From contig NZ_CP064786.1 in NCBI RefSeq assembly GCF_017094485.1, positions 930,001 through 994,000 of the forward strand: a stretch of 64,000 bases of DNA, in the 5' to 3' direction. Origin of the DNA: Natranaeroarchaeum sulfidigenes. Lineage in GTDB: Archaea; Halobacteriota; Halobacteria; Halobacteriales; Natronoarchaeaceae. The notes under the pieces are model-generated. The model saw only the letters and a list, made by a program, of their open reading frames with translations. It had not been told where the DNA came from and did no database searches. The translations under genes were made by a program, and so were the position numbers. This document shows positions 1 through 64,000 of the stretch, piece after piece (position 1 is the first letter of the stretch; each line of letters opens with the position of its first letter).

Positions 1-1229
1 CGATCGACATATCTGTCGGGCAGGTCGGCAACCTCGTCGAGCCGGTCGCCCGTGATCAGTTTCAGCGCCGAGGGGGGTTCGAGTGTCTCCAGTACGGCAT
101 CGAAGTCGACGGATTCCGACAGGTTCCGCCACGAGATTCCCTCGACGCGCAGCAGTTTGTCCAGCACCTCCCGACGGTTAACCGTGTTCTCAGCGTACTG
201 CCAGAGTTCGAGGCCGAGCTTGTAGGGATTCAGACCGGGCGAGCCGAGCACACGGGCCATGTGATCGGCGTAGGTGAGGAACTCGTCAGCCTCGGCGAAG
301 TTCTCGCCAGCCATCATGACGGATTCCCAGTAACTTGCCCACCCTTCGTTCATTATTTTTGTCATTTTCTGCCCCGCGAAGTAGTACGACTCGGTGCGCA
401 GCATCTCCAGGACGTCACGCTGCCAAGGCTCGTACTCGCGGGCCTTCCCGGCGTCGGCATCGAACTGCTTTCCATGCTCGCCGAGGAACGCGATGACGTC
501 TTTCTCGGGCGTCGTGGGGTCAGTCGTGTCCTCGTCGTCGGCCTGTCCTTCGAGCCATTCCTCGGAGAACACCTCCTCGCGGACTTCGTCGCTCAGCTCC
601 AGTTCGGCGAGCTGTTCGGCAAGGTCGGCCTCCCGCTGCTCGAGCTCGCTCTCCGGGTCGCCCGGTCGCGTCGCCGAGAAGGCCTGATGCTGGTCGATGG
701 TGTCTTCGAGCGTCAGCACGTGGTCGATCCATCGCTCGACGTCGCCCCGGTCGATCTCGGGATCCTCCATGTACTCGCGGATCTGGCGGGCGTGGCGTTC
801 CAGCATGGCCGCCGCCTCGACAGTATCGTTGCTCCGTCCGTCGGTGAAGAGGCCGAACCACTGGTTGTTGGCGAAGAAGTCGGCGTGGGCCTCGACGTGC
901 GTGATCACCGCTTTCTGGTCGGCGAGTTCGTTCGACTCCTGCAGGAAGGCATGGGAAGGGTTGTCATTGTTGACGATCTCGAAGGCCTTCCCGCCCATGT
1001 ACTGGCCCTGTTTTTGCTGGCGGTCGTACTGCATGCCCCAGCGCCAGTGTGGGTAGCGTTGCTGGAACCCGCCGTACGCGATCAGCTCGTTCATCTCGTC
1101 GTAGTCGACGATCCAGTAGTTGACCGGGTAGGGTTCGAGTCCGAGGCGCTCGGCCAGTTTGCGGGCCTCCTCGACTGGTGCTTGCAGTTTCTCTGCCTCC
1201 CGCTGTGCGCTGTATCGATCGAAGTTCAT
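1..1229 (-). CDS. SpoVR family protein (3' part cut by the window edge)
   Basis: The minus-strand frame opens with ATG at 1229 and runs off the window without a stop, so only about 409 N-terminal residues are visible. The N-terminus ([16 protein letters not shown], then a region containing [20 protein letters not shown] and the RYPHWRWGM stretch) is characteristic of the SpoVR/YcgB family. The biochemical role is unknown; in bacteria the family is tied to spore cortex formation or stress and is found beside PrkA kinase and DUF444 genes, as here. The start overlaps the DUF444 stop by four bases (ATGA), which implies translational coupling. Identity is secure, function is not. Confidence 0.93.
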
Positions 1230-2533
1230 GAGTCACTCTCCGTGCTGAGGATCTCCTCGATGGCGTCGACGACGTCATCCTGTCCGGAGACGTAGGCCAC
1301 CGCGACGTTGTCGTCCTCGTCGAAATGACTTTCCAGCTCCTTGGCGTGGGTCGCGTTGACCGCGTTGCCGCTGGGCTGGGTTTCGACGTAGGCGTGGAGA
1401 TTGGCCGGAATCGATTCCATGAGCGGGATGACGCCCGATTCGGTGTCGTTCGAGGAGTTCTCGCTGTCACCGGCGGCGAAGACGTACCGGTTCCACTCGT
1501 GCCAGGGGTACTCCTCCAGCAGTGCCTCGGCGAGTTCGTAGGCGGAGGAAATCTTCGTTCCACCACCTGAGCGGATGCCGAAGAACTCCTCGCGGTCGAC
1601 CTCCCACGCCTCGGCGTCGTGGGCGATGTAGACGAACTCGGCGTTGTCGTACTTGCCCTGGAGATACCAGTCAAGCGGCGTGAACGTCCGCTCGACCAGT
1701 TCACGCTTGTTCTGGCGCATCGAGCCCGAGACGTCGCGGATGTTCACCACGACGACGTTCTTTTCTTTCTCCTCGATGATCTCGGGATGCCTGTACCGCT
1801 CGTCCTCGCGGCGCAGCGGGACGTGTTTGAGCCCTTCGCGGCGGATCTTCCGCTGGACCGGTTCGCGCTCGACGGTCGCATCGAGTTCCTCGAAGCTCTC
1901 CCACGCGCCGCGTTCGTCGCCCGGAATCTCGCTGTAGGCCTCCTCGATCCACGGCTTCGAGACGGGGATGTTCTCGCCGCGCGCCCACTCGAAGACCTGC
2001 TGGGGCCCCCAGCCGTCGATCTTCAGCACCTCGCGGACGAACTCCTCGTCGAAGTCCATCGCGAGCTTTCGCTTGAGGCCTTCCTTGAACATCCGCTCGA
2101 AATCGAGCGTCGAGTCGGGGCCGCTCCGTGTGAGGTCGGTAAACGGCCCTTCCTTTTCCTCTATCACCTTCTTTCCCTTCGGTTCGAGATCCAGCCCGAG
2201 CCGTTCGTCGAGCTCCTCGGCGAACTCCTCGGGATCCATCTCGTAGTACTCGTGCGTACCGCTTTCCTCGCCCGGGTCGCCGTCCTCGTCACCGTCTCCC
2301 GGCTGTGGCTGTGGCGGGCCAACAGGGTCGCCAACCTCCCCCTCCCCCTTCCCGACACCGCCCTGGTCGCGCTGATCGTACTCGAAAGAGGGCAGGTCGA
2401 CGATCTTGATCGGGATCCGTACCTCGTCACGGTCGCTGCCGCTCAGATCGCCGTACTGGATGAAGTCAGCGAGGTCTTTGCGGCGCTGTTCGCCCACTTC
2501 CCTGAACCGGTCGAGATCGTCCTGTAGTCCCAT
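1226..2533 (-). CDS. UPF0229/DUF444 family protein (YeaH-like)
   Basis: A 435-residue protein. The chosen ATG at 2533 shares one base with the upstream kinase stop (TAATG) and gives [20 protein letters not shown]; a longer frame upstream is just kinase antisense. Visible features are an N-terminal charged region, a Gly/Pro/Asp/Glu-rich linker (about residues 60-95), and a C-terminal von Willebrand-like part with the DVSGSM metal-site motif, an AHDAEAWEV segment and [11 protein letters not shown]. In bacteria this family is co-transcribed with PrkA kinase and is thought to act in the same stress pathway. The archaeal role is inferred only from gene order between PrkA and SpoVR. Confidence 0.92.
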
Positions 2534-4815
2534 TATTTCCACTTGTACGCGACCTGTCCGACGACGTGGCGGCTCGTCAGCTCGGCCGACGCCGCCGTGT
2601 AGTCGAACAGGTCGATCATGTTCTCGATCGTCCCTCGTTTCACGCTCTCGGTCTCGGTGTTCGCCGGCGGATCCGACCACTGGCTCGGATCGAAGTCCTC
2701 GTAGATTCGCTCGACGTCGTCCCAGTCGTAGCTCTCCAGGAGACTACGAATAACTGGGATCGACGTCAGGTCGACATCCGACACCGAGAAGTCCTCGTCC
2801 CGTTGCTCCCACGCGTGCCGGTTCAGCGACGTGATGATTTTGCTCCGCCGGAACTCGGCGACGGCTGTAGAGGGTTCGTTGCCTTCGTAGTCGCGTTCGG
2901 CGAACCGGCCCATCTGCTCGATCTCGAACAGCTTCATCTTCAGCGGGTCCGGATCGATCCGCTCGCCCCGGTCGTTGGTGATCCGCTCGTCGGTCGCCCA
3001 TGCGTAGACGTGCTCGACGTACTCACCGACCGTCCCCTCGTCGACCCGGTTGTCGTGGAGCATGGCCTCGAGGACGTCCCCTTCCTGCTGGCTAAACAGG
3101 TAGTTTTTGACGGGGACGACCCGGTTCTCGAACTCCGCGCTCTCGCCAGCCGAGAACATCGGCGCCTCCGAGAGCCCTTCGGCCATCGCGTTCAACACGT
3201 CGCGGGGCATGACGACCGACTCGACGGGGAGCTCCGGATGATGGCGGTCAGTCTCCGCCTGCAGGAGTTCGGCCAGCACGTCCCGCGTGAACGTCACCGG
3301 AATTCCCTGCTTGCCACTTTGCACGTCATCGAACGCGAACTCGTCTTTCTCACGGCGTTCGTCGCCGTCCTCCAGATACCCCCGATCGTAGAGGACCGCC
3401 TTGTCGACGAGATCGATCCCTGCTGGCAGATCCCCATCGTCAAGCCGCGTCACGACCGCATACATCGCCGCGGCCTGGATGGCATGGGGGGCGAGTTCCC
3501 GTTCGCGGATCTCGCCGTCGGCCCCTCGCAGATCCATCGTGACCGGCTTGCGGATCTTCGCTTCCAGTTCGTCGTACTCGTCGGTCTCCCAGACCGACGT
3601 CTCGCCAGTTAGCTCCCGGCGGATCAGTTCGGTCTCCAGGGAGACGTTGGTCAGGTACCTGAACTCGTGTTTGTCGAGCCGTCGCTTGAGCGCCTTCAGC
3701 GGGTCCGTCCCGTTACGGTCAGCGTGCTGGTTCAGCTGGTCCTCCAGATCCGGGTTCGAGATAATCAGCAGCTGTGAGTCGATATCCATCCCGATTCCCT
3801 TGTCGAGTTTGACGGTTCGCTCGTCGGGGACGTTCAGTAGCTTCTGGAGCAAGTCGGCGTGCTGGGCGGCGTCCTCGACGATCGTGAGAAGCCCGTTGCC
3901 CTGTGAGAGTACGCCATCGTAACTGAACGCCTGCGGGTTCTTTCGCCCGCGGGAGTCCAGTTCCTGCAGCATTCCCTGCATCCACGAGCCGACCAGTCGC
4001 TGTTTGGGATGGCCCTCGTCCTCGGAGTGGAGGACGCCGATCCCCTGCCCGACGTCGACGACGTAGTTTTTCACCCTGAGGTGATCGGGATCGGTGATCG
4101 CCGAGAACAGTTCGCCGGACTGTCCCGATCGGCGGTACTGTTCTTCTAAGTACTCGTAGGCTTCCCGCGAGAACGGGTCGAGGCGCGTGTCGACGTGCAA
4201 GTCGACGTGATCGTCCGACGCCTCGTTGATCTCGGCCAGCAGCTCTGACCGCACGTCCTCCGGGAACACTGACAGTGGATGCGCCTGCACGGGGCTCTCG
4301 TACCAGTCATCCTCGTCGGAGCGTCGCTCGCTCCCGTAGCTCAGACCGCGCGTATCGACCGCGCCCTCGACGTTCCATTCGATGGTGTATCGACGCCCTT
4401 CTTCGGTCTTCGAGTACTCGCGCAATCCGTTGATCAGACAGCGTTTGAGTTCGGATTTCCCGGTCGCCGTCGGTCCGTCGAACCAGATAATCTTCTCGCC
4501 TTTCCCGCGTTCAGCCGCTATCGTCCGCAGATCGTCCACGAAGGCGTTGAGTACCTCGGTGTTGCCGAGAATCGCGTGCTCGCCGTCGTTGTGCGGGTCA
4601 TCAAAGAACCGATAGCGCTCTTTTTCCTCGCCCTCCTCGATCACCGTTCTGGTGCCCTGTGATTCGATCGCCTCGACCAGATACTTGGTCGCATGGGAGG
4701 CGATCCGCGGGCGCTCGAAGACGCGATCGACGTACTCGGCCAGTGGTTTGGGCTCCTCGTAGGCCCCTTCGAGGGCGGCGTCTGCCTCGCTGACGAACTT
4801 CTCTCCTCGGGACAT
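2533..4815 (-). CDS. PrkA-type AAA serine protein kinase, paralogue 2
   Basis: 760 residues, start [19 protein letters not shown] at 4815, overlapping the preceding stop as TAATG. It has the PrkA plan: an AAA domain with Walker A GPTATGKS near residue 120, a long central region containing the family-like segment on nucleotide sensing ([38 protein letters not shown]), and a C-terminal kinase-like helical part. PrkA proteins are Mg/ATP kinases or AAA ATPases of cytosolic stress signalling. This copy is clearly a diverged paralogue of the next gene upstream, not a tandem recent duplicate. The substrate is unknown; DUF444 or SpoVR are candidates from context only. Confidence 0.9.
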
Positions 4816-6887
4816 TACTCTTCGAGTTCGGATTTGGCGACCTCGGCACCGGCGAACTCCAGCACTTCGCGCGCGCCATCCTCGCTGTATCCCTGCTTGA
4901 GCAGCGCGTCGATCCACGCCGAGCGCTCGTCGTCGTCGAACTCGTTTGCGCTGACCAGTGCCGAGAAGTTGATATTGTGTTTCTTGTCCTCCCAGAGCTT
5001 GCGTTCGAGCGCACGGCGCAGACGCTCGTTGTCCTGCGGGTTGAACGCCTCGCCCTCACGCGCCCTGCGGGAGACCCAGTTCGAGACCTCCTGCCGGAAG
5101 TCGTCTTTTCGGTCCTCTGGAATGTCGAGTTTCTCCTCGACACTTCGGAGGAAGGTTTCGTCGGGCTCCTGTTCGCGGCCCGTAATCTCGTCCTCGACGG
5201 TGTCGTCGTCGATGTAGGCCATCACATGGTCCATGTACTTCTCGCCCTGACGACGGATCTCGTCGACGTCGTATGCGAGCGCATGTCGAACGTCCTCGAT
5301 GGCGCGCTCGCGGTACTCCTCGCGGACGCGTTCGAGGTAGCGGTAGTAGGTGTCGAATCGGTCCTCTGCGATCGAACCGTGGTGTTCTAAATTCTCCTCG
5401 AAGAAGTTGAAGACGATCAGCGGCGAGAGGAAGTCCCGGCCGCGGTGTTTGCTGTCCATGATCGCCTCGGCGATCTCGTCGCCGATGAATCGGGGCGAGA
5501 TTCCCTCCATCCCTTCCCCGATCTCGGCTTTCGCAGCGGCTTCCTCGCGAAGCTTCTTCAGGTCGACGTCGTCGGTCTCGTCGTCCTCGCCGTTGTAGGC
5601 TTTCGCCTTCTGGAGGAGATCGACCGTCTCCGTGTCGGGCTCTTCGATCCGCGTAAGGACCGAAAAGAGCCCCGCCATCTCCAGCGTGTGGGGTTCGACG
5701 TGGATGTCGGGTACGTCCGCGTTCCCCAGCAGTTTCCAGTAGATTTCGGCCTCGTCCTCGTAGGAGAGGACGTACGGGAAGTCGATCCGCTTGGTGCGGT
5801 CGTTAAAGGCCTCCATCTTCTCGTCGCCCTTTTTGTCCTTGTACTCGGGCATGTTCGTCCGCCCAACGATCACCTGGTCGATGTCGATCCGCGGGTTGTT
5901 CTTGGGCTTGATCGTCTGTTCCTGACTGGCGTGTAAGAAGTCATAGAGGAACTCCCGCTGGAGTTTCAGCAACTCCTCGCCGGAGAAGACGCCGCGGTTC
6001 GCGTTACAGAACGCGCCGGAGTAATCGAATGCGCGCGGATCGGATTCGCCGTAGACGGCGATCTTCGAGTAGTTGACGTCGCCGGTGAGTTCGGTCTCGT
6101 CCTGATTTTTCTTGTCCTTTGGCTCGAACGTCTCCAGGGCCTGCCGTTTGTTCTCATCCGCCGTGAGTCGGATGATCTCGACGTGCTTTTCGAGTACCTT
6201 CTGCAGGTCGTCGTCGTAGTGGGCCAACAATCGGTCCATGTAGAACTCGCTTTCCGGGTCCAGGCTCTGCTCGTTACGGATCGTGTACGGTGCGTCCAAC
6301 CGGTCGTTGAGCCCGTCGATGACCTGCTGGCGCTGTTCGAGGGGCAGGAGGACGAGCGGGTCCTGGTTCATCGGCGAACGGACCGTGTCATCTGCGGGAT
6401 CCTGATCGTCGATCACCGAGCAGAGGTCGGTCCACCGGAACGTGTACATCCGGCCCTCCTCCTGCATCGTGTAGTCCTCGAAGTAGCGCCGGACCTGCTG
6501 GTCGAAGGCGGATTTGCCCGATCCCACTGGGCCGAGCAGCAGCTTGATGCGTCGTTCGGGACCGAGCCGTCTGGCACCGCTTTTGACCTTGTTGACGAAC
6601 TCGTGCATCGACTCGTGGATCACGCGGCCGAAAAACCGGTTCTCGCCGTCGTGGAGCGGATCCTTCGACGCGAGGTGGTACTCGACGACCCCGGCTTCTT
6701 CGTCGTAGTCGGTGCCGTAGTGGTCGAACATGTCCGCGACGCGCTGGTGGGCGTTGCGGGCGATCTGCGGATCCTCGTACACCTCGTCGAGATACCAGTC
6801 GAAGGATCTGGTCTCGCGAAGGTCTCCCGGTATCGATTCTCTGTACTCCTTGCTTAGCTCGTCGAGCGTTTCAGTGTCTCCGGTCAT
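4815..6887 (-). CDS. prkA: PrkA-type AAA serine protein kinase, paralogue 1
   Basis: 690 residues, first gene of the operon, start MTGDTETLDELSKEYRE at 6887. Walker A is GPVGSGKS near residue 120; the segment DPLHDGENRFFGRVIHESMHEFVN before it and GAFCNANRGVFSGEELLKLQRE after it are PrkA hallmarks, as is the VIVGRTNMPEYKDKKGDEKMEAFNDR region (shown here in part: VGRTNMPEYKD). Length matches bacterial PrkA (about 640-680). It should be a cytosolic kinase or AAA ATPase controlling a stress response; in E. coli the homologue YeaG acts in stationary phase. Two kinases plus DUF444 plus SpoVR form one coupled unit. Confidence 0.92.
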   Translation of the reverse strand: MTGDTETLDELSKEYRESIPGDLRETRSFDWYLDEVYEDPQIARNAHQRVADMFDHYGTDYDEEAGVVEYHLASKDPLHDGENRFFGRVIHESMHEFVNKVKSGARRLGPERRIKLLLGPVGSGKSAFDQQVRRYFEDYTMQEEGRMYTFRWTDLCSVIDDQDPADDTVRSPMNQDPLVLLPLEQRQQVIDGLNDRLDAPYTIRNEQSLDPESEFYMDRLLAHYDDDLQKVLEKHVEIIRLTADENKRQALETFEPKDKKNQDETELTGDVNYSKIAVYGESDPRAFDYSGAFCNANRGVFSGEELLKLQREFLYDFLHASQEQTIKPKNNPRIDIDQVIVGRTNMPEYKDKKGDEKMEAFNDRTKRIDFPYVLSYEDEAEIYWKLLGNADVPDIHVEPHTLEMAGLFSVLTRIEEPDTETVDLLQKAKAYNGEDDETDDVDLKKLREEAAAKAEIGEGMEGISPRFIGDEIAEAIMDSKHRGRDFLSPLIVFNFFEENLEHHGSIAEDRFDTYYRYLERVREEYRERAIEDVRHALAYDVDEIRRQGEKYMDHVMAYIDDDTVEDEITGREQEPDETFLRSVEEKLDIPEDRKDDFRQEVSNWVSRRAREGEAFNPQDNERLRRALERKLWEDKKHNINFSALVSANEFDDDERSAWIDALLKQGYSEDGAREVLEFAGAEVAKSELEE

Positions 6888-7255
6888 GGCTCCCCCTGGC
6901 TTCGCCGGTCGTAGTCGCTGGTTCTGCTGCGAGTTGGTTGTCGTCGGTTCGGATCGCTTCTGTCATATACTATCACTCCCCAGACCGTTCCGCGCAACGA
7001 GGGGCTCAGCAGTAAACGACTCAACAGTGCAAGACGCGTCGAAGTCCGGGTCGGGGTCCGGTGGGCGGTCACCGTGTCGTATACTAATCACAGAATCCGA
7101 ACTATATAAGCGTTCCCCCAACTCATATTTATGGTTAATCTTCTCCTTATAATACTTGCCGATATTCTGCTGGCCCACGGTCCTCTCTGACATACATGGA
7201 TTCGTATCTGCAACCTAGGTAATGTATGCGGGGGGTCCAGAGGATGACGGCTCAA
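6888..7255 (-). promoter_or_regulatory. 368-base gap: promoter region of the PrkA operon
   Basis: No convincing gene is seen. On the minus strand there are two TATA-like boxes, AGTATATGAC at 6962-6971 (giving a leader of about 50 bases) and CTTATATAGT at 7101-7110 (leader about 190 bases). A short minus-strand frame at 6963-7193 spans both boxes and has no family features, so it is not called. An inverted repeat, CATACAT at 7191-7197 and ATGTATG at 7222-7228, lies near the epimerase end and may be a terminator stem or chance. Box assignments are by eye. Confidence 0.4.
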
Positions 7256-7639
7256 TCAATGTTCGACGAACTCGAATAGGACGCCGCCCGTATCGTTCGG
7301 GTGCAGGAAAGCGACATCGTGACCCCACGCACCCTCTCGTGGCTCCTCGTCGATACACTCGATCCCCCGCTCCCGGGCCATCTGTAGAGCCGCCTCGATA
7401 TCCTCGGTTGCCACGGCGACGTGGTGGACGCCGGGGCCGTGCTTGTCGAGAAATCGAGCAACGGTCGCGTGTTTGACGGGTTCCAGTAGCTCGAAATAGC
7501 CGTTGCCGAGATCGAGGAAGACGACTCGAAGGCCGTCGAACTCCTCCTCGTGGACGACCGGTGCGTCGAACAGGTCGCCGTAGAGGTCGATCAACCGATC
7601 AGCATCACGCGTCGCGATCCCCGTGTGATGAAACTGCAT
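7256..7639 (-). CDS. mce: methylmalonyl-CoA epimerase
   Basis: 127 residues from ATG 7639 (MQFHHTGIATRDADRLI); the 16 residues of possible upstream extension do not look conserved. It has a glyoxalase/VOC fold: HHTGIATRD at the N-terminus, GPGVHHVAVAT near residue 75 and the C-terminal GGVLFEFVEH, which supply the metal ligands (His, His, Glu). It interconverts (2R)- and (2S)-methylmalonyl-CoA in propionate metabolism or the haloarchaeal methylaspartate route. The mutase genes are not in this window, so the gene stands alone. A generic VOC dioxygenase is the alternative, but the motif set favours the epimerase. Confidence 0.88.
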   Translation of the reverse strand: MQFHHTGIATRDADRLIDLYGDLFDAPVVHEEEFDGLRVVFLDLGNGYFELLEPVKHATVARFLDKHGPGVHHVAVATEDIEAALQMARERGIECIDEEPREGAWGHDVAFLHPNDTGGVLFEFVEH

Positions 7640-7717
7640 ACTGAACTGTCCACGGGCAAACGGGTTAGCCTCTTGGGTGGACACCACGCCGAGAGCGAAG
7701 GCGGAGTCAGGGCTGCT

Positions 7718-8176
7718 CTAGTTCCCGATGTGCTCGGTGAGGTTGTCCCGGATGATCGTATCACAGTAGACACATCGCACCTCGTCGTCGAGCACCTCGA
7801 ACTTCGAGTCGACGGGCTCGTCGTCGGTCGTGATACAGTTGCGGTTCGGACACGCGAGCACACCCTTCACATACTCGGGACGGTCGAGCCGTCGTTTATC
7901 GACGACGTCGTACTCACTGACAATATTGATCGTTGCGTCGGGCGCGATCAGCGAGAGGACGTCGACCTCGTTCTGGCTGAGTTCGCGTCCTTCGACTTTG
8001 ACGATGTCCTTGGCGGGGAGCCGATCACTGGGGACGTTCATGCCGATGCTGACCTGCTCGCCGCCGGTGCCGTCGATCCCCAGAATGGCGAGAACGTTCA
8101 GCGCCTGGCCGCCGGGGACGTGGTCGATCACGGTGCCGTTGCGGATCTTGCTGACGCGGAGTTCGTGGTCGCTCAT
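7718..8176 (-). CDS. pyrI: aspartate carbamoyltransferase regulatory subunit
   Basis: 152 residues. The N-terminal allosteric domain begins [18 protein letters not shown] and the C-terminal zinc domain has the four cysteines in CPNRNC and CVYC that bridge to the catalytic chain. It assembles with PyrB into the aspartate transcarbamoylase holoenzyme, binding nucleotide effectors in pyrimidine synthesis. Its start overlaps the pyrB stop (ATGA), so the two are translationally coupled with pyrB first. Confidence 0.97.
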
Positions 8177-9099
8177 TCGTCGTCACCTCCCGTATTCGAG
8201 AGCAGGAGATCCAGCAGGGCCATCCGGACGGGGACGCCGTTGTGCGCCTGCTGGAAGTAGTTGGCGTGGTCGGTGTCGTCGATCTCCGGCGCGATCTCGT
8301 CGACGCGCGGGAGCGGGTGCATGATCGTCAGTTCGTCGCTCGCCGCTTCGAGGGTATCGGCGTCGATCTGATACTCGCCCGCGACGGCGTGATACTCGTT
8401 CTCGTCGGGGAACCGTTCGCGCTGAATGCGCGTGACGTAGAGTACGTCGAGTTCGGGGAGGATCTCGTCGAGGTCGGTGTGTTCCCGGACCGACGCCCCT
8501 TCCTGATGGAGGTCGTACCGCACGCTCCGGGGGAGCTGGAGGCTCTCGGGGCTGATGAAGTGCTGGCGGACGTCGAAGTTCGTCAGCGCGTTGGCCAGCG
8601 AGTGGACCGTCCGACCGTACTTCAGATCGCCCATGATCCCGATGGTCAGGTCGTCCAGCCCGTTCTGTTCGCGCATCGTGTAGAGATCGAGCAGCGTCTG
8701 GGTCGGGTGATGGCCCGCGCCGTCGCCCGCGTTGACCAGCGGCACGTCGATGAACTCGCTGGCCATCTTGGCCGATCCCTGTCGCGGATGACGCAGTACG
8801 AGCGCGTCGGCGTAGCCCTGAATGACACGGACGGTGTCGGCGAGGCTCTCGCCCTTTGAGACGCTGGAGGAGTCGACCGAGCCCATGTCGACGACGTCCC
8901 CGCCCAGTCGTTTGATCGCCGTCTCGAAGCTCATCTTGGTCCGGGTGCTGGGCTCGAAAAAGAGCAACCCGAGCAACGTGTCGGCGTGACGGTCGCTGAC
9001 GGCGGACGGATCGGCCGCGATCTCGGCCGCCCGGTCGAGGACCGTCTCGATGTCCTCCCGTGTTAGCTGTTTGGCCGTTATGAGGTGCTCGTCCCGCAT
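8173..9099 (-). CDS. pyrB: aspartate carbamoyltransferase catalytic subunit
   Basis: 308 residues from ATG 9099 ([16 protein letters not shown]); an in-frame ATG seven codons upstream is possible but less family-like. It shows the carbamoyl phosphate loop [36 protein letters not shown] and the HPLPRVDEI segment. It catalyses carbamoyl phosphate plus aspartate to carbamoylaspartate, the first committed pyrimidine step. Divergent from the histidine kinase gene, with an 89-base space holding both control regions. Confidence 0.97.
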
Positions 9100-9188
9100 T
9101 GTGTAGCAACGGTAGCCCATGCCTATTGAATCTCCCCATCTGTAACGCGGCCAATCGAACTAAGATCGTATGGTGCGTACGTGCAGGC

Positions 9189-10265
9189 ATGGCTGTCCAG
9201 TCTTCCGACCCCGTGCTCTTCGAGAGGATCGTACGACAGCTGGATGATCCGGTCATGTTGCAGGGGCTGGACGGACAGTTTGAGTTCGTCAACGGTGCTC
9301 TAAGCGACTATGCTGGGTTGTCGGCCGAGGAGCTCATCGGGGCGGACGAGTTCGCATTCATGGACGAGGAGACGGCGACCACGATCGCGGAGATCAAATC
9401 TGAGGTGCTCGAACGTGAGGAGCCGATCCGGTACGAGGTATCACCCGAGTTCGAGGGTGGGAAGCAGGCGAAGGCGGATTTCTCCACCTTCCGATATCCG
9501 TACTACGACGACGAGGGAGACCTTGCGGGGACGATCGCCATCTGTCGGGACGTCACGGATCTGAAATCCCGAGAACAGGAGCTACGCGAACGACAGCGAC
9601 GGACGAGACGGGACCGCGACCGACTTGAGCTGCTCAACGAGGTCGTCCGCCACGATATCCGCAACGATATGCAACTCGTGGCCGGGCGTGCGGCGATGCT
9701 CGAAGACCATCTCGACGAAGCGGGACTCGAACACCTGCACGAAGTACAGCGCTCGACCCGGAAGGCGATCGACCTGACAGAGACCGCCCGTGACCTGACC
9801 GAGACGCTGCTGCGTGACGAGGAGCCGATCAGACCCGTCCCGTTGCGCGCTCGGCTCCACGAAGAGATCGACGATCTCCGATCCCAGCACGAGGGAGTAG
9901 ACGTCGCCGTGGACGGCGAGATCCCCGCGATCGACGTCCTCGCCGACGATATGCTCGGGGCAGTCTTTCACAACCTCCTGCACAACGCTGCCGTTCACAA
10001 CGACGCCGACGAGCCGACGGTGACGGTCTCCGCCGACGTGGTCGACGACGCCGCAACCGTCTCCGTCGCCGACAATGGTCCAGGGATCCCCGACCGCCAC
10101 AAGTCGGAGATCTTCGGCAAAGGCGAGAAGGGACTCGACAGCGACGGCACCGGACTGGGGCTGTATCTCGTCGAGATGCTGGTCGATCATTACGACGGCG
10201 AGGTCGAGGTCAGGGACAACGAGCCAACTGGTGCAGTGTTCGAAGTTCGGCTTCCGACGGCTTGA
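9189..10265 (+). CDS. PAS domain sensor histidine kinase
   Basis: 358 residues from ATG 9189 (MAVQSSDPVLFERIVRQ); the longer frame reads back into pyrB. An N-terminal PAS domain (about residues 15-130, ending ICRDVTDLK) is followed by a charged coiled coil, the H-box VRHDIRN with phospho-acceptor His155, then the N-box HNLLHNAAVHND and the ATP lid motifs DNGPGIP and GTGLGLYLV. No membrane segment is seen, so it is a soluble sensor, typical of the large haloarchaeal kinase family. No response regulator is adjacent. The signal is unknown. Confidence 0.93.
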   Translation: MAVQSSDPVLFERIVRQLDDPVMLQGLDGQFEFVNGALSDYAGLSAEELIGADEFAFMDEETATTIAEIKSEVLEREEPIRYEVSPEFEGGKQAKADFSTFRYPYYDDEGDLAGTIAICRDVTDLKSREQELRERQRRTRRDRDRLELLNEVVRHDIRNDMQLVAGRAAMLEDHLDEAGLEHLHEVQRSTRKAIDLTETARDLTETLLRDEEPIRPVPLRARLHEEIDDLRSQHEGVDVAVDGEIPAIDVLADDMLGAVFHNLLHNAAVHNDADEPTVTVSADVVDDAATVSVADNGPGIPDRHKSEIFGKGEKGLDSDGTGLGLYLVEMLVDHYDGEVEVRDNEPTGAVFEVRLPTA

Positions 10266-10346
10266 AAACGGCTCCGGACGCCGCCCGCGATGGTACACAG
10301 CGTGTACACAGTTACGAATTACTGCCCACGGTGGGCCCTGTGCGGG

Positions 10347-10664
10347 TCAGGACTCGCGCCATTTGTGGCCGCACTCGACGCAGGTGAACAGCCGAACTTC
10401 GTAGGAGCCGCCCGGCTTCGGCAGCATCTCGTAGTAGGCCCGGTCGCTGTCGCAGTCGTCCGTCGGACAATGCTCCTGCATCGTCTCCGTGGAGTCCTGG
10501 GTCGCGTCGGCCACGGCGGGTGCTCCGTCGTCCCGCTGCCCATCCTGGGTCTCCATCGCCGCTTCTGCCTGGGAATCCCGTGGCTCCTCGTGCTCACAGG
10601 AGCGACACGCCCACGTGTCGCCCTCCGTGTGCATCATCGAACCACACTCGTCACAGAAGTTCAT
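10347..10664 (-). CDS. TFS/RpoM-like zinc ribbon protein, diverged paralogue
   Basis: 105 residues with two zinc ribbons. The N-terminal one has CDECGSMM and CRSCEHEE; the C-terminal one has CPTDDC and CVECGHKWRES, the TFIIS/Rpb9 signature. A Gln/Asp-rich linker joins them. Archaeal TFS rescues backtracked RNA polymerase using an Asp-Glu pair in the tip of the second ribbon; here that position reads YYEMLPKPGGSYEV and has no such pair. So this is a TFS paralogue that may bind polymerase without stimulating cleavage. Convergent with the kinase gene. Confidence 0.85.
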   Translation of the reverse strand: MNFCDECGSMMHTEGDTWACRSCEHEEPRDSQAEAAMETQDGQRDDGAPAVADATQDSTETMQEHCPTDDCDSDRAYYEMLPKPGGSYEVRLFTCVECGHKWRES

Positions 10665-10737
10665 ATGGCGTAGGAATACAGGGTTGTCGGATAAATGTGT
10701 TAACTCCCGATCCGTCGTGGGGTTTCAGGGTACTGCA

Positions 10738-11187
10738 CTACATTGCCGACCACAGTGTCTCTAGACGGTTCTCTATCGCCGCAAGCACGGTCGAGTACAC
10801 GTCGAGTGGATGGAGTGACGGGAGGTCGAGATCAGTTACCCCGGTTGCCGATGGTGGTTCGTGGAAGTGCAACCGCGTGTTGTGCGTGTTCGGGTGCCGA
10901 TCCCAGCGACACTCCCAGCGCGTTCCATCCTCGTGGTCTTCGACGTAGTGGATCGAGAAATCGCCAGTCGTGAACCACCGAATATCGAGGCGGACCGCTG
11001 TCACCGAGTCCGGATATCGTTCGGCGGCGAGAACTCCGTGAAGCAGCCGCGGTTCGTAGGCATTCGGCTCGAACGCCGTCTCGGCGACGAGTGAATCCGA
11101 GGCCAGATGTCGCTCCAGCAGGCGCAACGTCTGTCGGTCCGGTGGGCCTGTCGAGTGCGGCGTTGAATCCTCGGGAGGATCGCTCAT
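10738..11187 (-). CDS. haloarchaeal protein of unknown function, partner of the HTH gene
   Basis: 149 residues, not recognised as a characterised family. The N-terminal 20 residues are polar, the middle is an alpha/beta mix (RYPDSVTAVRLDIRWFTTGDFSIHYV), rich in His and Trp (WECRWDRHPNTHNTRLHFHEP), and the end is a helix (HPLDVYSTVLAAIENRLETLW). The gene starts immediately after the stop of the HTH gene (11188), so the two form a unit. Such HTH/partner pairs are common and mobile in haloarchaea and resemble toxin-antitoxin units in layout, but no toxic fold can be named here. Confidence 0.75.
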   Translation of the reverse strand: MSDPPEDSTPHSTGPPDRQTLRLLERHLASDSLVAETAFEPNAYEPRLLHGVLAAERYPDSVTAVRLDIRWFTTGDFSIHYVEDHEDGTRWECRWDRHPNTHNTRLHFHEPPSATGVTDLDLPSLHPLDVYSTVLAAIENRLETLWSAM

Positions 11188-11715
11188 CTACGCCGGGATG
11201 AGATGGCCGTCGTTCTGGGAGAGCTGGCGGGCCAGTTCGTACAGCCTGATATCTCGAATCACACCTTGCCACTCGCTGACTGCGGTCATTCGCTCGTGAA
11301 TCGTGTCGTGGTCACCGTGATCGAACACGGAGACGTCCGTCGGGTCCGTCGTCCCGAACCGGACTTCGTAGTCCGCTCGCTGGGATTCCAGCGTTTCGAC
11401 ACGGTCGAGGATCTCGTCGACCGAGAGTTCGGCTGCGATCCGACTGGCGTCCTGCCATTCGAGATACCCCTCGTTTCGTTCGTATGTCGCCGGGCGGCTG
11501 TCGCTGTTGGCGTGGGCGATGCCCATCTCCGCCAGCCGGTCGAGATGCTTTTTGGCGGCGTTTGGAGAACAGTCCGCGAGTTCGGCGATGTCGGTGTACG
11601 GGGTTGGGGACGTTATCCCGAGGACGACGTCGTAGACACGACCAAACGTGTCCGTTCCCGCCTGCCACCGTCGCTGGGTCTCGTCGGACGTTGGAGCCGG
11701 ATCGAACTCAGTCAT
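11188..11715 (-). CDS. winged-helix regulator of the haloarchaeal HTH/partner pair
   Basis: 175 residues, start ATG 11715. Residues 25-80 form a winged helix (RVYDVVLGITSPTPYTDIAE, then ADCSPNAAKKHLDRLAEMGI), followed by an acidic coiled-coil stretch (SVDEILDRVETLESQRADYEV) and a helical end with IRDIRLYELARQLSQ. It resembles the DUF7342-type haloarchaeal HTH family. The downstream partner begins one base after its stop. Upstream, 11716-11887 is a 172-base AT-rich space that contains TATA-like sequence. Probably it represses its own operon. Confidence 0.8.
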   Translation of the reverse strand: MTEFDPAPTSDETQRRWQAGTDTFGRVYDVVLGITSPTPYTDIAELADCSPNAAKKHLDRLAEMGIAHANSDSRPATYERNEGYLEWQDASRIAAELSVDEILDRVETLESQRADYEVRFGTTDPTDVSVFDHGDHDTIHERMTAVSEWQGVIRDIRLYELARQLSQNDGHLIPA

Positions 11716-11887
11716 ACATAGCTGTAGACGGTTGTCTTCAATATATCTTTGGCTTTTTCAAATATATGTGAGTCTGTGGGGAGGTAGGCCATAGAACTGA
11801 TCGGCAAATCCGTTGATCCGAACGCCCTCTTGCGTGTTATAATGTTATATTGTATACAAAATCACAAAATCACAGCCGATCGGGCGC

Positions 11888-13513
11888 TCAGTAGCCGACG
11901 ACCGTGCCGTCCTTTCGGGGCTCCGTCGCGCCCGAAAGCGTCCCCTCCCGATCCCGAACGATCTGTGCGCCCCCAAAGCGGATCGGCGGCAGAACGCTCA
12001 CGTCGTGACCGCGCCGGGCGAGCTTCGACGCGATCGCGCCCTCGAACTGTCCTTCGAGCGCGAGGCCGCCGTCTTCCCGGTAGCGCCAGCGCGGTTCGTC
12101 GAGCGCGCGCTGGAGCGGCATGTCGTAGTCGACGATGTTCGAGAGCACCTGCACGTGGCCCTGTGGCTGCATGTACCCGCCCATGACGCCGAAGGCCGCC
12201 CAGTCGTCCTCGTCGAACTTCGCGAGCGCGGGAATCAGCGTGTGGAACGGTCGCTTGCCCGGTTCGAGTCGGTTGGGATGGTCGGGATCGAGCGAGAACG
12301 ACCAGCCGCGGTTCTGCAGTGCAATCCCGGTATTGCCCGCCACCAGCCCGCTGCCAAAGCCTGCAAAACGGGAGTTGATGTAGGAGACGAGGTTCCCTTC
12401 GGCGTCTGCGACGGTGAGAAGGACGGTGTCGGCGTCCTCGCCAGCGCCCTCACCGAAGCCGATGTCGACGTCCTGGATCGGCTCCGGACCGATCTCGTCG
12501 GCACGCCCGGCCACGTATTCCGGATCGGCAAGCGGTGGAATCTCCTCGTACTCGGGATCGGTGATGTAGTGGTGGCCATCGTGGAAGGCGAGCTTCGTCG
12601 CCTCGGCGAACCTGTGGATCCGTTCCGGCGAGTCGTAGGGGACCTCGCCCGCGCCGATCTCTTCGGCGATCCCGAGCGCTTCGAGCGCGATCAACCCCTG
12701 ATTGTTCGGGGGCAGTTCGTACACCTCGGTCCCGCGGTAGGTCGCGCTCACCGGCTCGACGAACTCCGGTTCGAAGTCCGCGAGATCGTCGTGGTCGAGA
12801 AAGCCGCCCTTCGACTGGACCTCCTCGACGATGGCCTCGGCGATATCGCCCTCGTAGACCACATCGGCACCCTCTTTGGCGATTCGCTCCATGCTCGCGC
12901 CGAGTTCGGGCAGCGTGACGTGCTCGCCGACCTCGGGCGCGCGCTCGCCGTCGACGAGGTATGCGTCTCGCGCGTGTTCGTCGTCGAACAGCTCCTCGCC
13001 GTGGCTCCACGCGCTGGCGATCACCTCGCTGACGGGGTAGCCCTCCGTCGCGTACCGGATCGCCGGTTCGAGCACGTCGGCCAGCGAGCGGGTCCCGAGG
13101 CGCTCGACAGTGGCCTCCCATCCGCGTGCAGTCCCGGGAACAGTGACCGGATGCGGGCCGTGCTGTGGCATCTCGGCTTCGCTCGGCGCGACGTCCTGCT
13201 CGGCGGCCACGGCCTCCCGGACGCGGTCGAGCGTGGCGTCGGCGGGTGCGCCGCCACAGCTCCGCATTGCGCCGACCTCGCCGTCGGCGGTGCGATAGAG
13301 CGCGAAGACGTCCCCGCCGAGCCCGGTGCTCGTGGGCTCGACGACGTTCAGCGCGGCCGCGGTGGCGACCGCGGCGTCGAAGGCGTTGCCGCCCTCTCGC
13401 AGGATCGAGACGCCAGCCTCGGCGGCGAGCGGTTGGCTGGTCGCAACGATTCCTTCGGTGGCGTAGACGGTTGATCGGCGGGACTCGAACCGATCGAGGT
13501 CGGGGGTGTCCAT
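11888..13513 (-). CDS. ggt: gamma-glutamyltransferase family protein
   Basis: 541 residues, an Ntn-hydrolase made as one chain and self-cleaved. Conserved pieces: GGNAFDAAVATAAALNVVEP, STGLGGDVFALY, the PGTARGWEA segment, LPPNNQGLIALEAL, and the predicted processing site before Thr in GEDADTVLLTVAD. No signal peptide is visible, unlike most bacterial homologues, so it is likely cytosolic. Substrate could be gamma-glutamylcysteine, the main haloarchaeal thiol whose synthetase lies at 33077-34150, but a cephalosporin acylase-like or other gamma-glutamyl substrate is possible. Confidence 0.9.
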   Translation of the reverse strand: MDTPDLDRFESRRSTVYATEGIVATSQPLAAEAGVSILREGGNAFDAAVATAAALNVVEPTSTGLGGDVFALYRTADGEVGAMRSCGGAPADATLDRVREAVAAEQDVAPSEAEMPQHGPHPVTVPGTARGWEATVERLGTRSLADVLEPAIRYATEGYPVSEVIASAWSHGEELFDDEHARDAYLVDGERAPEVGEHVTLPELGASMERIAKEGADVVYEGDIAEAIVEEVQSKGGFLDHDDLADFEPEFVEPVSATYRGTEVYELPPNNQGLIALEALGIAEEIGAGEVPYDSPERIHRFAEATKLAFHDGHHYITDPEYEEIPPLADPEYVAGRADEIGPEPIQDVDIGFGEGAGEDADTVLLTVADAEGNLVSYINSRFAGFGSGLVAGNTGIALQNRGWSFSLDPDHPNRLEPGKRPFHTLIPALAKFDEDDWAAFGVMGGYMQPQGHVQVLSNIVDYDMPLQRALDEPRWRYREDGGLALEGQFEGAIASKLARRGHDVSVLPPIRFGGAQIVRDREGTLSGATEPRKDGTVVGY

Positions 13514-13656
13514 ACCGATTTCGGGACGTGAGCCGGTGAAAAACCACGGGTTGCGGAAAGTGGCACGCTCTCTCGGTGGGACTGCAGGGGGAGTGGACTA
13601 TCGTGGGAGTGGGCCATGCCAGAGCGTTTAGGACGTTGCCGTCCCAATCGGTGGGT

Positions 13657-14919
13657 ATGCCGAGTCCGGGAGACGCCACGCTGCCCGGCGTCGACGACGA
13701 GCCGCCGGACCAGATCGTCCTGCACGTCGACATGGACTGTTTTTACGCCGCCTGCGAGCGTCTGCGGGAGCCGGAACTGCGCGGCGAGCCGCTCGTCGTC
13801 GGGATGGGCTACGAGCCCGGCGACGACATCGGTGCGGTCGCCACGGCGAGTTACGAGGCCCGGGAGTACGGCGTCGAGAGTGCGATGGCTATCTCCGAGG
13901 CGCTCGACCGGCTGCCGCGACTGGACGAGGACGCCGACGGGCCGACCGGGAGCCGGGACACCACCGACGAGCCAGCGGGCTACTACCGCCCCGTCGATCT
14001 GGACTTTTACCAGTCGGTCGCCGAGGACGTCAGGGCGATTCTCCACGACTGTGCCGATACGGTCCGGGAGGTCAGCATCGACGAGGCGTATCTCGACGTC
14101 ACCGACCGGACCGGCTGGGAGGTCGCGGACGGCTTCGCACGCCACGTCAAACAGCGGATCGAGCGGGAGGTCGGCGTCGTCGCAAGCGTCGGCGTCGCAC
14201 CCACGCTGAGCGCGGCGAAAGTCGCCTCGGATCACGACAAACCGGACGGGCTCGTCGTCGTCGAGCCCGGTGAAGTCGCGGATTTCTTCGCCCCGCTGTC
14301 GGTCGAGGAAGTCCACGGTGTCGGGCCGGTTACGGCCCGCAAACTCCGCGAACTGGGTATCGAGACAGCGGGCGATCTGGCAACAGCAGATCCCCACGAA
14401 CTGGTCGATCGGTTCGGCGAGCGGGGGCGGGAGCTATACGACCGCGCGCGGGGAGCGGACACCCGGGAGGTAACGCCGACCGGCGATCCCAAGAGTCTCT
14501 CCCGGGAGTCAGCCTTTGCCGACGCCGTCGAGGATCCCGAACGAAAACGCGAACAGGTCAGGGCACTGGCTGAAGCGGTCGCGACCCGGGCACAGAGCAA
14601 AGGGGCCCTGTACCGGACGATCGGCGTGAAGGCAGTCACACCGCCGTACGACGTCAACACACGCGAGCGTTCCCTGCCGGGGCCGATCGACGATCCCGAT
14701 CTCGTCGAGACGATCGCACTGGAGCTAATCTCCGAGTTCGACGATGACCCCGTTCGGAAGGTCGGCGTCCGCGTCTCGAATCTGGAGTTTCCAACCGGGG
14801 AACAGGCGCGACTGAGCGGCTGGGACGGGGAGACAGATGGTCAGGAGACCGGCGAGCCTCGCCAGCAGGAACGTACGACACCGAGCAGGTCGGGACAGTC
14901 GAGCCTCACCGATTTCTGA
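13657..14919 (+). CDS. dinB: DNA polymerase IV (Y-family, Dbh-like)
   Basis: 420 residues from ATG 13657 (MPSPGDATLPGVDD); the frame extends upstream without conservation. Palm motifs are HVDMDCFYAACE and VSIDEAYLDVTD, which hold the catalytic acidic residues; the thumb helix-hairpin-helix is EVHGVGPVTARKLRELGI; the little finger follows. The last seven residues, QSSLTDF, match a minimal PCNA-interacting peptide at the extreme C-terminus. The enzyme carries out translesion synthesis. It lies alone between ggt and the J-domain gene. Confidence 0.96.
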   Translation: MPSPGDATLPGVDDEPPDQIVLHVDMDCFYAACERLREPELRGEPLVVGMGYEPGDDIGAVATASYEAREYGVESAMAISEALDRLPRLDEDADGPTGSRDTTDEPAGYYRPVDLDFYQSVAEDVRAILHDCADTVREVSIDEAYLDVTDRTGWEVADGFARHVKQRIEREVGVVASVGVAPTLSAAKVASDHDKPDGLVVVEPGEVADFFAPLSVEEVHGVGPVTARKLRELGIETAGDLATADPHELVDRFGERGRELYDRARGADTREVTPTGDPKSLSRESAFADAVEDPERKREQVRALAEAVATRAQSKGALYRTIGVKAVTPPYDVNTRERSLPGPIDDPDLVETIALELISEFDDDPVRKVGVRVSNLEFPTGEQARLSGWDGETDGQETGEPRQQERTTPSRSGQSSLTDF

Positions 14920-14980
14920 CACGTCTCATGCACTGGAATTATAAGCATGCACCACATTTGCCGCAAGTAACTGCCGGTAT

Positions 14981-16390
14981 ATGACGAGAGACTTTTACGA
15001 ACTGCTCGGCGTCGACGAGGACGCCTCGAAAGACGAGATCCGGGATGCGTTCCGGGAGATGGTCCAGGAGTACCACCCGGACCGGAACGACGATCCTCGT
15101 GCGACGGCGCAGTTCACTATTATCAAGAAGGCCTACGATACGCTCAAAGACCCGTCCGAGCGCCAGTCGTACGACCGGCTCGGTCACACGAACTACGTCG
15201 CAAAGCGGCTCGACGGCATCCCGGACCTGAGCAGTTGGCCATCCGAGGACGAAGAAGACGACGAATCGGACACGTCCACGGAGACGACGAGCAGCGGGAG
15301 GTCTTCGGGAGCGACGGGGAGCAGTTCGGGGACGGGACGAACCACGGGATCGACCGGCGGTTCGACGAGCGGTACAACGTCCAGTGCTGGCTCTACGTCC
15401 AGCACCGGCTATTCGTCGGGAACTGCGACCTCGACGAACCGAACGAGTGGGTCCTCATCAACGACGGGTGGAGCATCGACTACGAACGGGTCCTCGACAT
15501 CCAGTACCACGAGCAGTTCCTCGGGGAGGTCCAGTAGTGCATCAAGCTCTTCCACTGCCACCAGCCAGTCGTCGAGCAGTAGGGAAACCAGCAATCCGTC
15601 GAGCAGTAGTCAAACTGGCCAGTCGTCGACAGCATCGACAGGACGGAGCCGGTCCAGTAGTGCGAGCACAGGACGGGCGAGCACGACCGGAACGGGGAGC
15701 GCAACCACAACGAGTGCAGCAGGCTCGACGACAGCCAGCGCTTCCACTGGCGGAGCCACGACGTCCACCGGGTCGGCACGGAAAACGGGGACGGATGATG
15801 CCGACGAGACGGATTCGGCAGGTGGCCTCTCCGGCCTGTTGTTCGAGAACGCGCTCGTCCAGTGGTTCGGCTCGGTTCCGCTGGGATGGCCTGCGATCAA
15901 CCTCTCGTTCGGGCTGTATCTTGTGGGGTTGGCGCATTACGGCTACGAGAACGCAGCCGGTCTCGAAGCGCTCGTCGCCGCGCTGCAGGCGGCGGGGACC
16001 GACACCGATGCCCTGAGCGCGCTGCTTTTCGGCCCCGCGACCGAGTACATCGGCTCGGCCTGGGAGTACGTCTACGTGACGGATCCGGCGGCTATCGGGC
16101 CGAGTCTGCTCTTTGCGCTGGGTACGATACTCATGCCGGTGCTGTTTTTCATCGTGATCCGCAGAACCCGTCACTATCGTGGTCGTGACCTGTCGTACCT
16201 GTTCGCGCTCGCAGTGTCCGTACCGCTGGTCGTGCTCGCCACGACCGCCGTGGACGCGACCTACGGTGTATTTGAGACGCTACCACTGGTGGCTGTCCTG
16301 CTCGGCTACGGCGTTGTTCCGTTACTGGCCGGACTGGTTCTCATCGGCCGAGGATTCGTCTGGACGCGGCTCCGACGGATCCTCGGATGA
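14981..16390 (+). CDS. membrane-anchored J-domain (DnaJ-like) protein with Ser/Thr/Gly linker
   Basis: 469 residues. Residues 1-70 are a J domain (FYELLGVDEDASKDEIRDAF, HPD in EYHPDRN, AYDTLKDPSERQSYDRLG). An acidic patch leads into a linker of about 190 residues made almost only of Ser, Thr, Gly and Ala (about residues 95-275). The C-terminal third has about four hydrophobic helices, including LLFALGTILMPVLFFIVI and LVAVLLGYGVVPLLAGLVL. It lacks the zinc and C-terminal substrate domains of DnaJ, so it probably recruits DnaK to the membrane. A shorter relative lies at 61068-61970. Confidence 0.85.
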   Translation: MTRDFYELLGVDEDASKDEIRDAFREMVQEYHPDRNDDPRATAQFTIIKKAYDTLKDPSERQSYDRLGHTNYVAKRLDGIPDLSSWPSEDEEDDESDTSTETTSSGRSSGATGSSSGTGRTTGSTGGSTSGTTSSAGSTSSTGYSSGTATSTNRTSGSSSTTGGASTTNGSSTSSTTSSSSGRSSSASSSSTATSQSSSSRETSNPSSSSQTGQSSTASTGRSRSSSASTGRASTTGTGSATTTSAAGSTTASASTGGATTSTGSARKTGTDDADETDSAGGLSGLLFENALVQWFGSVPLGWPAINLSFGLYLVGLAHYGYENAAGLEALVAALQAAGTDTDALSALLFGPATEYIGSAWEYVYVTDPAAIGPSLLFALGTILMPVLFFIVIRRTRHYRGRDLSYLFALAVSVPLVVLATTAVDATYGVFETLPLVAVLLGYGVVPLLAGLVLIGRGFVWTRLRRILG

Positions 16391-16633
16391 CGTCCCCGAA
16401 TCGTCGAGCCACCATTTCGCGTAAAAGAGAACTGGGACCGCAATCAGGATCCAGACGACAGCGCCGACGCGGATCGCAAACTCCAGTCGGGAGCCCCAGG
16501 TCGGAAGGGTAAACGGGATCGACAGGGCGGCGACCAGCGGCGCGCCGATAACGATGGTGAGTACGAATGTGGTCTGCATCACCCATCCGTAGTCGACGCC
16601 TTCGGGATCGCTGGTCTCGACTGGCTCTGGCAC
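16322..16633 (-). CDS. small membrane protein, DUF5822-like
   Basis: 103 residues with a GTG start at 16633. Two hydrophobic helices (TTFVLTIVIGAPLVAALSI and RVGAVVWILIAVPVLFYA) are followed by a polar acidic tail. The tail overlaps the 3' end of the J-domain gene by 69 bases in convergent orientation. The protein looks like a conserved haloarchaeal membrane family; no function is known. Kept because membrane topology and codon pattern are sensible, though the long overlap lowers certainty. Confidence 0.65.
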   Translation of the reverse strand: MPEPVETSDPEGVDYGWVMQTTFVLTIVIGAPLVAALSIPFTLPTWGSRLEFAIRVGAVVWILIAVPVLFYAKWWLDDSGTSSEDPSEPRPDESSADENQSGQ

Positions 16634-16726
16634 GACTGGGGGTTACGAGCCGAGTACAAAGTAGTATCTGGATTCGGCCGGTCACGGAAACGAAAGTATT
16701 CTCAGGAGGTGGGAAAACGCTCGCCT

Positions 16727-16754
16727 GTTTATACGAGGTGGCCCTCTAGAGGGC
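16727..16754 (+). promoter_or_regulatory. TATA box and perfect 14-base palindrome in front of the DmsR-like gene
   Basis: A TATA-like box GTTTATACG at 16727-16735 is followed at 16741-16754 by GCCCTCTAGAGGGC, which is its own reverse complement. The start codon is three bases further on, at 16758, so transcription would begin in or just after the palindrome and the mRNA is essentially leaderless. A dyad between TATA and start is a classic place for a repressor, so autoregulation is plausible. The palindrome is seen directly; the role is inferred. Confidence 0.6.
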
Positions 16755-16757
16755 AAT

Positions 16758-17408
16758 ATGGCTGTTGGGTCCCGTACCGACGACGAACCGGCCGCAATTC
16801 CGCCAGTAGAGGACCGTAACCTGCGGGTCGTCCTCGAGATCGAACGTGGCGGCCCCTGTGTGATGGACGCGATCGAGGGAGACATCGTCGATCTCGACGT
16901 CCGACTCGACCAGGATCACTGCAACCTCGATATCGCGGTCCGCGACGAGGAGGAGAGCGTCTCCACGAAGCATACCTCGAACGAAATCTGTGATCATTGC
17001 CCCGGGGTAGTGTTCTCGGAGTACGGCTGTCTGCCACGATATTTGGAGGTTGGGGACGGGGAGTTCGTCATGGAAACGTACGTCTCGGATACCGAGACGG
17101 TCGCCGAGATCGTCGCGGAGGTCCGGGAGATCTGTGCCCGCGTCTCCGTGCAGAGCATCGTCTCGACCGACGGATCGGAGTTCCGTGAGCTCTGTTCGGT
17201 CGACGTGTCGGAACTGACCGCCAAACAGCGTGAGGCGGTAAACGTGGCCCAGGAGCTCGGGTACTACGATCCCGACGCATCCGTTCCGATGGAGAAGATC
17301 GCCGACGAACTGGGGATTTCCCTGTCGGCGACGTCCCAGCGACTGCGACGGGCGGAATCGAACGTCATCCGGCAGCTCTCCTGTGACTGTTCGTGCTGGG
17401 AGACGTGA
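16758..17408 (+). CDS. dmsR: Bat-type HTH regulator, DmsR-like
   Basis: 216 residues. The C-terminal HTH of the Bat type (about residues 155-205, LTAKQREAVNVAQELGYY then IADELGISLSATSQRLRRAE) is clear. The N-terminal sensor has scattered cysteines (CDHC near residue 77, YGC near 90) and the very end is SCDCSCWET, hinting at a metal or redox cofactor. In Halobacterium a Bat-type regulator DmsR sits beside and activates the DMSO/TMAO reductase operon; this gene is placed the same way, directly upstream of a respiratory operon on the same strand. Symbol is by analogy. Confidence 0.78.
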   Translation: MAVGSRTDDEPAAIPPVEDRNLRVVLEIERGGPCVMDAIEGDIVDLDVRLDQDHCNLDIAVRDEEESVSTKHTSNEICDHCPGVVFSEYGCLPRYLEVGDGEFVMETYVSDTETVAEIVAEVREICARVSVQSIVSTDGSEFRELCSVDVSELTAKQREAVNVAQELGYYDPDASVPMEKIADELGISLSATSQRLRRAESNVIRQLSCDCSCWET

Positions 17409-17446
17409 CGAACTTCCGCGCAGATCATCAGTTATAGCCGACCTCA

Positions 17447-17472
17447 TATAAAATCCGAATTGATCCCGGGTT
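17447..17472 (+). promoter_or_regulatory. promoter of the rhodanese lipoprotein gene, shared extended element
   Basis: A TATA box ATATAAAA starts at 17447 and is followed by GAATTGATCCCG at 17458-17469. The same 26-base layout recurs at 18905-18930, with 22 of 26 bases identical. The spacing from the TATA centre to the shared core places the core over the predicted transcription start, so it could be an operator or a strongly constrained initiator. The gene starts at 17506. Confidence 0.65.
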
Positions 17473-17505
17473 ATTCTCAACGACCCCCTTTGCGTAGTCC
17501 TGCAT

Positions 17506-18795
17506 ATGGATCGTAAGCTGGATCGACGGCGATTCGTACAGATCACTGGCGCGGCCGGACTCGGTGCCCTCGCTGGCTGTCTCGGTGACGACGAGCCGGC
17601 GTCCGAAAACGAAGAGGAGAATGGGACGGAAAATGGCGACGAATCGGCGAACGGCGAGGAAGAAGAGGAGACCCAGGAGGATGTTCCGGATCCGACGGCG
17701 ACCGAGAACGCCCTGATCGAACCGGCGACGCTGAAAGAGTGGCACGATGTCGGACTTGTGAATCTGCAAGAACTGGACGTGCGTGACCGTGTCACCGTAC
17801 TCCGCGTCTGGGACACCGAAACGTACGAGGACGGTCATGTGCCCGGCGCGCTCAAGTGGGCGCCGGACGAGTTCCACGCCGCACGGGTGGAAGGGCTGGG
17901 CGAAGCCGCGCCGATGGTGCCCGACGGAGCACAGATGGACGAAGTATTACAGCGAAGCGGTGTCTGTCCACGGACCACGATCGTACTTTCGGGACCGAGT
18001 GCGCTCCGAACGGCGAGAGCGTACTGGACGCTCCGGTACTGGGGCTTCCCACGTGAGCGAATCAAGGTCCTCAACGGCGGGTACAACGCCTACGGTGAGA
18101 AGTACGAACTGGAGACCGGCGGTGAACCCGACGCGCCGGCAGCGACGTTCAGCGTGGAGGCCAACGACGAGTTGAACAACGAGGACCGCCTCGGAATCGC
18201 ACAGATGATCCAGCGCGTCGACCTCAAACAGAAGGGCGAACGAGAGGACGTCTTGCTCGACAACCGGGCCGATCCCGACGCGACGATATCGACCGCGATC
18301 ATCGACGATCCGGCGAACTACCACGAAGGTGATAGCTACTCGACGAAGTTCGCCGAGGGAGGTCACTGGAAGGATGCCGACGAACTCGAATCCCACATCT
18401 TCGACCTCGACGGCGTCGCGGAAGGAGATACGATTGTTACCTTCTGTGGGAGCGGCTATCGTGCAACGATGGGCTACTTCGTCCTTGACGGGCTACTTGG
18501 CTACGACGACGTCACCGTCTACGACGGCTCCTTTTCCAGACAGTGGGCCCAGTACGACGGGAATAACACCGAAGGCAACGTTCCGCCGGAGGAGTGGCGT
18601 GTCGATCTGAACGACCGGACGGAGGGTGATACCGGCGAGAGCGAACTGGAGATCGTCGTCGACGAGATTCCCGACCTCGATTCGGCCGACGCGAACCAGA
18701 TCGAATCCACCGACGCGGCGTACATGGCCGGCGAAGACACGGAAAGCGACGATGGCGACGGCGACGACGAGGGCGGTGACTGGGGCTGTGACTAG
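17506..18795 (+). CDS. Tat lipoprotein with two rhodanese domains
   Basis: 429 residues. The N-terminus DRRRFVQITGAAG with LAGC (Cys25) is a Tat signal with lipobox, so the protein is anchored outside the membrane. After an acidic linker there are two rhodanese folds. In the first (about 75-205) the active loop reads LSGPSALRTA, without Cys; in the second (about 225-370) it reads FCGSGYRA with Cys314 as the likely persulfide carrier. The end is acidic and Gly-rich. It could pass sulfane sulfur from thiosulfate or polysulfide to the reductase encoded downstream. Sulfur carriage is inferred from family and context. Confidence 0.88.
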   Translation: MDRKLDRRRFVQITGAAGLGALAGCLGDDEPASENEEENGTENGDESANGEEEEETQEDVPDPTATENALIEPATLKEWHDVGLVNLQELDVRDRVTVLRVWDTETYEDGHVPGALKWAPDEFHAARVEGLGEAAPMVPDGAQMDEVLQRSGVCPRTTIVLSGPSALRTARAYWTLRYWGFPRERIKVLNGGYNAYGEKYELETGGEPDAPAATFSVEANDELNNEDRLGIAQMIQRVDLKQKGEREDVLLDNRADPDATISTAIIDDPANYHEGDSYSTKFAEGGHWKDADELESHIFDLDGVAEGDTIVTFCGSGYRATMGYFVLDGLLGYDDVTVYDGSFSRQWAQYDGNNTEGNVPPEEWRVDLNDRTEGDTGESELEIVVDEIPDLDSADANQIESTDAAYMAGEDTESDDGDGDDEGGDWGCD

Positions 18796-18826
18796 GTTCC
18801 CCTACCCGCGTTTTGCGTTCCCAACT

Positions 18827-18844
18827 GAACGGCTGTAGCCGTTC
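18827..18844. terminator. perfect inverted repeat after the rhodanese gene
   Basis: GAACGGCT and AGCCGTTC form an eight-base-pair stem around a two-base centre, 32 bases after the rhodanese stop codon and 60 bases before the next TATA box. It could end the rhodanese transcript, although no T-run follows, or bind a regulator of the next promoter. Confidence 0.4.
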
Positions 18845-18904
18845 GGGTATACCACATTGTTGATCGTTCGACCCGACCGTCTGTCGACACGCATACCACC
18901 CCGT

Positions 18905-18930
18905 ATATAAAGCCTGAATTGATCCCGAGT
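18905..18930 (+). promoter_or_regulatory. promoter of the molybdoenzyme operon, shared extended element
   Basis: ATATAAAG at 18905-18912 is followed by GAATTGATCCCG at 18916-18927, identical in 12 bases and spacing to the element at 17447-17472. Predicted transcription start near 18932 lies after the in-frame ATG at 18919, which is why the small protein is started at 18976. Confidence 0.65.
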
Positions 18931-18975
18931 GCGACCTATGCGATCCAGAACCGTTGTTTCTACTGTGAGCATTCC

Positions 18976-19203
18976 ATGAGCCCAGGAAACAACCAGGATC
19001 CGCTCGAGGCACTGGCTGCACTCGATACGGATCCGGACAGAAGCGAGTACGATCAGGAACTCGGGAAACAGGTCGGGATCGACGCGATGCGTGTCGCAAA
19101 CGGCGAGCTATCCGAACGCGAGTTCCACGAGAAGTACGACAAACGACTCCGCGAGGAGTTCGGCGACGATTACACCCCGGCGGAGGTGATCGCCGATGAG
19201 TAG
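18976..19203 (+). CDS. small acidic protein at the head of the molybdoenzyme operon
   Basis: 75 residues from ATG 18976 (MSPGNNQDPLEALAALD). It is all helical and charged, with GKQVGIDAMRVANGELSEREF and HEKYDKRLREEFGDDYTPAE; no cysteines remain with this start. It overlaps the catalytic subunit start by eight bases. Similar sequences occur in haloarchaea as an N-terminal extension of ferredoxin-type subunits, as far as I recall, so it may be a detached assembly or docking piece. Function unknown. An earlier start at 18919 would add CFYC but lies before the predicted transcription start. Confidence 0.7.
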   Translation: MSPGNNQDPLEALAALDTDPDRSEYDQELGKQVGIDAMRVANGELSEREFHEKYDKRLREEFGDDYTPAEVIADE

Positions 19204-21526
19204 CGAGGACGGTAGCGGACTGACGCGCCGAAACCTGCTGAAAACCGGCGTTGCCGCTGCCGGCGCTGCCGCGCTCGGTGGCTGTCTCGACGATGTTCCC
19301 GGGCTCGGGAGCACGGATCGATCGGCGATGCCGATCGCCAACGCCGAGACCGCCTTCGGCAACTGCTGGATGTGTTGTCACAACTGCGCACAGGAAGTGA
19401 AAGTCAACGACGACACCGTCGTCGGGATCACTGGTGTCGACGGGAATCCCCGCGGGAGCGCCGGGCCCGGCACTAACGGGACGCTCTGTCCGAAGGGGCT
19501 CGCACAGCTCGACAAAACGCACGACCCCGACCGGATCAAACAGCCCTACATCCGCGAGGACGGCGAGCTACGCGAGGCGACGTGGGACGAAGCGTTCGAG
19601 TACACCGCAGAACGCCTCCGCGAGTTCGACGACGAACACGGCGCGGAGACGTTTCTCGATGCCGGCAGCTGGGCGGAGACGCCGATCTTCCGGACGATCT
19701 GGCGCGATCTCTACGGCACGCCCGAACGGATCGGCCGGGGCGTCCACGTCTGTGCTGGCCCGACGTTCGTCGCCGGCGGCATGATGGGAGTCGGCTCGAA
19801 CAACCGGATCCCGGACTACCAGAACTCGGAGTACCTCATCATGTGGGGCCGGAACCCGCTGGAGGCGTTCGCCGGGCAGTTCGAGGCAAAGGGGATCCTC
19901 AAAGCGATCGAGCAAAACGATGCCACGCTGGTGACGATCGACCCGCAGTACACCGAGACGGCCGAGAAGTCCGACGAGTGGTTGCCGATCGAGCCCCGGA
20001 CTGACGGCGCACTCGCACTGGCGATGGGCCACGTCATCATCCAGGAGGGGCTGCTCGATCTGGAGTTCGTCCAGGAGCATACCTACGGCTTTGAGGCGTA
20101 CCAAGAAGCAGTCGAGGACAAGACTCCCGAGTGGGCCGAAGAGATCACCGGTATCGATGCCGACAAGATCCGCGAGATTGCCCGTGGGTTCGCCGAGGCC
20201 GCGCCGGCTGCCGGAATCTCGATCTGGACCGGGACGGCTCAGGTGAGCAACGGCTGGAAGGCGAGCCAAAACATCACCGCCCTGAACGGCCTGGTCGGTA
20301 ATATCGATCGTCCCGGCGGGCTCCGACTCTGGAAGGGGACGCCGACCGCCGATCCGTTCGAGGTCTGTGAGTGGACGCCCGACGACAAGGGCACCGACGT
20401 GACCATCGGCGTCGACTTGCCAAACAACGCCGAGGGCAAGGAGCCTGCGCTCAACAAGTACGAGGAGTACGAGGAGTACCCGTTCCGCCACATCGAGGGA
20501 ATCGCACACAACCTCGTCCCGGAGATGGTCGAGAACGGACATATCAACGGTATCTACTGTCACCACGACATGCCGCTGAAAGACGGCAACGCCGAGGCCT
20601 GGCTCGACGCGCTCGACGAGATGGACCTCGTGATCGCCGTCGACGCCTACTGGAACGGCGTCACGCGCAACGCCGACGTCGTCTTCGCCGACGCCACGCA
20701 GCTGGAAAAGGACACGATGGGAACCGGTTCCTGGAGCGCGTACCCCGAACACCAGTGGGTCGTCGGCGGGAAGGCCGCCGTCGAGCCACAGTTCAACACG
20801 AAACCCGACTGGGAGATCCTGACCGGAATCGCCGAGGCGATGGGCTGGGGCGAGTACTTCCCGTGGGACGACCACGAGGAGTTCATCAACGACCAGCTAC
20901 AGGCGGTCGACCTCACGCTGGAGGAGCTCGACAGCGGCGAGAAGAACTACGAGCTCGTCGGCGAGTACGGTTACGAGCAGTGGCGCGACGAGGACGGCCC
21001 GGCGTTTAGCTTTGACCTCGATCAGGTCCCGACGTTCGTCCAGGCTGCCGAAGAGGCCGGGATGGATACTGCCCCCGAGTGGCAGCCGCCAGGAACGTAC
21101 GGCGACGAGCTCGGCGAGGAGTATCCGCTGAACTTCTTCGACATCCGTTCGGTGTTTTTCTCCCATGGCAGCGATCAGGGGATCGACCGCTGTCTCGATC
21201 AGTTCGCGCGGAAGAACGAACTCGAAGACGAGGACTACCGGGGCAACTACCTGCATCTCAACCCGGCCGACGCCGAGCCGCGAGGGATCGAGACTGGCGA
21301 TATGGTCACCGTCGAATCCGAGACCGGGGAGGGCGAACTGATGGCCCACGTCACCGAGACGATCAAACCCGGCTTTGTCACCGCCGAGTACGGTTTCGGA
21401 GAGGGATCGGCACAGGAAGACTACGAGGGAATGAACACGATGAAACTGCACGCCAAACAGATGGATCCGATCACGGGACAGCCGGACAGACACATCGCTG
21501 TCGACGTCCACAACGGGGGTGCCTGA
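19196..21526 (+). CDS. molybdopterin oxidoreductase catalytic subunit (PsrA/PhsA-like)
   Basis: 776 residues. A Tat signal (TRRNLLKTGVAAAG) with lipobox GGC (Cys30) sends it outside the membrane. A [4Fe-4S] site follows: Cys57, Cys60, Cys64 and Cys98 (in LCPKG). Bis-MGD binding stretches include MWGRNPLEAFAG, ATLVTIDPQYTETA and, near the end, the C-terminal domain with LHLNPADAEPRGIETGD. Cys186 in HVCAGPTF stands where the metal ligand is expected; DMSO reductases have Ser there, while polysulfide, thiosulfate and arsenate reductases have Cys. With the rhodanese neighbour, sulfur-compound reduction is favoured. Tetrathionate or arsenate remain possible. Confidence 0.88.
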   Translation: MSSEDGSGLTRRNLLKTGVAAAGAAALGGCLDDVPGLGSTDRSAMPIANAETAFGNCWMCCHNCAQEVKVNDDTVVGITGVDGNPRGSAGPGTNGTLCPKGLAQLDKTHDPDRIKQPYIREDGELREATWDEAFEYTAERLREFDDEHGAETFLDAGSWAETPIFRTIWRDLYGTPERIGRGVHVCAGPTFVAGGMMGVGSNNRIPDYQNSEYLIMWGRNPLEAFAGQFEAKGILKAIEQNDATLVTIDPQYTETAEKSDEWLPIEPRTDGALALAMGHVIIQEGLLDLEFVQEHTYGFEAYQEAVEDKTPEWAEEITGIDADKIREIARGFAEAAPAAGISIWTGTAQVSNGWKASQNITALNGLVGNIDRPGGLRLWKGTPTADPFEVCEWTPDDKGTDVTIGVDLPNNAEGKEPALNKYEEYEEYPFRHIEGIAHNLVPEMVENGHINGIYCHHDMPLKDGNAEAWLDALDEMDLVIAVDAYWNGVTRNADVVFADATQLEKDTMGTGSWSAYPEHQWVVGGKAAVEPQFNTKPDWEILTGIAEAMGWGEYFPWDDHEEFINDQLQAVDLTLEELDSGEKNYELVGEYGYEQWRDEDGPAFSFDLDQVPTFVQAAEEAGMDTAPEWQPPGTYGDELGEEYPLNFFDIRSVFFSHGSDQGIDRCLDQFARKNELEDEDYRGNYLHLNPADAEPRGIETGDMVTVESETGEGELMAHVTETIKPGFVTAEYGFGEGSAQEDYEGMNTMKLHAKQMDPITGQPDRHIAVDVHNGGA

Positions 21527-21528
21527 CC

Positions 21529-22137
21529 ATGGGTGAACAGTGGGCGTTCTACTTCGACGCGAACAAGTGTATCGGCTGTCACGCCTGCTCGGTCTCGTGT
21601 AAGCAACGCCACGACCGCGATTCGGACCAGGACGAGTGGCGGACGGTCCGCAACGTCGAGTCCGGGGAGTTCCCCGACGTGAGCTCGATGCCGATCTCGA
21701 TGTCGTGTATGCACTGCTCGGACGCACCCTGCGAGAAGGTCTGTCCGTGTAACTCGATCGAAAAGCGCGAGGAAGACGGCATCGTCACCGTCGACCGGGA
21801 CAGCTGTATCGGCTGTCACTACTGTGCGTGGGCCTGTCCGTACGGTGCGCCGACCTACGACGACGGCGGTATTATGTCGAAATGCAACATGTGCCTCGGC
21901 GAAGGACCGGGCGGCGGCCACGACATGCCACCACGCGAGGAACAGGAAGACGGTGGATCGACGCCAGCCTGTGTCGATAACTGTGTCGGCGACGCGATCA
22001 AAGCCGGGCCGGTCAGCGAACTGAAAGCCGAGGCATCCAAGGAAGCGCTCGAACGGTTCGCCTCGGAGCCGGCGAACGTGATCGTCGAGGCAGATCGTGA
22101 CGACGACGAGGCGGGTGCGGTCACTTACGAGGTGTGA
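21529..22137 (+). CDS. four-cluster ferredoxin subunit (DmsB/PsrB-like)
   Basis: 202 residues from ATG 21529, two bases after the catalytic subunit stop. Cysteine motifs for four [4Fe-4S] clusters are visible: CIGCHACSVSC, CMHCSDAPCEKVC, CIGCHYCAWAC and CNMC with CVDNC. It is the electron-transfer subunit between the membrane NrfD protein and the molybdenum site. No signal peptide; export would be by hitch-hiking with the Tat-bearing catalytic subunit. The C-terminal 40 residues are acidic and helical. Confidence 0.95.
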   Translation: MGEQWAFYFDANKCIGCHACSVSCKQRHDRDSDQDEWRTVRNVESGEFPDVSSMPISMSCMHCSDAPCEKVCPCNSIEKREEDGIVTVDRDSCIGCHYCAWACPYGAPTYDDGGIMSKCNMCLGEGPGGGHDMPPREEQEDGGSTPACVDNCVGDAIKAGPVSELKAEASKEALERFASEPANVIVEADRDDDEAGAVTYEV

Positions 22138-22141
22138 GCCC

Positions 22142-23167
22142 ATGACGACACCGGAACTGTTCTGGTTCGAAGCGGGCCACTGGGACATCTTCGTCGCGAT
22201 CTACCTCTTCCTCGGGGGCGTCTCCGGGGGGGCATACGTGGTCGCATCGATCGCCGAGACAGTCGCCGGTCGAAGCGAGTACGACGGCTACGAGCACGTC
22301 ACCCGGTGGGGGCTGCTGACGGCGTTTGTCACGATCGCCGTCGGCTCGATCACGCTGCTGTTGCACCTCTCCGGGCCGTTCCTCCGGGCGTTTACCTTCC
22401 CGGTGAGCTTCACGAACTGGTCGTCCTGGATGGCGATCGGGACTTGGGTGATCGTCCTGTTTAGCCTCCTCGTGACGATGCGGCTGGTGTGGGCGACGTT
22501 CGGGGCCGAAGCGACCGCCGATCCCAGTGGGCTCCCCCGGCACCTGGTTGCGAAACTCGGTATCGACGGGCTGCTGGACCGGCTAGCCGACGCGACTCGC
22601 CCCTCGGGTATCCTCGACGTGGGTGTGCGACTGGTCGGCGTCGGGCTGGCGGTGCTTGTCGTCGTCTACACCGGACTCCTGTTGAGCGACGTCGGGTGGA
22701 ACGTCCCGCTGTGGGATCCACGGCTGCTCCCGCTGTTGTTCCTGGCCAGTGGTGTCTCGGCCGGGACGGCTGCAGTGGTGATGCTCGCCCAGTTGACCAG
22801 CGACATCGACAGTCACCTCGTTCATCGGTTCAGCCTCTTCGACGATGCGGTCATTGTCGTTGAGATCATGATCCTGGGGATCCTACTGTACACGCTCGCT
22901 ACCGGGGGCGTCGCAGCAACTGAAACGTACGCCGCACTCACGGGGACGTACGGGCTCTTGCTGTGGGGCGGCGTTATCGGACTCGGACTCGTGGTCCCGC
23001 TCCTGATCTCGGGGGCACAGCAGGCTGTCGACCTCGTCCGAGACGAAAACGTGCTGATGACCAAACGAATCTGTTCGACGAAGTTCGGGCTGGTCATCAT
23101 GGGTTCCATGCTGTTGCGGTTCCTGGTGATTACGGCCGCAGTCAAACAGCCGGTAATCGTCGGATGA
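22142..23167 (+). CDS. nrfD: NrfD/PsrC-type membrane quinol-binding subunit
   Basis: 341 residues from ATG 22142, five bases after the ferredoxin subunit. It has about nine hydrophobic helices, starting with IFVAIYLFLGGVSGGAYVVA, a typical NrfD opening. Later helices include VGLAVLVVVYTGLLLSDVGW and VIGLGLVVPLLISGAQ. It anchors the reductase and takes electrons from menaquinol. The last residues are polar. Stop at 23167, 34 bases before the chaperone gene. Confidence 0.93.
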   Translation: MTTPELFWFEAGHWDIFVAIYLFLGGVSGGAYVVASIAETVAGRSEYDGYEHVTRWGLLTAFVTIAVGSITLLLHLSGPFLRAFTFPVSFTNWSSWMAIGTWVIVLFSLLVTMRLVWATFGAEATADPSGLPRHLVAKLGIDGLLDRLADATRPSGILDVGVRLVGVGLAVLVVVYTGLLLSDVGWNVPLWDPRLLPLLFLASGVSAGTAAVVMLAQLTSDIDSHLVHRFSLFDDAVIVVEIMILGILLYTLATGGVAATETYAALTGTYGLLLWGGVIGLGLVVPLLISGAQQAVDLVRDENVLMTKRICSTKFGLVIMGSMLLRFLVITAAVKQPVIVG

Positions 23168-23201
23168 GCGACTTCATATCATTTCCCACCTGAGCCAATA
23201 T

Positions 23202-23771
23202 ATGAACACACAACATGCCGACCTGTACGCCGCGCTTGCCTCGTGTTTCCAGCATCCCGGCAAGGACCTCGTCGCAGCGGTGCAGGATGGGACGCTCGAA
23301 GCGACTATCGAATCGGGAGTGGTGAGCCTGTCGACTGCATCCCTCGAAGACGTCCCACCGGTCGAAGATGCTGCCACAGTGCGACGGGAGTATCTCCGAA
23401 CCTTCGAGGCCTTCGAGGGCGAGTACGCGCCGCCAGCAGAATCCGCCTACGAGGAATGGTGGGACGGCACCGAGCGTGGGATCCTCTCGGGGCCGCCGGC
23501 GAGCGATATGAAGCGCCGGTACGAGGCACTCGATGCTGAGGTGCCCCCGGAGTATCCCGCCGATCACGTCTCACTGTTGCTGGAGTACGCGAGTCTCCTG
23601 CTGGACGCAGCGCAGTACGAGGAGTACGCCCGGTTTCACGCGGCCCATTTCGACTGGATTCCCGCGTTCCGCGAGCGCGTGGAGGAGACATCGGACTCGG
23701 CGTTCTACCTGTGGGCTGTCCGGTTGCTCGATTCGGTCGTCGGCGCTATGGGTGAACAATACGTCGACTGA
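23202..23771 (+). CDS. TorD/DmsD-family chaperone
   Basis: 189 residues, all helical. Features are the opening ADLYAALASCFQHPGKDL, REYLRTFEAFEGEYAPPAES, the YPADHVSLLLEYASLLLDAA helix and FYLWAVRLLDSVVGAM. TorD/DmsD proteins bind the Tat signal of molybdoenzymes and help cofactor insertion; its place at the end of the operon says it serves the catalytic subunit at 19196. Family divergence makes it hard to name more precisely. Confidence 0.85.
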   Translation: MNTQHADLYAALASCFQHPGKDLVAAVQDGTLEATIESGVVSLSTASLEDVPPVEDAATVRREYLRTFEAFEGEYAPPAESAYEEWWDGTERGILSGPPASDMKRRYEALDAEVPPEYPADHVSLLLEYASLLLDAAQYEEYARFHAAHFDWIPAFRERVEETSDSAFYLWAVRLLDSVVGAMGEQYVD

Positions 23772-23786
23772 CGGGAACCGAACGGT

Positions 23787-24026
23787 TCACAACACAGGAA
23801 CAGCAAGAATATAGCCCGCAACCGCGATCGGGACGAGTCCGATCGCACGCGCGATCCACGCCTGCTTTTCGGTGAGTACTCGGTCATCGCCGTACTCCCC
23901 ATGGCGTCCGGTGGTCGGTCCGTGGGCGAAAAACTGCAGGCGTGCCACGGTGTTCGGCGCAACGATCAGTGCGAGACCGATAGCGAACGTCAGGACGGCT
24001 GCCAGAATCTCGCGTGGTCCGTACAT
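23787..24026 (-). CDS. small membrane protein of unknown function
   Basis: 79 residues from ATG 24026, chosen because a TATA box at 24053-24060 puts the transcript start at about this codon. Two hydrophobic helices (REILAAVLTFAIGLALIVAP and ARAIGLVPIAVAGYILAV) flank a polar loop with HGPTTGRHGEYGDD. Not recognised as a named family. It converges on the chaperone gene with 15 bases between the stops. Confidence 0.65.
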   Translation of the reverse strand: MYGPREILAAVLTFAIGLALIVAPNTVARLQFFAHGPTTGRHGEYGDDRVLTEKQAWIARAIGLVPIAVAGYILAVPVL

Positions 24027-24052
24027 ATCGGCGCATTCGGAGCGGGACGTAC

Positions 24053-24060
24053 TTATATAC
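24053..24060 (-). promoter_or_regulatory. TATA box of the small membrane protein gene
   Basis: TATATAAG on the minus strand, centred about 30 bases before the ATG at 24026, which predicts a leaderless transcript. Confidence 0.5.
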
Positions 24061-24126
24061 CACCCCTCGAGAGCGCGGACGATTTCCTTCCCTGCCATTT
24101 AATTGTCCCATCGACAACCACTCTGT

Positions 24127-24942
24127 ATGGCACTGACCGTACAGGACCTCCGCGCCCGGAAGGGCGGGGAGCCGATCACGATGCTGACGGCGTACGACGC
24201 GCCGACCGCCGAGTTGATCGACGAGGGCGGCGTCGACGTCATTCTGGTTGGCGACAGCATGGGAAACGTCGTGCTCGGCTACGACTCGACGCTCCCGGTG
24301 ACCGTCGACGAGGTGGCGAGCAGAACCGCCGCGGTGGCGAGGGGTGTCGAGGAGGCGCTGGTCGTCGCGGACATGCCCTTTTTGAGTTACGGCACCGACC
24401 GACAGACGAGCATCGAAAACGCCGGACGGATGCTCAAGGAGGCCCGCGCGGACGCGATCAAACTTGAATCTGGCGAGCACACGGTCGAGTTGACCGAACG
24501 GCTCCACCAGCTGGGAATCCCCGTCATGGCACATCTGGGCCTGACGCCCCAGCGGATCAACGAACTCGGCGGCTACACCCAGCAGGGTGCCGATCCAGAG
24601 GCGGCACAGGAGATCGTCGATCTCGCCCGCGCTCACGAGGAGGCGGGTGCGTTCTCGCTCGTCCTCGAACACGTCCCGGCGAATCTGGCAGCGACGATTA
24701 CTGAGGAACTGGAGATTCCGACGATCGGTATCGGCGCGGGTCCGGAAACGGATGGGCAGGTACTCGTGTTCAACGATGTCGTCGGGCTTGGCGAGTGGTC
24801 GCCCCCCTTTGCCGAGCAGTTCGGCGATGTCCGGGCCGAAATGGAGTCAGCCATCGACGGCTACGTCGACGCCGTTTCCGACGAGGAGTTCCCCGCCGAG
24901 GAGCACAGCCGGTATGCCGACGAACTCGACGATCTATACTGA
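24127..24942 (+). CDS. panB: 3-methyl-2-oxobutanoate hydroxymethyltransferase
   Basis: 271 residues from ATG 24127 (MALTVQDLRARKGGEPITML). Motifs: TAYDAPTAELIDEGGVD, VGDSMGNVVLGYDSTLPVT, ADMPFLSYG, KLESGEH, MAHLGLTPQ and GIGAGPETDGQVLVFNDVVG. It converts ketoisovalerate to ketopantoate for pantothenate and coenzyme A; the later CoA gene coaD lies at 31872. Its 3' end overlaps the convergent hydrolase by nine bases. Confidence 0.96.
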   Translation: MALTVQDLRARKGGEPITMLTAYDAPTAELIDEGGVDVILVGDSMGNVVLGYDSTLPVTVDEVASRTAAVARGVEEALVVADMPFLSYGTDRQTSIENAGRMLKEARADAIKLESGEHTVELTERLHQLGIPVMAHLGLTPQRINELGGYTQQGADPEAAQEIVDLARAHEEAGAFSLVLEHVPANLAATITEELEIPTIGIGAGPETDGQVLVFNDVVGLGEWSPPFAEQFGDVRAEMESAIDGYVDAVSDEEFPAEEHSRYADELDDLY

Positions 24943-25722
24943 GCCATTGGCCGCGAGTTCGTCGAGAAACCGTTCGAGGGCTGCGTTGAACGCCGCTGGC
25001 CGTTCGAGCATCGCGAGGTGGGCGGCGTCGTCGATCGATGCGCGGGCGGCATCGGGCAGTTCGTCGACCAGGTACTCGTGATACCGTGGTGGCGTCAACT
25101 GGTCGTGTTCACCATACACGGCGAGCGTGGGCGTCTCGATCTCACCGATCCGCTCGCGGACATCGAAGGCATGGCAGGTCCGGAAATCGCGCCGGGTGAT
25201 CTCCTGACCGACCGAGCGCATGGCGTCCGCTGACGCCGTCCGTAGTGTTTCGTCAGGGTCGTAGAACAGTCGGCCGTCGGCGTGAAGGAACTCGACCGCG
25301 CGCTCGAAGTCGTCGTCCAGCCACCCCAGCAGGTCATCCAGTACGGCCAGTTTTGCACCGGTTCCCGCGAGGACCAGCGCGGACGGATCGTAGCCTCGCT
25401 CCAGCGCGACGTGGAGTACCACCGCCCCACCCAGCGAGTTGCCGACGAGGATGTCCGCACCAACGTCACGCGCCACCGCGACGACATCCGTGGCGTACGC
25501 GGCAAGCGTCTCGTAGCCCGCGCTGACGTCGACGTCTTCCGACTCCCCGTGGCCGCTCAGATCGAGCGCCACGACTTCGCAGCGCTCCGCGAGCGATCGC
25601 TGTCCTCGCCAGAGGTCACCTGTCGCGCCGCTGCCGTGGACGAACAGTACCACGGGACCGTTACCACCGCGATCGGTTCGGCGATAGGCCGTCTCCCGAC
25701 CGTGGTGTGTGATCGTTTTCAT
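24934..25722 (-). CDS. alpha/beta hydrolase
   Basis: 262 residues from ATG 25722 (MKTITHHGRETAYRR). Features: oxyanion region VLFVHGSGATGDLWRGQ, LDLSGHGESED, nucleophile elbow GNSLGGAV, the acid in YGEHDQLTPP and the terminal His in DDAAHLAMLERP. A complete triad Ser-Asp-His is therefore present. The substrate is unknown. An in-frame ATG at 25791 (MADARFTPQPWG) could add 23 residues and would fit better with the TATA-like box at 25858-25865, so the start is uncertain. Confidence 0.87.
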   Translation of the reverse strand: MKTITHHGRETAYRRTDRGGNGPVVLFVHGSGATGDLWRGQRSLAERCEVVALDLSGHGESEDVDVSAGYETLAAYATDVVAVARDVGADILVGNSLGGAVVLHVALERGYDPSALVLAGTGAKLAVLDDLLGWLDDDFERAVEFLHADGRLFYDPDETLRTASADAMRSVGQEITRRDFRTCHAFDVRERIGEIETPTLAVYGEHDQLTPPRYHEYLVDELPDAARASIDDAAHLAMLERPAAFNAALERFLDELAANGSV

Positions 25723-25857
25723 ACTATACGTTGAGTACAGATCGACGTGAATGTTCCCCCATGGCTGGGGGGTGAATCGAGCGTCCGCCATGGGTGTGAA
25801 CTGCAATTCGTCTTTTCCAGTATCAGAATATGCCGTACTGCGTTTTTGAGCGATAGA

Positions 25858-25865
25858 TTTAAATA
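25858..25865. promoter_or_regulatory. AT-rich TATA element between the hydrolase and the Hsp20-like gene
   Basis: TTTAAATA is centred about 34 bases before the plus-strand ATG at 25895. The core TTTAAA is palindromic, so the same box could also drive the minus-strand hydrolase gene if its start is at 25791. Confidence 0.45.
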
Positions 25866-25894
25866 GTATTGTAACTAACTTGTTGTTAGGAATC

Positions 25895-26137
25895 ATGGAT
25901 CTCAAACAGTTTTCACGGCGCGATGAACGCCGCGTCCGGGAGTACGAAACCGATGGTACTCACCGTATCGTGGCCGATCTGGGTAGCGATGTCGACGCGA
26001 GCGTAGAGGTCGTCGGTGACACGGCGATCGTCGTCCCCGAGGAGGGCGAACAGATCGATCTCGATCTGCCCGAGGCGGGCGCGCAAGCGTTTATCAAAAA
26101 CGGTATCCTCACTATCGAACTGGAGGACGGACGATGA
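25895..26137 (+). CDS. small Hsp20/CS-domain-like protein, coupled to cdc48
   Basis: 80 residues from ATG 25895 ([18 protein letters not shown]). A beta-rich core ([30 protein letters not shown]) ends with [13 protein letters not shown], the end strand typical of small heat-shock or CS-like folds. It overlaps the cdc48 start by four bases (ATGA). Coupling to an AAA unfoldase suggests an adaptor or co-chaperone; that role is inferred. Confidence 0.8.
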
Positions 26138-28392
26138 GACTTACTGTAAAACCACTCAAACAGAAAGACGCAGGGCGGGGACTCGCCGCGGTCGACCGGG
26201 AGTCGATGCGCGAACTGGACCTGGAGAACGGCGATTACATCGTCATTGAGGGCGGGGAGGGCCGGAAGGCGGTCGCCCGCGTCTGGCCGGGTTACCCCGA
26301 GGACGGAGGGCGCAACGTCATCCGGATCGATGGACGACTTCGACAGGAGGCAGACGTCGGGATCGACGACCGTGTGACTGTTGAGAAGGCTGATGTCCAG
26401 CCCGCAACCAGCGTCACGGTCGCGCTCCCGCAGAACCTTCGTATCCGCGGGAACATCGGGCCCCTGGTCCGCGACAAGCTGAGCGGGCAGGCGATCACGG
26501 AGAATCAGACGGTCCCGTTCCCGCTCTCCTTTGGCCCCATGTCCGGCAACGGCCGGTCGGTGCCGCTGAAGATCGCGAACACCGACCCGAGTGGGACGGT
26601 CGTCGTCACCGACTCGACGGACATTGAAATCAGTGAGACGCCCGCCGAGCAGATCGACGGGCAGGCCGAACGCTCCGAGACCGGCCCCTCGGTCACGTAC
26701 GAGGACATCGGTGGCCTCGACGACGAGCTAGAACAGGTCCGGGAGATGATCGAGCTGCCGATGCGCCACCCGGAGCTGTTCCAGCAACTGGGCATCGAAC
26801 CACCGAAGGGCGTCCTGCTTCACGGCCCGCCGGGGACCGGCAAGACGCTGATGGCCAAAGCCGTCGCCAACGAGATCGACGCCTATTTCGACACCATCTC
26901 CGGCCCGGAGATCATGTCGAAGTACTACGGCGAGAGCGAAGAGCAGCTCCGTGAAGTGTTCGAGGAGGCCGAGGAGAACGCCCCCGCGATCATCTTCATC
27001 GACGAGATCGACTCGATCGCGCCAAAGCGCGGCGAAGCTGGCGGCGATGTCGAACGTCGGGTGGTCGCCCAGCTGCTGAGTCTGATGGACGGACTCGAAG
27101 AGCGTGGGCAGGTTACCGTCATCGCGGCGACCAACCGCGTCGATGCGATCGATCCCGCACTCCGACGCGGGGGCCGGTTCGACCGCGAGATCGAGATCAG
27201 CGTGCCCGACAAGGGCGGCCGCGAGGAGATCCTGCAGGTCCACACCCGCGGGATGCCGCTCGAAGAGGAGTTCGATCTCGAAGCCTACGCCGAGAACACC
27301 CACGGCTTCGTCGGTGCTGACCTCGCCAGCCTCACGAAAGAGGCCGCGATGAACGCGCTTCGGCGCATCCGGCCGGAGATCGATCTCGACAGCGAGGAGA
27401 TCGACGCCGAGATCCTCGATTCGTTGCAGGTCACAGAGCGGGACTTCAAGGAGGCGATCAAGGGGATCGAGCCCTCGGCGCTGCGGGAGGTGTTCGTCGA
27501 GGTGCCCGACGTCACGTGGGACGACGTGGGCGGTCTCGAAGACACTAAAGAGGGGCTGGTCGAGACGATACAGTGGCCACTCGAATACCCCGAGGTGTTC
27601 GACCAGATGGATATGCAGGCCGCCAAAGGCGTCCTGCTCTATGGCCCACCGGGGACCGGCAAGACGCTGATGGCCAAAGCCGTCGCCAACGAGGCGGACT
27701 CGAACTTCATCTCGATCAAGGGGCCCGAACTGCTCAGTAAGTGGGTCGGCGAGTCCGAAAAAGGCGTCCGCGAGGTGTTCTCCAAGGCGCGTGAGAACGC
27801 CCCGACCGTCGTCTTCTTCGACGAGATCGACGCCATCGCGACCGAGCGCGGCTCCGGCGGCGGCGACTCGAACGTCGGCGAACGCGTCGTCTCCCAGTTG
27901 CTGACCGAGCTCGATGGGCTCGAACAGCTCGAAGACGTCGTGGTTATCGCCACGACGAACCGACCCGACCTGATCGACGACGCCCTGCTCCGTCCCGGAC
28001 GGCTGGACCGACACGTCCACGTGCCGGTCCCCGACGAGGACGCTCGCAAGGCGATCTTCGCGGTCCACACGCGGGACAAACCGCTAGCCGATGGCATCGA
28101 CATGGACTGGCTCGCAAGCGAGACCGAGGGCTTCGTCGGCGCTGACATCGAGGCCGTGACCCGCGAGGCATCGATGGGGGCCTCCCGAGAGTTCATCAAC
28201 TCGGTCGATCCCGAGGAGATCGGCGAGAGTATCGGGAACGTCCGGATCACCCGCGAGCACTTCGAGGACGCGCTCGACGAGGTCGGCCCGAGCGTGACTG
28301 ACGACGTGCGGGAACGCTACGAGGAGCTCGAATCGGAGATCAGCCGCACTGAGCCAGAGAGCAAGAACGAACTGGGACGGACGTTCCAGTAG
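26134..28392 (+). CDS. cdc48: CDC48/VAT family AAA ATPase
   Basis: 752 residues. The N-domain (1-180, starting [20 protein letters not shown]) is followed by D1 and D2 AAA modules. Each has Walker [14 protein letters not shown]; Walker B is [14 protein letters not shown] in D1 and [14 protein letters not shown] in D2; arginine finger regions are [11 protein letters not shown] and [11 protein letters not shown]. This unfoldase feeds the proteasome, whose alpha subunit is encoded at 47949-48731. The C-terminus ends GRTFQ; no obvious aromatic pair for proteasome docking such as HbYX is seen. Confidence 0.97.
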
Positions 28393-28445
28393 GCGGTTCG
28401 CGCTGCTGTCGACGTTTTTTTGACCGTTCTCGGAAAACGCCGAGT

Positions 28446-29126
28446 GTGCTCTCCGTACTGACGACCCTGCTCGTTGGGGCCGTGTTCGGTCTCGTCCTCG
28501 CCGCACCGCCGGGACCGATGAACGCGATTATCGCCGAGGAGAGCGTGCTCCGTGGGTGGCTTGCAGGCTTTCGGGCCGGACTCGGGGCGATGTCCGCGGA
28601 CGTATTGTTTTTTGTTCTCACGCTACTGGGCATTGCGACGCTCGTGGACGCTCTCGACTGGGTCCGCGGACTCCTCTACCTTGCTGGCGGCGTGTTGATG
28701 CTTTACTTCGCGCTGGGAGCGGTCCGAGACGCCCGTGCCGCACGGTCCTTTACCGGCGAGGTGTCACACGACTCGACCGGCTTTCGGAGGGCGTTCGCGC
28801 TCTCGCTGACGAACCCCTACCAGATCGGCTTCTGGCTCACGATCGGTGTCGGCCTGCTTACGCCGGGGCGACTTGACGTCTTCGAGCACGTCCCCCTGAT
28901 CGGCGAAGAATTGGTGGGGACACTGGTCGTCGAAACTGGAAGCCCGGCACTGCTGGGCGGATTTTTCGCTGGTATCGGACTCTGGATCGTCGCGTTTCCC
29001 GGGGGGCTCGTCAGGGTCGGTCGGCGCGTTGACGCCTTTGCGCCGATCATTGCGGGACTGAGCGGCCTCGTCCTCGCTGGATTCGGCGTCGTCTTCTTGG
29101 GGACTGGGGCGGTAGTACTCGTCTAG
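28446..29126 (+). CDS. LysE family transporter
   Basis: 226 residues with a GTG start at 28446. About six hydrophobic helices; the opening GAVFGLVLAAPPGPMNAII is the LysE/RhtB signature with PGP. Other helices are GLLYLAGGVLMLYFALGA and GLSGLVLAGFGVVFLGTGA. Members export amino acids or related metabolites across the cytoplasmic membrane. The specific substrate cannot be read. Its stop overlaps the convergent PadR gene by four bases. Confidence 0.88.
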   Translation: MLSVLTTLLVGAVFGLVLAAPPGPMNAIIAEESVLRGWLAGFRAGLGAMSADVLFFVLTLLGIATLVDALDWVRGLLYLAGGVLMLYFALGAVRDARAARSFTGEVSHDSTGFRRAFALSLTNPYQIGFWLTIGVGLLTPGRLDVFEHVPLIGEELVGTLVVETGSPALLGGFFAGIGLWIVAFPGGLVRVGRRVDAFAPIIAGLSGLVLAGFGVVFLGTGAVVLV

Positions 29127-29422
29127 TCGTCCGCAGGCGGCTCGGCTTCCGCTTCGAGCTGTTCGGCTTTCCACTCAGCTCGCGCTTCGATCTCGCGTTT
29201 GCCGCGTCGGGTCGGTACGTACGCGTTCGTCCGCCGGTCCTGCTGGTGTTTCTCGACGAGTCCCTTGTCGACGAGTTCGTCGAGGTTCGGATAGAGTCGA
29301 CCCGCGTTGATATCGGACTCGTAGTACTCTTCGAGTTCGTCCATCACGGCAAGACCCTTCGGCTCGTCGAGTCCCGCAATGACGTACAGGCAGTCGCGCT
29401 GGAAGGCTGTCAGATCGAACAT
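29123..29422 (-). CDS. PadR family transcriptional regulator
   Basis: 99 residues from ATG 29422 (MFDLTAFQRDCLYVIAGLDE). The winged helix has KGLAVMDELEEYYESDINAG, RLYPNLDELVDKGLVEK and RRTNAYVPTRRGKREIEA, all typical of the short haloarchaeal PadR type. It ends in an acidic tail. It may control the convergent LysE exporter or act elsewhere; no operator is visible. Confidence 0.9.
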   Translation of the reverse strand: MFDLTAFQRDCLYVIAGLDEPKGLAVMDELEEYYESDINAGRLYPNLDELVDKGLVEKHQQDRRTNAYVPTRRGKREIEARAEWKAEQLEAEAEPPADD

Positions 29423-29644
29423 GCTGTTTAGTACAACAGGGAAGGGGAATATCAATGTATGTGTTTTGCGGTAGATCGAAAGTCGCCGTATACCGGCCAG
29501 AGACCCGGTTGGAACCCCGCCACAGCATCCGACCATCTCCGCTGCCGATACTTGGATGATCGCCAACATGTCCGTATCGACGGATGGTTGGAATTCCGAC
29601 CCCAGCACGGGAATTTATGCGTCACTGGCCCGAACAGAACCGTA

Positions 29645-31501
29645 ATGTCCGAGACGACAGACATCGACGTGATAGAGGAACTGGCGAGTCTCCCGACGCT
29701 CGCCCATCCGACGGTCTCTCCGGATGGCACAGAGATCGCATTTTACTACGACGTGACCGGCCGCAACGAACTCCACGTTCTCGATGTCGAGACCGGCGAG
29801 ACGACCCAGTGGTCCGCAGGGGAGGTCCCGCGGAACGCACGGTGGTTCGTCCGGTGGGATGACGATGGCAGACGTGTCCTGTACCACCTCGACGAGGACG
29901 GCAACGAGCAGAACGATGTCCATGCGCTCGGTCGTGACGGTGATGCCGAACCGGTGTTGGAAATGGACGGCCAGGTGATTATCTCGGACGTCCACGGAGA
30001 CACCCTCTTTGTCGGCTCATCACGGGACGGTCAGATGAACCTCTACCGCCACGACCTATCGAGCGGTGAGACCGAGAAACTCACGGACTACGAGCGGGCT
30101 GTATGGGGCGCACACGTCTCCCCTGATGGCGAGCAGATAGCCTACGCCACGAACGAGACAGACGACTACGACAACAAGGATGTCTACATCGCTTCGAGTG
30201 ACGGGAGCGACGCCCGGAACCTCGAAATCGGGGAGGTCGGGGCCGAGGCAATCCCCGTCGACTGGGGACCGGACGGCGAGCGACTGCTCGTGGTCGATAA
30301 CACCGAAGATCTGGGACGCGTCGGCGTCTACAATCTCGGAAGCGACGATGTCACCTGGTTCGGGACAGGCGAGTACGAGGAAGGCGGCGTCACCTTCCAC
30401 CCGGACGGCGAGCGGATCGTCGCCTCGCGCGACCGGGACGCCGTCTCGGTACCGGTCGTTTACGATCTGGATTCAGAGGAGGGACGCGAACTCGACGTCC
30501 CCGAGGGAGTCGCCTCGTTCGGGCAGACCGGCGAGGTCGTACTAGCGGACGGACGGCTCGTCTTCCAGCACACGACACCAACGCAGCGGCCCGAACTGGT
30601 TGCCTACGATCTCGAAACCGACGAGTACGAGGTACTCGTCGAGGCGGAGTACGGTCCGTTCGAACCCCATGACTTCGCCGACGCCGAGTACTTCACGGTC
30701 GAGTCCGATGGCGTCCCCGAAACGCCCGCGAAAGCGGTCGAGCACGACCCATACGACGAACTGGAGATCGGGGCGCTGCTGTACGACTCCGGCGAGCGCC
30801 CCTCGCCGCTGATCGTCAACCCCCACGGAGGGCCACGCGCTCGCGACTCGAAATCCTTCGACCTGTACACGCAGGTGCTCGTCTCGCAGGGTTACTCTGT
30901 CCTGCAGATCAACTATCGCGGCTCGACTGGCCGGGGCCGTGAGTTCGTCGAGACCCTCATCGACGACTGGGGCGGGGCCGAACAGGGCGACGTGGCGGTC
31001 GCCGCGGAGCACGTCATCGAGTACGACTGGATCGACGAGGACCGGGTCGTCGTCTTCGGCGGCTCCTACGGCGGCTATTCGGCCTACTGGCAGGTAGTTC
31101 AGTATCCAGACCTGTACGACGCTGGAATCGCCTGGATCGGTCTGACGGATCTCGAAGAGATGTTCGAGACGACGATGCCGCATTTCCGCACCGAGCTGAT
31201 GGAGAAGTATCTCGGGACGCCCGAAGAGAACCCCGATCTCTACGCGGAGCGCTCGCCGATCACCCACGCCGAGAACCTCGACGCGCCGCTGTTTCTGGTC
31301 CACGGCGTCAACGACCGCCGGGTACCGGTCTCGCAGGCACGACTGTTCCGTGACCGACTCGACGAACTGGGCTACGAGGACGGAGCGGGCTACGAGTACC
31401 GGGAACTCGGCGAGGAGGGCCACGCATCCTCTGACCAGGACCAGAAACTCCGGATGTTCCGGCTGTTGACCGACTTCCTCGACAGGCGGGTCGGGGAGTG
31501 A
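29645..31501 (+). CDS. S9 family serine peptidase (acylaminoacyl/prolyl oligopeptidase type)
   Basis: 618 residues from ATG 29645; the longer frame upstream overlaps the PadR control region. The N-terminal half is a seven-bladed propeller with repeats such as HPTVSPDGTEIAFYYD and AHVSPDGEQIAYATNE. The C-terminal hydrolase has the nucleophile elbow GGSYGG with Ser474, Asp in HGVNDRRVP and His in GEEGHAS. No signal peptide, so it acts in the cytosol on short peptides, downstream of the proteasome. Confidence 0.93.
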   Translation: MSETTDIDVIEELASLPTLAHPTVSPDGTEIAFYYDVTGRNELHVLDVETGETTQWSAGEVPRNARWFVRWDDDGRRVLYHLDEDGNEQNDVHALGRDGDAEPVLEMDGQVIISDVHGDTLFVGSSRDGQMNLYRHDLSSGETEKLTDYERAVWGAHVSPDGEQIAYATNETDDYDNKDVYIASSDGSDARNLEIGEVGAEAIPVDWGPDGERLLVVDNTEDLGRVGVYNLGSDDVTWFGTGEYEEGGVTFHPDGERIVASRDRDAVSVPVVYDLDSEEGRELDVPEGVASFGQTGEVVLADGRLVFQHTTPTQRPELVAYDLETDEYEVLVEAEYGPFEPHDFADAEYFTVESDGVPETPAKAVEHDPYDELEIGALLYDSGERPSPLIVNPHGGPRARDSKSFDLYTQVLVSQGYSVLQINYRGSTGRGREFVETLIDDWGGAEQGDVAVAAEHVIEYDWIDEDRVVVFGGSYGGYSAYWQVVQYPDLYDAGIAWIGLTDLEEMFETTMPHFRTELMEKYLGTPEENPDLYAERSPITHAENLDAPLFLVHGVNDRRVPVSQARLFRDRLDELGYEDGAGYEYRELGEEGHASSDQDQKLRMFRLLTDFLDRRVGE

Positions 31502-31561
31502 AGCAGACCGGGTTGGAGAGTAGAGCAGGGCTTATTCACCTGCGGTATGAACGTAGGTGTG

Positions 31562-31870
31562 ATGTACAGCGCACGAACCCGCGTCGAGAACGAGCAGTGG
31601 GTCAAAGAGATCGAGACGGTCACCGACGAGCTCGATCTGGACGCCGATGCCACCTCGACTGCGACGGATCTGTTTCTCTCTGGCGTCCCCGAGGCCGAGC
31701 GCTCAAAACGGGCCGTAATGGCCGCGAGTATCTACGCGGCGTCGCTGATCTCCGGGCAGGCACAGTCGCAGAGCGATGTCGCCGACGCTGCGGGCGTCGC
31801 GCGGCTCACAATTCAGCAACGCTGGAAGGAATTGCTCCGGGACGCCGGGATGGAACCGCCGAGCTGGTGA
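31562..31870 (+). CDS. short TFB-like protein with a single cyclin-type domain
   Basis: 102 residues if started at ATG 31562 (MYSARTRVENEQWVKEIE); the in-frame ATG at 31547 adds five residues. A TATA-like CTTATTC near 31531 fits the later start. The helical core (ATSTATDLFLSGVPEAERSK, VMAASIYAASLISGQAQSQS, DVADAAGVARLTIQQRWKEL) matches one cyclin repeat of transcription factor B with the DNA-binding helix-turn-helix. The zinc ribbon, B-finger and second repeat are missing. It may be a regulator derived from TFB. Confidence 0.78.
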   Translation: MYSARTRVENEQWVKEIETVTDELDLDADATSTATDLFLSGVPEAERSKRAVMAASIYAASLISGQAQSQSDVADAAGVARLTIQQRWKELLRDAGMEPPSW

Positions 31871-31871
31871 C

Positions 31872-32366
31872 TCAATCCGGCTGGACGCGCCCGCGACCCT
31901 CGCGATCGGGCGTGATGTTCCCCTGTTCGTCGATCTCCCCGTTGATGATCCGGGTGCTGGAGATGATCTCACCGTCGTCGGCGTAGACGTGATCCACAAC
32001 CTCGATTCTGAGCGGGTCGACGCCATTGTCTATACGAATCTCGTTGATTCGCTCTGCGCCATCGATGGTTTCGGGAGAGACTACCAGACAGTCGAACTGT
32101 GGCTCGGTCGCGATCCCGGTTGGCGCGTCGAGCGTTCTGATCTCGTAGGTGCGGTCGTACCTGTCGGCGTACTCCACGAGTTCGTCGTCGAGGTCGGCGT
32201 TCCGTTCGTCGTAGGGTCGAACGTACCGATCCTCGGCGCGTGTCTTCGGGGCGAGGTCGTCGCTGGTCAGCCCGATGGTCACGTCGCCGAGCTCGAACGC
32301 ACGTTCGAAGAGGGCTCTGTGGCCGTCGTGAATCGGATCGAACGTTCCCCCCAGCGCGACGTTCAT
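31872..32366 (-). CDS. coaD: phosphopantetheine adenylyltransferase
   Basis: 164 residues from ATG 32366 (MNVALGGTFDPIHDGHRALF); another ATG lies three codons upstream. The nucleotidyltransferase motifs GGTFDPIHDGH and ISSTRIINGEID are clear, with KTRAEDRYVRPYDER between. It transfers AMP to 4'-phosphopantetheine in coenzyme A synthesis and belongs to the archaeal/eukaryotic-type branch. Its stop lies next to the stop of the TFB-like gene. Confidence 0.94.
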   Translation of the reverse strand: MNVALGGTFDPIHDGHRALFERAFELGDVTIGLTSDDLAPKTRAEDRYVRPYDERNADLDDELVEYADRYDRTYEIRTLDAPTGIATEPQFDCLVVSPETIDGAERINEIRIDNGVDPLRIEVVDHVYADDGEIISSTRIINGEIDEQGNITPDREGRGRVQPD

Positions 32367-32416
32367 ACCCGCCATTCTCCGGCCCGATTCTTAAAAGAGT
32401 CGGACTCCAGAGCAGG

Positions 32417-33028
32417 TCAGTGCTCGTCGGAGTTCTCAGCCTGATCTCCGGATGAAGCTCCATCGTCGTCGACACCCGAATCTTCGACATCTACCTCCTC
32501 CGACCGATCCTCCACAGTGATCGTCACCGGCTCCTTGTCGGCCTCGGTATCGTCCCGGCCGAGATAGGTGTCCATGTTGAACACGGTGTTGAGCTCCTTC
32601 TGGACCTGCCCTGCGACACTGCCAACGAGATCGCTCGGTGCCATCGCGTCGTACTCGTAGGGGTTGTTGCCCGCGCCCTCGTTCTCGCGCTTGCTCCGGG
32701 TGACTTTCTCCTCGTCGTGGAGTTCGGCGAGCGCTTCCCGAACCGTACTCGGATACAGTCCCGTCCCCTCGGCGACCTCCTCGCTCGTGCTACCGGGGTT
32801 CTGCCGGAGATACACGTAGATCCGTGCCCGGGTCTCAGTTTCGAGGAGCCACGAGAGCAGGTCGACGATACCCTGATCGAACCCTTCGACGGCACGGTCT
32901 GCTTCTTCTTCGAGGCGGTCGCGGGCCTTCCCTCCGTCCTCGGGGAGGAGACTGTCCTCGCCATCGGTGTGCGTGTTCGTCTGTGCGTCGTCAGGTGACT
33001 CAGGATCGGTTGTGTCGTCGGAAGACAT
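32417..33028 (-). CDS. winged-helix transcriptional regulator beside gshA
   Basis: 203 residues. A polar acidic N-terminus (about 35 residues) and C-terminus (about 50 residues) enclose a winged helix: TRARIYVYLRQNPGSTSEEV, EGTGLYPSTVREALAELHD and EEKVTRSKRENEGAGNNPYE. It lies 48 bases downstream of gshA on the same strand. Conservation of this pair in haloarchaea would suggest thiol or redox control, but only the layout is seen here. Confidence 0.85.
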   Translation of the reverse strand: MSSDDTTDPESPDDAQTNTHTDGEDSLLPEDGGKARDRLEEEADRAVEGFDQGIVDLLSWLLETETRARIYVYLRQNPGSTSEEVAEGTGLYPSTVREALAELHDEEKVTRSKRENEGAGNNPYEYDAMAPSDLVGSVAGQVQKELNTVFNMDTYLGRDDTEADKEPVTITVEDRSEEVDVEDSGVDDDGASSGDQAENSDEH

Positions 33029-33076
33029 ACGTTGTTTCTAGAAGGACAAAAGCCGCCGGAGAATAAAAGCCTTGGC

Positions 33077-34150
33077 TCAGAGCAACAGTGAGTCACACAG
33101 CGCGTCGATACCTTTCTCCGTTCGGAGCCGGCGCTGTTTCGATGCCCCGCTTTCGGCGTGGTAGAGGTCGCGGAGCCCGTCCACGTTCAGTCGATCACAC
33201 TCGATTTCGACCAGTTCGCCGAGTGTCACCGTGCCCTCCGTGTCGGGGGAGATAAACGAGGCGTCGTGGCCGTATCGCAGGGCTCGCCACTTGTTCTCGT
33301 CGAGCAGTTCCCGGCGGATCGGTGTACCGGGCTCGCCGTCCTCGTACCGCTCCGCGAGGTCGATCACCAGCGCGTGGACGTACTCGACGAACGCCATGAT
33401 ACAGTCCTCATCGGCCTGTCCGTCCGGCGTTCTGATCTCGACCGTGCCGAGTTCAGAGTGAGGACGGACGTCGTACCAGAGCTCTCCCCGGTCGTTTATC
33501 GAGTCCGTCTCGATCATCGTCTCCTCGAACGCCCGGAATTCGTCGAAATCGTCGAACGCGGTCGGCATCCCGGTGTTCGGCAGCGCCTCGAAGATCTTCG
33601 CCCTTGCCGACTGCAACCCGGTATCGTAGCCGTTCCAGTACGGCGAGTTCGCCGAGAGTGCCAGCAGCATCGGCAGGTACCAGCGGACCTCGTTTGCGAC
33701 CCACGTCGCTTTGTCGGCATCGTCGACACCGATGTGGACGTGCAGTCCCGCGGTGGTGTTGCGGTGCTGTGGGTACTGGATCCGATCCAGCTGGGCCCGA
33801 TATCGTGGTTTTTCGGCGTGGTCGAGCTCACGCCACTTCGCAGTGGGGTGAAGCCCGGCGGCAGCGATCCCGTAACCGTGCTCGGCAGCGTGTTCGACCA
33901 GTGCCGACCTGATTTCGTGGAGGGTCTCAGGCGCGTCCTCGATCCCCTTGATAACGGGAGTCTGGGTCTCGATGACGAACTTGAACAGTTCGTGGTCCAG
34001 TCGTCCGTCGAGAATCTCTGGTGGATCAGTCTCGTAGACGAGCTCGTCCGTCCCCGAGGTCGGTCGACCTCGGTCGTCGACGACAAAGAACTCCTCCTCG
34101 ATACCGATCGTTCCTAGCTCGGTGAACACATCGGCCGAACCACCTTCCAT
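33077..34150 (-). CDS. gshA: glutamate-cysteine ligase
   Basis: 357 residues, GCS2-type. The ATP/metal site [13 protein letters not shown] begins the enzyme; [40 protein letters not shown] and [17 protein letters not shown] are family features. It makes gamma-glutamylcysteine, the principal low-molecular-weight thiol of haloarchaea. A TATA box at 34173-34182 on the minus strand predicts a leaderless transcript. Confidence 0.95.
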
Positions 34151-34172
34151 TGCAAGCCCGTAATGTATCCGC

Positions 34173-34182
34173 TAATATATAC
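34173..34182 (-). promoter_or_regulatory. TATA box of gshA
   Basis: TATATATTAG on the minus strand is centred 27 bases before the gshA ATG at 34150. Confidence 0.55.
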
Positions 34183-34404
34183 CGTTTGGACTCGCCTGGG
34201 GAGATACGCGCGACAGAAAAGTAAAACTACTCTGATAGTAGCCAGGAATTCGGGAAACGAGCCCGGTCTCCCTATCGAAGCATGGGGAGTCGAATTACTA
34301 GTCGCGATGGCGGCGACAGGGACGTAGTACTGTATCGCCAGCCCTGTGATCTCGTCCAGTGGTCTGTAGATTATTGATAAAAATCAGGAAAACAATGTCG
34401 AAAG

Positions 34405-34414
34405 TAGTTTATGC
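34405..34414 (+). promoter_or_regulatory. TATA-like box of the Lrp-type regulator
   Basis: TAGTTTATGC is centred about 26 bases before the ATG at 34435, so the transcript would be leaderless. The preceding 34183-34404 holds a short inverted repeat (CTACT/AGTAG, 34227-34241) and nothing else recognisable. Confidence 0.4.
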
Positions 34415-34434
34415 GGATACCGACAAGAACTGGT

Positions 34435-34956
34435 ATGGTCGAACTGGACGAGACCGATCTACATATCTTGCAGCTACTGACCGAGAACTCCCGTCGGCCG
34501 TACAACGACATCGCCGAGCAGGTCGGTGTCTCACCGCCTACCGTCTCCGATCGCGTGGACCGTCTCGAAGAGCTCGGGGTTATCAGCCGATTTACGCTCG
34601 ATCTCGATCGATCACAGATCAGCGAGGGCGTCGGCGTTCTCGTCGACCTCCATCTCCGGCCAGGAACGGTGCACGATGTCATCGATCGACTCGCCCCGCT
34701 AGAAAGCGTTGATCACGTGTACGCAACCGCGGACGCACACGTGGTCGCGCGGGCGACGGTGGACGAGTGTGAGATCCACCGGATCCTCACCGACACCCTC
34801 GACCTCTCGCAGGTCGTCGAATACGACGTGAGACTGTTGATCGACTCGGTCTGGGAGCCCACGGTCCAGAAAGCAGATGCCGAAGACGAGACCCCGTACG
34901 ACGACCCCACTGCGATACCGGCAGGCGGTGCATCACTCGGAGCCGACGGTCAGTAG
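34435..34956 (+). CDS. Lrp/AsnC family transcriptional regulator
   Basis: 173 residues from ATG 34435 (MVELDETDLHILQLLTENSR). The N-terminal HTH is complete (NDIAEQVGVSPPTVSDRVDR, LEELGVISRFTLDLD). The effector-binding half is of the RAM type (GVLVDLHLRPGTVHDVIDRL, VDHVYATADAHVVARATVDE). The C-terminal 35 residues are acidic and without the TRASH metal motif often seen in haloarchaeal copper regulators. It lies 73 bases before halocyanin on the same strand, so metal-linked control is possible but unproven. Confidence 0.88.
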   Translation: MVELDETDLHILQLLTENSRRPYNDIAEQVGVSPPTVSDRVDRLEELGVISRFTLDLDRSQISEGVGVLVDLHLRPGTVHDVIDRLAPLESVDHVYATADAHVVARATVDECEIHRILTDTLDLSQVVEYDVRLLIDSVWEPTVQKADAEDETPYDDPTAIPAGGASLGADGQ

Positions 34957-35029
34957 CTATCCGACAACTATCCAGTATTAAAGCTGCTAATCAGCCTTTT
35001 CTCCGGTCGGCGCTTACGTTCTCTCGATT

Positions 35030-35434
35030 ATGACAGAAAGATCCACGATCGATAGGCGAACGTATCTCAAAGCAGCAGGCGCGGTCGGCGTCGCTGGAGT
35101 TCTGGCGGGGTGTGCTGATAACGGTGAAGAGCCAGCCGACGAACCCGCAGATAACGACGGTACAGCGACTGTCCTCGTTGGGCCGGACGGTCAGAACATC
35201 TTCGAGCCGGAGGAGCTAACGATCGACGCCGGGACAACGGTCGAGTTCATCTGGGAATCCGATACACACAACCTGGCGCTGGTCGAGGGGCCTGATGACG
35301 GCTGGGACGGTTACGACGAAATCGAAGACGAGGGGTTCGAGTACGAACACACGTTCGAGGTGGAGGGTACCTACGAGTACGTCTGTGAGCCCCATGAGGC
35401 ACAGGGTATGTTCGGCACGATTATCGTACAGTGA
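35030..35434 (+). CDS. hcp: halocyanin (blue copper lipoprotein)
   Basis: 134 residues. Tat signal RRTYLKAAGAVG with lipobox LAGC, an acidic linker, then a cupredoxin domain. Copper ligands are visible: His in SDTHNLALV and Cys, His and Met in VCEPHEAQGMFG. It is a membrane-anchored electron carrier facing outside. A TATA-like GTATTAAAG lies about 50 bases before the start. Its neighbour upstream is the Lrp-type regulator. Confidence 0.93.
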   Translation: MTERSTIDRRTYLKAAGAVGVAGVLAGCADNGEEPADEPADNDGTATVLVGPDGQNIFEPEELTIDAGTTVEFIWESDTHNLALVEGPDDGWDGYDEIEDEGFEYEHTFEVEGTYEYVCEPHEAQGMFGTIIVQ

Positions 35435-35440
35435 TACGCA

Positions 35441-35505
35441 AGATATTATTATATCTCGCCCCTGTTGTGGCACTTGTTATTAATGACTCCTACTGATATA
35501 ATAAC
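35441..35505. promoter_or_regulatory. two AT-rich dyads between halocyanin and the His/Asp lipoprotein
   Basis: AGATAT and ATATCT (35441-35446, 35451-35456) form a perfect six-base arm pair. GTTATTA and TAATAAC (35476-35482, 35499-35505) form a seven-base pair whose right arm overlaps the likely TATA region about 35 bases before the ATG at 35537. AT-rich dyads over TATA are typical operator sites for metal-dependent repressors; the first could instead be a terminator of halocyanin. Confidence 0.4.
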
Positions 35506-35536
35506 ATATTTGTATGCGACTACCGTTGATGCGTGT

Positions 35537-36334
35537 ATGGAGCAAACACGACGACGTCTGCTCGCGAGTACCGGTGGACTACTGACTGCAAGCGCATTCG
35601 CTGGCTGTCTCGGGGACGACGATGAGGCAGGGGCGAACGGTGACGAAAACGGTGACGAGAATGGAGGGGCTGCCGCAGCCTCGGTGACGTTCCTCGTCGA
35701 AGGAGTGGGCGGTCACGATCACGACGACGATCACGACCACGACGACGACCACGACGACGATCACGACCACGACGACGACCACGACGACGATCACGACGAC
35801 GACCACGACCACGACGACGATCACGACGACGATCACGACCACGACGACGGCCTCTCGCACGACGAGATCGATCACGCCTGTGGTCACATGGAGTACGATG
35901 ACGAGGATCCGATCGAAGCGGCTGACTCACCGGAAGACGCACCGGTCGTGTCCGATACTCACCAGCCGTTCGATGTGTCCATCGAAGGCGATACCGGCTA
36001 CGTAGCCTTCGAAGCTGGGGACGACGACGACCACGATCACGACGACGACCACGATCACGACGACGATCACGACCACGACGACGACCACGATCACGACGAC
36101 GACCACGATCACGACGACGACCACGATCACGACGACGACCACGATCACGACGACGACCACGATCACGGGGACGGCGACACCTTCGCCTTCTTCACTGCCG
36201 GTGGCTCCGTCGAAATCGCTGAGGGCCACGCTGGTCACTCCGAAACGGGCGTCGAAGATTGTGCCGGCATCGACGAATACGCCATCGTCGAACTCGACCA
36301 CGGCCGTGCAGTCGCCGAGCTGCACGCGGAGTAA
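35537..36334 (+). CDS. Tat lipoprotein with two His/Asp repeat arrays, probable zinc-binding protein
   Basis: 265 residues from ATG 35537. Tat signal (TRRRLLASTGG) with FAGC (Cys24), then a linker and a beta-rich core split by two arrays made only of Asp and His: residues 60-104 and about 162-217. Between them lies DHACGHMEYDDEDPIEAAD and THQPFDVSIEGDTGYVAFEA; after them TFAFFTAGGSVEIAEGHAGH. The arrays could hold many zinc ions. It is followed by ZnuA-, ZnuC- and ZnuB-like genes, so it is probably an external zinc store or feeder for that importer. No named family recognised. Confidence 0.85.
   Translation: MEQTRRRLLASTGGLLTASAFAGCLGDDDEAGANGDENGDENGGAAAASVTFLVEGVGGHDHDDDHDHDDDHDDDHDHDDDHDDDHDDDHDHDDDHDDDHDHDDGLSHDEIDHACGHMEYDDEDPIEAADSPEDAPVVSDTHQPFDVSIEGDTGYVAFEAGDDDDHDHDDDHDHDDDHDHDDDHDHDDDHDHDDDHDHDDDHDHDDDHDHGDGDTFAFFTAGGSVEIAEGHAGHSETGVEDCAGIDEYAIVELDHGRAVAELHAE
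35714..35848 (+). repeat. His/Asp-coding tandem repeat, array 1
   Basis: About 135 bases of CAC/CAT and GAC codons in units of 12 or 18 bases (DDDH or DDDHDH). The unit order is irregular, unlike array 2. Confidence 0.85.
36020..36170 (+). repeat. His/Asp-coding tandem repeat, array 2
   Basis: About 150 bases of a regular 18-base unit coding DDDHDH, eight units in a row, with mostly the same codons (GACGACGACCACGATCAC). The near identity of units suggests recent expansion and likely variation in copy number. Confidence 0.9.
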
Positions 36335-36409
36335 TCGACTGCAGCGAGATTATTAAAAACACACTTCCAGATAACAATCCTTTTACGCAACACTAACAAA
36401 ATACAGCGT

Positions 36410-37792
36410 ATGCAACAGACACGACGCTCCGTTCTCAAAGCTGGTGCCGGAGCTGCTGCTTTCGGCACTCTGGCTGGCTGCCTCGATAGCCCGCTCGGCG
36501 GGGAAGAGGGTAACGGGGGATACGCGAGCTTCTTCGCGCTGTGGGACTGGGCCGAACAAATAAGCGGTGACGAACTCTCCTTCGAGAACCCCGTCGAAAC
36601 CGGATCGATGGGCCACGGATGGAGTCCCGACGGCGATCTGGCGCGGGAGATCGCGGCGACGAACATGTTTCTGTACTTCGACACCCCCGAGTTCTCGTGG
36701 GCACAGGACGTCGCCGCCGAACTCGAACGCGACTACGAGGATGTCCGGGTCGTCGACGCGATGCTGGGGCTCGAACCGTTCCTGATCGGCTTCGACGACG
36801 ACCCGATACCAGAGCCGGATTACGGCCGGGAGTTCCCGCCCGAGAGCCTCCGCCTCAACGAGTACGATATCATCGACCTTCGATCTGACCAGCGGCTGGG
36901 CTACTGGCACGACAACCACTGGCACGGTGGTGTGCCTGACCTCGAACTCGGTGACAGCGTTCCGTTCGGCGTCGTAATCGAGGACGACGAGGGCTACGTC
37001 CTGCCGCTCGGCGAGGACGAGGAATACCAGCTCGACGCCCGGATCGCCGACGGCGAAGACGAGACCCCCGTCCGCATCGAGTCACACGGCGATCACGTGG
37101 AGTTCCACGGCGAGGAGCTTGGACAAACAGCCGTCGTCATCGAGCTCTGGGGGGACGACGAACTCGTCCACGACACCGAGAGCGATCCGTCCACGGTCGA
37201 GGTCATTGAGGAGTACGAAGGCGACGGCGCGGACGACTTCCACGACCCGCACGTCTGGGCTGACCCGGTCCTCGCCCAGCGCGTCGTCGACACCATCGCG
37301 GACGAGCTCGCTGAGCTCGATCCCGATAACGCAGACCTGTACGAGGAAAACGCTGCGGCGTACAACGACCGCCTCGCCGAAGTCGATCAGCAGTTCGAGG
37401 AGCTGACCGAGAATGCTGACAGGAACGTCGCCGTCTTCGCCGGGCATGACTCGTTCCAGTACGTTGAACGGCGGTATGACTTCGAGCTGGTGACGCCGAC
37501 CGGTGTTTCGCCGGATGCGTCCGTCTCGTCGAACGAAATCGGCGACCTCCTCGAACTGATCGATGCGGAAGGCATCGATACCGTACTCTACGATCCCTTC
37601 GAGGTGTCTGATCCCGGCGAGGAGTACCCCCAGATGGTCGAAACGATCTTCGAGAACAGCGATGTCGAGGACGCCGAGCCCCTGACGCCCGCGGAAGGCA
37701 CCACTGCGGAGTGGTCCGAAAACGGCTGGGGTTGGGTCGAACAGATGGAAGAGATCAATCTGCCGTCGCTCCGGGCGGCACTCGACGCGTGA
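36410..37792 (+). CDS. znuA: ZnuA-like metal-binding lipoprotein with an inserted beta domain
   Basis: 460 residues, well above the usual 300-330. Tat signal (TRRSVLKAGAG) with LAGC (Cys24). Likely metal ligands are His69 in GSMGHGWSP, His281 in HDPHVWADP, His346 in FAGHDSFQYV and the acidic residues of YDPFEVS. Between the first two lies an extra domain (about residues 150-270) with GYWHDNHWHGG and alternating strands (FGVVIEDDEGYVLPL, HGDHVEFHGEELGQTAVVIE). It captures zinc (or manganese) for the ABC importer encoded next. Zinc is favoured by the His-rich context. Confidence 0.88.
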   Translation: MQQTRRSVLKAGAGAAAFGTLAGCLDSPLGGEEGNGGYASFFALWDWAEQISGDELSFENPVETGSMGHGWSPDGDLAREIAATNMFLYFDTPEFSWAQDVAAELERDYEDVRVVDAMLGLEPFLIGFDDDPIPEPDYGREFPPESLRLNEYDIIDLRSDQRLGYWHDNHWHGGVPDLELGDSVPFGVVIEDDEGYVLPLGEDEEYQLDARIADGEDETPVRIESHGDHVEFHGEELGQTAVVIELWGDDELVHDTESDPSTVEVIEEYEGDGADDFHDPHVWADPVLAQRVVDTIADELAELDPDNADLYEENAAAYNDRLAEVDQQFEELTENADRNVAVFAGHDSFQYVERRYDFELVTPTGVSPDASVSSNEIGDLLELIDAEGIDTVLYDPFEVSDPGEEYPQMVETIFENSDVEDAEPLTPAEGTTAEWSENGWGWVEQMEEINLPSLRAALDA

Positions 37793-37837
37793 TACGATGG
37801 AAAGAGTAAAACCGAGTCTGCTGGTAACGGTGCATAG

Positions 37838-38581
37838 ATGACGACGGTCGTCGACGTGGAGGACGTGACGTTCTCCTATGGGGAGACTGTGGCAGTCGAA
37901 GACATATCGCTGTCAGTCGAGTCTGGGGACTTCCTCGGGATGATCGGCCCGAACGGCTCGGGCAAAACGACTCTGCTTCACCTGATGATCGGCCTCGCAG
38001 AGCCCGACAGTGGAAGTATTAGACTCTTTGGCGAACCGGCGGCCGAATTCGAGGAGGGCGAACGCCTCGGCTACGTCGCCCAGCGCTCGACCGACCGCGG
38101 CGGTGCGATGCCGGTGACGATCCGGGAAACCGTGCTGATGGGGCGGTTCGCCCACGTCGGGCACTCCCGACTGAGCGACGAAGACCACGCAATCGTGGAC
38201 GACGCTCTTCGGACGGTCGATATCGCCGACCTCGCACACCGTCCGATCAGCGCGGTCTCCGGCGGCCAGCGCCAGCGTGCCTTTATTGCTCGTGCGCTGG
38301 CTTCCGAGTCCGATCTGCTCGCACTCGACGAGCCCACCGTCGGCGTCGACGCCGACTCGCGAACTGAGTTCTACGACCTGCTCGACCATCTCAACGAGCA
38401 GGGGATCACCATCATCCTGATCGAGCACGACGTCGACGTCCTGACGAAACACGTCAACAAGGTGGCCTGTATCAACCGTGAGCTGTACCATCACGGCGAT
38501 ACGGTGTCGTTCATCGAGAGCGATGCCCTCTCGGAAGCGTACGGAAAATCGACCGGCGTCCTCGATCACAACCACCCATGA
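37838..38581 (+). CDS. znuC: metal ABC transporter ATP-binding protein
   Basis: 247 residues. Walker A GPNGSGKTTLLHL, signature VSGGQRQRAFIARALA, Walker B LLALDEPTVGVD and the switch His in ILIEHDVDVL are all present. It powers the importer with the permease at 38578, whose start overlaps this stop by four bases. Confidence 0.95.
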   Translation: MTTVVDVEDVTFSYGETVAVEDISLSVESGDFLGMIGPNGSGKTTLLHLMIGLAEPDSGSIRLFGEPAAEFEEGERLGYVAQRSTDRGGAMPVTIRETVLMGRFAHVGHSRLSDEDHAIVDDALRTVDIADLAHRPISAVSGGQRQRAFIARALASESDLLALDEPTVGVDADSRTEFYDLLDHLNEQGITIILIEHDVDVLTKHVNKVACINRELYHHGDTVSFIESDALSEAYGKSTGVLDHNHP

Positions 38582-39666
38582 GCACGGATACCGCAGATGA
38601 GCGGACCGAGCAGTCACTGCGTGCAGGGGGTGTGCCGACCCGACAACGCATCGAGGAGGTACTGCTCGTCCTCACAGCGCTTCTGGGAATCGGAATGATC
38701 GGTTTTGTTACCGTCGACTGGCTCCGGGCTGCACCGGGGACTGTCGGCACGTTCACCGGGACGGCGTTCGCCCAGTTCCTGATCCTTGGCGAGTGGCTCG
38801 ATTACTACCTCGGGACGAACGTCTTTCAGCATCCGTTCATGTGGCGACAGATCGCGACTGGCGTCCTGGTGGGGATCGTCGGCCCACTCGTCGGAACCTA
38901 CCTCGTTCATCGACAGATGGCGCTGATCGGTGAGACACTCGCTCACACCGCGTTTGCCGGTGTCGCCATCGGCGTCGTGGTCGTCGGACTGTTTGGTCTC
39001 GCCGGATCGAGAGGGCAGTTGCTGGTCGTCGCTCTGATCGTGAGTGTCGCCGCAGCGCTCGGGCTACAGTGGCTGACACAGCACACGGACAGCTACGGCG
39101 ACGTACCAATTGCGATCGTGCTCACCGGGAGTTTCGCCGTCGGGACACTGCTTATTTCCTGGGGCCGGGAGTTCGTTTCCGTCCCGATCGAGATCGAGGA
39201 TCTACTGTTCGGGAATATGTCGGTTGTCACCGCACAGGGCTCACAGATCGTCGCCGTCCTTTCGGTCGTCGTTACCGCCCTCGTTGTATTCAACTACAAG
39301 CAGTTCCTCTTCATCACGTTCGACGAGAAAGCCGCCCGCGTTGCACGTTTTAATGTCTCGTGGTACAACGCGCTTCTGGTGACGATGACCGCTGTCGTTG
39401 TCGTCGGGGCAATGCAGATTCTCGGCGTGATTCTGGTAGCTGGGCTACTGGTCATTCCAGTCGCTGCAGCCTCGCAGGTCGCTGGCGGCTTCCGGGAAAC
39501 GCTGTACCTGTCGGTACTGTTCGGGCAGGCGTCGATTCTGGGTGGGATCGGCTTTGCGATCTGGGCGAGTCTCCCCTCCGGCGGCTCGGTGATCGTGGTC
39601 GCAATCCTGATTTATCTCATTGCCGTCGCCTTTTCGGATCGGTCTGCAACGCTGACGATGCGGTGA
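38578..39666 (+). CDS. znuB: metal ABC transporter permease
   Basis: 362 residues of the ABC-3 family. After a polar N-terminus of about 25 residues come eight or nine hydrophobic helices; family segments are GTYLVHRQMALIGETLAHTA and QILGVILVAGLLVIPVAAAS. The unusually long stretch before the first core helices (residues 1-95) includes an extra membrane helix (LTALLGIGMIGFVTVDWL). It forms the zinc channel with the znuC product. Confidence 0.93.
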   Translation: MSTDTADERTEQSLRAGGVPTRQRIEEVLLVLTALLGIGMIGFVTVDWLRAAPGTVGTFTGTAFAQFLILGEWLDYYLGTNVFQHPFMWRQIATGVLVGIVGPLVGTYLVHRQMALIGETLAHTAFAGVAIGVVVVGLFGLAGSRGQLLVVALIVSVAAALGLQWLTQHTDSYGDVPIAIVLTGSFAVGTLLISWGREFVSVPIEIEDLLFGNMSVVTAQGSQIVAVLSVVVTALVVFNYKQFLFITFDEKAARVARFNVSWYNALLVTMTAVVVVGAMQILGVILVAGLLVIPVAAASQVAGGFRETLYLSVLFGQASILGGIGFAIWASLPSGGSVIVVAILIYLIAVAFSDRSATLTMR

Positions 39667-39808
39667 CAGCGGCGATGGGATGTGTGTAACCGTTATACAC
39701 AGATCGGTAATTATCACGAATATTGTTTTGGCTGCATGAGGAGGTCCTTTATACCCCGCACGATGTCAGTCAGTTTTTACCGGTGGATACATTTAGATTC
39801 ATGTAGCG

Positions 39809-41905
39809 ATGGGAGCGTTATCGGACCTGTTCGGGCCGGAGCGTGTAGCCGTCGTCGGTGCAACCGACCGGGAGGGATCCGTCGGGCGGGCAATCCTGAC
39901 GAACCTCCAGGCCGATTACACTGGCGAGGTCGTTCCAATCAACCCGAACCGTGATGCGGTGCTGGGACTGGACTGTTATGAATCAGTGGCGGCGGCGCCA
40001 CCGGCGGACCTGGCTGTAGTGGTCGTCCCGTCAGGGATCGTCATCGATGCGGTGCGGGAAGCGGCTGAGGCGGGTGTCGACGACGTCGTCGTTATCACCG
40101 CCGGCTTCAGCGAAACCGGCAGCGAAGGTGCCGAACGGGAACGCGATCTGATCGAGGTCGCCGAGGAGTACGATCTCAACCTCGTCGGCCCCAACAGCCT
40201 CGGCGTGATGAGTACGCCGAACGGTATGAACGCCACCTTCGGCCCGGACAACGCACAGGAGGGATCGATCTCCTTTATGAGCCAGTCCGGTGCGTTCATT
40301 ACAGCAGTGCTGGACTGGGCGAACGATCAGGACCTCGGATTCAAAGATGTCGTCTCACTGGGTAACGAGGCCGTCCTCGACGAGTCCGACTTCATCAACG
40401 AGTGGGGTGACGACCCGGACACCGACGTGATTATCGGCTACCTCGAAGGGATCGATCACGGTCGGGAGTTCATCGACACCACGCGGGAGGTAACCGACGA
40501 CACGCCGGTTGTGCTCGTCAAATCCGGCCGGACCGAAGCCGGTGCGCAGGCGGCCTCCTCACACACCGGGACGATCGCCGGGAGCGAACAGGCCTACGCG
40601 GCAGGCCTCGATCAGGCGGGCGTCCTGCGCGTCGAGACCGTCCAGGAGATGTTCGACTACGCGCGGATGCTTTCGGGCCAGCCACTCCCCGAGCGCGACG
40701 ACGTTGCGGTCATTACCAACGCGGGCGGTCCGGGCGTGATGACCACTGACGCGATCGGCGACTCGCGGCTCGACCTTGCGAGCTTCTCCGACGAGACGCT
40801 GGAAACGTACGGCGAGATGCTCCCCGACGAGGGTAACATCTACAACCCGGTCGACGTGCTCGGTGACGCCGACGCGAGTCGGTTCGAGAAGGCCCTCGAC
40901 GCCGCGCTGACCGATCCCGGTGTCGGGGCCGCGATCGTCGTCGCGGCGCCGACCGCCGTCCTCGATTTCGAGAATCTCGCCGACGTTATCAGCGAGAAAA
41001 AAGAAGAGTACGAGACGCCGATCGTCTCCGCACTGATGGGCGGGGAGAGTACCGCAGCGGCCGCAGAAAAACTCAAGGACAACGGCGTCCCGAACTACTT
41101 CGATCCGGCGCGTGCGATCCGGAGTATCGGCGCGCTTTCCGAGTATCGGGACATCAGCCGGACGAGCCACGAGGAGCCGACCGACTTCGATGTCGACCGC
41201 GAGCGCGCACGAGAGATCCTCGAAGGTGCGAAAGCCCGCGACGACAACCGTCTCGGTGTCGAGGCGATGGATCTGCTCGATGCCTACGGCATCCCGACGC
41301 CCGAGGGAGACGTCGTCGACTCGCCCGCGGAGGCGGAGGCAGTCGCCAAAGAGATCGACGGCCCCGCAGTCATGAAGATCGTCAGCCCCGACATCCTTCA
41401 CAAGTCCGACATCGGGGGCGTAAAAGTCGGCGTCGAAACCGAGGACGTCGCGGACGCCTACGAGGATCTCGTGACGCGGGCGCGAAACTACCAGCCCGAC
41501 GCAAACCTCATCGGGATCCAGGTACAAGAGATGGTCGACCTCGATGATGGGACGGAAACGATCGTCGGCCTCAACCGCGACCCGCAGTTCGGCCCGATGG
41601 TCCTCTTTGGCCTCGGCGGCATCTTCGTCGAAGTGCTCGAAGACACGACGGTTCGGATCGCACCGATCAGCGAACCGGAGGCCGACGAGATGATCGACGA
41701 CATTCAGGCCGCGCCGCTGCTGCGCGGGGCGCGAGGGCGCACGCCGGCGGATACGGACGCCATCTCGGAGTCGCTCCAGCGCCTCTCACAGCTGGCGACC
41801 GACTTCCCGGCGATCCTCGAACTCGACGTGAACCCGCTGGTCGCGGGACCGGACGGTGCGACGGCGATCGACCTGCAACTGACCGTGGACACTGATAAAC
41901 TATGA
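39809..41905 (+). CDS. acd: acetate-CoA ligase (ADP-forming), fused alpha-beta
   Basis: 698 residues. The N-terminal CoA-binding Rossmann domain (VAVVGATDREGSVGRAI) and ligase domain are followed by SSHTGTIAG with the phospho-acceptor His252, and a C-terminal ATP-grasp domain (MKIVSPDILHKSDIGGVKVG, LFGLGGIFVEVLEDT). It converts acetyl-CoA to acetate with ATP formation, the standard archaeal acetate route. The downstream gene overlaps by four bases. Confidence 0.95.
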   Translation: MGALSDLFGPERVAVVGATDREGSVGRAILTNLQADYTGEVVPINPNRDAVLGLDCYESVAAAPPADLAVVVVPSGIVIDAVREAAEAGVDDVVVITAGFSETGSEGAERERDLIEVAEEYDLNLVGPNSLGVMSTPNGMNATFGPDNAQEGSISFMSQSGAFITAVLDWANDQDLGFKDVVSLGNEAVLDESDFINEWGDDPDTDVIIGYLEGIDHGREFIDTTREVTDDTPVVLVKSGRTEAGAQAASSHTGTIAGSEQAYAAGLDQAGVLRVETVQEMFDYARMLSGQPLPERDDVAVITNAGGPGVMTTDAIGDSRLDLASFSDETLETYGEMLPDEGNIYNPVDVLGDADASRFEKALDAALTDPGVGAAIVVAAPTAVLDFENLADVISEKKEEYETPIVSALMGGESTAAAAEKLKDNGVPNYFDPARAIRSIGALSEYRDISRTSHEEPTDFDVDRERAREILEGAKARDDNRLGVEAMDLLDAYGIPTPEGDVVDSPAEAEAVAKEIDGPAVMKIVSPDILHKSDIGGVKVGVETEDVADAYEDLVTRARNYQPDANLIGIQVQEMVDLDDGTETIVGLNRDPQFGPMVLFGLGGIFVEVLEDTTVRIAPISEPEADEMIDDIQAAPLLRGARGRTPADTDAISESLQRLSQLATDFPAILELDVNPLVAGPDGATAIDLQLTVDTDKL

Positions 41906-42984
41906 CGAAGACGCTACTCGTAACCTCGACCGAAGAAGGCACCGGCAAGACGGCCGTCTCGATCGCGCTCGGCATGCTCGCCAAGGAGCGCGGCCTCGAC
42001 GTCGGCTACATGAAACCAAAAGGGACGCGGCTCCGTTCCCGCGTCGGTAAGACGCTCGACGAGGATCCGATGCTCGCTCGCGAGCTGCTGGAGATGGACG
42101 CGGAGATGCACGAGCTCGAACCCGTCGTCTACTCGCCGACGTTCATCGAGCAGGTCATCCGCGGCCAGGAAGACGCCAGCGACCTCCAGACGCAGGTCAA
42201 AGAACACTTCGAGACGCTCGCGGCCGGACGTGATCTGATGATCGTCGAGGGCGGCGGCTCGCTGACGACCGGCGGCATCGTCGACCTGACTGATGCCGAC
42301 GTCGCCGAACTGCTAGACGCCGAAGTGCTCCTGCTTGGCGGCTACGAGACGGCGGGCGATGTCGACGAGGTACTTGCAGCCGCACGGCAGCTCGACGACC
42401 GGCTCGCTGGCGTCCTGTTCAACGCCGTCACCGACGACGCCTTCGATAGCCTCGAAACCGACGCGGCACCGTTCCTTGAAAGCAAGGGCATCTCGGTTCA
42501 CGGCGTGCTCCCGCGCGAGCAGGACCTCGCCGGGATCACGGTCGCTGATCTCGCGGACGAACTCGGTGCGGAGATCCTCACCAACGCCGACACCGATGCC
42601 TACGTCGAACGCTTCAGCGTCGGGGCGATGGGCAGCGACGCCGCGCTCCGTCACTTCCGGCGTACACGCGACGCCGCGGTCATCACCGGCGGCGACCGCT
42701 CGGACGTCCAGACTGCCGCGCTGCAGGCACCCGGTATCGAGTGTCTTATCCTCACCGGCGGCCACCGCCCGACCGGAGCCGTCATCGGCAAGGCAGAAGA
42801 GAAGGGCGTCCCGATCCTCCTGCTCCAGACCGACACGCTGACCGCGATCGACCGCGCCGAGGGCGTCGTCAGCGAGGGCCGAACCCGTGACGCAAAGACG
42901 GTCGACCGTATGGGCGAACTGCTTGCGAGCCACGCCGACGTGGACGGCCTCATCGGCGCTCCGGTCGAGGACGCAGACGAGTAA
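41902..42984 (+). CDS. P-loop/DRTGG-domain protein coupled to acd
   Basis: 360 residues. The N-terminal P-loop domain (STEEGTGKTAVSIALGMLAK) resembles dethiobiotin synthetase and the N-terminus of bacterial phosphotransacetylase; VEGGGSLTTGGIVDLTDADV follows. The C-terminal DRTGG-like domain contains ILTGGHRPTGAVIGKAEEKG. It has no acyltransferase domain, so it cannot be a phosphotransacetylase by itself. Overlap with acd (ATGA) points to a regulatory or assembly role in acetyl-CoA/acetate balance; that is inference. Confidence 0.88.
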   Translation: MTKTLLVTSTEEGTGKTAVSIALGMLAKERGLDVGYMKPKGTRLRSRVGKTLDEDPMLARELLEMDAEMHELEPVVYSPTFIEQVIRGQEDASDLQTQVKEHFETLAAGRDLMIVEGGGSLTTGGIVDLTDADVAELLDAEVLLLGGYETAGDVDEVLAAARQLDDRLAGVLFNAVTDDAFDSLETDAAPFLESKGISVHGVLPREQDLAGITVADLADELGAEILTNADTDAYVERFSVGAMGSDAALRHFRRTRDAAVITGGDRSDVQTAALQAPGIECLILTGGHRPTGAVIGKAEEKGVPILLLQTDTLTAIDRAEGVVSEGRTRDAKTVDRMGELLASHADVDGLIGAPVEDADE

Positions 42985-43030
42985 CGCCACGACCACCCCG
43001 TTTTTGTTGGCGGCACACCAACTCGACGCT

Positions 43031-43690
43031 ATGAGCGACAGCGCCCCCGACGAGGAACTCGCCCGAACCGCCGAGGAGCTGGCCGATACCCTCCGTGACC
43101 TCCGCCGGGAGGTCGAACCACGGCCGCGGCCACGGCGTGGCCCGCTCGGGCTCCCTCGCCCGCCCTCTCCGCGAGAACTGCTCGATTTCGCCGACGACGT
43201 TGCGATCCCGACCGCGATCGCCGTGCTGGAGGCGAATATCCGTATTCTCGAAGCTCTCCAGCGCGCCATCTCGGTCGCACAGGCCGAACGCGAGGCCCGC
43301 GAGCGCGGCGAGGAGCTCCGCGGCGAGGCCGAACGCCGCGGCCGCGAGGCGCGGGATGCCGCCACCCGCCTCGGCGAGGAGAGTCTCGACCGGCTCGACG
43401 ACGCACTGGCCGAGCTTCAGCGCGCGGTCGACGAGGGCGCGCTCCCGCGGGACGAAACGGCCCGCGAAATCCTTACCGAAGCCCGCGAACTCCGGAACGA
43501 CCTCGACGAGCAGGTCCGGGATGCCGAAGCACGGGTAGACGAGCAACAGGAGCGAGCGCGTCGCAACGAGCAGGAAGACGCCGGGGAGGACGACGATCCG
43601 GTGCAGGTCGACGTCGACTCCGAACTGGACTCCCTGCGGAGCCGGTATGGTGACGACGACGAGGAATCGACCGACGAGGATCCGGACTGA
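43031..43690 (+). CDS. coiled-coil haloarchaeal protein of unknown function
   Basis: 219 residues from ATG 43031 (MSDSAPDEELARTAEELADT). A Pro/Arg stretch (RREVEPRPRPRRGPLGLPRP) is followed by a weakly hydrophobic helix (DDVAIPTAIAVLEANIRIL) and a long charged coiled coil (about residues 75-185), ending in a very acidic tail. No domain of known function is recognised. It is read in the same direction as acd but starts 46 bases after the preceding stop. Confidence 0.75.
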   Translation: MSDSAPDEELARTAEELADTLRDLRREVEPRPRPRRGPLGLPRPPSPRELLDFADDVAIPTAIAVLEANIRILEALQRAISVAQAEREARERGEELRGEAERRGREARDAATRLGEESLDRLDDALAELQRAVDEGALPRDETAREILTEARELRNDLDEQVRDAEARVDEQQERARRNEQEDAGEDDDPVQVDVDSELDSLRSRYGDDDEESTDEDPD

Positions 43691-43732
43691 GAACGACAGG
43701 TTCTTGTTTTTACTTCGGGAATATCGGGTAGC

Positions 43733-43816
43733 GCGCGGGTAGCCAAGCCAGGAAAAGGCGTAGCGCTTAGGACGCTATCCCGTAGGGGTCCGCCGGTTCA
43801 AATCCGGTCCCGCGCA
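43733..43816 (+). tRNA. tRNA-Leu (anticodon UAG)
   Basis: Acceptor arms GCGCGGG (43733-43739) and CCCGCGC (43809-43815) pair fully, with discriminator A at 43816. The anticodon stem TAGCG/CGCTA encloses CTTAGGA with anticodon TAG at 43768-43770. A long variable arm (43778-43791) marks a type II tRNA, and the T-arm is GCCGG-TTCAAAT-CCGGT. CCA is not encoded. No intron. Confidence 0.95.
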
Positions 43817-44039
43817 CTGAACAAAAACTGCGAGCGTAGCGAGCAGTTTGCAGTGAGGGAGCAGGAGCGGATTTGAACGAGAGAAGACGCGCACAGCGAA
43901 GCGAGCACGTCTTCGCGTTGTTCAAATCCGGTCCCGCGGCCAGTTCTCGACTCGGACAAGTGCAGTTGCTGTGAGCGGATACTGAACGAGCGGAGTTGAG
44001 TCGCAGCGAAGCGAGCACGTCTTCGCGTGGTTCAAATCC
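43796..44039. repeat. duplicated tRNA-Leu 3' segments (att-like) and flanking direct repeats
   Basis: The 19 bases GTTCAAATCCGGTCCCGCG of the tRNA 3' end (43796-43814) recur exactly at 43920-43938. A 36-base direct repeat with one mismatch lies at 43894-43929 and 44004-44039; it joins CAGCGAAGCGAGCACGTCTT to GTTCAAATCC. A hairpin GAAGACG/CGTCTTC (43883-43914) precedes the first copy. The pattern looks like attachment-site scars of elements that integrated in this tRNA gene. It fills the gene-free stretch 43817-44140, where nothing else is seen and no integrase is present. Confidence 0.8.
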
Positions 44040-44140
44040 TATTCCGACTGTTCTTTCGAGTTACACTCAGTGTCGGTCCTGTTCGACCAGATAGTCTACG
44101 CAGCGGAATTCTTTTGTGACGATACGCCGTCGATTTACAT

Positions 44141-44572
44141 ATGGACGGGGGCAACGTGGATTCGGAGCTGATCGCTGCCTTCGAAGCGTCAGTGTGCGCT
44201 GACGCCGACGTCGAGTTCGCTATCGTGTTCGGTTCCCAGAGCGCGGGTGAGACGACCCAGGCGTCTGATATCGATCTTGCCGTCAAGTTTTCCGACGGTC
44301 TTACTGAGGGTGATCGGTTCGACAAGCGATGTTTCCTGTCGGGAAATCTTCAGCGAGAGGAGCTCCCATTTATCGATGTCTCCGACATCGAAGCGCTGTC
44401 GCTTGATGTTGCACATGACGCGGTTAACGGGACATTTGTCTGCGGTGACGAGGACGCGTTCGAGCAGTTTAAATCGGACACCGAGGAGGCGTTCTCTGCC
44501 AACCGTGACACTATACGTCGCGAGCAGCGTGCTGTGATCGATCGAATCGCGGAGGACGGACTGCGTGGCTGA
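44141..44572 (+). CDS. mntA: MntA-type nucleotidyltransferase antitoxin
   Basis: 143 residues. The motif GS-x10-DxD is intact in FGSQSAGETTQASDIDL (about residues 31-47), the signature of minimal nucleotidyltransferases. Known MntA antitoxins inactivate HepT by adding AMP to its tyrosine. Its stop lies inside the next gene (eight-base overlap), the usual pair order. Codon use is a little less GC-biased than in neighbours, which fits acquisition with the island beside tRNA-Leu. Confidence 0.88.
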   Translation: MDGGNVDSELIAAFEASVCADADVEFAIVFGSQSAGETTQASDIDLAVKFSDGLTEGDRFDKRCFLSGNLQREELPFIDVSDIEALSLDVAHDAVNGTFVCGDEDAFEQFKSDTEEAFSANRDTIRREQRAVIDRIAEDGLRG

Positions 44573-44993
44573 CAGACGAGTTGTTTCGATCAAGCTTGAG
44601 CAGATCGAACAGTATCACGGCGAATTATCCGAGAAGCAAGAAACGCTGTCCCGCGAAGAGTTCCTTCGAAGTACGACCGAACAGCGCGCCGTTGAGCGAA
44701 TGTTCGAGAACGCGATTCAGGCGTGTTCTGATCTGGCTCAACATATCGCGACGCGCGATTTCGGGTACGACGGGAGCACTGCGAAAGAAGCAGTCCACAT
44801 TCTGTCTCAAGAGGGCGTTATCGACGAGGAGACAGCGACCACACTTGTGTCCGCTATCGGGTTCAGAAACGTCCTTGCCCATGAGTACGGACATGTCGAT
44901 GCTGGGGAAGTATACGAAACACTCCAAACCGGACTCGCAGTGTACGATGCATACAGCCGACAGATGGCAACGTGGGTTCGAGACGGAAAATAA
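44565..44993 (+). CDS. hepT: HepT-like HEPN ribonuclease toxin
   Basis: 142 residues with a GTG start at 44565. It is fully helical with the HEPN active motif R-x4-H in GFRNVLAHEYG, the Tyr two places after His being the usual AMPylation target. HepT toxins cleave RNA, for example the 3' end of tRNA. Partner of mntA. Confidence 0.88.
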   Translation: MADRRVVSIKLEQIEQYHGELSEKQETLSREEFLRSTTEQRAVERMFENAIQACSDLAQHIATRDFGYDGSTAKEAVHILSQEGVIDEETATTLVSAIGFRNVLAHEYGHVDAGEVYETLQTGLAVYDAYSRQMATWVRDGK

Positions 44994-45026
44994 GTTTGCT
45001 GATAATATAACGGCCTGTACCAGCGT

Positions 45027-45137
45027 ATGGACCCTAAAAACACGGTTGACGACTGGCTGACTATAGACAGTACCACTCCAGAACAGGCCGATTCCATTCT
45101 CTCGCACCACGAGAGTGAGACGGGTCCACGCGGCTGA
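45027..45137 (+). CDS. possible 36-residue small protein
   Basis: ATG at 45027 opens a frame (MDPKNTVDDWLTIDSTTPEQ, then a short polar end) that stops at 45137. An AT-rich TAATATAAC at 45003-45011 could be its TATA box, though the spacing is a few bases short. Composition is acidic like a haloarchaeal protein. No family is recognised. The rest of 44994-45257 shows nothing. Confidence 0.25.
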   Translation: MDPKNTVDDWLTIDSTTPEQADSILSHHESETGPRG

Positions 45138-45257
45138 TTGCCGCCGCTTCCGTGATGGGTGCGACGTGAGTGCATTCGACGGGTATCCCGTGCTTGTTCG
45201 ATACCGGCACATTTGAACCACCAGAAAGCATTTATTATACAACAATCAGGCTCTGAT

Positions 45258-46060
45258 ATGAACCGGCGAGCGTTTCTCTCCGCCGCAACAACTGGATGTG
45301 CGACGACAACTGCGGGCTGTCTGGGGGTGACGGAGTAGATAATCTCGGGTACGACCGGTGTACGGCTTCGTTCATTCCTCTGTATGAATTCCCGACGGAG
45401 GTCAGTACTGAGATTGAAACCGCTTTGCGAGACGGCGAATACACCGCAGATGAACTTACATACCCGGAAATCGTCGCCGAGGACTCGATCCTGTGGGATA
45501 CCGAACAGAACCGCTACTACGAGCATCACGTCCACGCGGATGATTCATTTCTCGGGCGGGGCGAGACGATGTTGACGTTCGAGGAGGTAACACCAACACG
45601 AGGGCAACCCCCAGAACTCACGGTGAGCAACCAGACCGATGACGCGGTCGACGTGAGCGTCACGATTGCAGAGGACGGCGGAGAGGCAGTAATCACGGAC
45701 GAGCTTACTGTCGAGCCCACGGATTGGCTGAATGAGGTCGAATCCGTTTCGAGCGGTGAGTACGTTGGTCGAAAGGGCGAGATGCTCCGTGCTCCCGGAC
45801 TGGAGTGCCCCAACGAGCTGCAGGACTACGAAGTTGTCCTTGAAACCAACTCCAGTAACGTGAGTACGTCCCATGAGGCTATTGTCAGTGTGACGCCGCG
45901 GATGGAACACTTCTTTGTGCAAATCGGAAGCGACGGGATCGTATCCGGTGAGATCTGGGAGAACAGCGGGTTCTTTCAGTCACAGGACGAATTGGACAGC
46001 AAGGATGGCCAGAACTGGGCGTGTGCGACGCCATTGGGCGGGTGGCCAGAGGAAAATTGA
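45258..46060 (+). pseudogene. frameshifted Tat lipoprotein gene
   Basis: A promoter (TTTATTATAC, 45231-45240) and an intact signal (MNRRAFLSAATTGC, then AGC lipobox) start at 45258, but that frame stops at TAG 45336-45338. The body continues in another frame through 46060 (about 240 residues, from DNLGYDRCTASFIPLYEF to TPLGGWPEEN), with no start of its own except ATG 45296 inside the signal. The switch falls at the G-run 45323-45327; one extra G would join signal and body as one lipoprotein of about 267 residues. It is either a recent pseudogene, a phase-variable tract or a sequence error. The body is unrecognised. Confidence 0.7.
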
Positions 46061-46182
46061 ACAGACCGACCAGGTACGGGCTGGGGACAGCGGCAGGCCG
46101 ACTGGATCGCTTCCAGTCCGTCTTCTCGCAGCGACGCGCTGGCGTCCCAAGACACATATCAACCGATCGTGAACAGACGACT

Positions 46183-46581
46183 ATGCCAACCAGGCGACAG
46201 CTTCTGAGCGCATGTGGAGTTGCGTCGCTGTCGGCTGGCTGCCTGTCGGCCCACACCGCGACAACCGGCGACCTGATACTGCTCAATCGCATGGAAGAGC
46301 AGACAGCGGCCACAGTCGAGATCGAACAGGACGGCGAGTCGGTGTTCGCGGACACCTACGAGATCGATGCCGGGACGCGTCCCGAGCCGACAGAGGTCGT
46401 CGAACCGGACGTATTCGAGGGGACGAACGGGACCAGCTACTCGGTTTCTGTCACACATATGGGCCACGAACACGAGTTCGGCTACTCTATCTCGTGTGCC
46501 GATCGGGAGACCGCGGATGTGCTGTATATCGAGCTCTACGGGGAGCACGACGTCGAACGCGAGCGCAGCAGATGCGGGTGA
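46183..46581 (+). CDS. short Tat lipoprotein of unknown function
   Basis: 132 residues from ATG 46183. Signal TRRQLLSACGVASLSAGC, then a beta-rich domain (DLILLNRMEEQTAATVEIEQ, GESVFADTYEID, SYSVSVTHMGHEHEFGYSIS) that resembles the fibronectin-like small lipoproteins abundant in haloarchaea. It lies 122 bases after the frameshifted lipoprotein, and the two bodies share a similar fold style (strands built on TVEI/VSVTI), so they may be distant relatives. Confidence 0.78.
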   Translation: MPTRRQLLSACGVASLSAGCLSAHTATTGDLILLNRMEEQTAATVEIEQDGESVFADTYEIDAGTRPEPTEVVEPDVFEGTNGTSYSVSVTHMGHEHEFGYSISCADRETADVLYIELYGEHDVERERSRCG

Positions 46582-46627
46582 GCGCCCCCACGAAGTTTAT
46601 GACCGCTCACTGTGAACCCGTCAAAGT

Positions 46628-47746
46628 ATGGACCGCGACGACCTCGAAGACGCGGTCGAGGACTGGGTGGCCGCCGACATCATCACACGGGAGCAAGCCG
46701 AGGCGATCCTCGATCACCACGAGCCCGAGGATCGGGCCTCGCGCCTGATCACCGCACTGTCGGTGATGGGAGCGGTGCTGGTCGGCGCGGGACTGCTGTT
46801 GTATCTCACCGCGAACTGGGCCGATATCCCACGAGCGCTTCGTGCACTCCTGCTGGTTGGGATCCCCGCCGCTGGTTACGGTGGCGGCGTGTGGCTCCAG
46901 CGTGGGCAGTACCCGCGTGTTGGGCTGGCGCTGCTCGTGTTCGGGGCGGGCTTCGTCGGCGTCTCGCTGTTCGCGCTTGCCGACCTGTTCGCGCTGGACG
47001 TCGATCCGGCGTGGCTGTTGCTTGGCTGGACAGCCGTTGCGGTACCGACCGGCCACGCGCTGGCGTCCCGGCTGGTTACCGCGGGTGGCCTCGCGGTCGG
47101 CGCGGCGACACTCGGCACAGCAACGACGGCAGAGCCCGCCGTCGTGATCGGCCTCTACGGCGTCGTCCTGTTCGCGCTGGGGATCTGGCGGCGCGGGACA
47201 GCGGTCGGGGTCGCCTACCGATTCGTCGGCGTTGCAGGGGCGCTCGGGACCACGATCGTCCTGGCTGGCACGGGCGGGCGGTTCGGTCCGGCGCCCGAGA
47301 TGGACGCCGTGATCCTCGCCGTCGGGGTCGGTGCCGTCGCAGTAACCGGGCGAGGGGCGCTCGATAGCCGGACGAGCGAGAACGTCGCGTTGCCGCTCTG
47401 GACTGGCCTCGCAACGCTGGTACTCGTGGTTTTACCCACGCTGGCGGTTGCGGACCTGCAGCCGACAGCCACCGCACTGCTCGCGCATCTGCTCGCGCTG
47501 GTGCTGGTGCTCGCCAGCGTCACCGTCAGCTACCGGTTCGGTGAGCCAATGCTCGTGAACATCGCCGCGCTGGCGTTCCTGCTCGTCGTCCTGTCGTTTC
47601 TGGGAACGACAGTGGCGGATGCGCTCTCCGGCGCGATCGCACTCGTCGTCGGTGGACTGATCCTGCTCGCCGTCGGCCTCGGGCTCGAACGAGGGCGGCG
47701 GACGCTGCTCGACCGGATGGGTAGTCCAGACCGTCGCGAAACGTGA
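46628..47746 (+). CDS. DUF2157 membrane protein
   Basis: 372 residues. A short cytosolic domain (EDAVEDWVAADIITREQAEA, ILDHH) is followed by about ten hydrophobic helices, beginning LITALSVMGAVLVGAGLLLY and ending ALSGAIALVVGGLILLAVGL. The N-terminal part matches DUF2157. No function is known. An AAGTTTAT box about 30 bases before the start predicts a leaderless mRNA. The space 47747-47948 to psmA contains no gene. Confidence 0.88.
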   Translation: MDRDDLEDAVEDWVAADIITREQAEAILDHHEPEDRASRLITALSVMGAVLVGAGLLLYLTANWADIPRALRALLLVGIPAAGYGGGVWLQRGQYPRVGLALLVFGAGFVGVSLFALADLFALDVDPAWLLLGWTAVAVPTGHALASRLVTAGGLAVGAATLGTATTAEPAVVIGLYGVVLFALGIWRRGTAVGVAYRFVGVAGALGTTIVLAGTGGRFGPAPEMDAVILAVGVGAVAVTGRGALDSRTSENVALPLWTGLATLVLVVLPTLAVADLQPTATALLAHLLALVLVLASVTVSYRFGEPMLVNIAALAFLLVVLSFLGTTVADALSGAIALVVGGLILLAVGLGLERGRRTLLDRMGSPDRRET

Positions 47747-47948
47747 GGCGGATGTGAACTGAAGGCGAACATTGTAGAAATTCCAGCGACTGCTTGTGAT
47801 TTCTATCTGTATGCAGCCTACAAATTCTACACATTGTGCCGATCGAGGGCTGCTCGTCGTACTGTGTCGGATCCACGAGACCGGAGATATCGCTGTGGCT
47901 CCACGGCGGTCGGTCGAAAGGGAAGAAAGGCCCGTCGAGGGGACTGGC

Positions 47949-48731
47949 TTACTCCTCGTCGTCTTCTTCGTCTTCTTCGTCTTCTTCGTCTTCGTCCTCG
48001 CCAGCGAGCAGGTCGTTGGCGTCGAGATACTCGCGGATCTCGTCGGTATCGAGTTCGGCGTACTCCTCGGTCTCGGTCTCGATCGTCGCCAGAGCGAGTC
48101 CTTCGGGGTTCAGTTCGTCGTCGTTCACGGAGGCGAGTGCTTCGAGCGCCAGGACGATGCCGTCGTCCAGACTGTCGCCGCCGTCGTAGTTCTCCTCTAA
48201 GAACTCCTGGATGTCGCCGCGGTCGGCACCGACTGCGAGCGCCTTCCATTCGTACGGCGTCCCGGAGGGGTCCGTCTCGTAGAGGCGCGGTTCGCCGTTC
48301 TCGATGCCACCGATAATCAGCGCGACGCCGAAGGGACGTGCGCCACCGACCTGTGTGTACTGCTGGATGTGGTCAGTGACCTCCTTCGTGAGCGTCTCGA
48401 CGCCGACCGGTTCGCCGTAGCGAAGGCGGTTGGTCTGGGCGTTCTGGCGCGCGAAGTCGATTAGCTGGCGGGCGTCGGCGACGTGCCCTGCGCTGGCGAT
48501 GCCGATGTGGTCGTCGGCCTTGTGGAGCTTCTCGACGCTGGTTCCTTCGAGCAGCGGCGACCGGATGCGTTTGTCGACCGCAAGAACGACACCATCCTCG
48601 GTCCGAACGCCGATGCTAGCTGTGCCGCGTTTGACCGCTTCGCGGGCGTACTCTACCTGATAGAGCCGTCCGTCCGGGGAGAAGATCGTAATCCCTCGGT
48701 CGTAGGCCTGCTGTTGGGCTTGTCCCTGCAT
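47949..48731 (-). CDS. psmA: proteasome alpha subunit
   Basis: 260 residues. Starts MQGQAQQQAYDRGITIFSPD and continues DGRLYQVEYAREAVKRGTAS, the alpha-type signature; no catalytic Thr. The C-terminus is an extended tail of almost only Glu and Asp, coded by a GAA/GAC/GAG run, which is longer than needed for the fold. It forms the outer rings of the 20S core. It is the last gene of a run that starts at 51221. Confidence 0.97.
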   Translation of the reverse strand: MQGQAQQQAYDRGITIFSPDGRLYQVEYAREAVKRGTASIGVRTEDGVVLAVDKRIRSPLLEGTSVEKLHKADDHIGIASAGHVADARQLIDFARQNAQTNRLRYGEPVGVETLTKEVTDHIQQYTQVGGARPFGVALIIGGIENGEPRLYETDPSGTPYEWKALAVGADRGDIQEFLEENYDGGDSLDDGIVLALEALASVNDDELNPEGLALATIETETEEYAELDTDEIREYLDANDLLAGEDEDEEDEEDEEDDEE

Positions 48732-48735
48732 AGTA

Positions 48736-49215
48736 TCACTGTAAATCGAGTGTCATCGCGCCGACGTGCGAGCCGCCGACCGCGACATCCACCAGCTCGT
48801 CGCGGATGACCGCAGATCGTCGTTCGCCGTCGAACACGACGTTTCTCTCGTCCGAAACTTCCGTCCCTCGTCCTAAATACTTTTCTTCACAGGCACGGAT
48901 CGTGCCACTGATACCGGTGAGGCGTACGCCGATTTCGTGACTGTTGATACTGTCGATACAGGCAAGCGCGGCACGGGCCTCGGTGACGTGTCCGTGTCGG
49001 GCGCGGACGACGGTTTCCCCCCTGCCCTCCGCAAACGAAAAGTCGAGCACGGTTAGATCGGAATCGGCACTTCCGGCGTCCCCGACGAGGTTCTGAGCGG
49101 CGTACCAGAGTTCGCGCTGAAACGCGCCGCGAGAGAGGTTGGCTTCCGGTGACGACTCCAGCACGACGGCGAGATAGCGCCAGCGTGGACGGAAATGTTT
49201 TGGGAGGTGTTTCAT
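48736..49215 (-). CDS. rnp2: RNase P protein component 2 (Pop5)
   Basis: 159 residues. Starts MKHLPKHFRPRWRYLAVVLE, with RHGHVTEARAALACIDSINS and RLTGISGTIRACEEKYLG, all Pop5/Rnp2 features. It helps the RNase P RNA cut tRNA precursors, pairing with Rpp30 encoded two genes upstream. Its start overlaps the methyltransferase stop (ATGA). Confidence 0.93.
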   Translation of the reverse strand: MKHLPKHFRPRWRYLAVVLESSPEANLSRGAFQRELWYAAQNLVGDAGSADSDLTVLDFSFAEGRGETVVRARHGHVTEARAALACIDSINSHEIGVRLTGISGTIRACEEKYLGRGTEVSDERNVVFDGERRSAVIRDELVDVAVGGSHVGAMTLDLQ

Positions 49216-49832
49216 TGCGCGCCGTCTCCGTGTGATCGTTCTGCGACGAGTACGCCGACCTGTTCGTGGACCGGTTCGACCGCGGTTAGCGCGAATTCGG
49301 CGTCGGTTAGCGCGTCCGCGAGCAGTCCAACCGTTGCCGGGTCGTCGACTTCGGGGCTGTAGAACGGTTCCCCGGGGTCGGGTTCGCCAAAGAACATCAC
49401 GTCGCCGAGGACGAACTTCCGTGGCCCAAGCCCGGCGATCACGTCGATTGCCTCGCGTTTTTCCTCGTCCGAGAGGTGATGCATCGCGAAGTTCGAAGTG
49501 ACGATGTGGACCTCCCCGTCGACGTTCGGCTCACGAAAGCGTCCCTCGCGGAAATCGATGTTCGTGATCTCCCGTTCGGTCGCCTTCTCGCGAGCCTGTT
49601 CGAGCATCCCCTCGCTGACGTCCCGGCCGAGCACACGCCCCGCGTCCTCGGCGAGCGCAAGCGCGATCGCGCCGGTACCGGCCCCGAGGTCGAGAAGCGT
49701 CTCCTCGCCGTCCGGATCGGCGTGCTCGACGACGAGCTCGACGCATGCACGATACTCCGGGCTCTGATCCTCGTCGTACTCCGCGGCGATCTCGTCGAAT
49801 CGCTCGCCGTGATCGTCAGGCGTCTTCGTCAT
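49212..49832 (-). CDS. class I SAM-dependent methyltransferase
   Basis: 206 residues from ATG 49832. SAM motif LLDLGAGTGAIALALAED, then GRDVSEGMLEQAREKA and IVTSNFAMHHLSDEEKREAI. The substrate is unknown; its location inside the RNase P gene run, overlapping rnp3 by 17 bases and rnp2 by four, suggests tRNA or RNase P-related work, though the sequence looks like a generic small-molecule methyltransferase. Confidence 0.88.
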   Translation of the reverse strand: MTKTPDDHGERFDEIAAEYDEDQSPEYRACVELVVEHADPDGEETLLDLGAGTGAIALALAEDAGRVLGRDVSEGMLEQAREKATEREITNIDFREGRFREPNVDGEVHIVTSNFAMHHLSDEEKREAIDVIAGLGPRKFVLGDVMFFGEPDPGEPFYSPEVDDPATVGLLADALTDAEFALTAVEPVHEQVGVLVAERSHGDGAQ

Positions 49833-50523
49833 ATCTTCCACGTTCGATCCCCGGCTCAATGAACGACTCGGACTGGATCTCCCGGTTGCGCTCGATCAGT
49901 CGGTCCCACTCGGCCAGCCCCGCCTCGATCCGTTCGGGGTCGAACCCAATGGTCTCCCCGACGGCGGCGAGTTCCCGCGGTGCGCGCAGGTGGAGGTGCG
50001 ACCGGGGCGTTGCACTCACCACGAACGGCGCATCGTACTGCTCGACGAGCTCGCGGAGCTTTCGGAGCGACTTGAGCGCCCGGACTCGCTCACCGCCGGT
50101 CGTCCGGAGGACTGGGGACAGGTCGAACTCGATCCGGACGCCGTTGTCCCGTGCAGCGCGGGCGAGTACGTGGTTGAAATCACCATCGCCACGCATCGGG
50201 TGAGCGAGCACGTCGACGCGCTCCTGTTCGACCGCAAAGCGGTTGATCGCGTTCGTGCCACCCCCCACGATGACGAGCCGATCCCGCTCGCGGTAGTTGC
50301 CGACGAAGCCGCTGGCTCGCTGGGGGTCGTCGCTCGTGATCTGGTTTGCGGCGACGATATCGACGCCGGTTTCATCTCGAATATCGGCGAACGAAGCACG
50401 GTCCCGACCGGCCTCCTGGGCGTTCCTGACGACGATCCCGTCGTAGCCGTACTCGCTCGCCGTTTCGGCCAGCCGCGCGACCGTCGAGTCACCGTCTGGC
50501 CAGGCGTGGACCGCCTCGTACAT
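49816..50523 (-). CDS. rnp3: RNase P protein component 3 (Rpp30)
   Basis: 235 residues, PHP-like TIM-barrel type. Starts MYEAVHAWPDGDSTVARLAE; family stretches are GYDGIVVRNA, ERVDVLAHPMRGDGDFNHVL, ARDNGVRIEFDLSPVL and the SATPRSHLHLRAPRELAAVG region. It works with Pop5 in RNase P. Confidence 0.93.
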   Translation of the reverse strand: MYEAVHAWPDGDSTVARLAETASEYGYDGIVVRNAQEAGRDRASFADIRDETGVDIVAANQITSDDPQRASGFVGNYRERDRLVIVGGGTNAINRFAVEQERVDVLAHPMRGDGDFNHVLARAARDNGVRIEFDLSPVLRTTGGERVRALKSLRKLRELVEQYDAPFVVSATPRSHLHLRAPRELAAVGETIGFDPERIEAGLAEWDRLIERNREIQSESFIEPGIERGRYDEDA

Positions 50524-50593
50524 AGAACGAAAACCGGCGCGGCGGCTCTTTGCAGTTGTGTTTCGACGTCGAGACCGGCAAGGAAAGCGGCCC

Positions 50594-51034
50594 TCAGAAC
50601 GCGTCGTCGCGGACGCCCTCGATCGCTTCGCGGGCGTTCTCGACGGCCGCGGCCTTCTTTGCGGGGTACGCCTCGACTTTCGCGCGGAGGGTGATCCCGT
50701 CGCCGACCGCCGCCGTCCCGTTGAACGCGGATTGTTTGTCGAGACTCAGAAATAGCGAGCAGTTCTCGTCGACGCGCTGGTCGAGTTCGTCGAGGAACCG
50801 ATCCACGTCGTCGAGCTCTGCGACGCGGCGGAGGACGTGACGCATGTCGTCGGCGGTTTCGACCCGGGCGGAAAGCACGACGATCCGGTCGCCGTAGTGG
50901 CCCTCGCTTTCGGCGCGGTCCACCTCGAACTCCTCGGGGAGATAGTACTGGAGCGCCTCGGTGACCCGCTTTTCGTCCTCCGTCGCGTAACAGAACGTGC
51001 GAAGGTCGATGTAGTGGAACGGAACGCTCGCCAT
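50594..51034 (-). CDS. RNA-binding protein of the COG1325 (exosome-associated) type
   Basis: 146 residues from ATG 51034 (MASVPFHYIDLRTFCYATED). Features: EKRVTEALQYYLPEEFEVDR, SEGHYGDRIVVLSARVETAD and a C-terminal DGITLRAKVEAYPAKKAAAV. This conserved archaeal family is found near RNase P and exosome genes, as here, and is predicted to bind RNA. The upstream in-frame sequence is not conserved in style. Confidence 0.85.
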   Translation of the reverse strand: MASVPFHYIDLRTFCYATEDEKRVTEALQYYLPEEFEVDRAESEGHYGDRIVVLSARVETADDMRHVLRRVAELDDVDRFLDELDQRVDENCSLFLSLDKQSAFNGTAAVGDGITLRAKVEAYPAKKAAAVENAREAIEGVRDDAF

Positions 51035-51041
51035 CGGGAGG

Positions 51042-51221
51042 TTACTCTGCTGCTTCCAGCGAATCCTCGGAGATGCCGGTCTCCTGGCCGTCCTCGAAGC
51101 TGACGGTGTAGGTCTCGTCGCCGAACATCGTCTCCATGACCTGTGTGACCGTCCCTTCCTCACCGTCGTACTCGCTGTGCTCGTCGTGCAGAATGACGCT
51201 ATCGTCTTCTTCGTAGCTCAT
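51042..51221 (-). CDS. small KOW/SH3-like protein
   Basis: 59 residues from ATG 51221 (MSYEEDDSVILHDEHSEYDG). The pattern VILHDEHSEYDGEEGTV then TYTVSFEDGQETGISEDSLE is a small SH3-like barrel as in DUF1918 or KOW proteins. It is seven bases before the COG1325 gene. Role unknown. Confidence 0.75.
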   Translation of the reverse strand: MSYEEDDSVILHDEHSEYDGEEGTVTQVMETMFGDETYTVSFEDGQETGISEDSLEAAE

Positions 51222-51283
51222 AGGTCGAGTACCCTCTCTGCCAGTAAAAAGGGACTGATTCGAGGCGCTGGCCGCAGGGACGG

Positions 51284-52084
51284 TCACACCGGAGAGTCGG
51301 ACTCTGCCATCGGCGAGGGAAGTCGAAGCTCCTCCAGTTCGTCGAGGAACTGGACGTTCATGATGAGTTTGAGCTCCGCCGTTGCGGGTACACCGACACA
51401 GGTGAGCCGCGCGTTCAGCCGCTCCACCTGATCACCGCTGAGAATCGTCTGGCCGGGCATGGCAACGTCGCCCTCTTTGACGATCACCGCGCAGTTCGCG
51501 CAGGCTCCACCGCGGCAAGCGTAGGGCCATGAGAGTCCCCGATTTTCGGCGGCTTCGAGGATCGTCTCCCCCGGCTCGACAAGGAACCGACCATACTCGC
51601 CTGCGTCGAGGTCCGCGTTCGACGCCTTCTCGAAGAGATCATCGTCGTCGATCGACCAGCCGCGCTCCTCGATCGCCTCGTAATCGAGATACTGAACCTG
51701 CGATTCGGTGCTGGCGATCAGCGGTCCCGTGTCCTCCTGGCTGTACCGGTGGACGATATTTGCTGCCTGGGTGATCGGCTTCGCTTCGAGCGAGGCAAAC
51801 CAGTCGATCACGGTCTTTCGCCCGAGCCCCGACCGGTCTGCGAGTTCGTCGAACGCAACACCCTCTCGTTCGGCCACCGGAAGCACGATCGGCCCGGATT
51901 CGAGCCGGTCGATCCAGTCCTGTATTTCGTCGCTCGGACGATCGTACCAGCTCGCCAGCTCGGTGACCGACGCCCCTTCGTCGTATGCGATCGCAATCAT
52001 CAGGAACAGCGTCGACTCCTTGCTCTCGACTTCGTCGAGCCAGTCCCGGAGGTCGTCACTGTCGACGTAGTTCAGTTGTCCCAT
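51284..52084 (-). CDS. [2Fe-2S] ferredoxin with N-terminal helix-turn-helix domain
   Basis: 266 residues. Residues 1-125 are a helical region with two HTH-like segments (VTELASWYDRPSDEIQDWID and FDELADRSGLGRKTVIDWFA). Residues 150-245 are a plant-type ferredoxin with the cluster cysteines in YACRGGACANC and LTC, and the acidic haloarchaeal insertion. Such fusions couple a redox cluster to a DNA-binding-like module; it may be a redox sensor or just a ferredoxin with a docking domain. A TATA box at 52106-52116 predicts a leaderless mRNA. Confidence 0.88.
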   Translation of the reverse strand: MGQLNYVDSDDLRDWLDEVESKESTLFLMIAIAYDEGASVTELASWYDRPSDEIQDWIDRLESGPIVLPVAEREGVAFDELADRSGLGRKTVIDWFASLEAKPITQAANIVHRYSQEDTGPLIASTESQVQYLDYEAIEERGWSIDDDDLFEKASNADLDAGEYGRFLVEPGETILEAAENRGLSWPYACRGGACANCAVIVKEGDVAMPGQTILSGDQVERLNARLTCVGVPATAELKLIMNVQFLDELEELRLPSPMAESDSPV

Positions 52085-52105
52085 ACTGTAATGACTGACA
52101 GACCG

Positions 52106-52116
52106 TTTTATAAAAG
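52106..52116 (-). promoter_or_regulatory. TATA box of the HTH-ferredoxin gene
   Basis: TTTTATAAAAC (minus strand) is centred 27 bases before the ATG at 52084. Confidence 0.55.
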
Positions 52117-52135
52117 TCGGACCTGACTGCGTCGA

Positions 52136-52663
52136 TCACTGGGTGTTCGTTGATGTCGGCGAGCTGACCCGGAGCGCCGACGCGAGGAGCACGGCTGCCA
52201 CGGTCAGCAGGACGACCGAAACGATGGGTCGGCCGCCTTCGAAAGGCACATACAGCGCGTAGGCAGCAACCGCGGTCCCGAAGCCGACTGCGGTCGTCCC
52301 GGCGGCGTGTGAGAGTTCGGCCGAGCGTGTCTCGGCCTCGTAACCGACCTGCTCGCCGAGTTCGACGGCGTTGACCGCAGCGTCCCAGGCGAGCACCGAG
52401 AGCGCGCCCCCGATCAGGGTCGGTCCGACTCCCGCGTCACCGACCCCGGCCACGAGAACCCCCGCGAACAACAGCACGCCGCCGCCGGTGACGAAGCGTT
52501 CTCGACCGTAGTGTAGTCCCGCGCCGATTACCGCGACGCCGGGAATCGTCAGCCCGGCCGAGGGCGGCATCGCGACGCCGAGGACGGCCACCGCGAGGAT
52601 CCCCGCGGCGAGCGAGATCGCGGCTCCGGGTTTCGTCGGCGATCGATCGACTGCGGGGCTCAC
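52136..52663 (-). CDS. membrane protein, last gene of the DUF58 operon (DUF7519-like)
   Basis: 175 residues with a GTG start at 52663 that overlaps the DUF58 stop (GTGA). Five or six hydrophobic helices, including AISLAAGILAVAVLGVAMPP and IVSVVLLTVAAVLLASALRV. It belongs with the DUF58 operon by coupling; function unknown. Confidence 0.75.
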   Translation of the reverse strand: MSPAVDRSPTKPGAAISLAAGILAVAVLGVAMPPSAGLTIPGVAVIGAGLHYGRERFVTGGGVLLFAGVLVAGVGDAGVGPTLIGGALSVLAWDAAVNAVELGEQVGYEAETRSAELSHAAGTTAVGFGTAVAAYALYVPFEGGRPIVSVVLLTVAAVLLASALRVSSPTSTNTQ

Positions 52664-54054
52664 GCCGACCACCTCGCGCCGGCCCGCGAAATCGCTGTGA
52701 CGAGCGGCTCCTCCCACGCCCAGTCGACGACACGCAAGCCCGACCGTCGAAGATCGGCGATCCGGAGGTCACGTTCCATCCGGGCGACCGATTCGCCGGT
52801 CGACCGGGTCGTCGTCGGGTTCGGGCTGATCGCGGTCAGCAAGTGCCCGCTGGCATCAAGTAGTTTCGCCTGCTCGACGACCAGATCGTCCACGAGCGGC
52901 GAAAAGAGGATGATCTGGGCGTGACTCGGTAGCTGCTGGCGCAGCGCGGCGACGCTGATCGGGCGCTCGATCAGATCGTCGACCGAATCGGGTGCCAGCA
53001 GCGGCTCGGTCTGGAACAGCTCTCGGGCCCGCGTACGATGATCTCCCCCGCTCCCGGGCGGGAGCCAGCACTCGGTCGTCCCGAGCGCGGCGATCCCAAC
53101 CCGGTCACCGGCATCGATGAGCGAGGAAAACGACTGCATCGCGCCCTCGACGGAACGTTCGACCGCGCTCGATGCGCTCTCGGTCGGCCGACACCACGCC
53201 TCGGTTCGGACGTCGATCAGCAGGACGACCGACGCCGCCCGCTCCTCGCGAAACTCCAGTGTCGAAAGTTCGCCCGTCCGGGCGCGGGTGTTCCAGTCGA
53301 CCCGCGAAAGTGGATCGCCGGGCTGGTACTCCCGGGTAGCGAAGAACTCCAGCCCATCGCCACCGATGTCCGTCTCGACACGGCCGGAGTACGGCGTCGT
53401 TAGCGGCTGCAGCGAGAGGTTCGTCGATGGTGGGAGGGAGCCGGGGGTACAGACGAGCGGCTCGCTCTCGTCTTGTACCCGTGTTTCACGTTCGACTGCA
53501 CCGCTGAAGCCACGGACGAGCACCTGTGCCGGCTCGAATTCGTGAGCACCTCGCTCGGCAGTGATCGTGTAGCTGAACGTCGCCCGCTCGCCGGGATCGA
53601 GCGCCGCCGCGTGGCGGGGCGTCCCCTCGGCGACGTGTAACTGGCCCGGCACGCCGTCGACAATCCGGACGTCGGGTAGGCTCGACTCGCCAACGTTCTC
53701 GATCGAGACGGTAACCTCGATCTCCTCTCCGGGATCCGGTCGGTCGTCCTCGAACTCACGATGGAGATGGAGCTCCGACTCCGGCGCACTGCCAGCCTGT
53801 GCGTAGGCGGCGAACGTGACGCCGAAGACCCCCGCGAGGAACGCGGCGGGGTTCTGGGCAAACACGCCAAACGCGATACCAAAGAGCGCAAGCGCGGTGA
53901 TCCCTGCCCAGCGACCGGTCTGCCGGAGGACGTCCTGGTGGGAGTCAGCAGCCGTACGGACTGGCTCCGCCGCTCCGTCGTCCGCTTCAGTTGTCGTATC
54001 CGTCGTCTCCGCCGCTTCGTTTCTGCCTGTGGGAACCTGTTGTGATTCACTCAT
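52660..54054 (-). CDS. DUF58 family protein
   Basis: 464 residues. After an acidic N-terminus come two hydrophobic helices (GITALALFGIAFGVFAQNPA, AFLAGVFGVTFAAYAQAG), an Ig-like stretch (PGEEIEVTVSIENVGESSLP), then the DUF58 core with REYQPGDPLSRVDWNTRART and a von Willebrand-like part (VVLLIDVRTEAW). Family members are linked to MoxR ATPases and cell-envelope assembly. Overlaps the DUF7269-like gene by eight bases. Confidence 0.9.
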   Translation of the reverse strand: MSESQQVPTGRNEAAETTDTTTEADDGAAEPVRTAADSHQDVLRQTGRWAGITALALFGIAFGVFAQNPAAFLAGVFGVTFAAYAQAGSAPESELHLHREFEDDRPDPGEEIEVTVSIENVGESSLPDVRIVDGVPGQLHVAEGTPRHAAALDPGERATFSYTITAERGAHEFEPAQVLVRGFSGAVERETRVQDESEPLVCTPGSLPPSTNLSLQPLTTPYSGRVETDIGGDGLEFFATREYQPGDPLSRVDWNTRARTGELSTLEFREERAASVVLLIDVRTEAWCRPTESASSAVERSVEGAMQSFSSLIDAGDRVGIAALGTTECWLPPGSGGDHRTRARELFQTEPLLAPDSVDDLIERPISVAALRQQLPSHAQIILFSPLVDDLVVEQAKLLDASGHLLTAISPNPTTTRSTGESVARMERDLRIADLRRSGLRVVDWAWEEPLVTAISRAGARWSA

Positions 54055-54625
54055 CGGTATCCTCCGTTCTCGTCCAGATCCGTTCTAGCTCCTCCGCGGC
54101 CCGGCGCGCCTTCAGCCCGAATCGCGATTCCTCCCCAAGACGAACCCGCAGCCGGAATGAAAGCGGGAACGCAGCCCATCCCGTGCCATCGAAAAACGCC
54201 GCGGCGACCGGATCGTCGGTCCACTCGCCGCTCTCCAGGCGTTCGCGGGCCTCGGATTCGGTGTATCCACGTCGTCGCTGCAAGACAGTGACACCGACCG
54301 CTTCGAGGCGCTCGGTGACCGTCTCACGCCCGGAGATCTCGTGGACGGACGAAGCCGATCGCAGGGCACGGTCGAACCCCTCGCCGGGTGTCGGAATGCC
54401 CTGAATCAGCTCGGGATCGCCGGTCCGGGCGTGGCCGGGCTCCATAAACCAGCGGTCCCGCGCGATGTAGACGCCCAGACCCAGAGCGGCGATCCCGACG
54501 ATAGTGAGCAGGAACTCGTCGGCAGAGAACATCGCACCGAGGCCGGGTGAGAAGAACGTCGCGACACCCAGCGCGGCGATAACCACCCCAAGTCCCACGC
54601 CGATACGGCGCTCGATGGTCGTCAT
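54047..54625 (-). CDS. membrane protein of the DUF58 operon (DUF7269-like)
   Basis: 192 residues. Two hydrophobic helices at the N-terminus (RIGVGLGVVIAALGVATFF, LLTIVGIAALGLGVYIARDR) and a cytosolic helical domain (GEGFDRALRSASSVHEISGR, ESEARERLESGEWTDDPVAA). Coupled to both neighbours by short overlaps. Function unknown. Confidence 0.8.
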   Translation of the reverse strand: MTTIERRIGVGLGVVIAALGVATFFSPGLGAMFSADEFLLTIVGIAALGLGVYIARDRWFMEPGHARTGDPELIQGIPTPGEGFDRALRSASSVHEISGRETVTERLEAVGVTVLQRRRGYTESEARERLESGEWTDDPVAAAFFDGTGWAAFPLSFRLRVRLGEESRFGLKARRAAEELERIWTRTEDTDE

Positions 54626-55503
54626 TCCGACTCACCCCCGTACGCGCGTTCGATCTGCCGAAGCGCCTCGACGGCCTGTTGCTCGCGCTCGGGCGTCACG
54701 GCGCGCTCGCCGTAGCGGACTTCCTCGAAGACGGTCCGGAGCGCATCGACGTGCTGGCGGTCCAGTCCGGCGTCGACCGCGGCGCTGGCAAAGTCCCGTG
54801 GCGTGCTCGTCTCGGGGTCCCGGAGATCGACGATATCGACCATCTCACTCCACGCGGTATAGACCTCGTTTTCGAACTCCCTGTCCGATTGCTCGATTCG
54901 ATCGGCCGCCTCACCTGCGGCCTCGCCGAGCTGCATCTCCTCTGTTTGCTCGTCCGACTGATCAAGGTCGACAGTTTCTGTCGATTCATCGCCACCCCGC
55001 CGGAGCCAGTACAGGAAGGCTCCGAGCGCAGTCAGCGCAATCAACCCGATCAGGACGATCGTCGCAACCGGACTGCCGCCACCACCTTCTTCGGGTTCGG
55101 CTTCTTCGGCGGCGTCTTCGACACCGGGATCCGGGGCGACCTCGCCGATTCCATCGAGTCCTTCCGCTGCGGTTTCGCCGTCCCCGCCGGCGGCCAGAAA
55201 GAGCCCTGCTCCGATCGTGCCGATCACGAGAACCCCGGCAAGAAACGGGACTGCCTTGCCCACCGACATATCAGAGGCCTGCCCGTCACCGAGGAAATAG
55301 ACCCCGGCTGTGAGCCCCACCACGAGCACGGCGAGAACCCCGAAGACGAGGGTCGAAGATACTGGTAGCGATAGCTGTACTGCGCCGCCGATACCGGCCG
55401 TCGCGGCGGCGTCGGTCGGATCGGAGATCGTCGCCGCCCCGAGGCCGAAGGCGACGAGACAGACACCTGCTGTGAGAGCCGGACGTATGGTAGTAGAGCG
55501 CAT
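54622..55503 (-). CDS. DUF4129 domain membrane protein
   Basis: 293 residues from ATG 55503 (MRSTTIRPALTAGVCLVAFG). Four hydrophobic helices, an acidic Gly-rich loop (about residues 130-160) and a C-terminal DUF4129 domain (ENEVYTAWSEMVDIVDLRDP, RDFASAAVDAGLDRQHVDAL). Homologues often end with a transglutaminase-related helper role in envelope assembly. It is the first gene of the operon; the usual MoxR ATPase is not next to it. Confidence 0.85.
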   Translation of the reverse strand: MRSTTIRPALTAGVCLVAFGLGAATISDPTDAAATAGIGGAVQLSLPVSSTLVFGVLAVLVVGLTAGVYFLGDGQASDMSVGKAVPFLAGVLVIGTIGAGLFLAAGGDGETAAEGLDGIGEVAPDPGVEDAAEEAEPEEGGGGSPVATIVLIGLIALTALGAFLYWLRRGGDESTETVDLDQSDEQTEEMQLGEAAGEAADRIEQSDREFENEVYTAWSEMVDIVDLRDPETSTPRDFASAAVDAGLDRQHVDALRTVFEEVRYGERAVTPEREQQAVEALRQIERAYGGESE

Positions 55504-55663
55504 GATCTTTGATTCGTCGGTCCTGCGAGAGGGCCGCATGTCAGACCGTTACAGGCGGGTGGACGCGTCCGGAAAAAAGTGTACCGATCCCCGAGTACCA
55601 TCGGCGTTCGGGACCACGGCGGCGAGCGTCAGACATACGGCCCCGACCGTCCTATCACGAGTA

Positions 55664-56269
55664 ATGACCGACACCGTCGACAGGAACTGTACGGAACTGT
55701 ACGCCGAGTTCGGCGACGAGCGACTCCCACCGGGACAGCGCGAGACCGAGGAGTTCCCCGTCCTCTCGAAGAGCGGGACGCCAGAGTGGGACCCCGACGA
55801 GTGGGAGTTTCGGGTGACCGGTGCGGTCGAGCAGGAGTTGACCTTCGGCTGGGACGAGTTCGGAGAACTCCCCACGGAGACCCAGCAACAGGACTTTCAC
55901 TGTGTCACTGGCTGGAGCAAGTTCGACTGTCAGTTCACGGGCGTTCCCTTCCCTGCGCTCGCCGAACGCGCCGGGCTTCATGATGACGCCTCACATGTGC
56001 TCTTTTACGCGCTCGACGACTACACGACGAACCTACCCCTTGAAGACTGTCTGCGGCCCGAAGTGCTCTTTGCCTACGAGTTCGACGGCGAGTCGCTGCC
56101 GGAAGATCACGGCGGCCCGCTCCGCGTCGTGACGCCGCACAAATACGCTTACAAAGGCGCGAAGTGGGTCTGTGGCGTCGAGATCCTGACCGAACAAGAG
56201 CGCGGTTACTGGGAGAAACGTGGCTACTCGAACACTGCTGACCCGTGGAACGAGGAGCGGTACAGCTGA
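55664..56269 (+). CDS. sulfite-oxidase-fold molybdopterin protein
   Basis: 201 residues from ATG 55664 (MTDTVDRNCTELYAEFGDER). It has the single oxidoreductase molybdopterin domain with the metal ligand Cys80 in FHCVTGWSKFDC, LFYALDDYTTNLPLEDC, and the substrate-region HGGPLRVVTPHKYAYKGAKW. No Tat signal and no dimerisation or heme domain. It may resemble MsrP/YedY or a cytosolic relative. Electron partner unknown. Convergent with the flippase gene, six bases apart. Confidence 0.88.
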   Translation: MTDTVDRNCTELYAEFGDERLPPGQRETEEFPVLSKSGTPEWDPDEWEFRVTGAVEQELTFGWDEFGELPTETQQQDFHCVTGWSKFDCQFTGVPFPALAERAGLHDDASHVLFYALDDYTTNLPLEDCLRPEVLFAYEFDGESLPEDHGGPLRVVTPHKYAYKGAKWVCGVEILTEQERGYWEKRGYSNTADPWNEERYS

Positions 56270-56275
56270 ACGGAT

Positions 56276-57805
56276 CTACGCGATCCGGGTCCGCAGGTTC
56301 GACCGATAGCTCGCGTACAGTTCGCGGACGACGAACCGGTCGCGCGGATCGACGCCGATGAGCCGGAGCGCCCCGACGTAGACGGCGAGCCCGAGCGGGA
56401 CGCCCACGAGGACCGCGAGACCGCCCGAAACGACAGTGCCGAGCAACCACATCGCCGCCGTGGCGACCCCGCCTGCGGATATCGGTGTGAGAAACGTTCG
56501 ATCGAACGGCCATAGCCCCTCGAACTGTCGTAACAGTACGACCTGAATCGCGTTCTGTACGGCGATGGCGAGCGACGTACCGAGCGCCGCGCCGACCAGT
56601 CCGAACTCCACGATGAACGTGTAGGTCAGAACGACGTTGAGGACGGCGAGGAGCCAGTCGAGAATCATTCGTGCGTACTGGTGGTCGGTCATCATCAGCA
56701 ACCAGCCGGTCGCGCCGACCGCGCTCCCGACGAACACGCCGCCGAGATAGACGACCAGCGGGACGTACCCCTGCGTATACGCCGGGCCGAACAGGGCCAG
56801 TAGCTCCCGACCGTACACGACGAGCACTGCGAGAAAGGGGACGACAGTCGTGATGATCAGCCGTGTGACGGCAGTGTAGATCGCATTGAGCGTCGCCATC
56901 CGGTCGCTGGCGTAGAGATCGGACGCGACCGGTGGAAGCAACTGATTGAACGACAACAACGGGATCCACGCGATCGCGACCAGCACGAGCAAGGCGTTGT
57001 ACACGCCCGCCGCGACCGCGCTCAGGAGCGCCCCGACGAGCAGGACGTCGACCCGGTTCTGGAACACCTTCCCGAAGCTACTCATCGCGACAGGTCCGGC
57101 ATGGTTGTAGAAGCGCCCGGACTCCCCCTTCGCGCCTCGGAGCGAAGGTCGAATCCCGGTCGATCGAACGGACAGAGGGACGGCGACCACGGCGAGTATC
57201 GCCGTTCCGACGACGATCGCGCCCGCCACGCCCACTACGGAGTAGCCGAGTGCGAGCGCGGCGACGGCCGCGAGCAGTCGGACGCCGGGCCGGAGCAGCT
57301 TGTTGAACACCACTTCTCCCCGCGCGGAGCCGACCGCCCGGAAGACGCCCGCGACGATCATGATGACTCCCAGTAGTCCCACTAGGAGTCCGAAGGCGCG
57401 CAGTGTCGGGATGAACGCGGCCTGCTCGACGGTGAGTTCGTTGATCCGCGGCGCGGCCAGCCAGACGCCGACCGCGAGCGCGCCCCCGAAGCCGACCGTC
57501 GTGGCGTAGGCCAGCCCGACGACCGCGGATCGACGGCGTGGGTCACTCTCGTACTCGGGGACGTACCGCTGGAGCGCCGGGACGCTTCCGAACGTAACGA
57601 GCCGGACCAGAACCTGGGCGATGCGCCACGCCAGCGCGTACACACCGTACGCTGCAGGTCCCAGACCCCGTGCAAGAATGATCTCGACAGCCGAGATTAG
57701 CGCACGTTGCGCGGAGACACCGCCGGAGGTAACGACTGCGCCGTGTGCGATCGTCAGGAGTGCCTCGCGTTCCCCCTCGGGGATCGACTCGTCGTCTCGA
57801 TACAC
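56276..57805 (-). CDS. polysaccharide flippase (Wzx-like, MATE/MOP superfamily)
   Basis: 509 residues with a GTG start at 57805. About fourteen hydrophobic helices; the opening GGVSAQRALISAVEIILARG and LGPAAYGVYALAWRIAQVLV is the O-antigen flippase pattern. It would move lipid-linked sugars across the membrane, for example for S-layer glycosylation. No glycosyltransferase is adjacent, which is unusual for this type. Confidence 0.9.
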   Translation of the reverse strand: MYRDDESIPEGEREALLTIAHGAVVTSGGVSAQRALISAVEIILARGLGPAAYGVYALAWRIAQVLVRLVTFGSVPALQRYVPEYESDPRRRSAVVGLAYATTVGFGGALAVGVWLAAPRINELTVEQAAFIPTLRAFGLLVGLLGVIMIVAGVFRAVGSARGEVVFNKLLRPGVRLLAAVAALALGYSVVGVAGAIVVGTAILAVVAVPLSVRSTGIRPSLRGAKGESGRFYNHAGPVAMSSFGKVFQNRVDVLLVGALLSAVAAGVYNALLVLVAIAWIPLLSFNQLLPPVASDLYASDRMATLNAIYTAVTRLIITTVVPFLAVLVVYGRELLALFGPAYTQGYVPLVVYLGGVFVGSAVGATGWLLMMTDHQYARMILDWLLAVLNVVLTYTFIVEFGLVGAALGTSLAIAVQNAIQVVLLRQFEGLWPFDRTFLTPISAGGVATAAMWLLGTVVSGGLAVLVGVPLGLAVYVGALRLIGVDPRDRFVVRELYASYRSNLRTRIA

Positions 57806-57917
57806 GTTCTACCTCTCGGGCGGTACCGGAACAAAAATCGGTCGTTTGTGTCGAGGCCTGTTGCTGTACGACGGGAGAGGGACAGGCTGAAGAACCCGCG
57901 CTCCTGAACGAGTATTA

Positions 57918-59258
57918 ATGGAATCCCTGGGCAGTGGGGGCGACAGTCGGGACCTGACGGAGCAGTCCCTCGTGACACGACGTCGCCAGCTGCAGGCGAT
58001 CTCGCGCCGTGCCGTACTCGATGCGTTTGGACCACCGCGTGCGGTCTGGACGCCTCCGGAGGGCCCGTCGTTCGTTGGCTGGGGTACCGCGGCGACGCTG
58101 TCAGCGGAAGGGAACGAGCGACTCACGACACTCCAGGCATCGGCAGATCGGCTGTTCTCCCGGATCGACGCCGACGATGCACCAGCCGCGACACGCCCAC
58201 GGCTAGTCGGCGGGATGTCGTTTCACGATGCCCACGAGCCCGCCCCGCCGTGGACCGGCTTCGATAGCGCGCGATTCGTTCTGCCAGAGCTGCAATTGAC
58301 CTGGACCGACGATACTGCCTGGCTGACTGCGAACGCCGTCGCTCCCGACGATCCTGCCACTGTCGACGACCGTGTCGAGAACGCGCTCGCCGAGATCGAG
58401 GGCGTGACCCCGACCGGCGGAATCGCCGAGCCGCCGGGTGTCGCCAGCCGGGAACGGTGCCCGTCGCGGGAGCGATGGCGCGAACAGGTTAGGGCCGCCA
58501 TCGATCGGATCCGCGGCGGGGACCTGCAGAAGGTCGTTCTCGCACAGTCGTTATCGGTCGAACTGGAGCGGCAACTATCCCTGCCCGACGTCATCGCGCG
58601 ACTTGACGTCTCCTATCCGGACTGTCAGCGGTTTCTCGTGCAGCCGGGAGACGGGCCGGTCTTTTTCGGCGCGACACCGGAACGGCTCGTCTCGGCTGCG
58701 GGGCGCACCGTCGAGACGGTTGCCCTCGCGGGGTCGACCGGTCGCGGGGACACCACCGAAGAAGACGAGTGGCTCGCCGCGGAGCTACTCGACAGCGAGA
58801 AGGACATCCACGAGCACGAACTGGTCGCCGACGCCGTCCGGACGCAGCTGTCGCCGTACGCGAGTTCGGTACAGACTGGCCAGCGCACGGTGCGAAAGCT
58901 GCCGACTGTCCAGCACCTCCAGACGCCGATCACGGCCGAACTCGACGACGCGGAACACGTGCTCACGCTCGTCAAAGCGCTGCATCCGACACCCGCAGTC
59001 GGCGGCTTACCGCCGGATGCCGCCTGGGAAACGATCAGGGAGACCGAGGCGTTCGACCGGGGCTGGTACGCGTCCCCGGTGGGATGGTTCGACGCCGCGG
59101 GCGACGGGGCGTTCGCGGTGGGGATCCGTTCCGCGGTCGCCGAGGGCGACCGGGCGACGCTGTTCGCGGGCGCTGGGATCGTCGCCGATAGCGATCCGGA
59201 CCGCGAGTGGGACGAGGTACAGCTCAAGTACGGCCCGATGCTGGACGCACTGGAGTGA
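57918..59258 (+). CDS. menF: isochorismate synthase
   Basis: 446 residues. Chorismate-binding enzyme core: GGMSFHDAH, the RGGDLQKVVLAQS segment, FFGATPERLVSAAGRTVETV, ALAGSTGRGDT, KDIHEHELVADAV, VQHLQTPI, LHPTPAVGGLP and RGWYASPVGWFDAAGDGAFA. It makes isochorismate for menaquinone. Two bases separate its stop from menD. Confidence 0.94.
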   Translation: MESLGSGGDSRDLTEQSLVTRRRQLQAISRRAVLDAFGPPRAVWTPPEGPSFVGWGTAATLSAEGNERLTTLQASADRLFSRIDADDAPAATRPRLVGGMSFHDAHEPAPPWTGFDSARFVLPELQLTWTDDTAWLTANAVAPDDPATVDDRVENALAEIEGVTPTGGIAEPPGVASRERCPSRERWREQVRAAIDRIRGGDLQKVVLAQSLSVELERQLSLPDVIARLDVSYPDCQRFLVQPGDGPVFFGATPERLVSAAGRTVETVALAGSTGRGDTTEEDEWLAAELLDSEKDIHEHELVADAVRTQLSPYASSVQTGQRTVRKLPTVQHLQTPITAELDDAEHVLTLVKALHPTPAVGGLPPDAAWETIRETEAFDRGWYASPVGWFDAAGDGAFAVGIRSAVAEGDRATLFAGAGIVADSDPDREWDEVQLKYGPMLDALE

Positions 59259-59260
59259 CA

Positions 59261-61051
59261 ATGACTGCACCCAATCGCAACACTCTCTGGGCGGAGACGC
59301 TGGTCAAGGAGCTCGTCGCGGGCGGAGTCGAGGGGGTCTGTGTCGCGCCGGGCAGCCGATCCACGCCGTTGACCGTCGCCGCCGCGGGACATCCCGATCT
59401 CACCGTCTACTCGCATCTCGACGAGCGGTCGGCCGCGTACTTCGCGCTCGGCCGGGCGCGGCGAACCGGCGAGCCGACGCCGCTGATCTGCACCTCCGGG
59501 ACTGCGGCGGCGAACTTCTATCCCGCGGTAATCGAGGCGAATCAGGCCCGCGTCCCGATGATTCTCCTTACGGCGGATCGACCGCCCGAACTCCGGGATA
59601 GCGGCGCGAATCAGACGATCGATCAGGAGAAGCTCTACGGCAACGCAGTGCGGTGGTACCGCGACCTGCCCGAGCCGGAGCCGACCGGGAGAAAGCTCCG
59701 TCGACTCCGGACCGACGCCGCCCGCGCGGTTGCGGAATCGGTCGGCCATCCCTCGGGACCTGTTCACCTGAACGTCCCGTTTCGCAAGCCACTCGAACCT
59801 GTCGAGGTTTCGGGCGATGTCCCCGACGACCTCGCGGAGAAGGCCCCACTCGGGGTGGACGGCCGCGAAGGACCGTTCGTTCGGACGTCCGGTGGACGTA
59901 TCGAACCGGACGATGCCACAGTCGCAGACCTCGTAGAGACGATCGAAGCGGCCGACCGCGGACTGTTCGTCGCCGGTCCCGCGGACCCACCAGTTCCGGA
60001 CGTTGACCGCGGCGCACTCGCCGAATTCGCAGATCTGACGGGCTTTCCGATACTCGCCGACCCACTCTCCGGGCTTCGCTTCGGCGAGCACGTCACCGAT
60101 ACCCCCGTACTCGGTGGCTACGACGCCTACCTCGACGAGCGCGTCACCGGCGACTGGCCCGCCCCCGAGATCGTCCTCCGGATCGGTGCGTCGCCGACCT
60201 CGAAACCGCTGCGAAAATACCTCGCACGGACCGGGGCACGCCAGTATGTCGTAGATCCCGCCGGTGGGTGGCGAGAGGCGGAGTTCACCGTGACGGATCT
60301 CCTCGAAGCCGATCCGACCGCGCTCGTCGAGGCGGTTGTCGACCGATTGGAGGGCGAGGACGGGACCGCGACAGACGGCTGGCGCTCGCGCTGGCTCGAC
60401 GCCGAAGCGGCCTACTGGGACCGGATCGGGACGGCCCGCGACGATGCCAGAAACGGCGAGCGGTTCGAGGGGGCGGTTGTCGCCGCCGCCGTCGAGGGCG
60501 CGCCCGACCCCGCCACGATCTTCGTCTCGAACTCGATGCCCGTTCGGGATCTCGACCGGTTTGCTCGTCCCGCAACTGCCGAGCTAACCGTTCTCGGAAA
60601 CCGCGGCGCGAGCGGGATCGACGGCATCGTCAGCACGGCACTCGGCGCTGGGAGCGCGACCGACGAGCCGCTGGTGGCGATCACCGGCGATCTGGCCTTC
60701 TACCACGACATGAACGGACTGCTCGCGCTCGGCCGCTGCGGCGTCGACGCGACGGTCGTTCTCATTAATAACGATGGAGGCGGCATCTTCCACATGCTCC
60801 CAATCGAGTCCTTTGACCCGCCCTTTACCGACCAGTTCAAGACGCCCCACGGGCTGGACTTTGCCCCGACTGCGGAGCTGTACGAGCTCTCGTTTACTAG
60901 CGTCGACCGGCTGGACGAGTTCGCCGATGTGTACGGGGCAAGTCTCGACAGCGACGGTACGCAAGTGATCGAGTTTCGGATCGGAAGCCAGGAAAGTCAC
61001 GATCGGCGGGCGGCGCTCCAGGAGTCGATCTGTGAGTGGCTGGGGACGTGA
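59261..61051 (+). CDS. menD: SEPHCHC synthase
   Basis: 596 residues from ATG 59261. Thiamine diphosphate enzyme: GVCVAPGSRSTPLTVAAAGH and DERSAAYFALGRARRTGEPT at the N-terminus, VSNSMPVRDLDRFA, NRGASGIDGIVSTALGAGSA and the ThDP loop GDLAFYHDMNGL to NNDGGGIFHMLP at the C-terminus. It joins 2-oxoglutarate to isochorismate in menaquinone synthesis. Confidence 0.96.
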   Translation: MTAPNRNTLWAETLVKELVAGGVEGVCVAPGSRSTPLTVAAAGHPDLTVYSHLDERSAAYFALGRARRTGEPTPLICTSGTAAANFYPAVIEANQARVPMILLTADRPPELRDSGANQTIDQEKLYGNAVRWYRDLPEPEPTGRKLRRLRTDAARAVAESVGHPSGPVHLNVPFRKPLEPVEVSGDVPDDLAEKAPLGVDGREGPFVRTSGGRIEPDDATVADLVETIEAADRGLFVAGPADPPVPDVDRGALAEFADLTGFPILADPLSGLRFGEHVTDTPVLGGYDAYLDERVTGDWPAPEIVLRIGASPTSKPLRKYLARTGARQYVVDPAGGWREAEFTVTDLLEADPTALVEAVVDRLEGEDGTATDGWRSRWLDAEAAYWDRIGTARDDARNGERFEGAVVAAAVEGAPDPATIFVSNSMPVRDLDRFARPATAELTVLGNRGASGIDGIVSTALGAGSATDEPLVAITGDLAFYHDMNGLLALGRCGVDATVVLINNDGGGIFHMLPIESFDPPFTDQFKTPHGLDFAPTAELYELSFTSVDRLDEFADVYGASLDSDGTQVIEFRIGSQESHDRRAALQESICEWLGT

Positions 61052-61067
61052 ACGCCAGCCATTCGAC

Positions 61068-61970
61068 TCACTGCTTCACGACGCTGGCTATGGCCAGTGC
61101 ATAGCCGAACGGTATCCAGACCAGAAGGACGGCACTTACGACCCGCATCGTCAGTGGGAACAGTAGCCCGGTCGTGAACAGTGCCGCAGGGATGAGCACG
61201 CTCAGCGTACCGAACACGAGAACGCCGATGCCGGGGAGCGTCAGCAGGTAGCCAGCGGTGAGGAACAACAATACCCCGGTGGTGACACGAAGCGGGAGCA
61301 AAAAGATATCCGCGATCGTTGACACGAGTAGCATCGGGTAGATGAGCAACGACACGCCGACCAGAAAGCCCGTCTCCTGGCTGAGCGCTGGTATCAAGAA
61401 GCCGGTACTCGACGGATCGGTACTCGAATCGGTGACCGCGAACGAACTCCCACCGCCAGCCTGTTGAGCGTTGTCCCCGCTCGTTTCCGTCGCGCGGGCC
61501 GAATGTGACGCCGCGTCGCCGGTCGCCGATCCGCCAGTCGTTGCACCGCGCGTCGACGCTCCGGCGGTCGCACCGCTCGATTGCTCTGCCCACTCCCACG
61601 CCGACGTCCGACGTTCACGCCGTCGTCGCTGCCTCGCGTGGTGGCTCTCCCACCAGCCATCGGACGGGTCGCGACTGGCTGCTTCCCAGTCGACGCCGTC
61701 GAACTCGACGTCTTCGGCGCTCGTCGTGGTGTCTTCAGCCGTCTCCGTACCCACGTAGGCGGCATGGCCGATTCGGTCGTAGCGCTCACGCTCGTCCTCA
61801 TCACCGAGCACATCCTCGGCGTCGACGACCTGCTTGAACAGCTCGCTGGCATCGTCCCGGTCGCTCTGATCCGGATGGTACTCTTTGACTTTCTCGCGGT
61901 AGGCGTCCGTGATCTCTGCCTGGGTGGCGTCCTCGGAAACCTCTAACACGTCGTAGAAATCCTCTGCCAT
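61068..61970 (-). CDS. membrane-anchored J-domain protein, shorter form
   Basis: 300 residues. J domain at 1-65 (FYDVLEVSEDATQAEITDAY, HPD in EYHPDQS, LGDEDERERYDRIGHAAYVG), a polar Ser/Thr/Ala linker (about 85-190) and four hydrophobic helices at the end (TGFLVGVSLLIYPMLLVSTI, VLLFLTAGYLLTLPGIGVLV). Same plan as the protein at 14981 but with a shorter linker. Probably recruits DnaK to the membrane. It lies convergent between menD and the PH-domain gene. Confidence 0.87.
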   Translation of the reverse strand: MAEDFYDVLEVSEDATQAEITDAYREKVKEYHPDQSDRDDASELFKQVVDAEDVLGDEDERERYDRIGHAAYVGTETAEDTTTSAEDVEFDGVDWEAASRDPSDGWWESHHARQRRRRERRTSAWEWAEQSSGATAGASTRGATTGGSATGDAASHSARATETSGDNAQQAGGGSSFAVTDSSTDPSSTGFLIPALSQETGFLVGVSLLIYPMLLVSTIADIFLLPLRVTTGVLLFLTAGYLLTLPGIGVLVFGTLSVLIPAALFTTGLLFPLTMRVVSAVLLVWIPFGYALAIASVVKQ

Positions 61971-62080
61971 CTGGCTGTTCGCCGACAGTTTCGATGGGAC
62001 CGACTAAAACGTTCGGCTGCCGGGACAGCGAACGTCAGCCTACCTGTGAGGTATACAAGCGAGGATTCGGATAGTCACAT

Positions 62081-62632
62081 ATGGGGAGTTCACTGTTCGC
62101 GGAGACCGTCGAGGACGCCGACTGGCTCCATCTGGGGGAGGGAGAGGAGATCCACTGGACGGGCCGCCCCTCGAAGTTTACCATCGCAGGTGCGCTCGGA
62201 CTGGCGGCGCTTGTCACCGTGCTCGGCTTTGTCGCGTCAGCGCTGCTGGCAGCGTGGGCTGATCTGCCGAACTGGGTGAGTGCCCTACCGCTGGGCGTGA
62301 TGTTCGCGGGTATCGGCTGGGCGATCTGGGTCTATCTCGACTGGCTCCGCCTGCTGTACGTGATCACGGACGAGCAGATCTACGTCAAACACGGGCTGAT
62401 CAGCCGTGACGTCACACAGATCCGGCTCGACCGCGTGCAAAACACTGCTTACGAGCAGTCGATCCCCGAACGGTTTCTCTCCTACGGCGACGTGAACATC
62501 TACACCGCGGGGACCAGTACCGAGGACGTGACCTTCCGGAGCGTCCCCAACCCCGAGCGGGTCAAACAAACGCTCACACAGCTGTTGAGTGAGCTGGGAC
62601 GCGAGAGAAACGGCGCGAGACAGTCGATCTAG
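62081..62632 (+). CDS. bacterial PH-like (DUF304) membrane protein
   Basis: 183 residues. N-terminal GEGEEIHWTGRPSKF, two hydrophobic helices (GLAALVTVLGFVASALLAAW and PLGVMFAGIGWAIWVYLDWL) and the PH-like beta domain with LLYVITDEQIYVKHGLISRD, VTQIRLDRVQNTAYEQS and GDVNIYTAGTSTEDVTFRSV. Function unknown. Its TAG stop lies inside the CTAG shared with the convergent gene. Confidence 0.88.
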   Translation: MGSSLFAETVEDADWLHLGEGEEIHWTGRPSKFTIAGALGLAALVTVLGFVASALLAAWADLPNWVSALPLGVMFAGIGWAIWVYLDWLRLLYVITDEQIYVKHGLISRDVTQIRLDRVQNTAYEQSIPERFLSYGDVNIYTAGTSTEDVTFRSVPNPERVKQTLTQLLSELGRERNGARQSI

Positions 62633-63012
62633 TAACCGTCTTTTGCAGGACTGTAATCGATCAACTCGACGCCGCCAAAGGAGAGGGCGTTCGGATGGTA
62701 ACCGGAGAGCGGATCGAGGTAGCCGGTTGCTTCGAGCGTCGCCGCGATGACGACCTGCTCCTCGGCGAGAACATCCATCGTGTCCGCGACCCGCTCGACG
62801 TCGTGAGACCGACAGTAGACGGCGACGGGCTCCCAGGTGTGGCCCTCATAGTTTCGGAGGGCAACGGTTACGCGGTCGCCAGCGGCAAGTGCGGTTCCCT
62901 CGGCCGAGCCACAGCGCGTACACGGGACCTTCCCCCGCTCGTAATCCGGCACGACGCCGAGACCCCCGGCGACGGCGCCTGTCAGCTCGCGTACAATCTG
63001 TTCACTTTCCAC
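62629..63012 (-). CDS. haloarchaeal protein with a CxxC pair (DUF8112-like)
   Basis: 127 residues if started at GTG 63012 (VESEQIVRELTGAVAGGLGV); a TTG at 63039 would add nine residues. Features are CTRCGSAEGTALAAGDRVTV, the YCRSHDVERVADTMDVLAEE stretch and a Tyr-rich end. CTRC plus Cys and His in YCRSHDV could hold zinc. No function recognised. Start choice is weak. Confidence 0.7.
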   Translation of the reverse strand: MESEQIVRELTGAVAGGLGVVPDYERGKVPCTRCGSAEGTALAAGDRVTVALRNYEGHTWEPVAVYCRSHDVERVADTMDVLAEEQVVIAATLEATGYLDPLSGYHPNALSFGGVELIDYSPAKDGY

Positions 63013-63098
63013 GTGACCGCGTTCGGCGGCAGCCGACAAAAGGCTGGTCCGGCGCGCGACGGGAACCTATTTCACCATGACGGCCCGAGTTCGGACAA

Positions 63099-63986
63099 AT
63101 GGTTTCGGAACTCATGCAGGAAGATCGCTGGGAGGCGATCGAGGAGTTCGATTTCGACGACGTGACCTACCACCGGTCGCGGACCGGCCACACCGTCCGG
63201 ATCGCGTTCGACCGACCCGCGGTACGAAACGCGTTCCGGCCGAAGACGGTCGACGAACTGTACGACGCCCTGGATCACGCCAAACGCCAGACAGACGTGG
63301 GCTGTGTCCTCCTGACGGGGAACGGACCATCGCCGAAAGACGGTGGCTGGGCGTTTTCGTCGGGCGGCGACCAGGATATCCGCGGCGCTGACGGCTACGA
63401 GTACGAGGGCGACGAGGCGGGCGCGAGCGAGCACGGCCGCCTGCACATCCTCGAAGTCCAGCGTCTGATCCGGCACATCCCGAAGGTGGTCATCGCAGTC
63501 GTTCCGGGCTGGGCGGTCGGCGGCGGCCACAGCCTCCACGTCGTCTGTGATCTGACCATCGCCAGCGAGGAGCACGCGAAGTTCCTCCAGACCGATCCGG
63601 ACGTCGGCAGTTTCGACGGCGGCTTCGGATCGGCGTATCTCGCCAGACAGATCGGCCAGAAGAAGGCCCGCGAGGTGTTCTTCCTCGGGAAGACCTACAG
63701 CGCCGAGGAGGCCGCCGATATGGGCATGGTCAACGAGACGGTGCCCCATGAGGAACTTGAAGCGCGAGCACTGGAATGGGGCGAGCGGATCAACGAGAAG
63801 AGCCCCACCGCAATGCGGATGCTCAAGTACGCGTTCAACCTCGATTCGGACGGGATGGTCGGACAGCAGGTGTTCGCAGGTGAGGCAACACGACTGGCGT
63901 ACATGACAGACGAGGCCGCGGAGGGACGTGATGCCTTTGTGGAGGGGCGGAAACCGGACTTCGACGACGTTCCGTGGCGCTACTGA
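63099..63986 (+). CDS. menB: 1,4-dihydroxy-2-naphthoyl-CoA synthase
   Basis: 295 residues, crotonase fold. Motifs: RIAFDRPAVRNAFRPKTVDE, the SSGGDQDIRGADGYEYEG oxyanion region, VPGWAVGGGHSLHVVCDLTI, DPDVGSFDGGFGSAYLARQI and the C-terminal AYMTDEAAEGRDAFVEGRKP. It closes the naphthoquinone ring in menaquinone synthesis. Separated from menD by three unrelated genes. Confidence 0.96.
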   Translation: MVSELMQEDRWEAIEEFDFDDVTYHRSRTGHTVRIAFDRPAVRNAFRPKTVDELYDALDHAKRQTDVGCVLLTGNGPSPKDGGWAFSSGGDQDIRGADGYEYEGDEAGASEHGRLHILEVQRLIRHIPKVVIAVVPGWAVGGGHSLHVVCDLTIASEEHAKFLQTDPDVGSFDGGFGSAYLARQIGQKKAREVFFLGKTYSAEEAADMGMVNETVPHEELEARALEWGERINEKSPTAMRMLKYAFNLDSDGMVGQQVFAGEATRLAYMTDEAAEGRDAFVEGRKPDFDDVPWRY

Positions 63987-64000
63987 TGACGGCGACAGCA

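Follow-up and report, generated by a model that had tools for sequence, protein, structure and literature searches.

Haloarchaeal sulfur respiration is a recent discovery, and no account was found of how an operon that encodes it is switched on. The locus described here contains two promoters of such an operon that resemble each other well beyond the TATA box, which raises the question of what the shared sequence is for. The original prediction had proposed an operator or initiator recognised by a Bat-type regulator encoded next door. The window, the whole stretch of DNA analysed, spans 64,000 nucleotides (bases 930001-994000) of a haloarchaeal genome that consists of one contig of 3.04 Mb. 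Unless a contig is named, positions are those of the window, and the features are listed in Table 1.

The psr cluster and its two promoters

The genes make up a rhodanese-type polysulfide/thiosulfate-reductase (psr) operon, preceded by the gene of a DmsR/Bat-type regulator, here called REG. The REG gene thus adjoins an operon for a respiratory molybdoenzyme, as is characteristic of DmsR/NarO-type regulators.

Table 1. Features of the psr cluster and its promoters in the window
Feature	Position	Strand	Evidence
REG, DmsR/Bat-type regulator, candidate element reader	16758..17408	+	Pfam HTH_10 58.6 bits, DmsR_N 31.5 bits (cut-off 27); orthologues at cluster
TATA box, promoter 1 (extH)	17447..17452	+	Sequence; TATAAA in nearly all orthologous promoters
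Shared element, copy 1	17446..17471	+	Post-TATA bases 17453-17471; R1 E=0.012, second best in genome
extH, ExtH-type rhodanese lipoprotein gene (sulfurtransferase)	17506..18795	+	NCBIfam NF040901 236 bits (cut-off 200); Pfam Rhodanese
TATA box, promoter 2 (psr structural genes)	18906..18911	+	Sequence
Shared element, copy 2	18905..18930	+	Post-TATA bases 18912-18930; R1 E=7.3e-8, best in genome
Candidate initiator CTAT, A at 18938 as possible +1 (inferred)	18936..18939	+	Conserved block, offsets 30-33 from first T of TATA
Small Ferredoxin_N protein (DmsE-like), first psr structural gene	18976..19203	+	Pfam PF16947 67.5 bits
psrA, catalytic molybdopterin subunit (Phs/Psr-like)	19196..21526	+	
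psrB, iron-sulfur subunit, start approximate	21523..22137	+	ORF 21079-22137; start from alignment
psrC, NrfD-type membrane anchor	22097..23167	+	Pfam NrfD
psrD, TorD-type chaperone	23202..23771	+	Pfam PF02613; NCBIfam TIGR03482 and TorD matches below cut-off

Direct sequence comparison of 17446-17471 with 18905-18930 gave 22 identical bases of 26 (ATATAAAATCCGAATTGATCCCGGGT versus ATATAAAGCCTGAATTGATCCCGAGT). This agreement had been predicted and is real; the predicted coordinates were right for the second copy, and the first copy begins at 17446, not 17447. Both promoters, 5' of extH and 5' of the psr structural genes, carry ATATAAAnnCnGAATTGATCCCGnGT. The 3.04-Mb genome has just two copies of the string GAATTGATCCCG, one at each window promoter, and none of the string's one-mismatch matches there lies behind a TATA box. 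Over the 19 bases following TATAAA the two copies have 15 in common (binomial P about 2e-6 for a single pair), a match that is only suggestive when taken alone, given about 1 million promoter pairs per genome. The similarity of the two promoters becomes decisive because it is conserved in orthologous clusters.

No significant internal symmetry was detected in the element (permutation p=0.6), and neither a dyad nor a direct repeat was supported, so that there is no clear dimer site. A CCYKAR repeat with a distance of 11 bases, spotted by eye, was not significant in a profile self-comparison (p=0.6). Covariation of the promoter pairs within genomes did not exceed chance (p=0.16).

Conservation and confinement of the shared element

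Orthologous clusters were gathered around homologues of REG, and the element at their extH and psr promoters has the consensus TATAAAACCTTAAYYGRTCCCGAGTnnnnnCTAT. Promoter identity between genera is 27% (chance) upstream of TATA, 67% in the 19 post-TATA bases, and 37% further down. In most genomes the operon has the element at two distinct promoters that are not orthologous to each other; both have kept it in 12 genera, with identity in the flanks down to chance. Loss of the element from orthologous clusters had been named in advance as an observation that would speak against an operator; it is retained there. The cdc48 promoters proved unusable as an outside control, the DNA upstream of cdc48 being coding, and the upstream flanks and paralogous psr operons were used in their place. 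In genus g47 (L050-L053), the psr leader contains a conserved ATGGGAGAGTCATGATCGTG, and a conserved reverse-strand stretch between extH and the psr promoter is apparently a small gene.

The conserved part is asymmetric, spans about 19 bases and keeps a fixed distance from TATA, with no insertions or deletions from TATA to a TA initiator. The spacing to this candidate initiator is also fixed, TA occupying offsets 31-32 from the first T of TATA; in Haloferax volcanii the initiator is T(A/G) (PMC7289017). An ordinary haloarchaeal core promoter combines TATA with a pyrimidine-purine initiator at standard spacing and is otherwise unconserved. The present promoters depart from this layout in the high between-genus identity of the 19 post-TATA bases, despite their TATA box and TA initiator.

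A sequence-only model (R1) was trained on 28 promoters, all from genera other than that of the window. In the genome of the window, R1 ranked the two window promoters first and second (E 7e-8 and 0.012), followed by a match at 0.22, and in 19 cluster-bearing genomes the strong matches were one or two psr promoters. Among 392 genomes of the order, 34 matches (E<=0.01) were obtained in 22 genomes, and all 34 lie at orthologous psr clusters; the remaining 370 had no match at this threshold. Filters were stricter in the order-wide scan, and weak sites such as copy 1 of the window were lost. Five of the genomes with matches (G000, G046, G267, G274 and G330) were outside the R1 training set. The element is present in all genomes with a psrA of >60% identity, as well as in G381 with 52%; G010 and G261, which have only a 50% identical psrA paralogue, are without it. 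A degenerate pattern run over 84,980 species genomes, a collection that may omit records near the genome of the window, returned four stretches, all haloarchaeal and all psr.

Presence at the promoters of one operon (34/34 matches at psr clusters in 392 genomes) and absence elsewhere is the distribution of an operon-specific operator. Many matches at unrelated promoters had been named in advance as the other refuting outcome; the scans of the genome and of the order placed the element at psr operons only. Confinement had been anticipated for anaerobic respiration genes as a class, and the actual scope is narrower, namely this one operon. Chance similarity or a recent promoter duplication within the cluster, for which one might cite that a single 15/19 pair is not overwhelming genome-wide, is scarcely credible against an element kept at both promoters in 12 genera with flanks at chance level, and was refuted by the R1 scans of the window's own genome, the 19 cluster genomes and the 392 genomes of the order.

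The unbroken spacing from TATA to the TA initiator, together with the unconserved DNA upstream, would also suit a specialised core promoter, in which an extended TATA/spacer/initiator is read by a TFB/TBP variant or by RNA polymerase and not by REG. Such a promoter is unlikely, since a general factor is expected to act at more than one operon, and the element, found with psr alone in each of the 22 genomes, does not qualify as a general core promoter; moreover, paralogous regulators pair with different elements in the same position, as described below.

The adjacent regulator and its relatives

REG has a C-terminal HTH_10 domain (residues 153-205), which was found in 25/25 aligned homologues, and a DmsR_N domain, found in 24/25. 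The predicted Bat-type regulator next door is accordingly a DmsR/Bat-type HTH_10 protein. A PDB fold search with a model of REG (pLDDT 79, pTM 0.54) gave no meaningful match. The cysteine motif of NarO is reportedly C-Xn-C-X-C-X7-C. REG differs from it in having C-X2-C-X9-C (ICDHCPGVVFSEYGC), with C34 and C55 conserved, whereas the L068 regulator has the C-X-C-X7-C form. Among the psr regulators C-X2-C-X9-C replaces the NarO-type C-X-C-X7-C, and clade B (L059 copy 2, L065-L067) is without the last cysteine. A change of the sensed signal is a possible meaning of the altered motif.

A homologue of the REG family is encoded at the cluster in every element-bearing genome. In the regulator tree, the regulators of element-bearing clusters are grouped (2 changes versus 14.8 when shuffled); the element-linked homologues form two supported groups and possibly belong to one clade. 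At L059 and L060 (G012, G039), two DmsR-like genes of different clades stand in tandem 5' of psr, and some relatives keep one of them.

In 22 of 392 genomes the element recurs at the psr cluster, with essentially no occurrence outside it, and it is therefore probably the docking site of the adjacent regulator. On these comparative grounds it is probably the operator of the psr-linked REG, and it occupies the stretch from TATA to the start in the core promoters of both psr transcription units. Besides the lack of symmetry and of covariation, two observations count against REG as the reader: in G154, G100 and G381 the regulator accompanying the element is fairly distantly related (35-36% identity, clade B), and in G274 and G330 about 5-6 kb separates the regulator from the promoter. 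As to the proposed operator or initiator, confinement and conservation support the former, with binding by the neighbouring regulator as the probable reading, while the latter term is only partly apt, the candidate initiator CTAT being a separate downstream block.

The element might alternatively be read by another trans-acting regulator, such as a second HTH_10 protein encoded 3' of psrD or an unlinked one. Second HTH_10 genes do occur near psrD (L054, L056-L061, L063-L064, L066-L067), but none was found 3' of psrD in the genus of the window or in g47, where the element is strong, and a reader other than REG is improbable.

Paralogous operons provide a further comparison, made partly by eye and therefore supporting rather than decisive. 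Second psrA copies in element-bearing genomes gave no R1 matches. Most of them adjoin a different DmsR-like regulator, and several have their own conserved post-TATA block, for example CTTAAAACCCTCATCTGGTTCGAAT in L113-L115. A separate lineage of DmsR-like regulators (lineage D), about 34% identical to REG, is located 5' of a dms-type operon. Its promoters carry CTTCATAATACAGCGC...CCTACCG at the equivalent post-TATA position and are conserved only downstream of TATA (L041-L048, L154, L155, L162-L173). A model of the lineage D element (R2) matched in 13 genomes, none within the R1 set; in 11 the match is directly beside the lineage D regulator, in one it is at a contig end, and in one (G069) it is 5' of a dms-like operon about 7 kb from a regulator. 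Regulator lineage and element thus change together while the position stays constant, as expected of an operator.

The genome of the window has paralogous loci of its own. A second psrABC-like operon (L107, G000:C1:625000-634000), with a psrA about 50% identical, has its own DmsR-like regulator and the promoter CTTAAAGAGCCTCACAGTTAGGAGT, without the element. At L179 (G000:C1, about 1169228-1169800), a DmsR-like gene at 1169228 is followed by the promoter CTTAAAATACTCTACTGATACAGCATAGCACCTACCG, laid out as the dms-type element.

Mode of regulation and comparison with known systems

In the mechanism proposed for REG as reader, its cysteine-rich N-terminal domain would sense low oxygen or polysulfide and trigger binding, the HTH_10 domain would bind the element, and extH and psrABCD would thereby be switched together. 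The sign of this control leans slightly to activation from inside the core promoter over repression, because DmsR, a characterised relative, regulates positively, and the promoters of a DmsR-like lineage at dms-type operons hold an element of their own at the corresponding position. Positive control of dms by DmsR has been reported (PMC1447603). Other archaeal regulators point both ways: binding of TrmB-family regulators inhibits downstream of TATA and activates upstream of it (PMC10817205), and NarO is reported to act on nar as an activator and on dms as a nitrate-dependent repressor (PMC10062603).

The main alternative, at a somewhat lower probability than activation, is that REG or another factor is a repressor that sits between TATA and the start, obstructs RNA polymerase as long as conditions are oxic, and is released as polysulfide or anoxia changes the cysteines. 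RNA polymerase has to occupy and melt the DNA that the site spans, and both the inhibitory downstream binding of the TrmB family (PMC10817205) and the nitrate-dependent repression of dms by NarO (PMC10062603) are precedents. Repression fits less well with the positive control of dms by DmsR (PMC1447603) and with the lineage D promoters of the same layout.

Tentatively, and by analogy among the paralogues, DmsR-type regulators may constitute an archaeal activator class that uses an operator between TATA and the start, each paralogue having its own element there. Such a class, if real, would break the archaeal rule that binding downstream of TATA represses, and would resemble the bacterial MerR-type activators that bind within the spacer; activation from such a site would depart from the usual archaeal pattern, and a MerR-like logic is speculation. 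With paralogous DmsR-type regulators each having an element of its own at the same core-promoter position, activation between TATA and the start is directly testable. The analysis also supplies a concrete cis site with its likely reader, and a signature by which the psr regulon can be recognised at genome scale.

In the literature searched, which left out most subscription papers, no description of the psr element was found. The rhodanese-containing Psr operon of sulfur-respiring haloarchaea, which includes bacterioopsin-activator-type regulators, is the same gene cluster (Sorokin et al. 2018, PMC6176080); its account of the psr genes describes genes only, and promoter elements were not found in it.

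A close arrangement is that of DmsR and dmsEABCD in Halobacterium sp. NRC-1, which shares with psr a Bat-type HTH_10 regulator gene just 5' of a molybdoenzyme operon whose first gene is small and DmsE-like, and for which positive control was reported (PMC1447603). REG is only a distant homologue of DmsR, to judge from lineage D, which is taken as DmsR-like. For DmsR, no description of an operator between TATA and the start was found in the searched literature.

NarO of Haloferax and other haloarchaea is, like REG, a regulator of anaerobic respiration that belongs to the broad Bat/DmsR group; operons under its control have a cis motif. That motif, CGAAYATDKTYG, is a semi-palindrome found in 83 promoter regions of H. 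mediterranei, whereas the psr element is asymmetric, fixed in position between TATA and the start, and private to one operon. The NarO motif is absent near the psr promoters, its best matches having 2-4 mismatches at scattered places, and identity of the element with this denitrification semi-palindrome was ruled out (PMC11218638, PMC10062603). The Bat-bop system likewise combines a Bat-type HTH_10 regulator with a cis site common to co-regulated promoters. Its site is an upstream activator sequence and lies upstream of TATA, whereas the psr element lies downstream of TATA.
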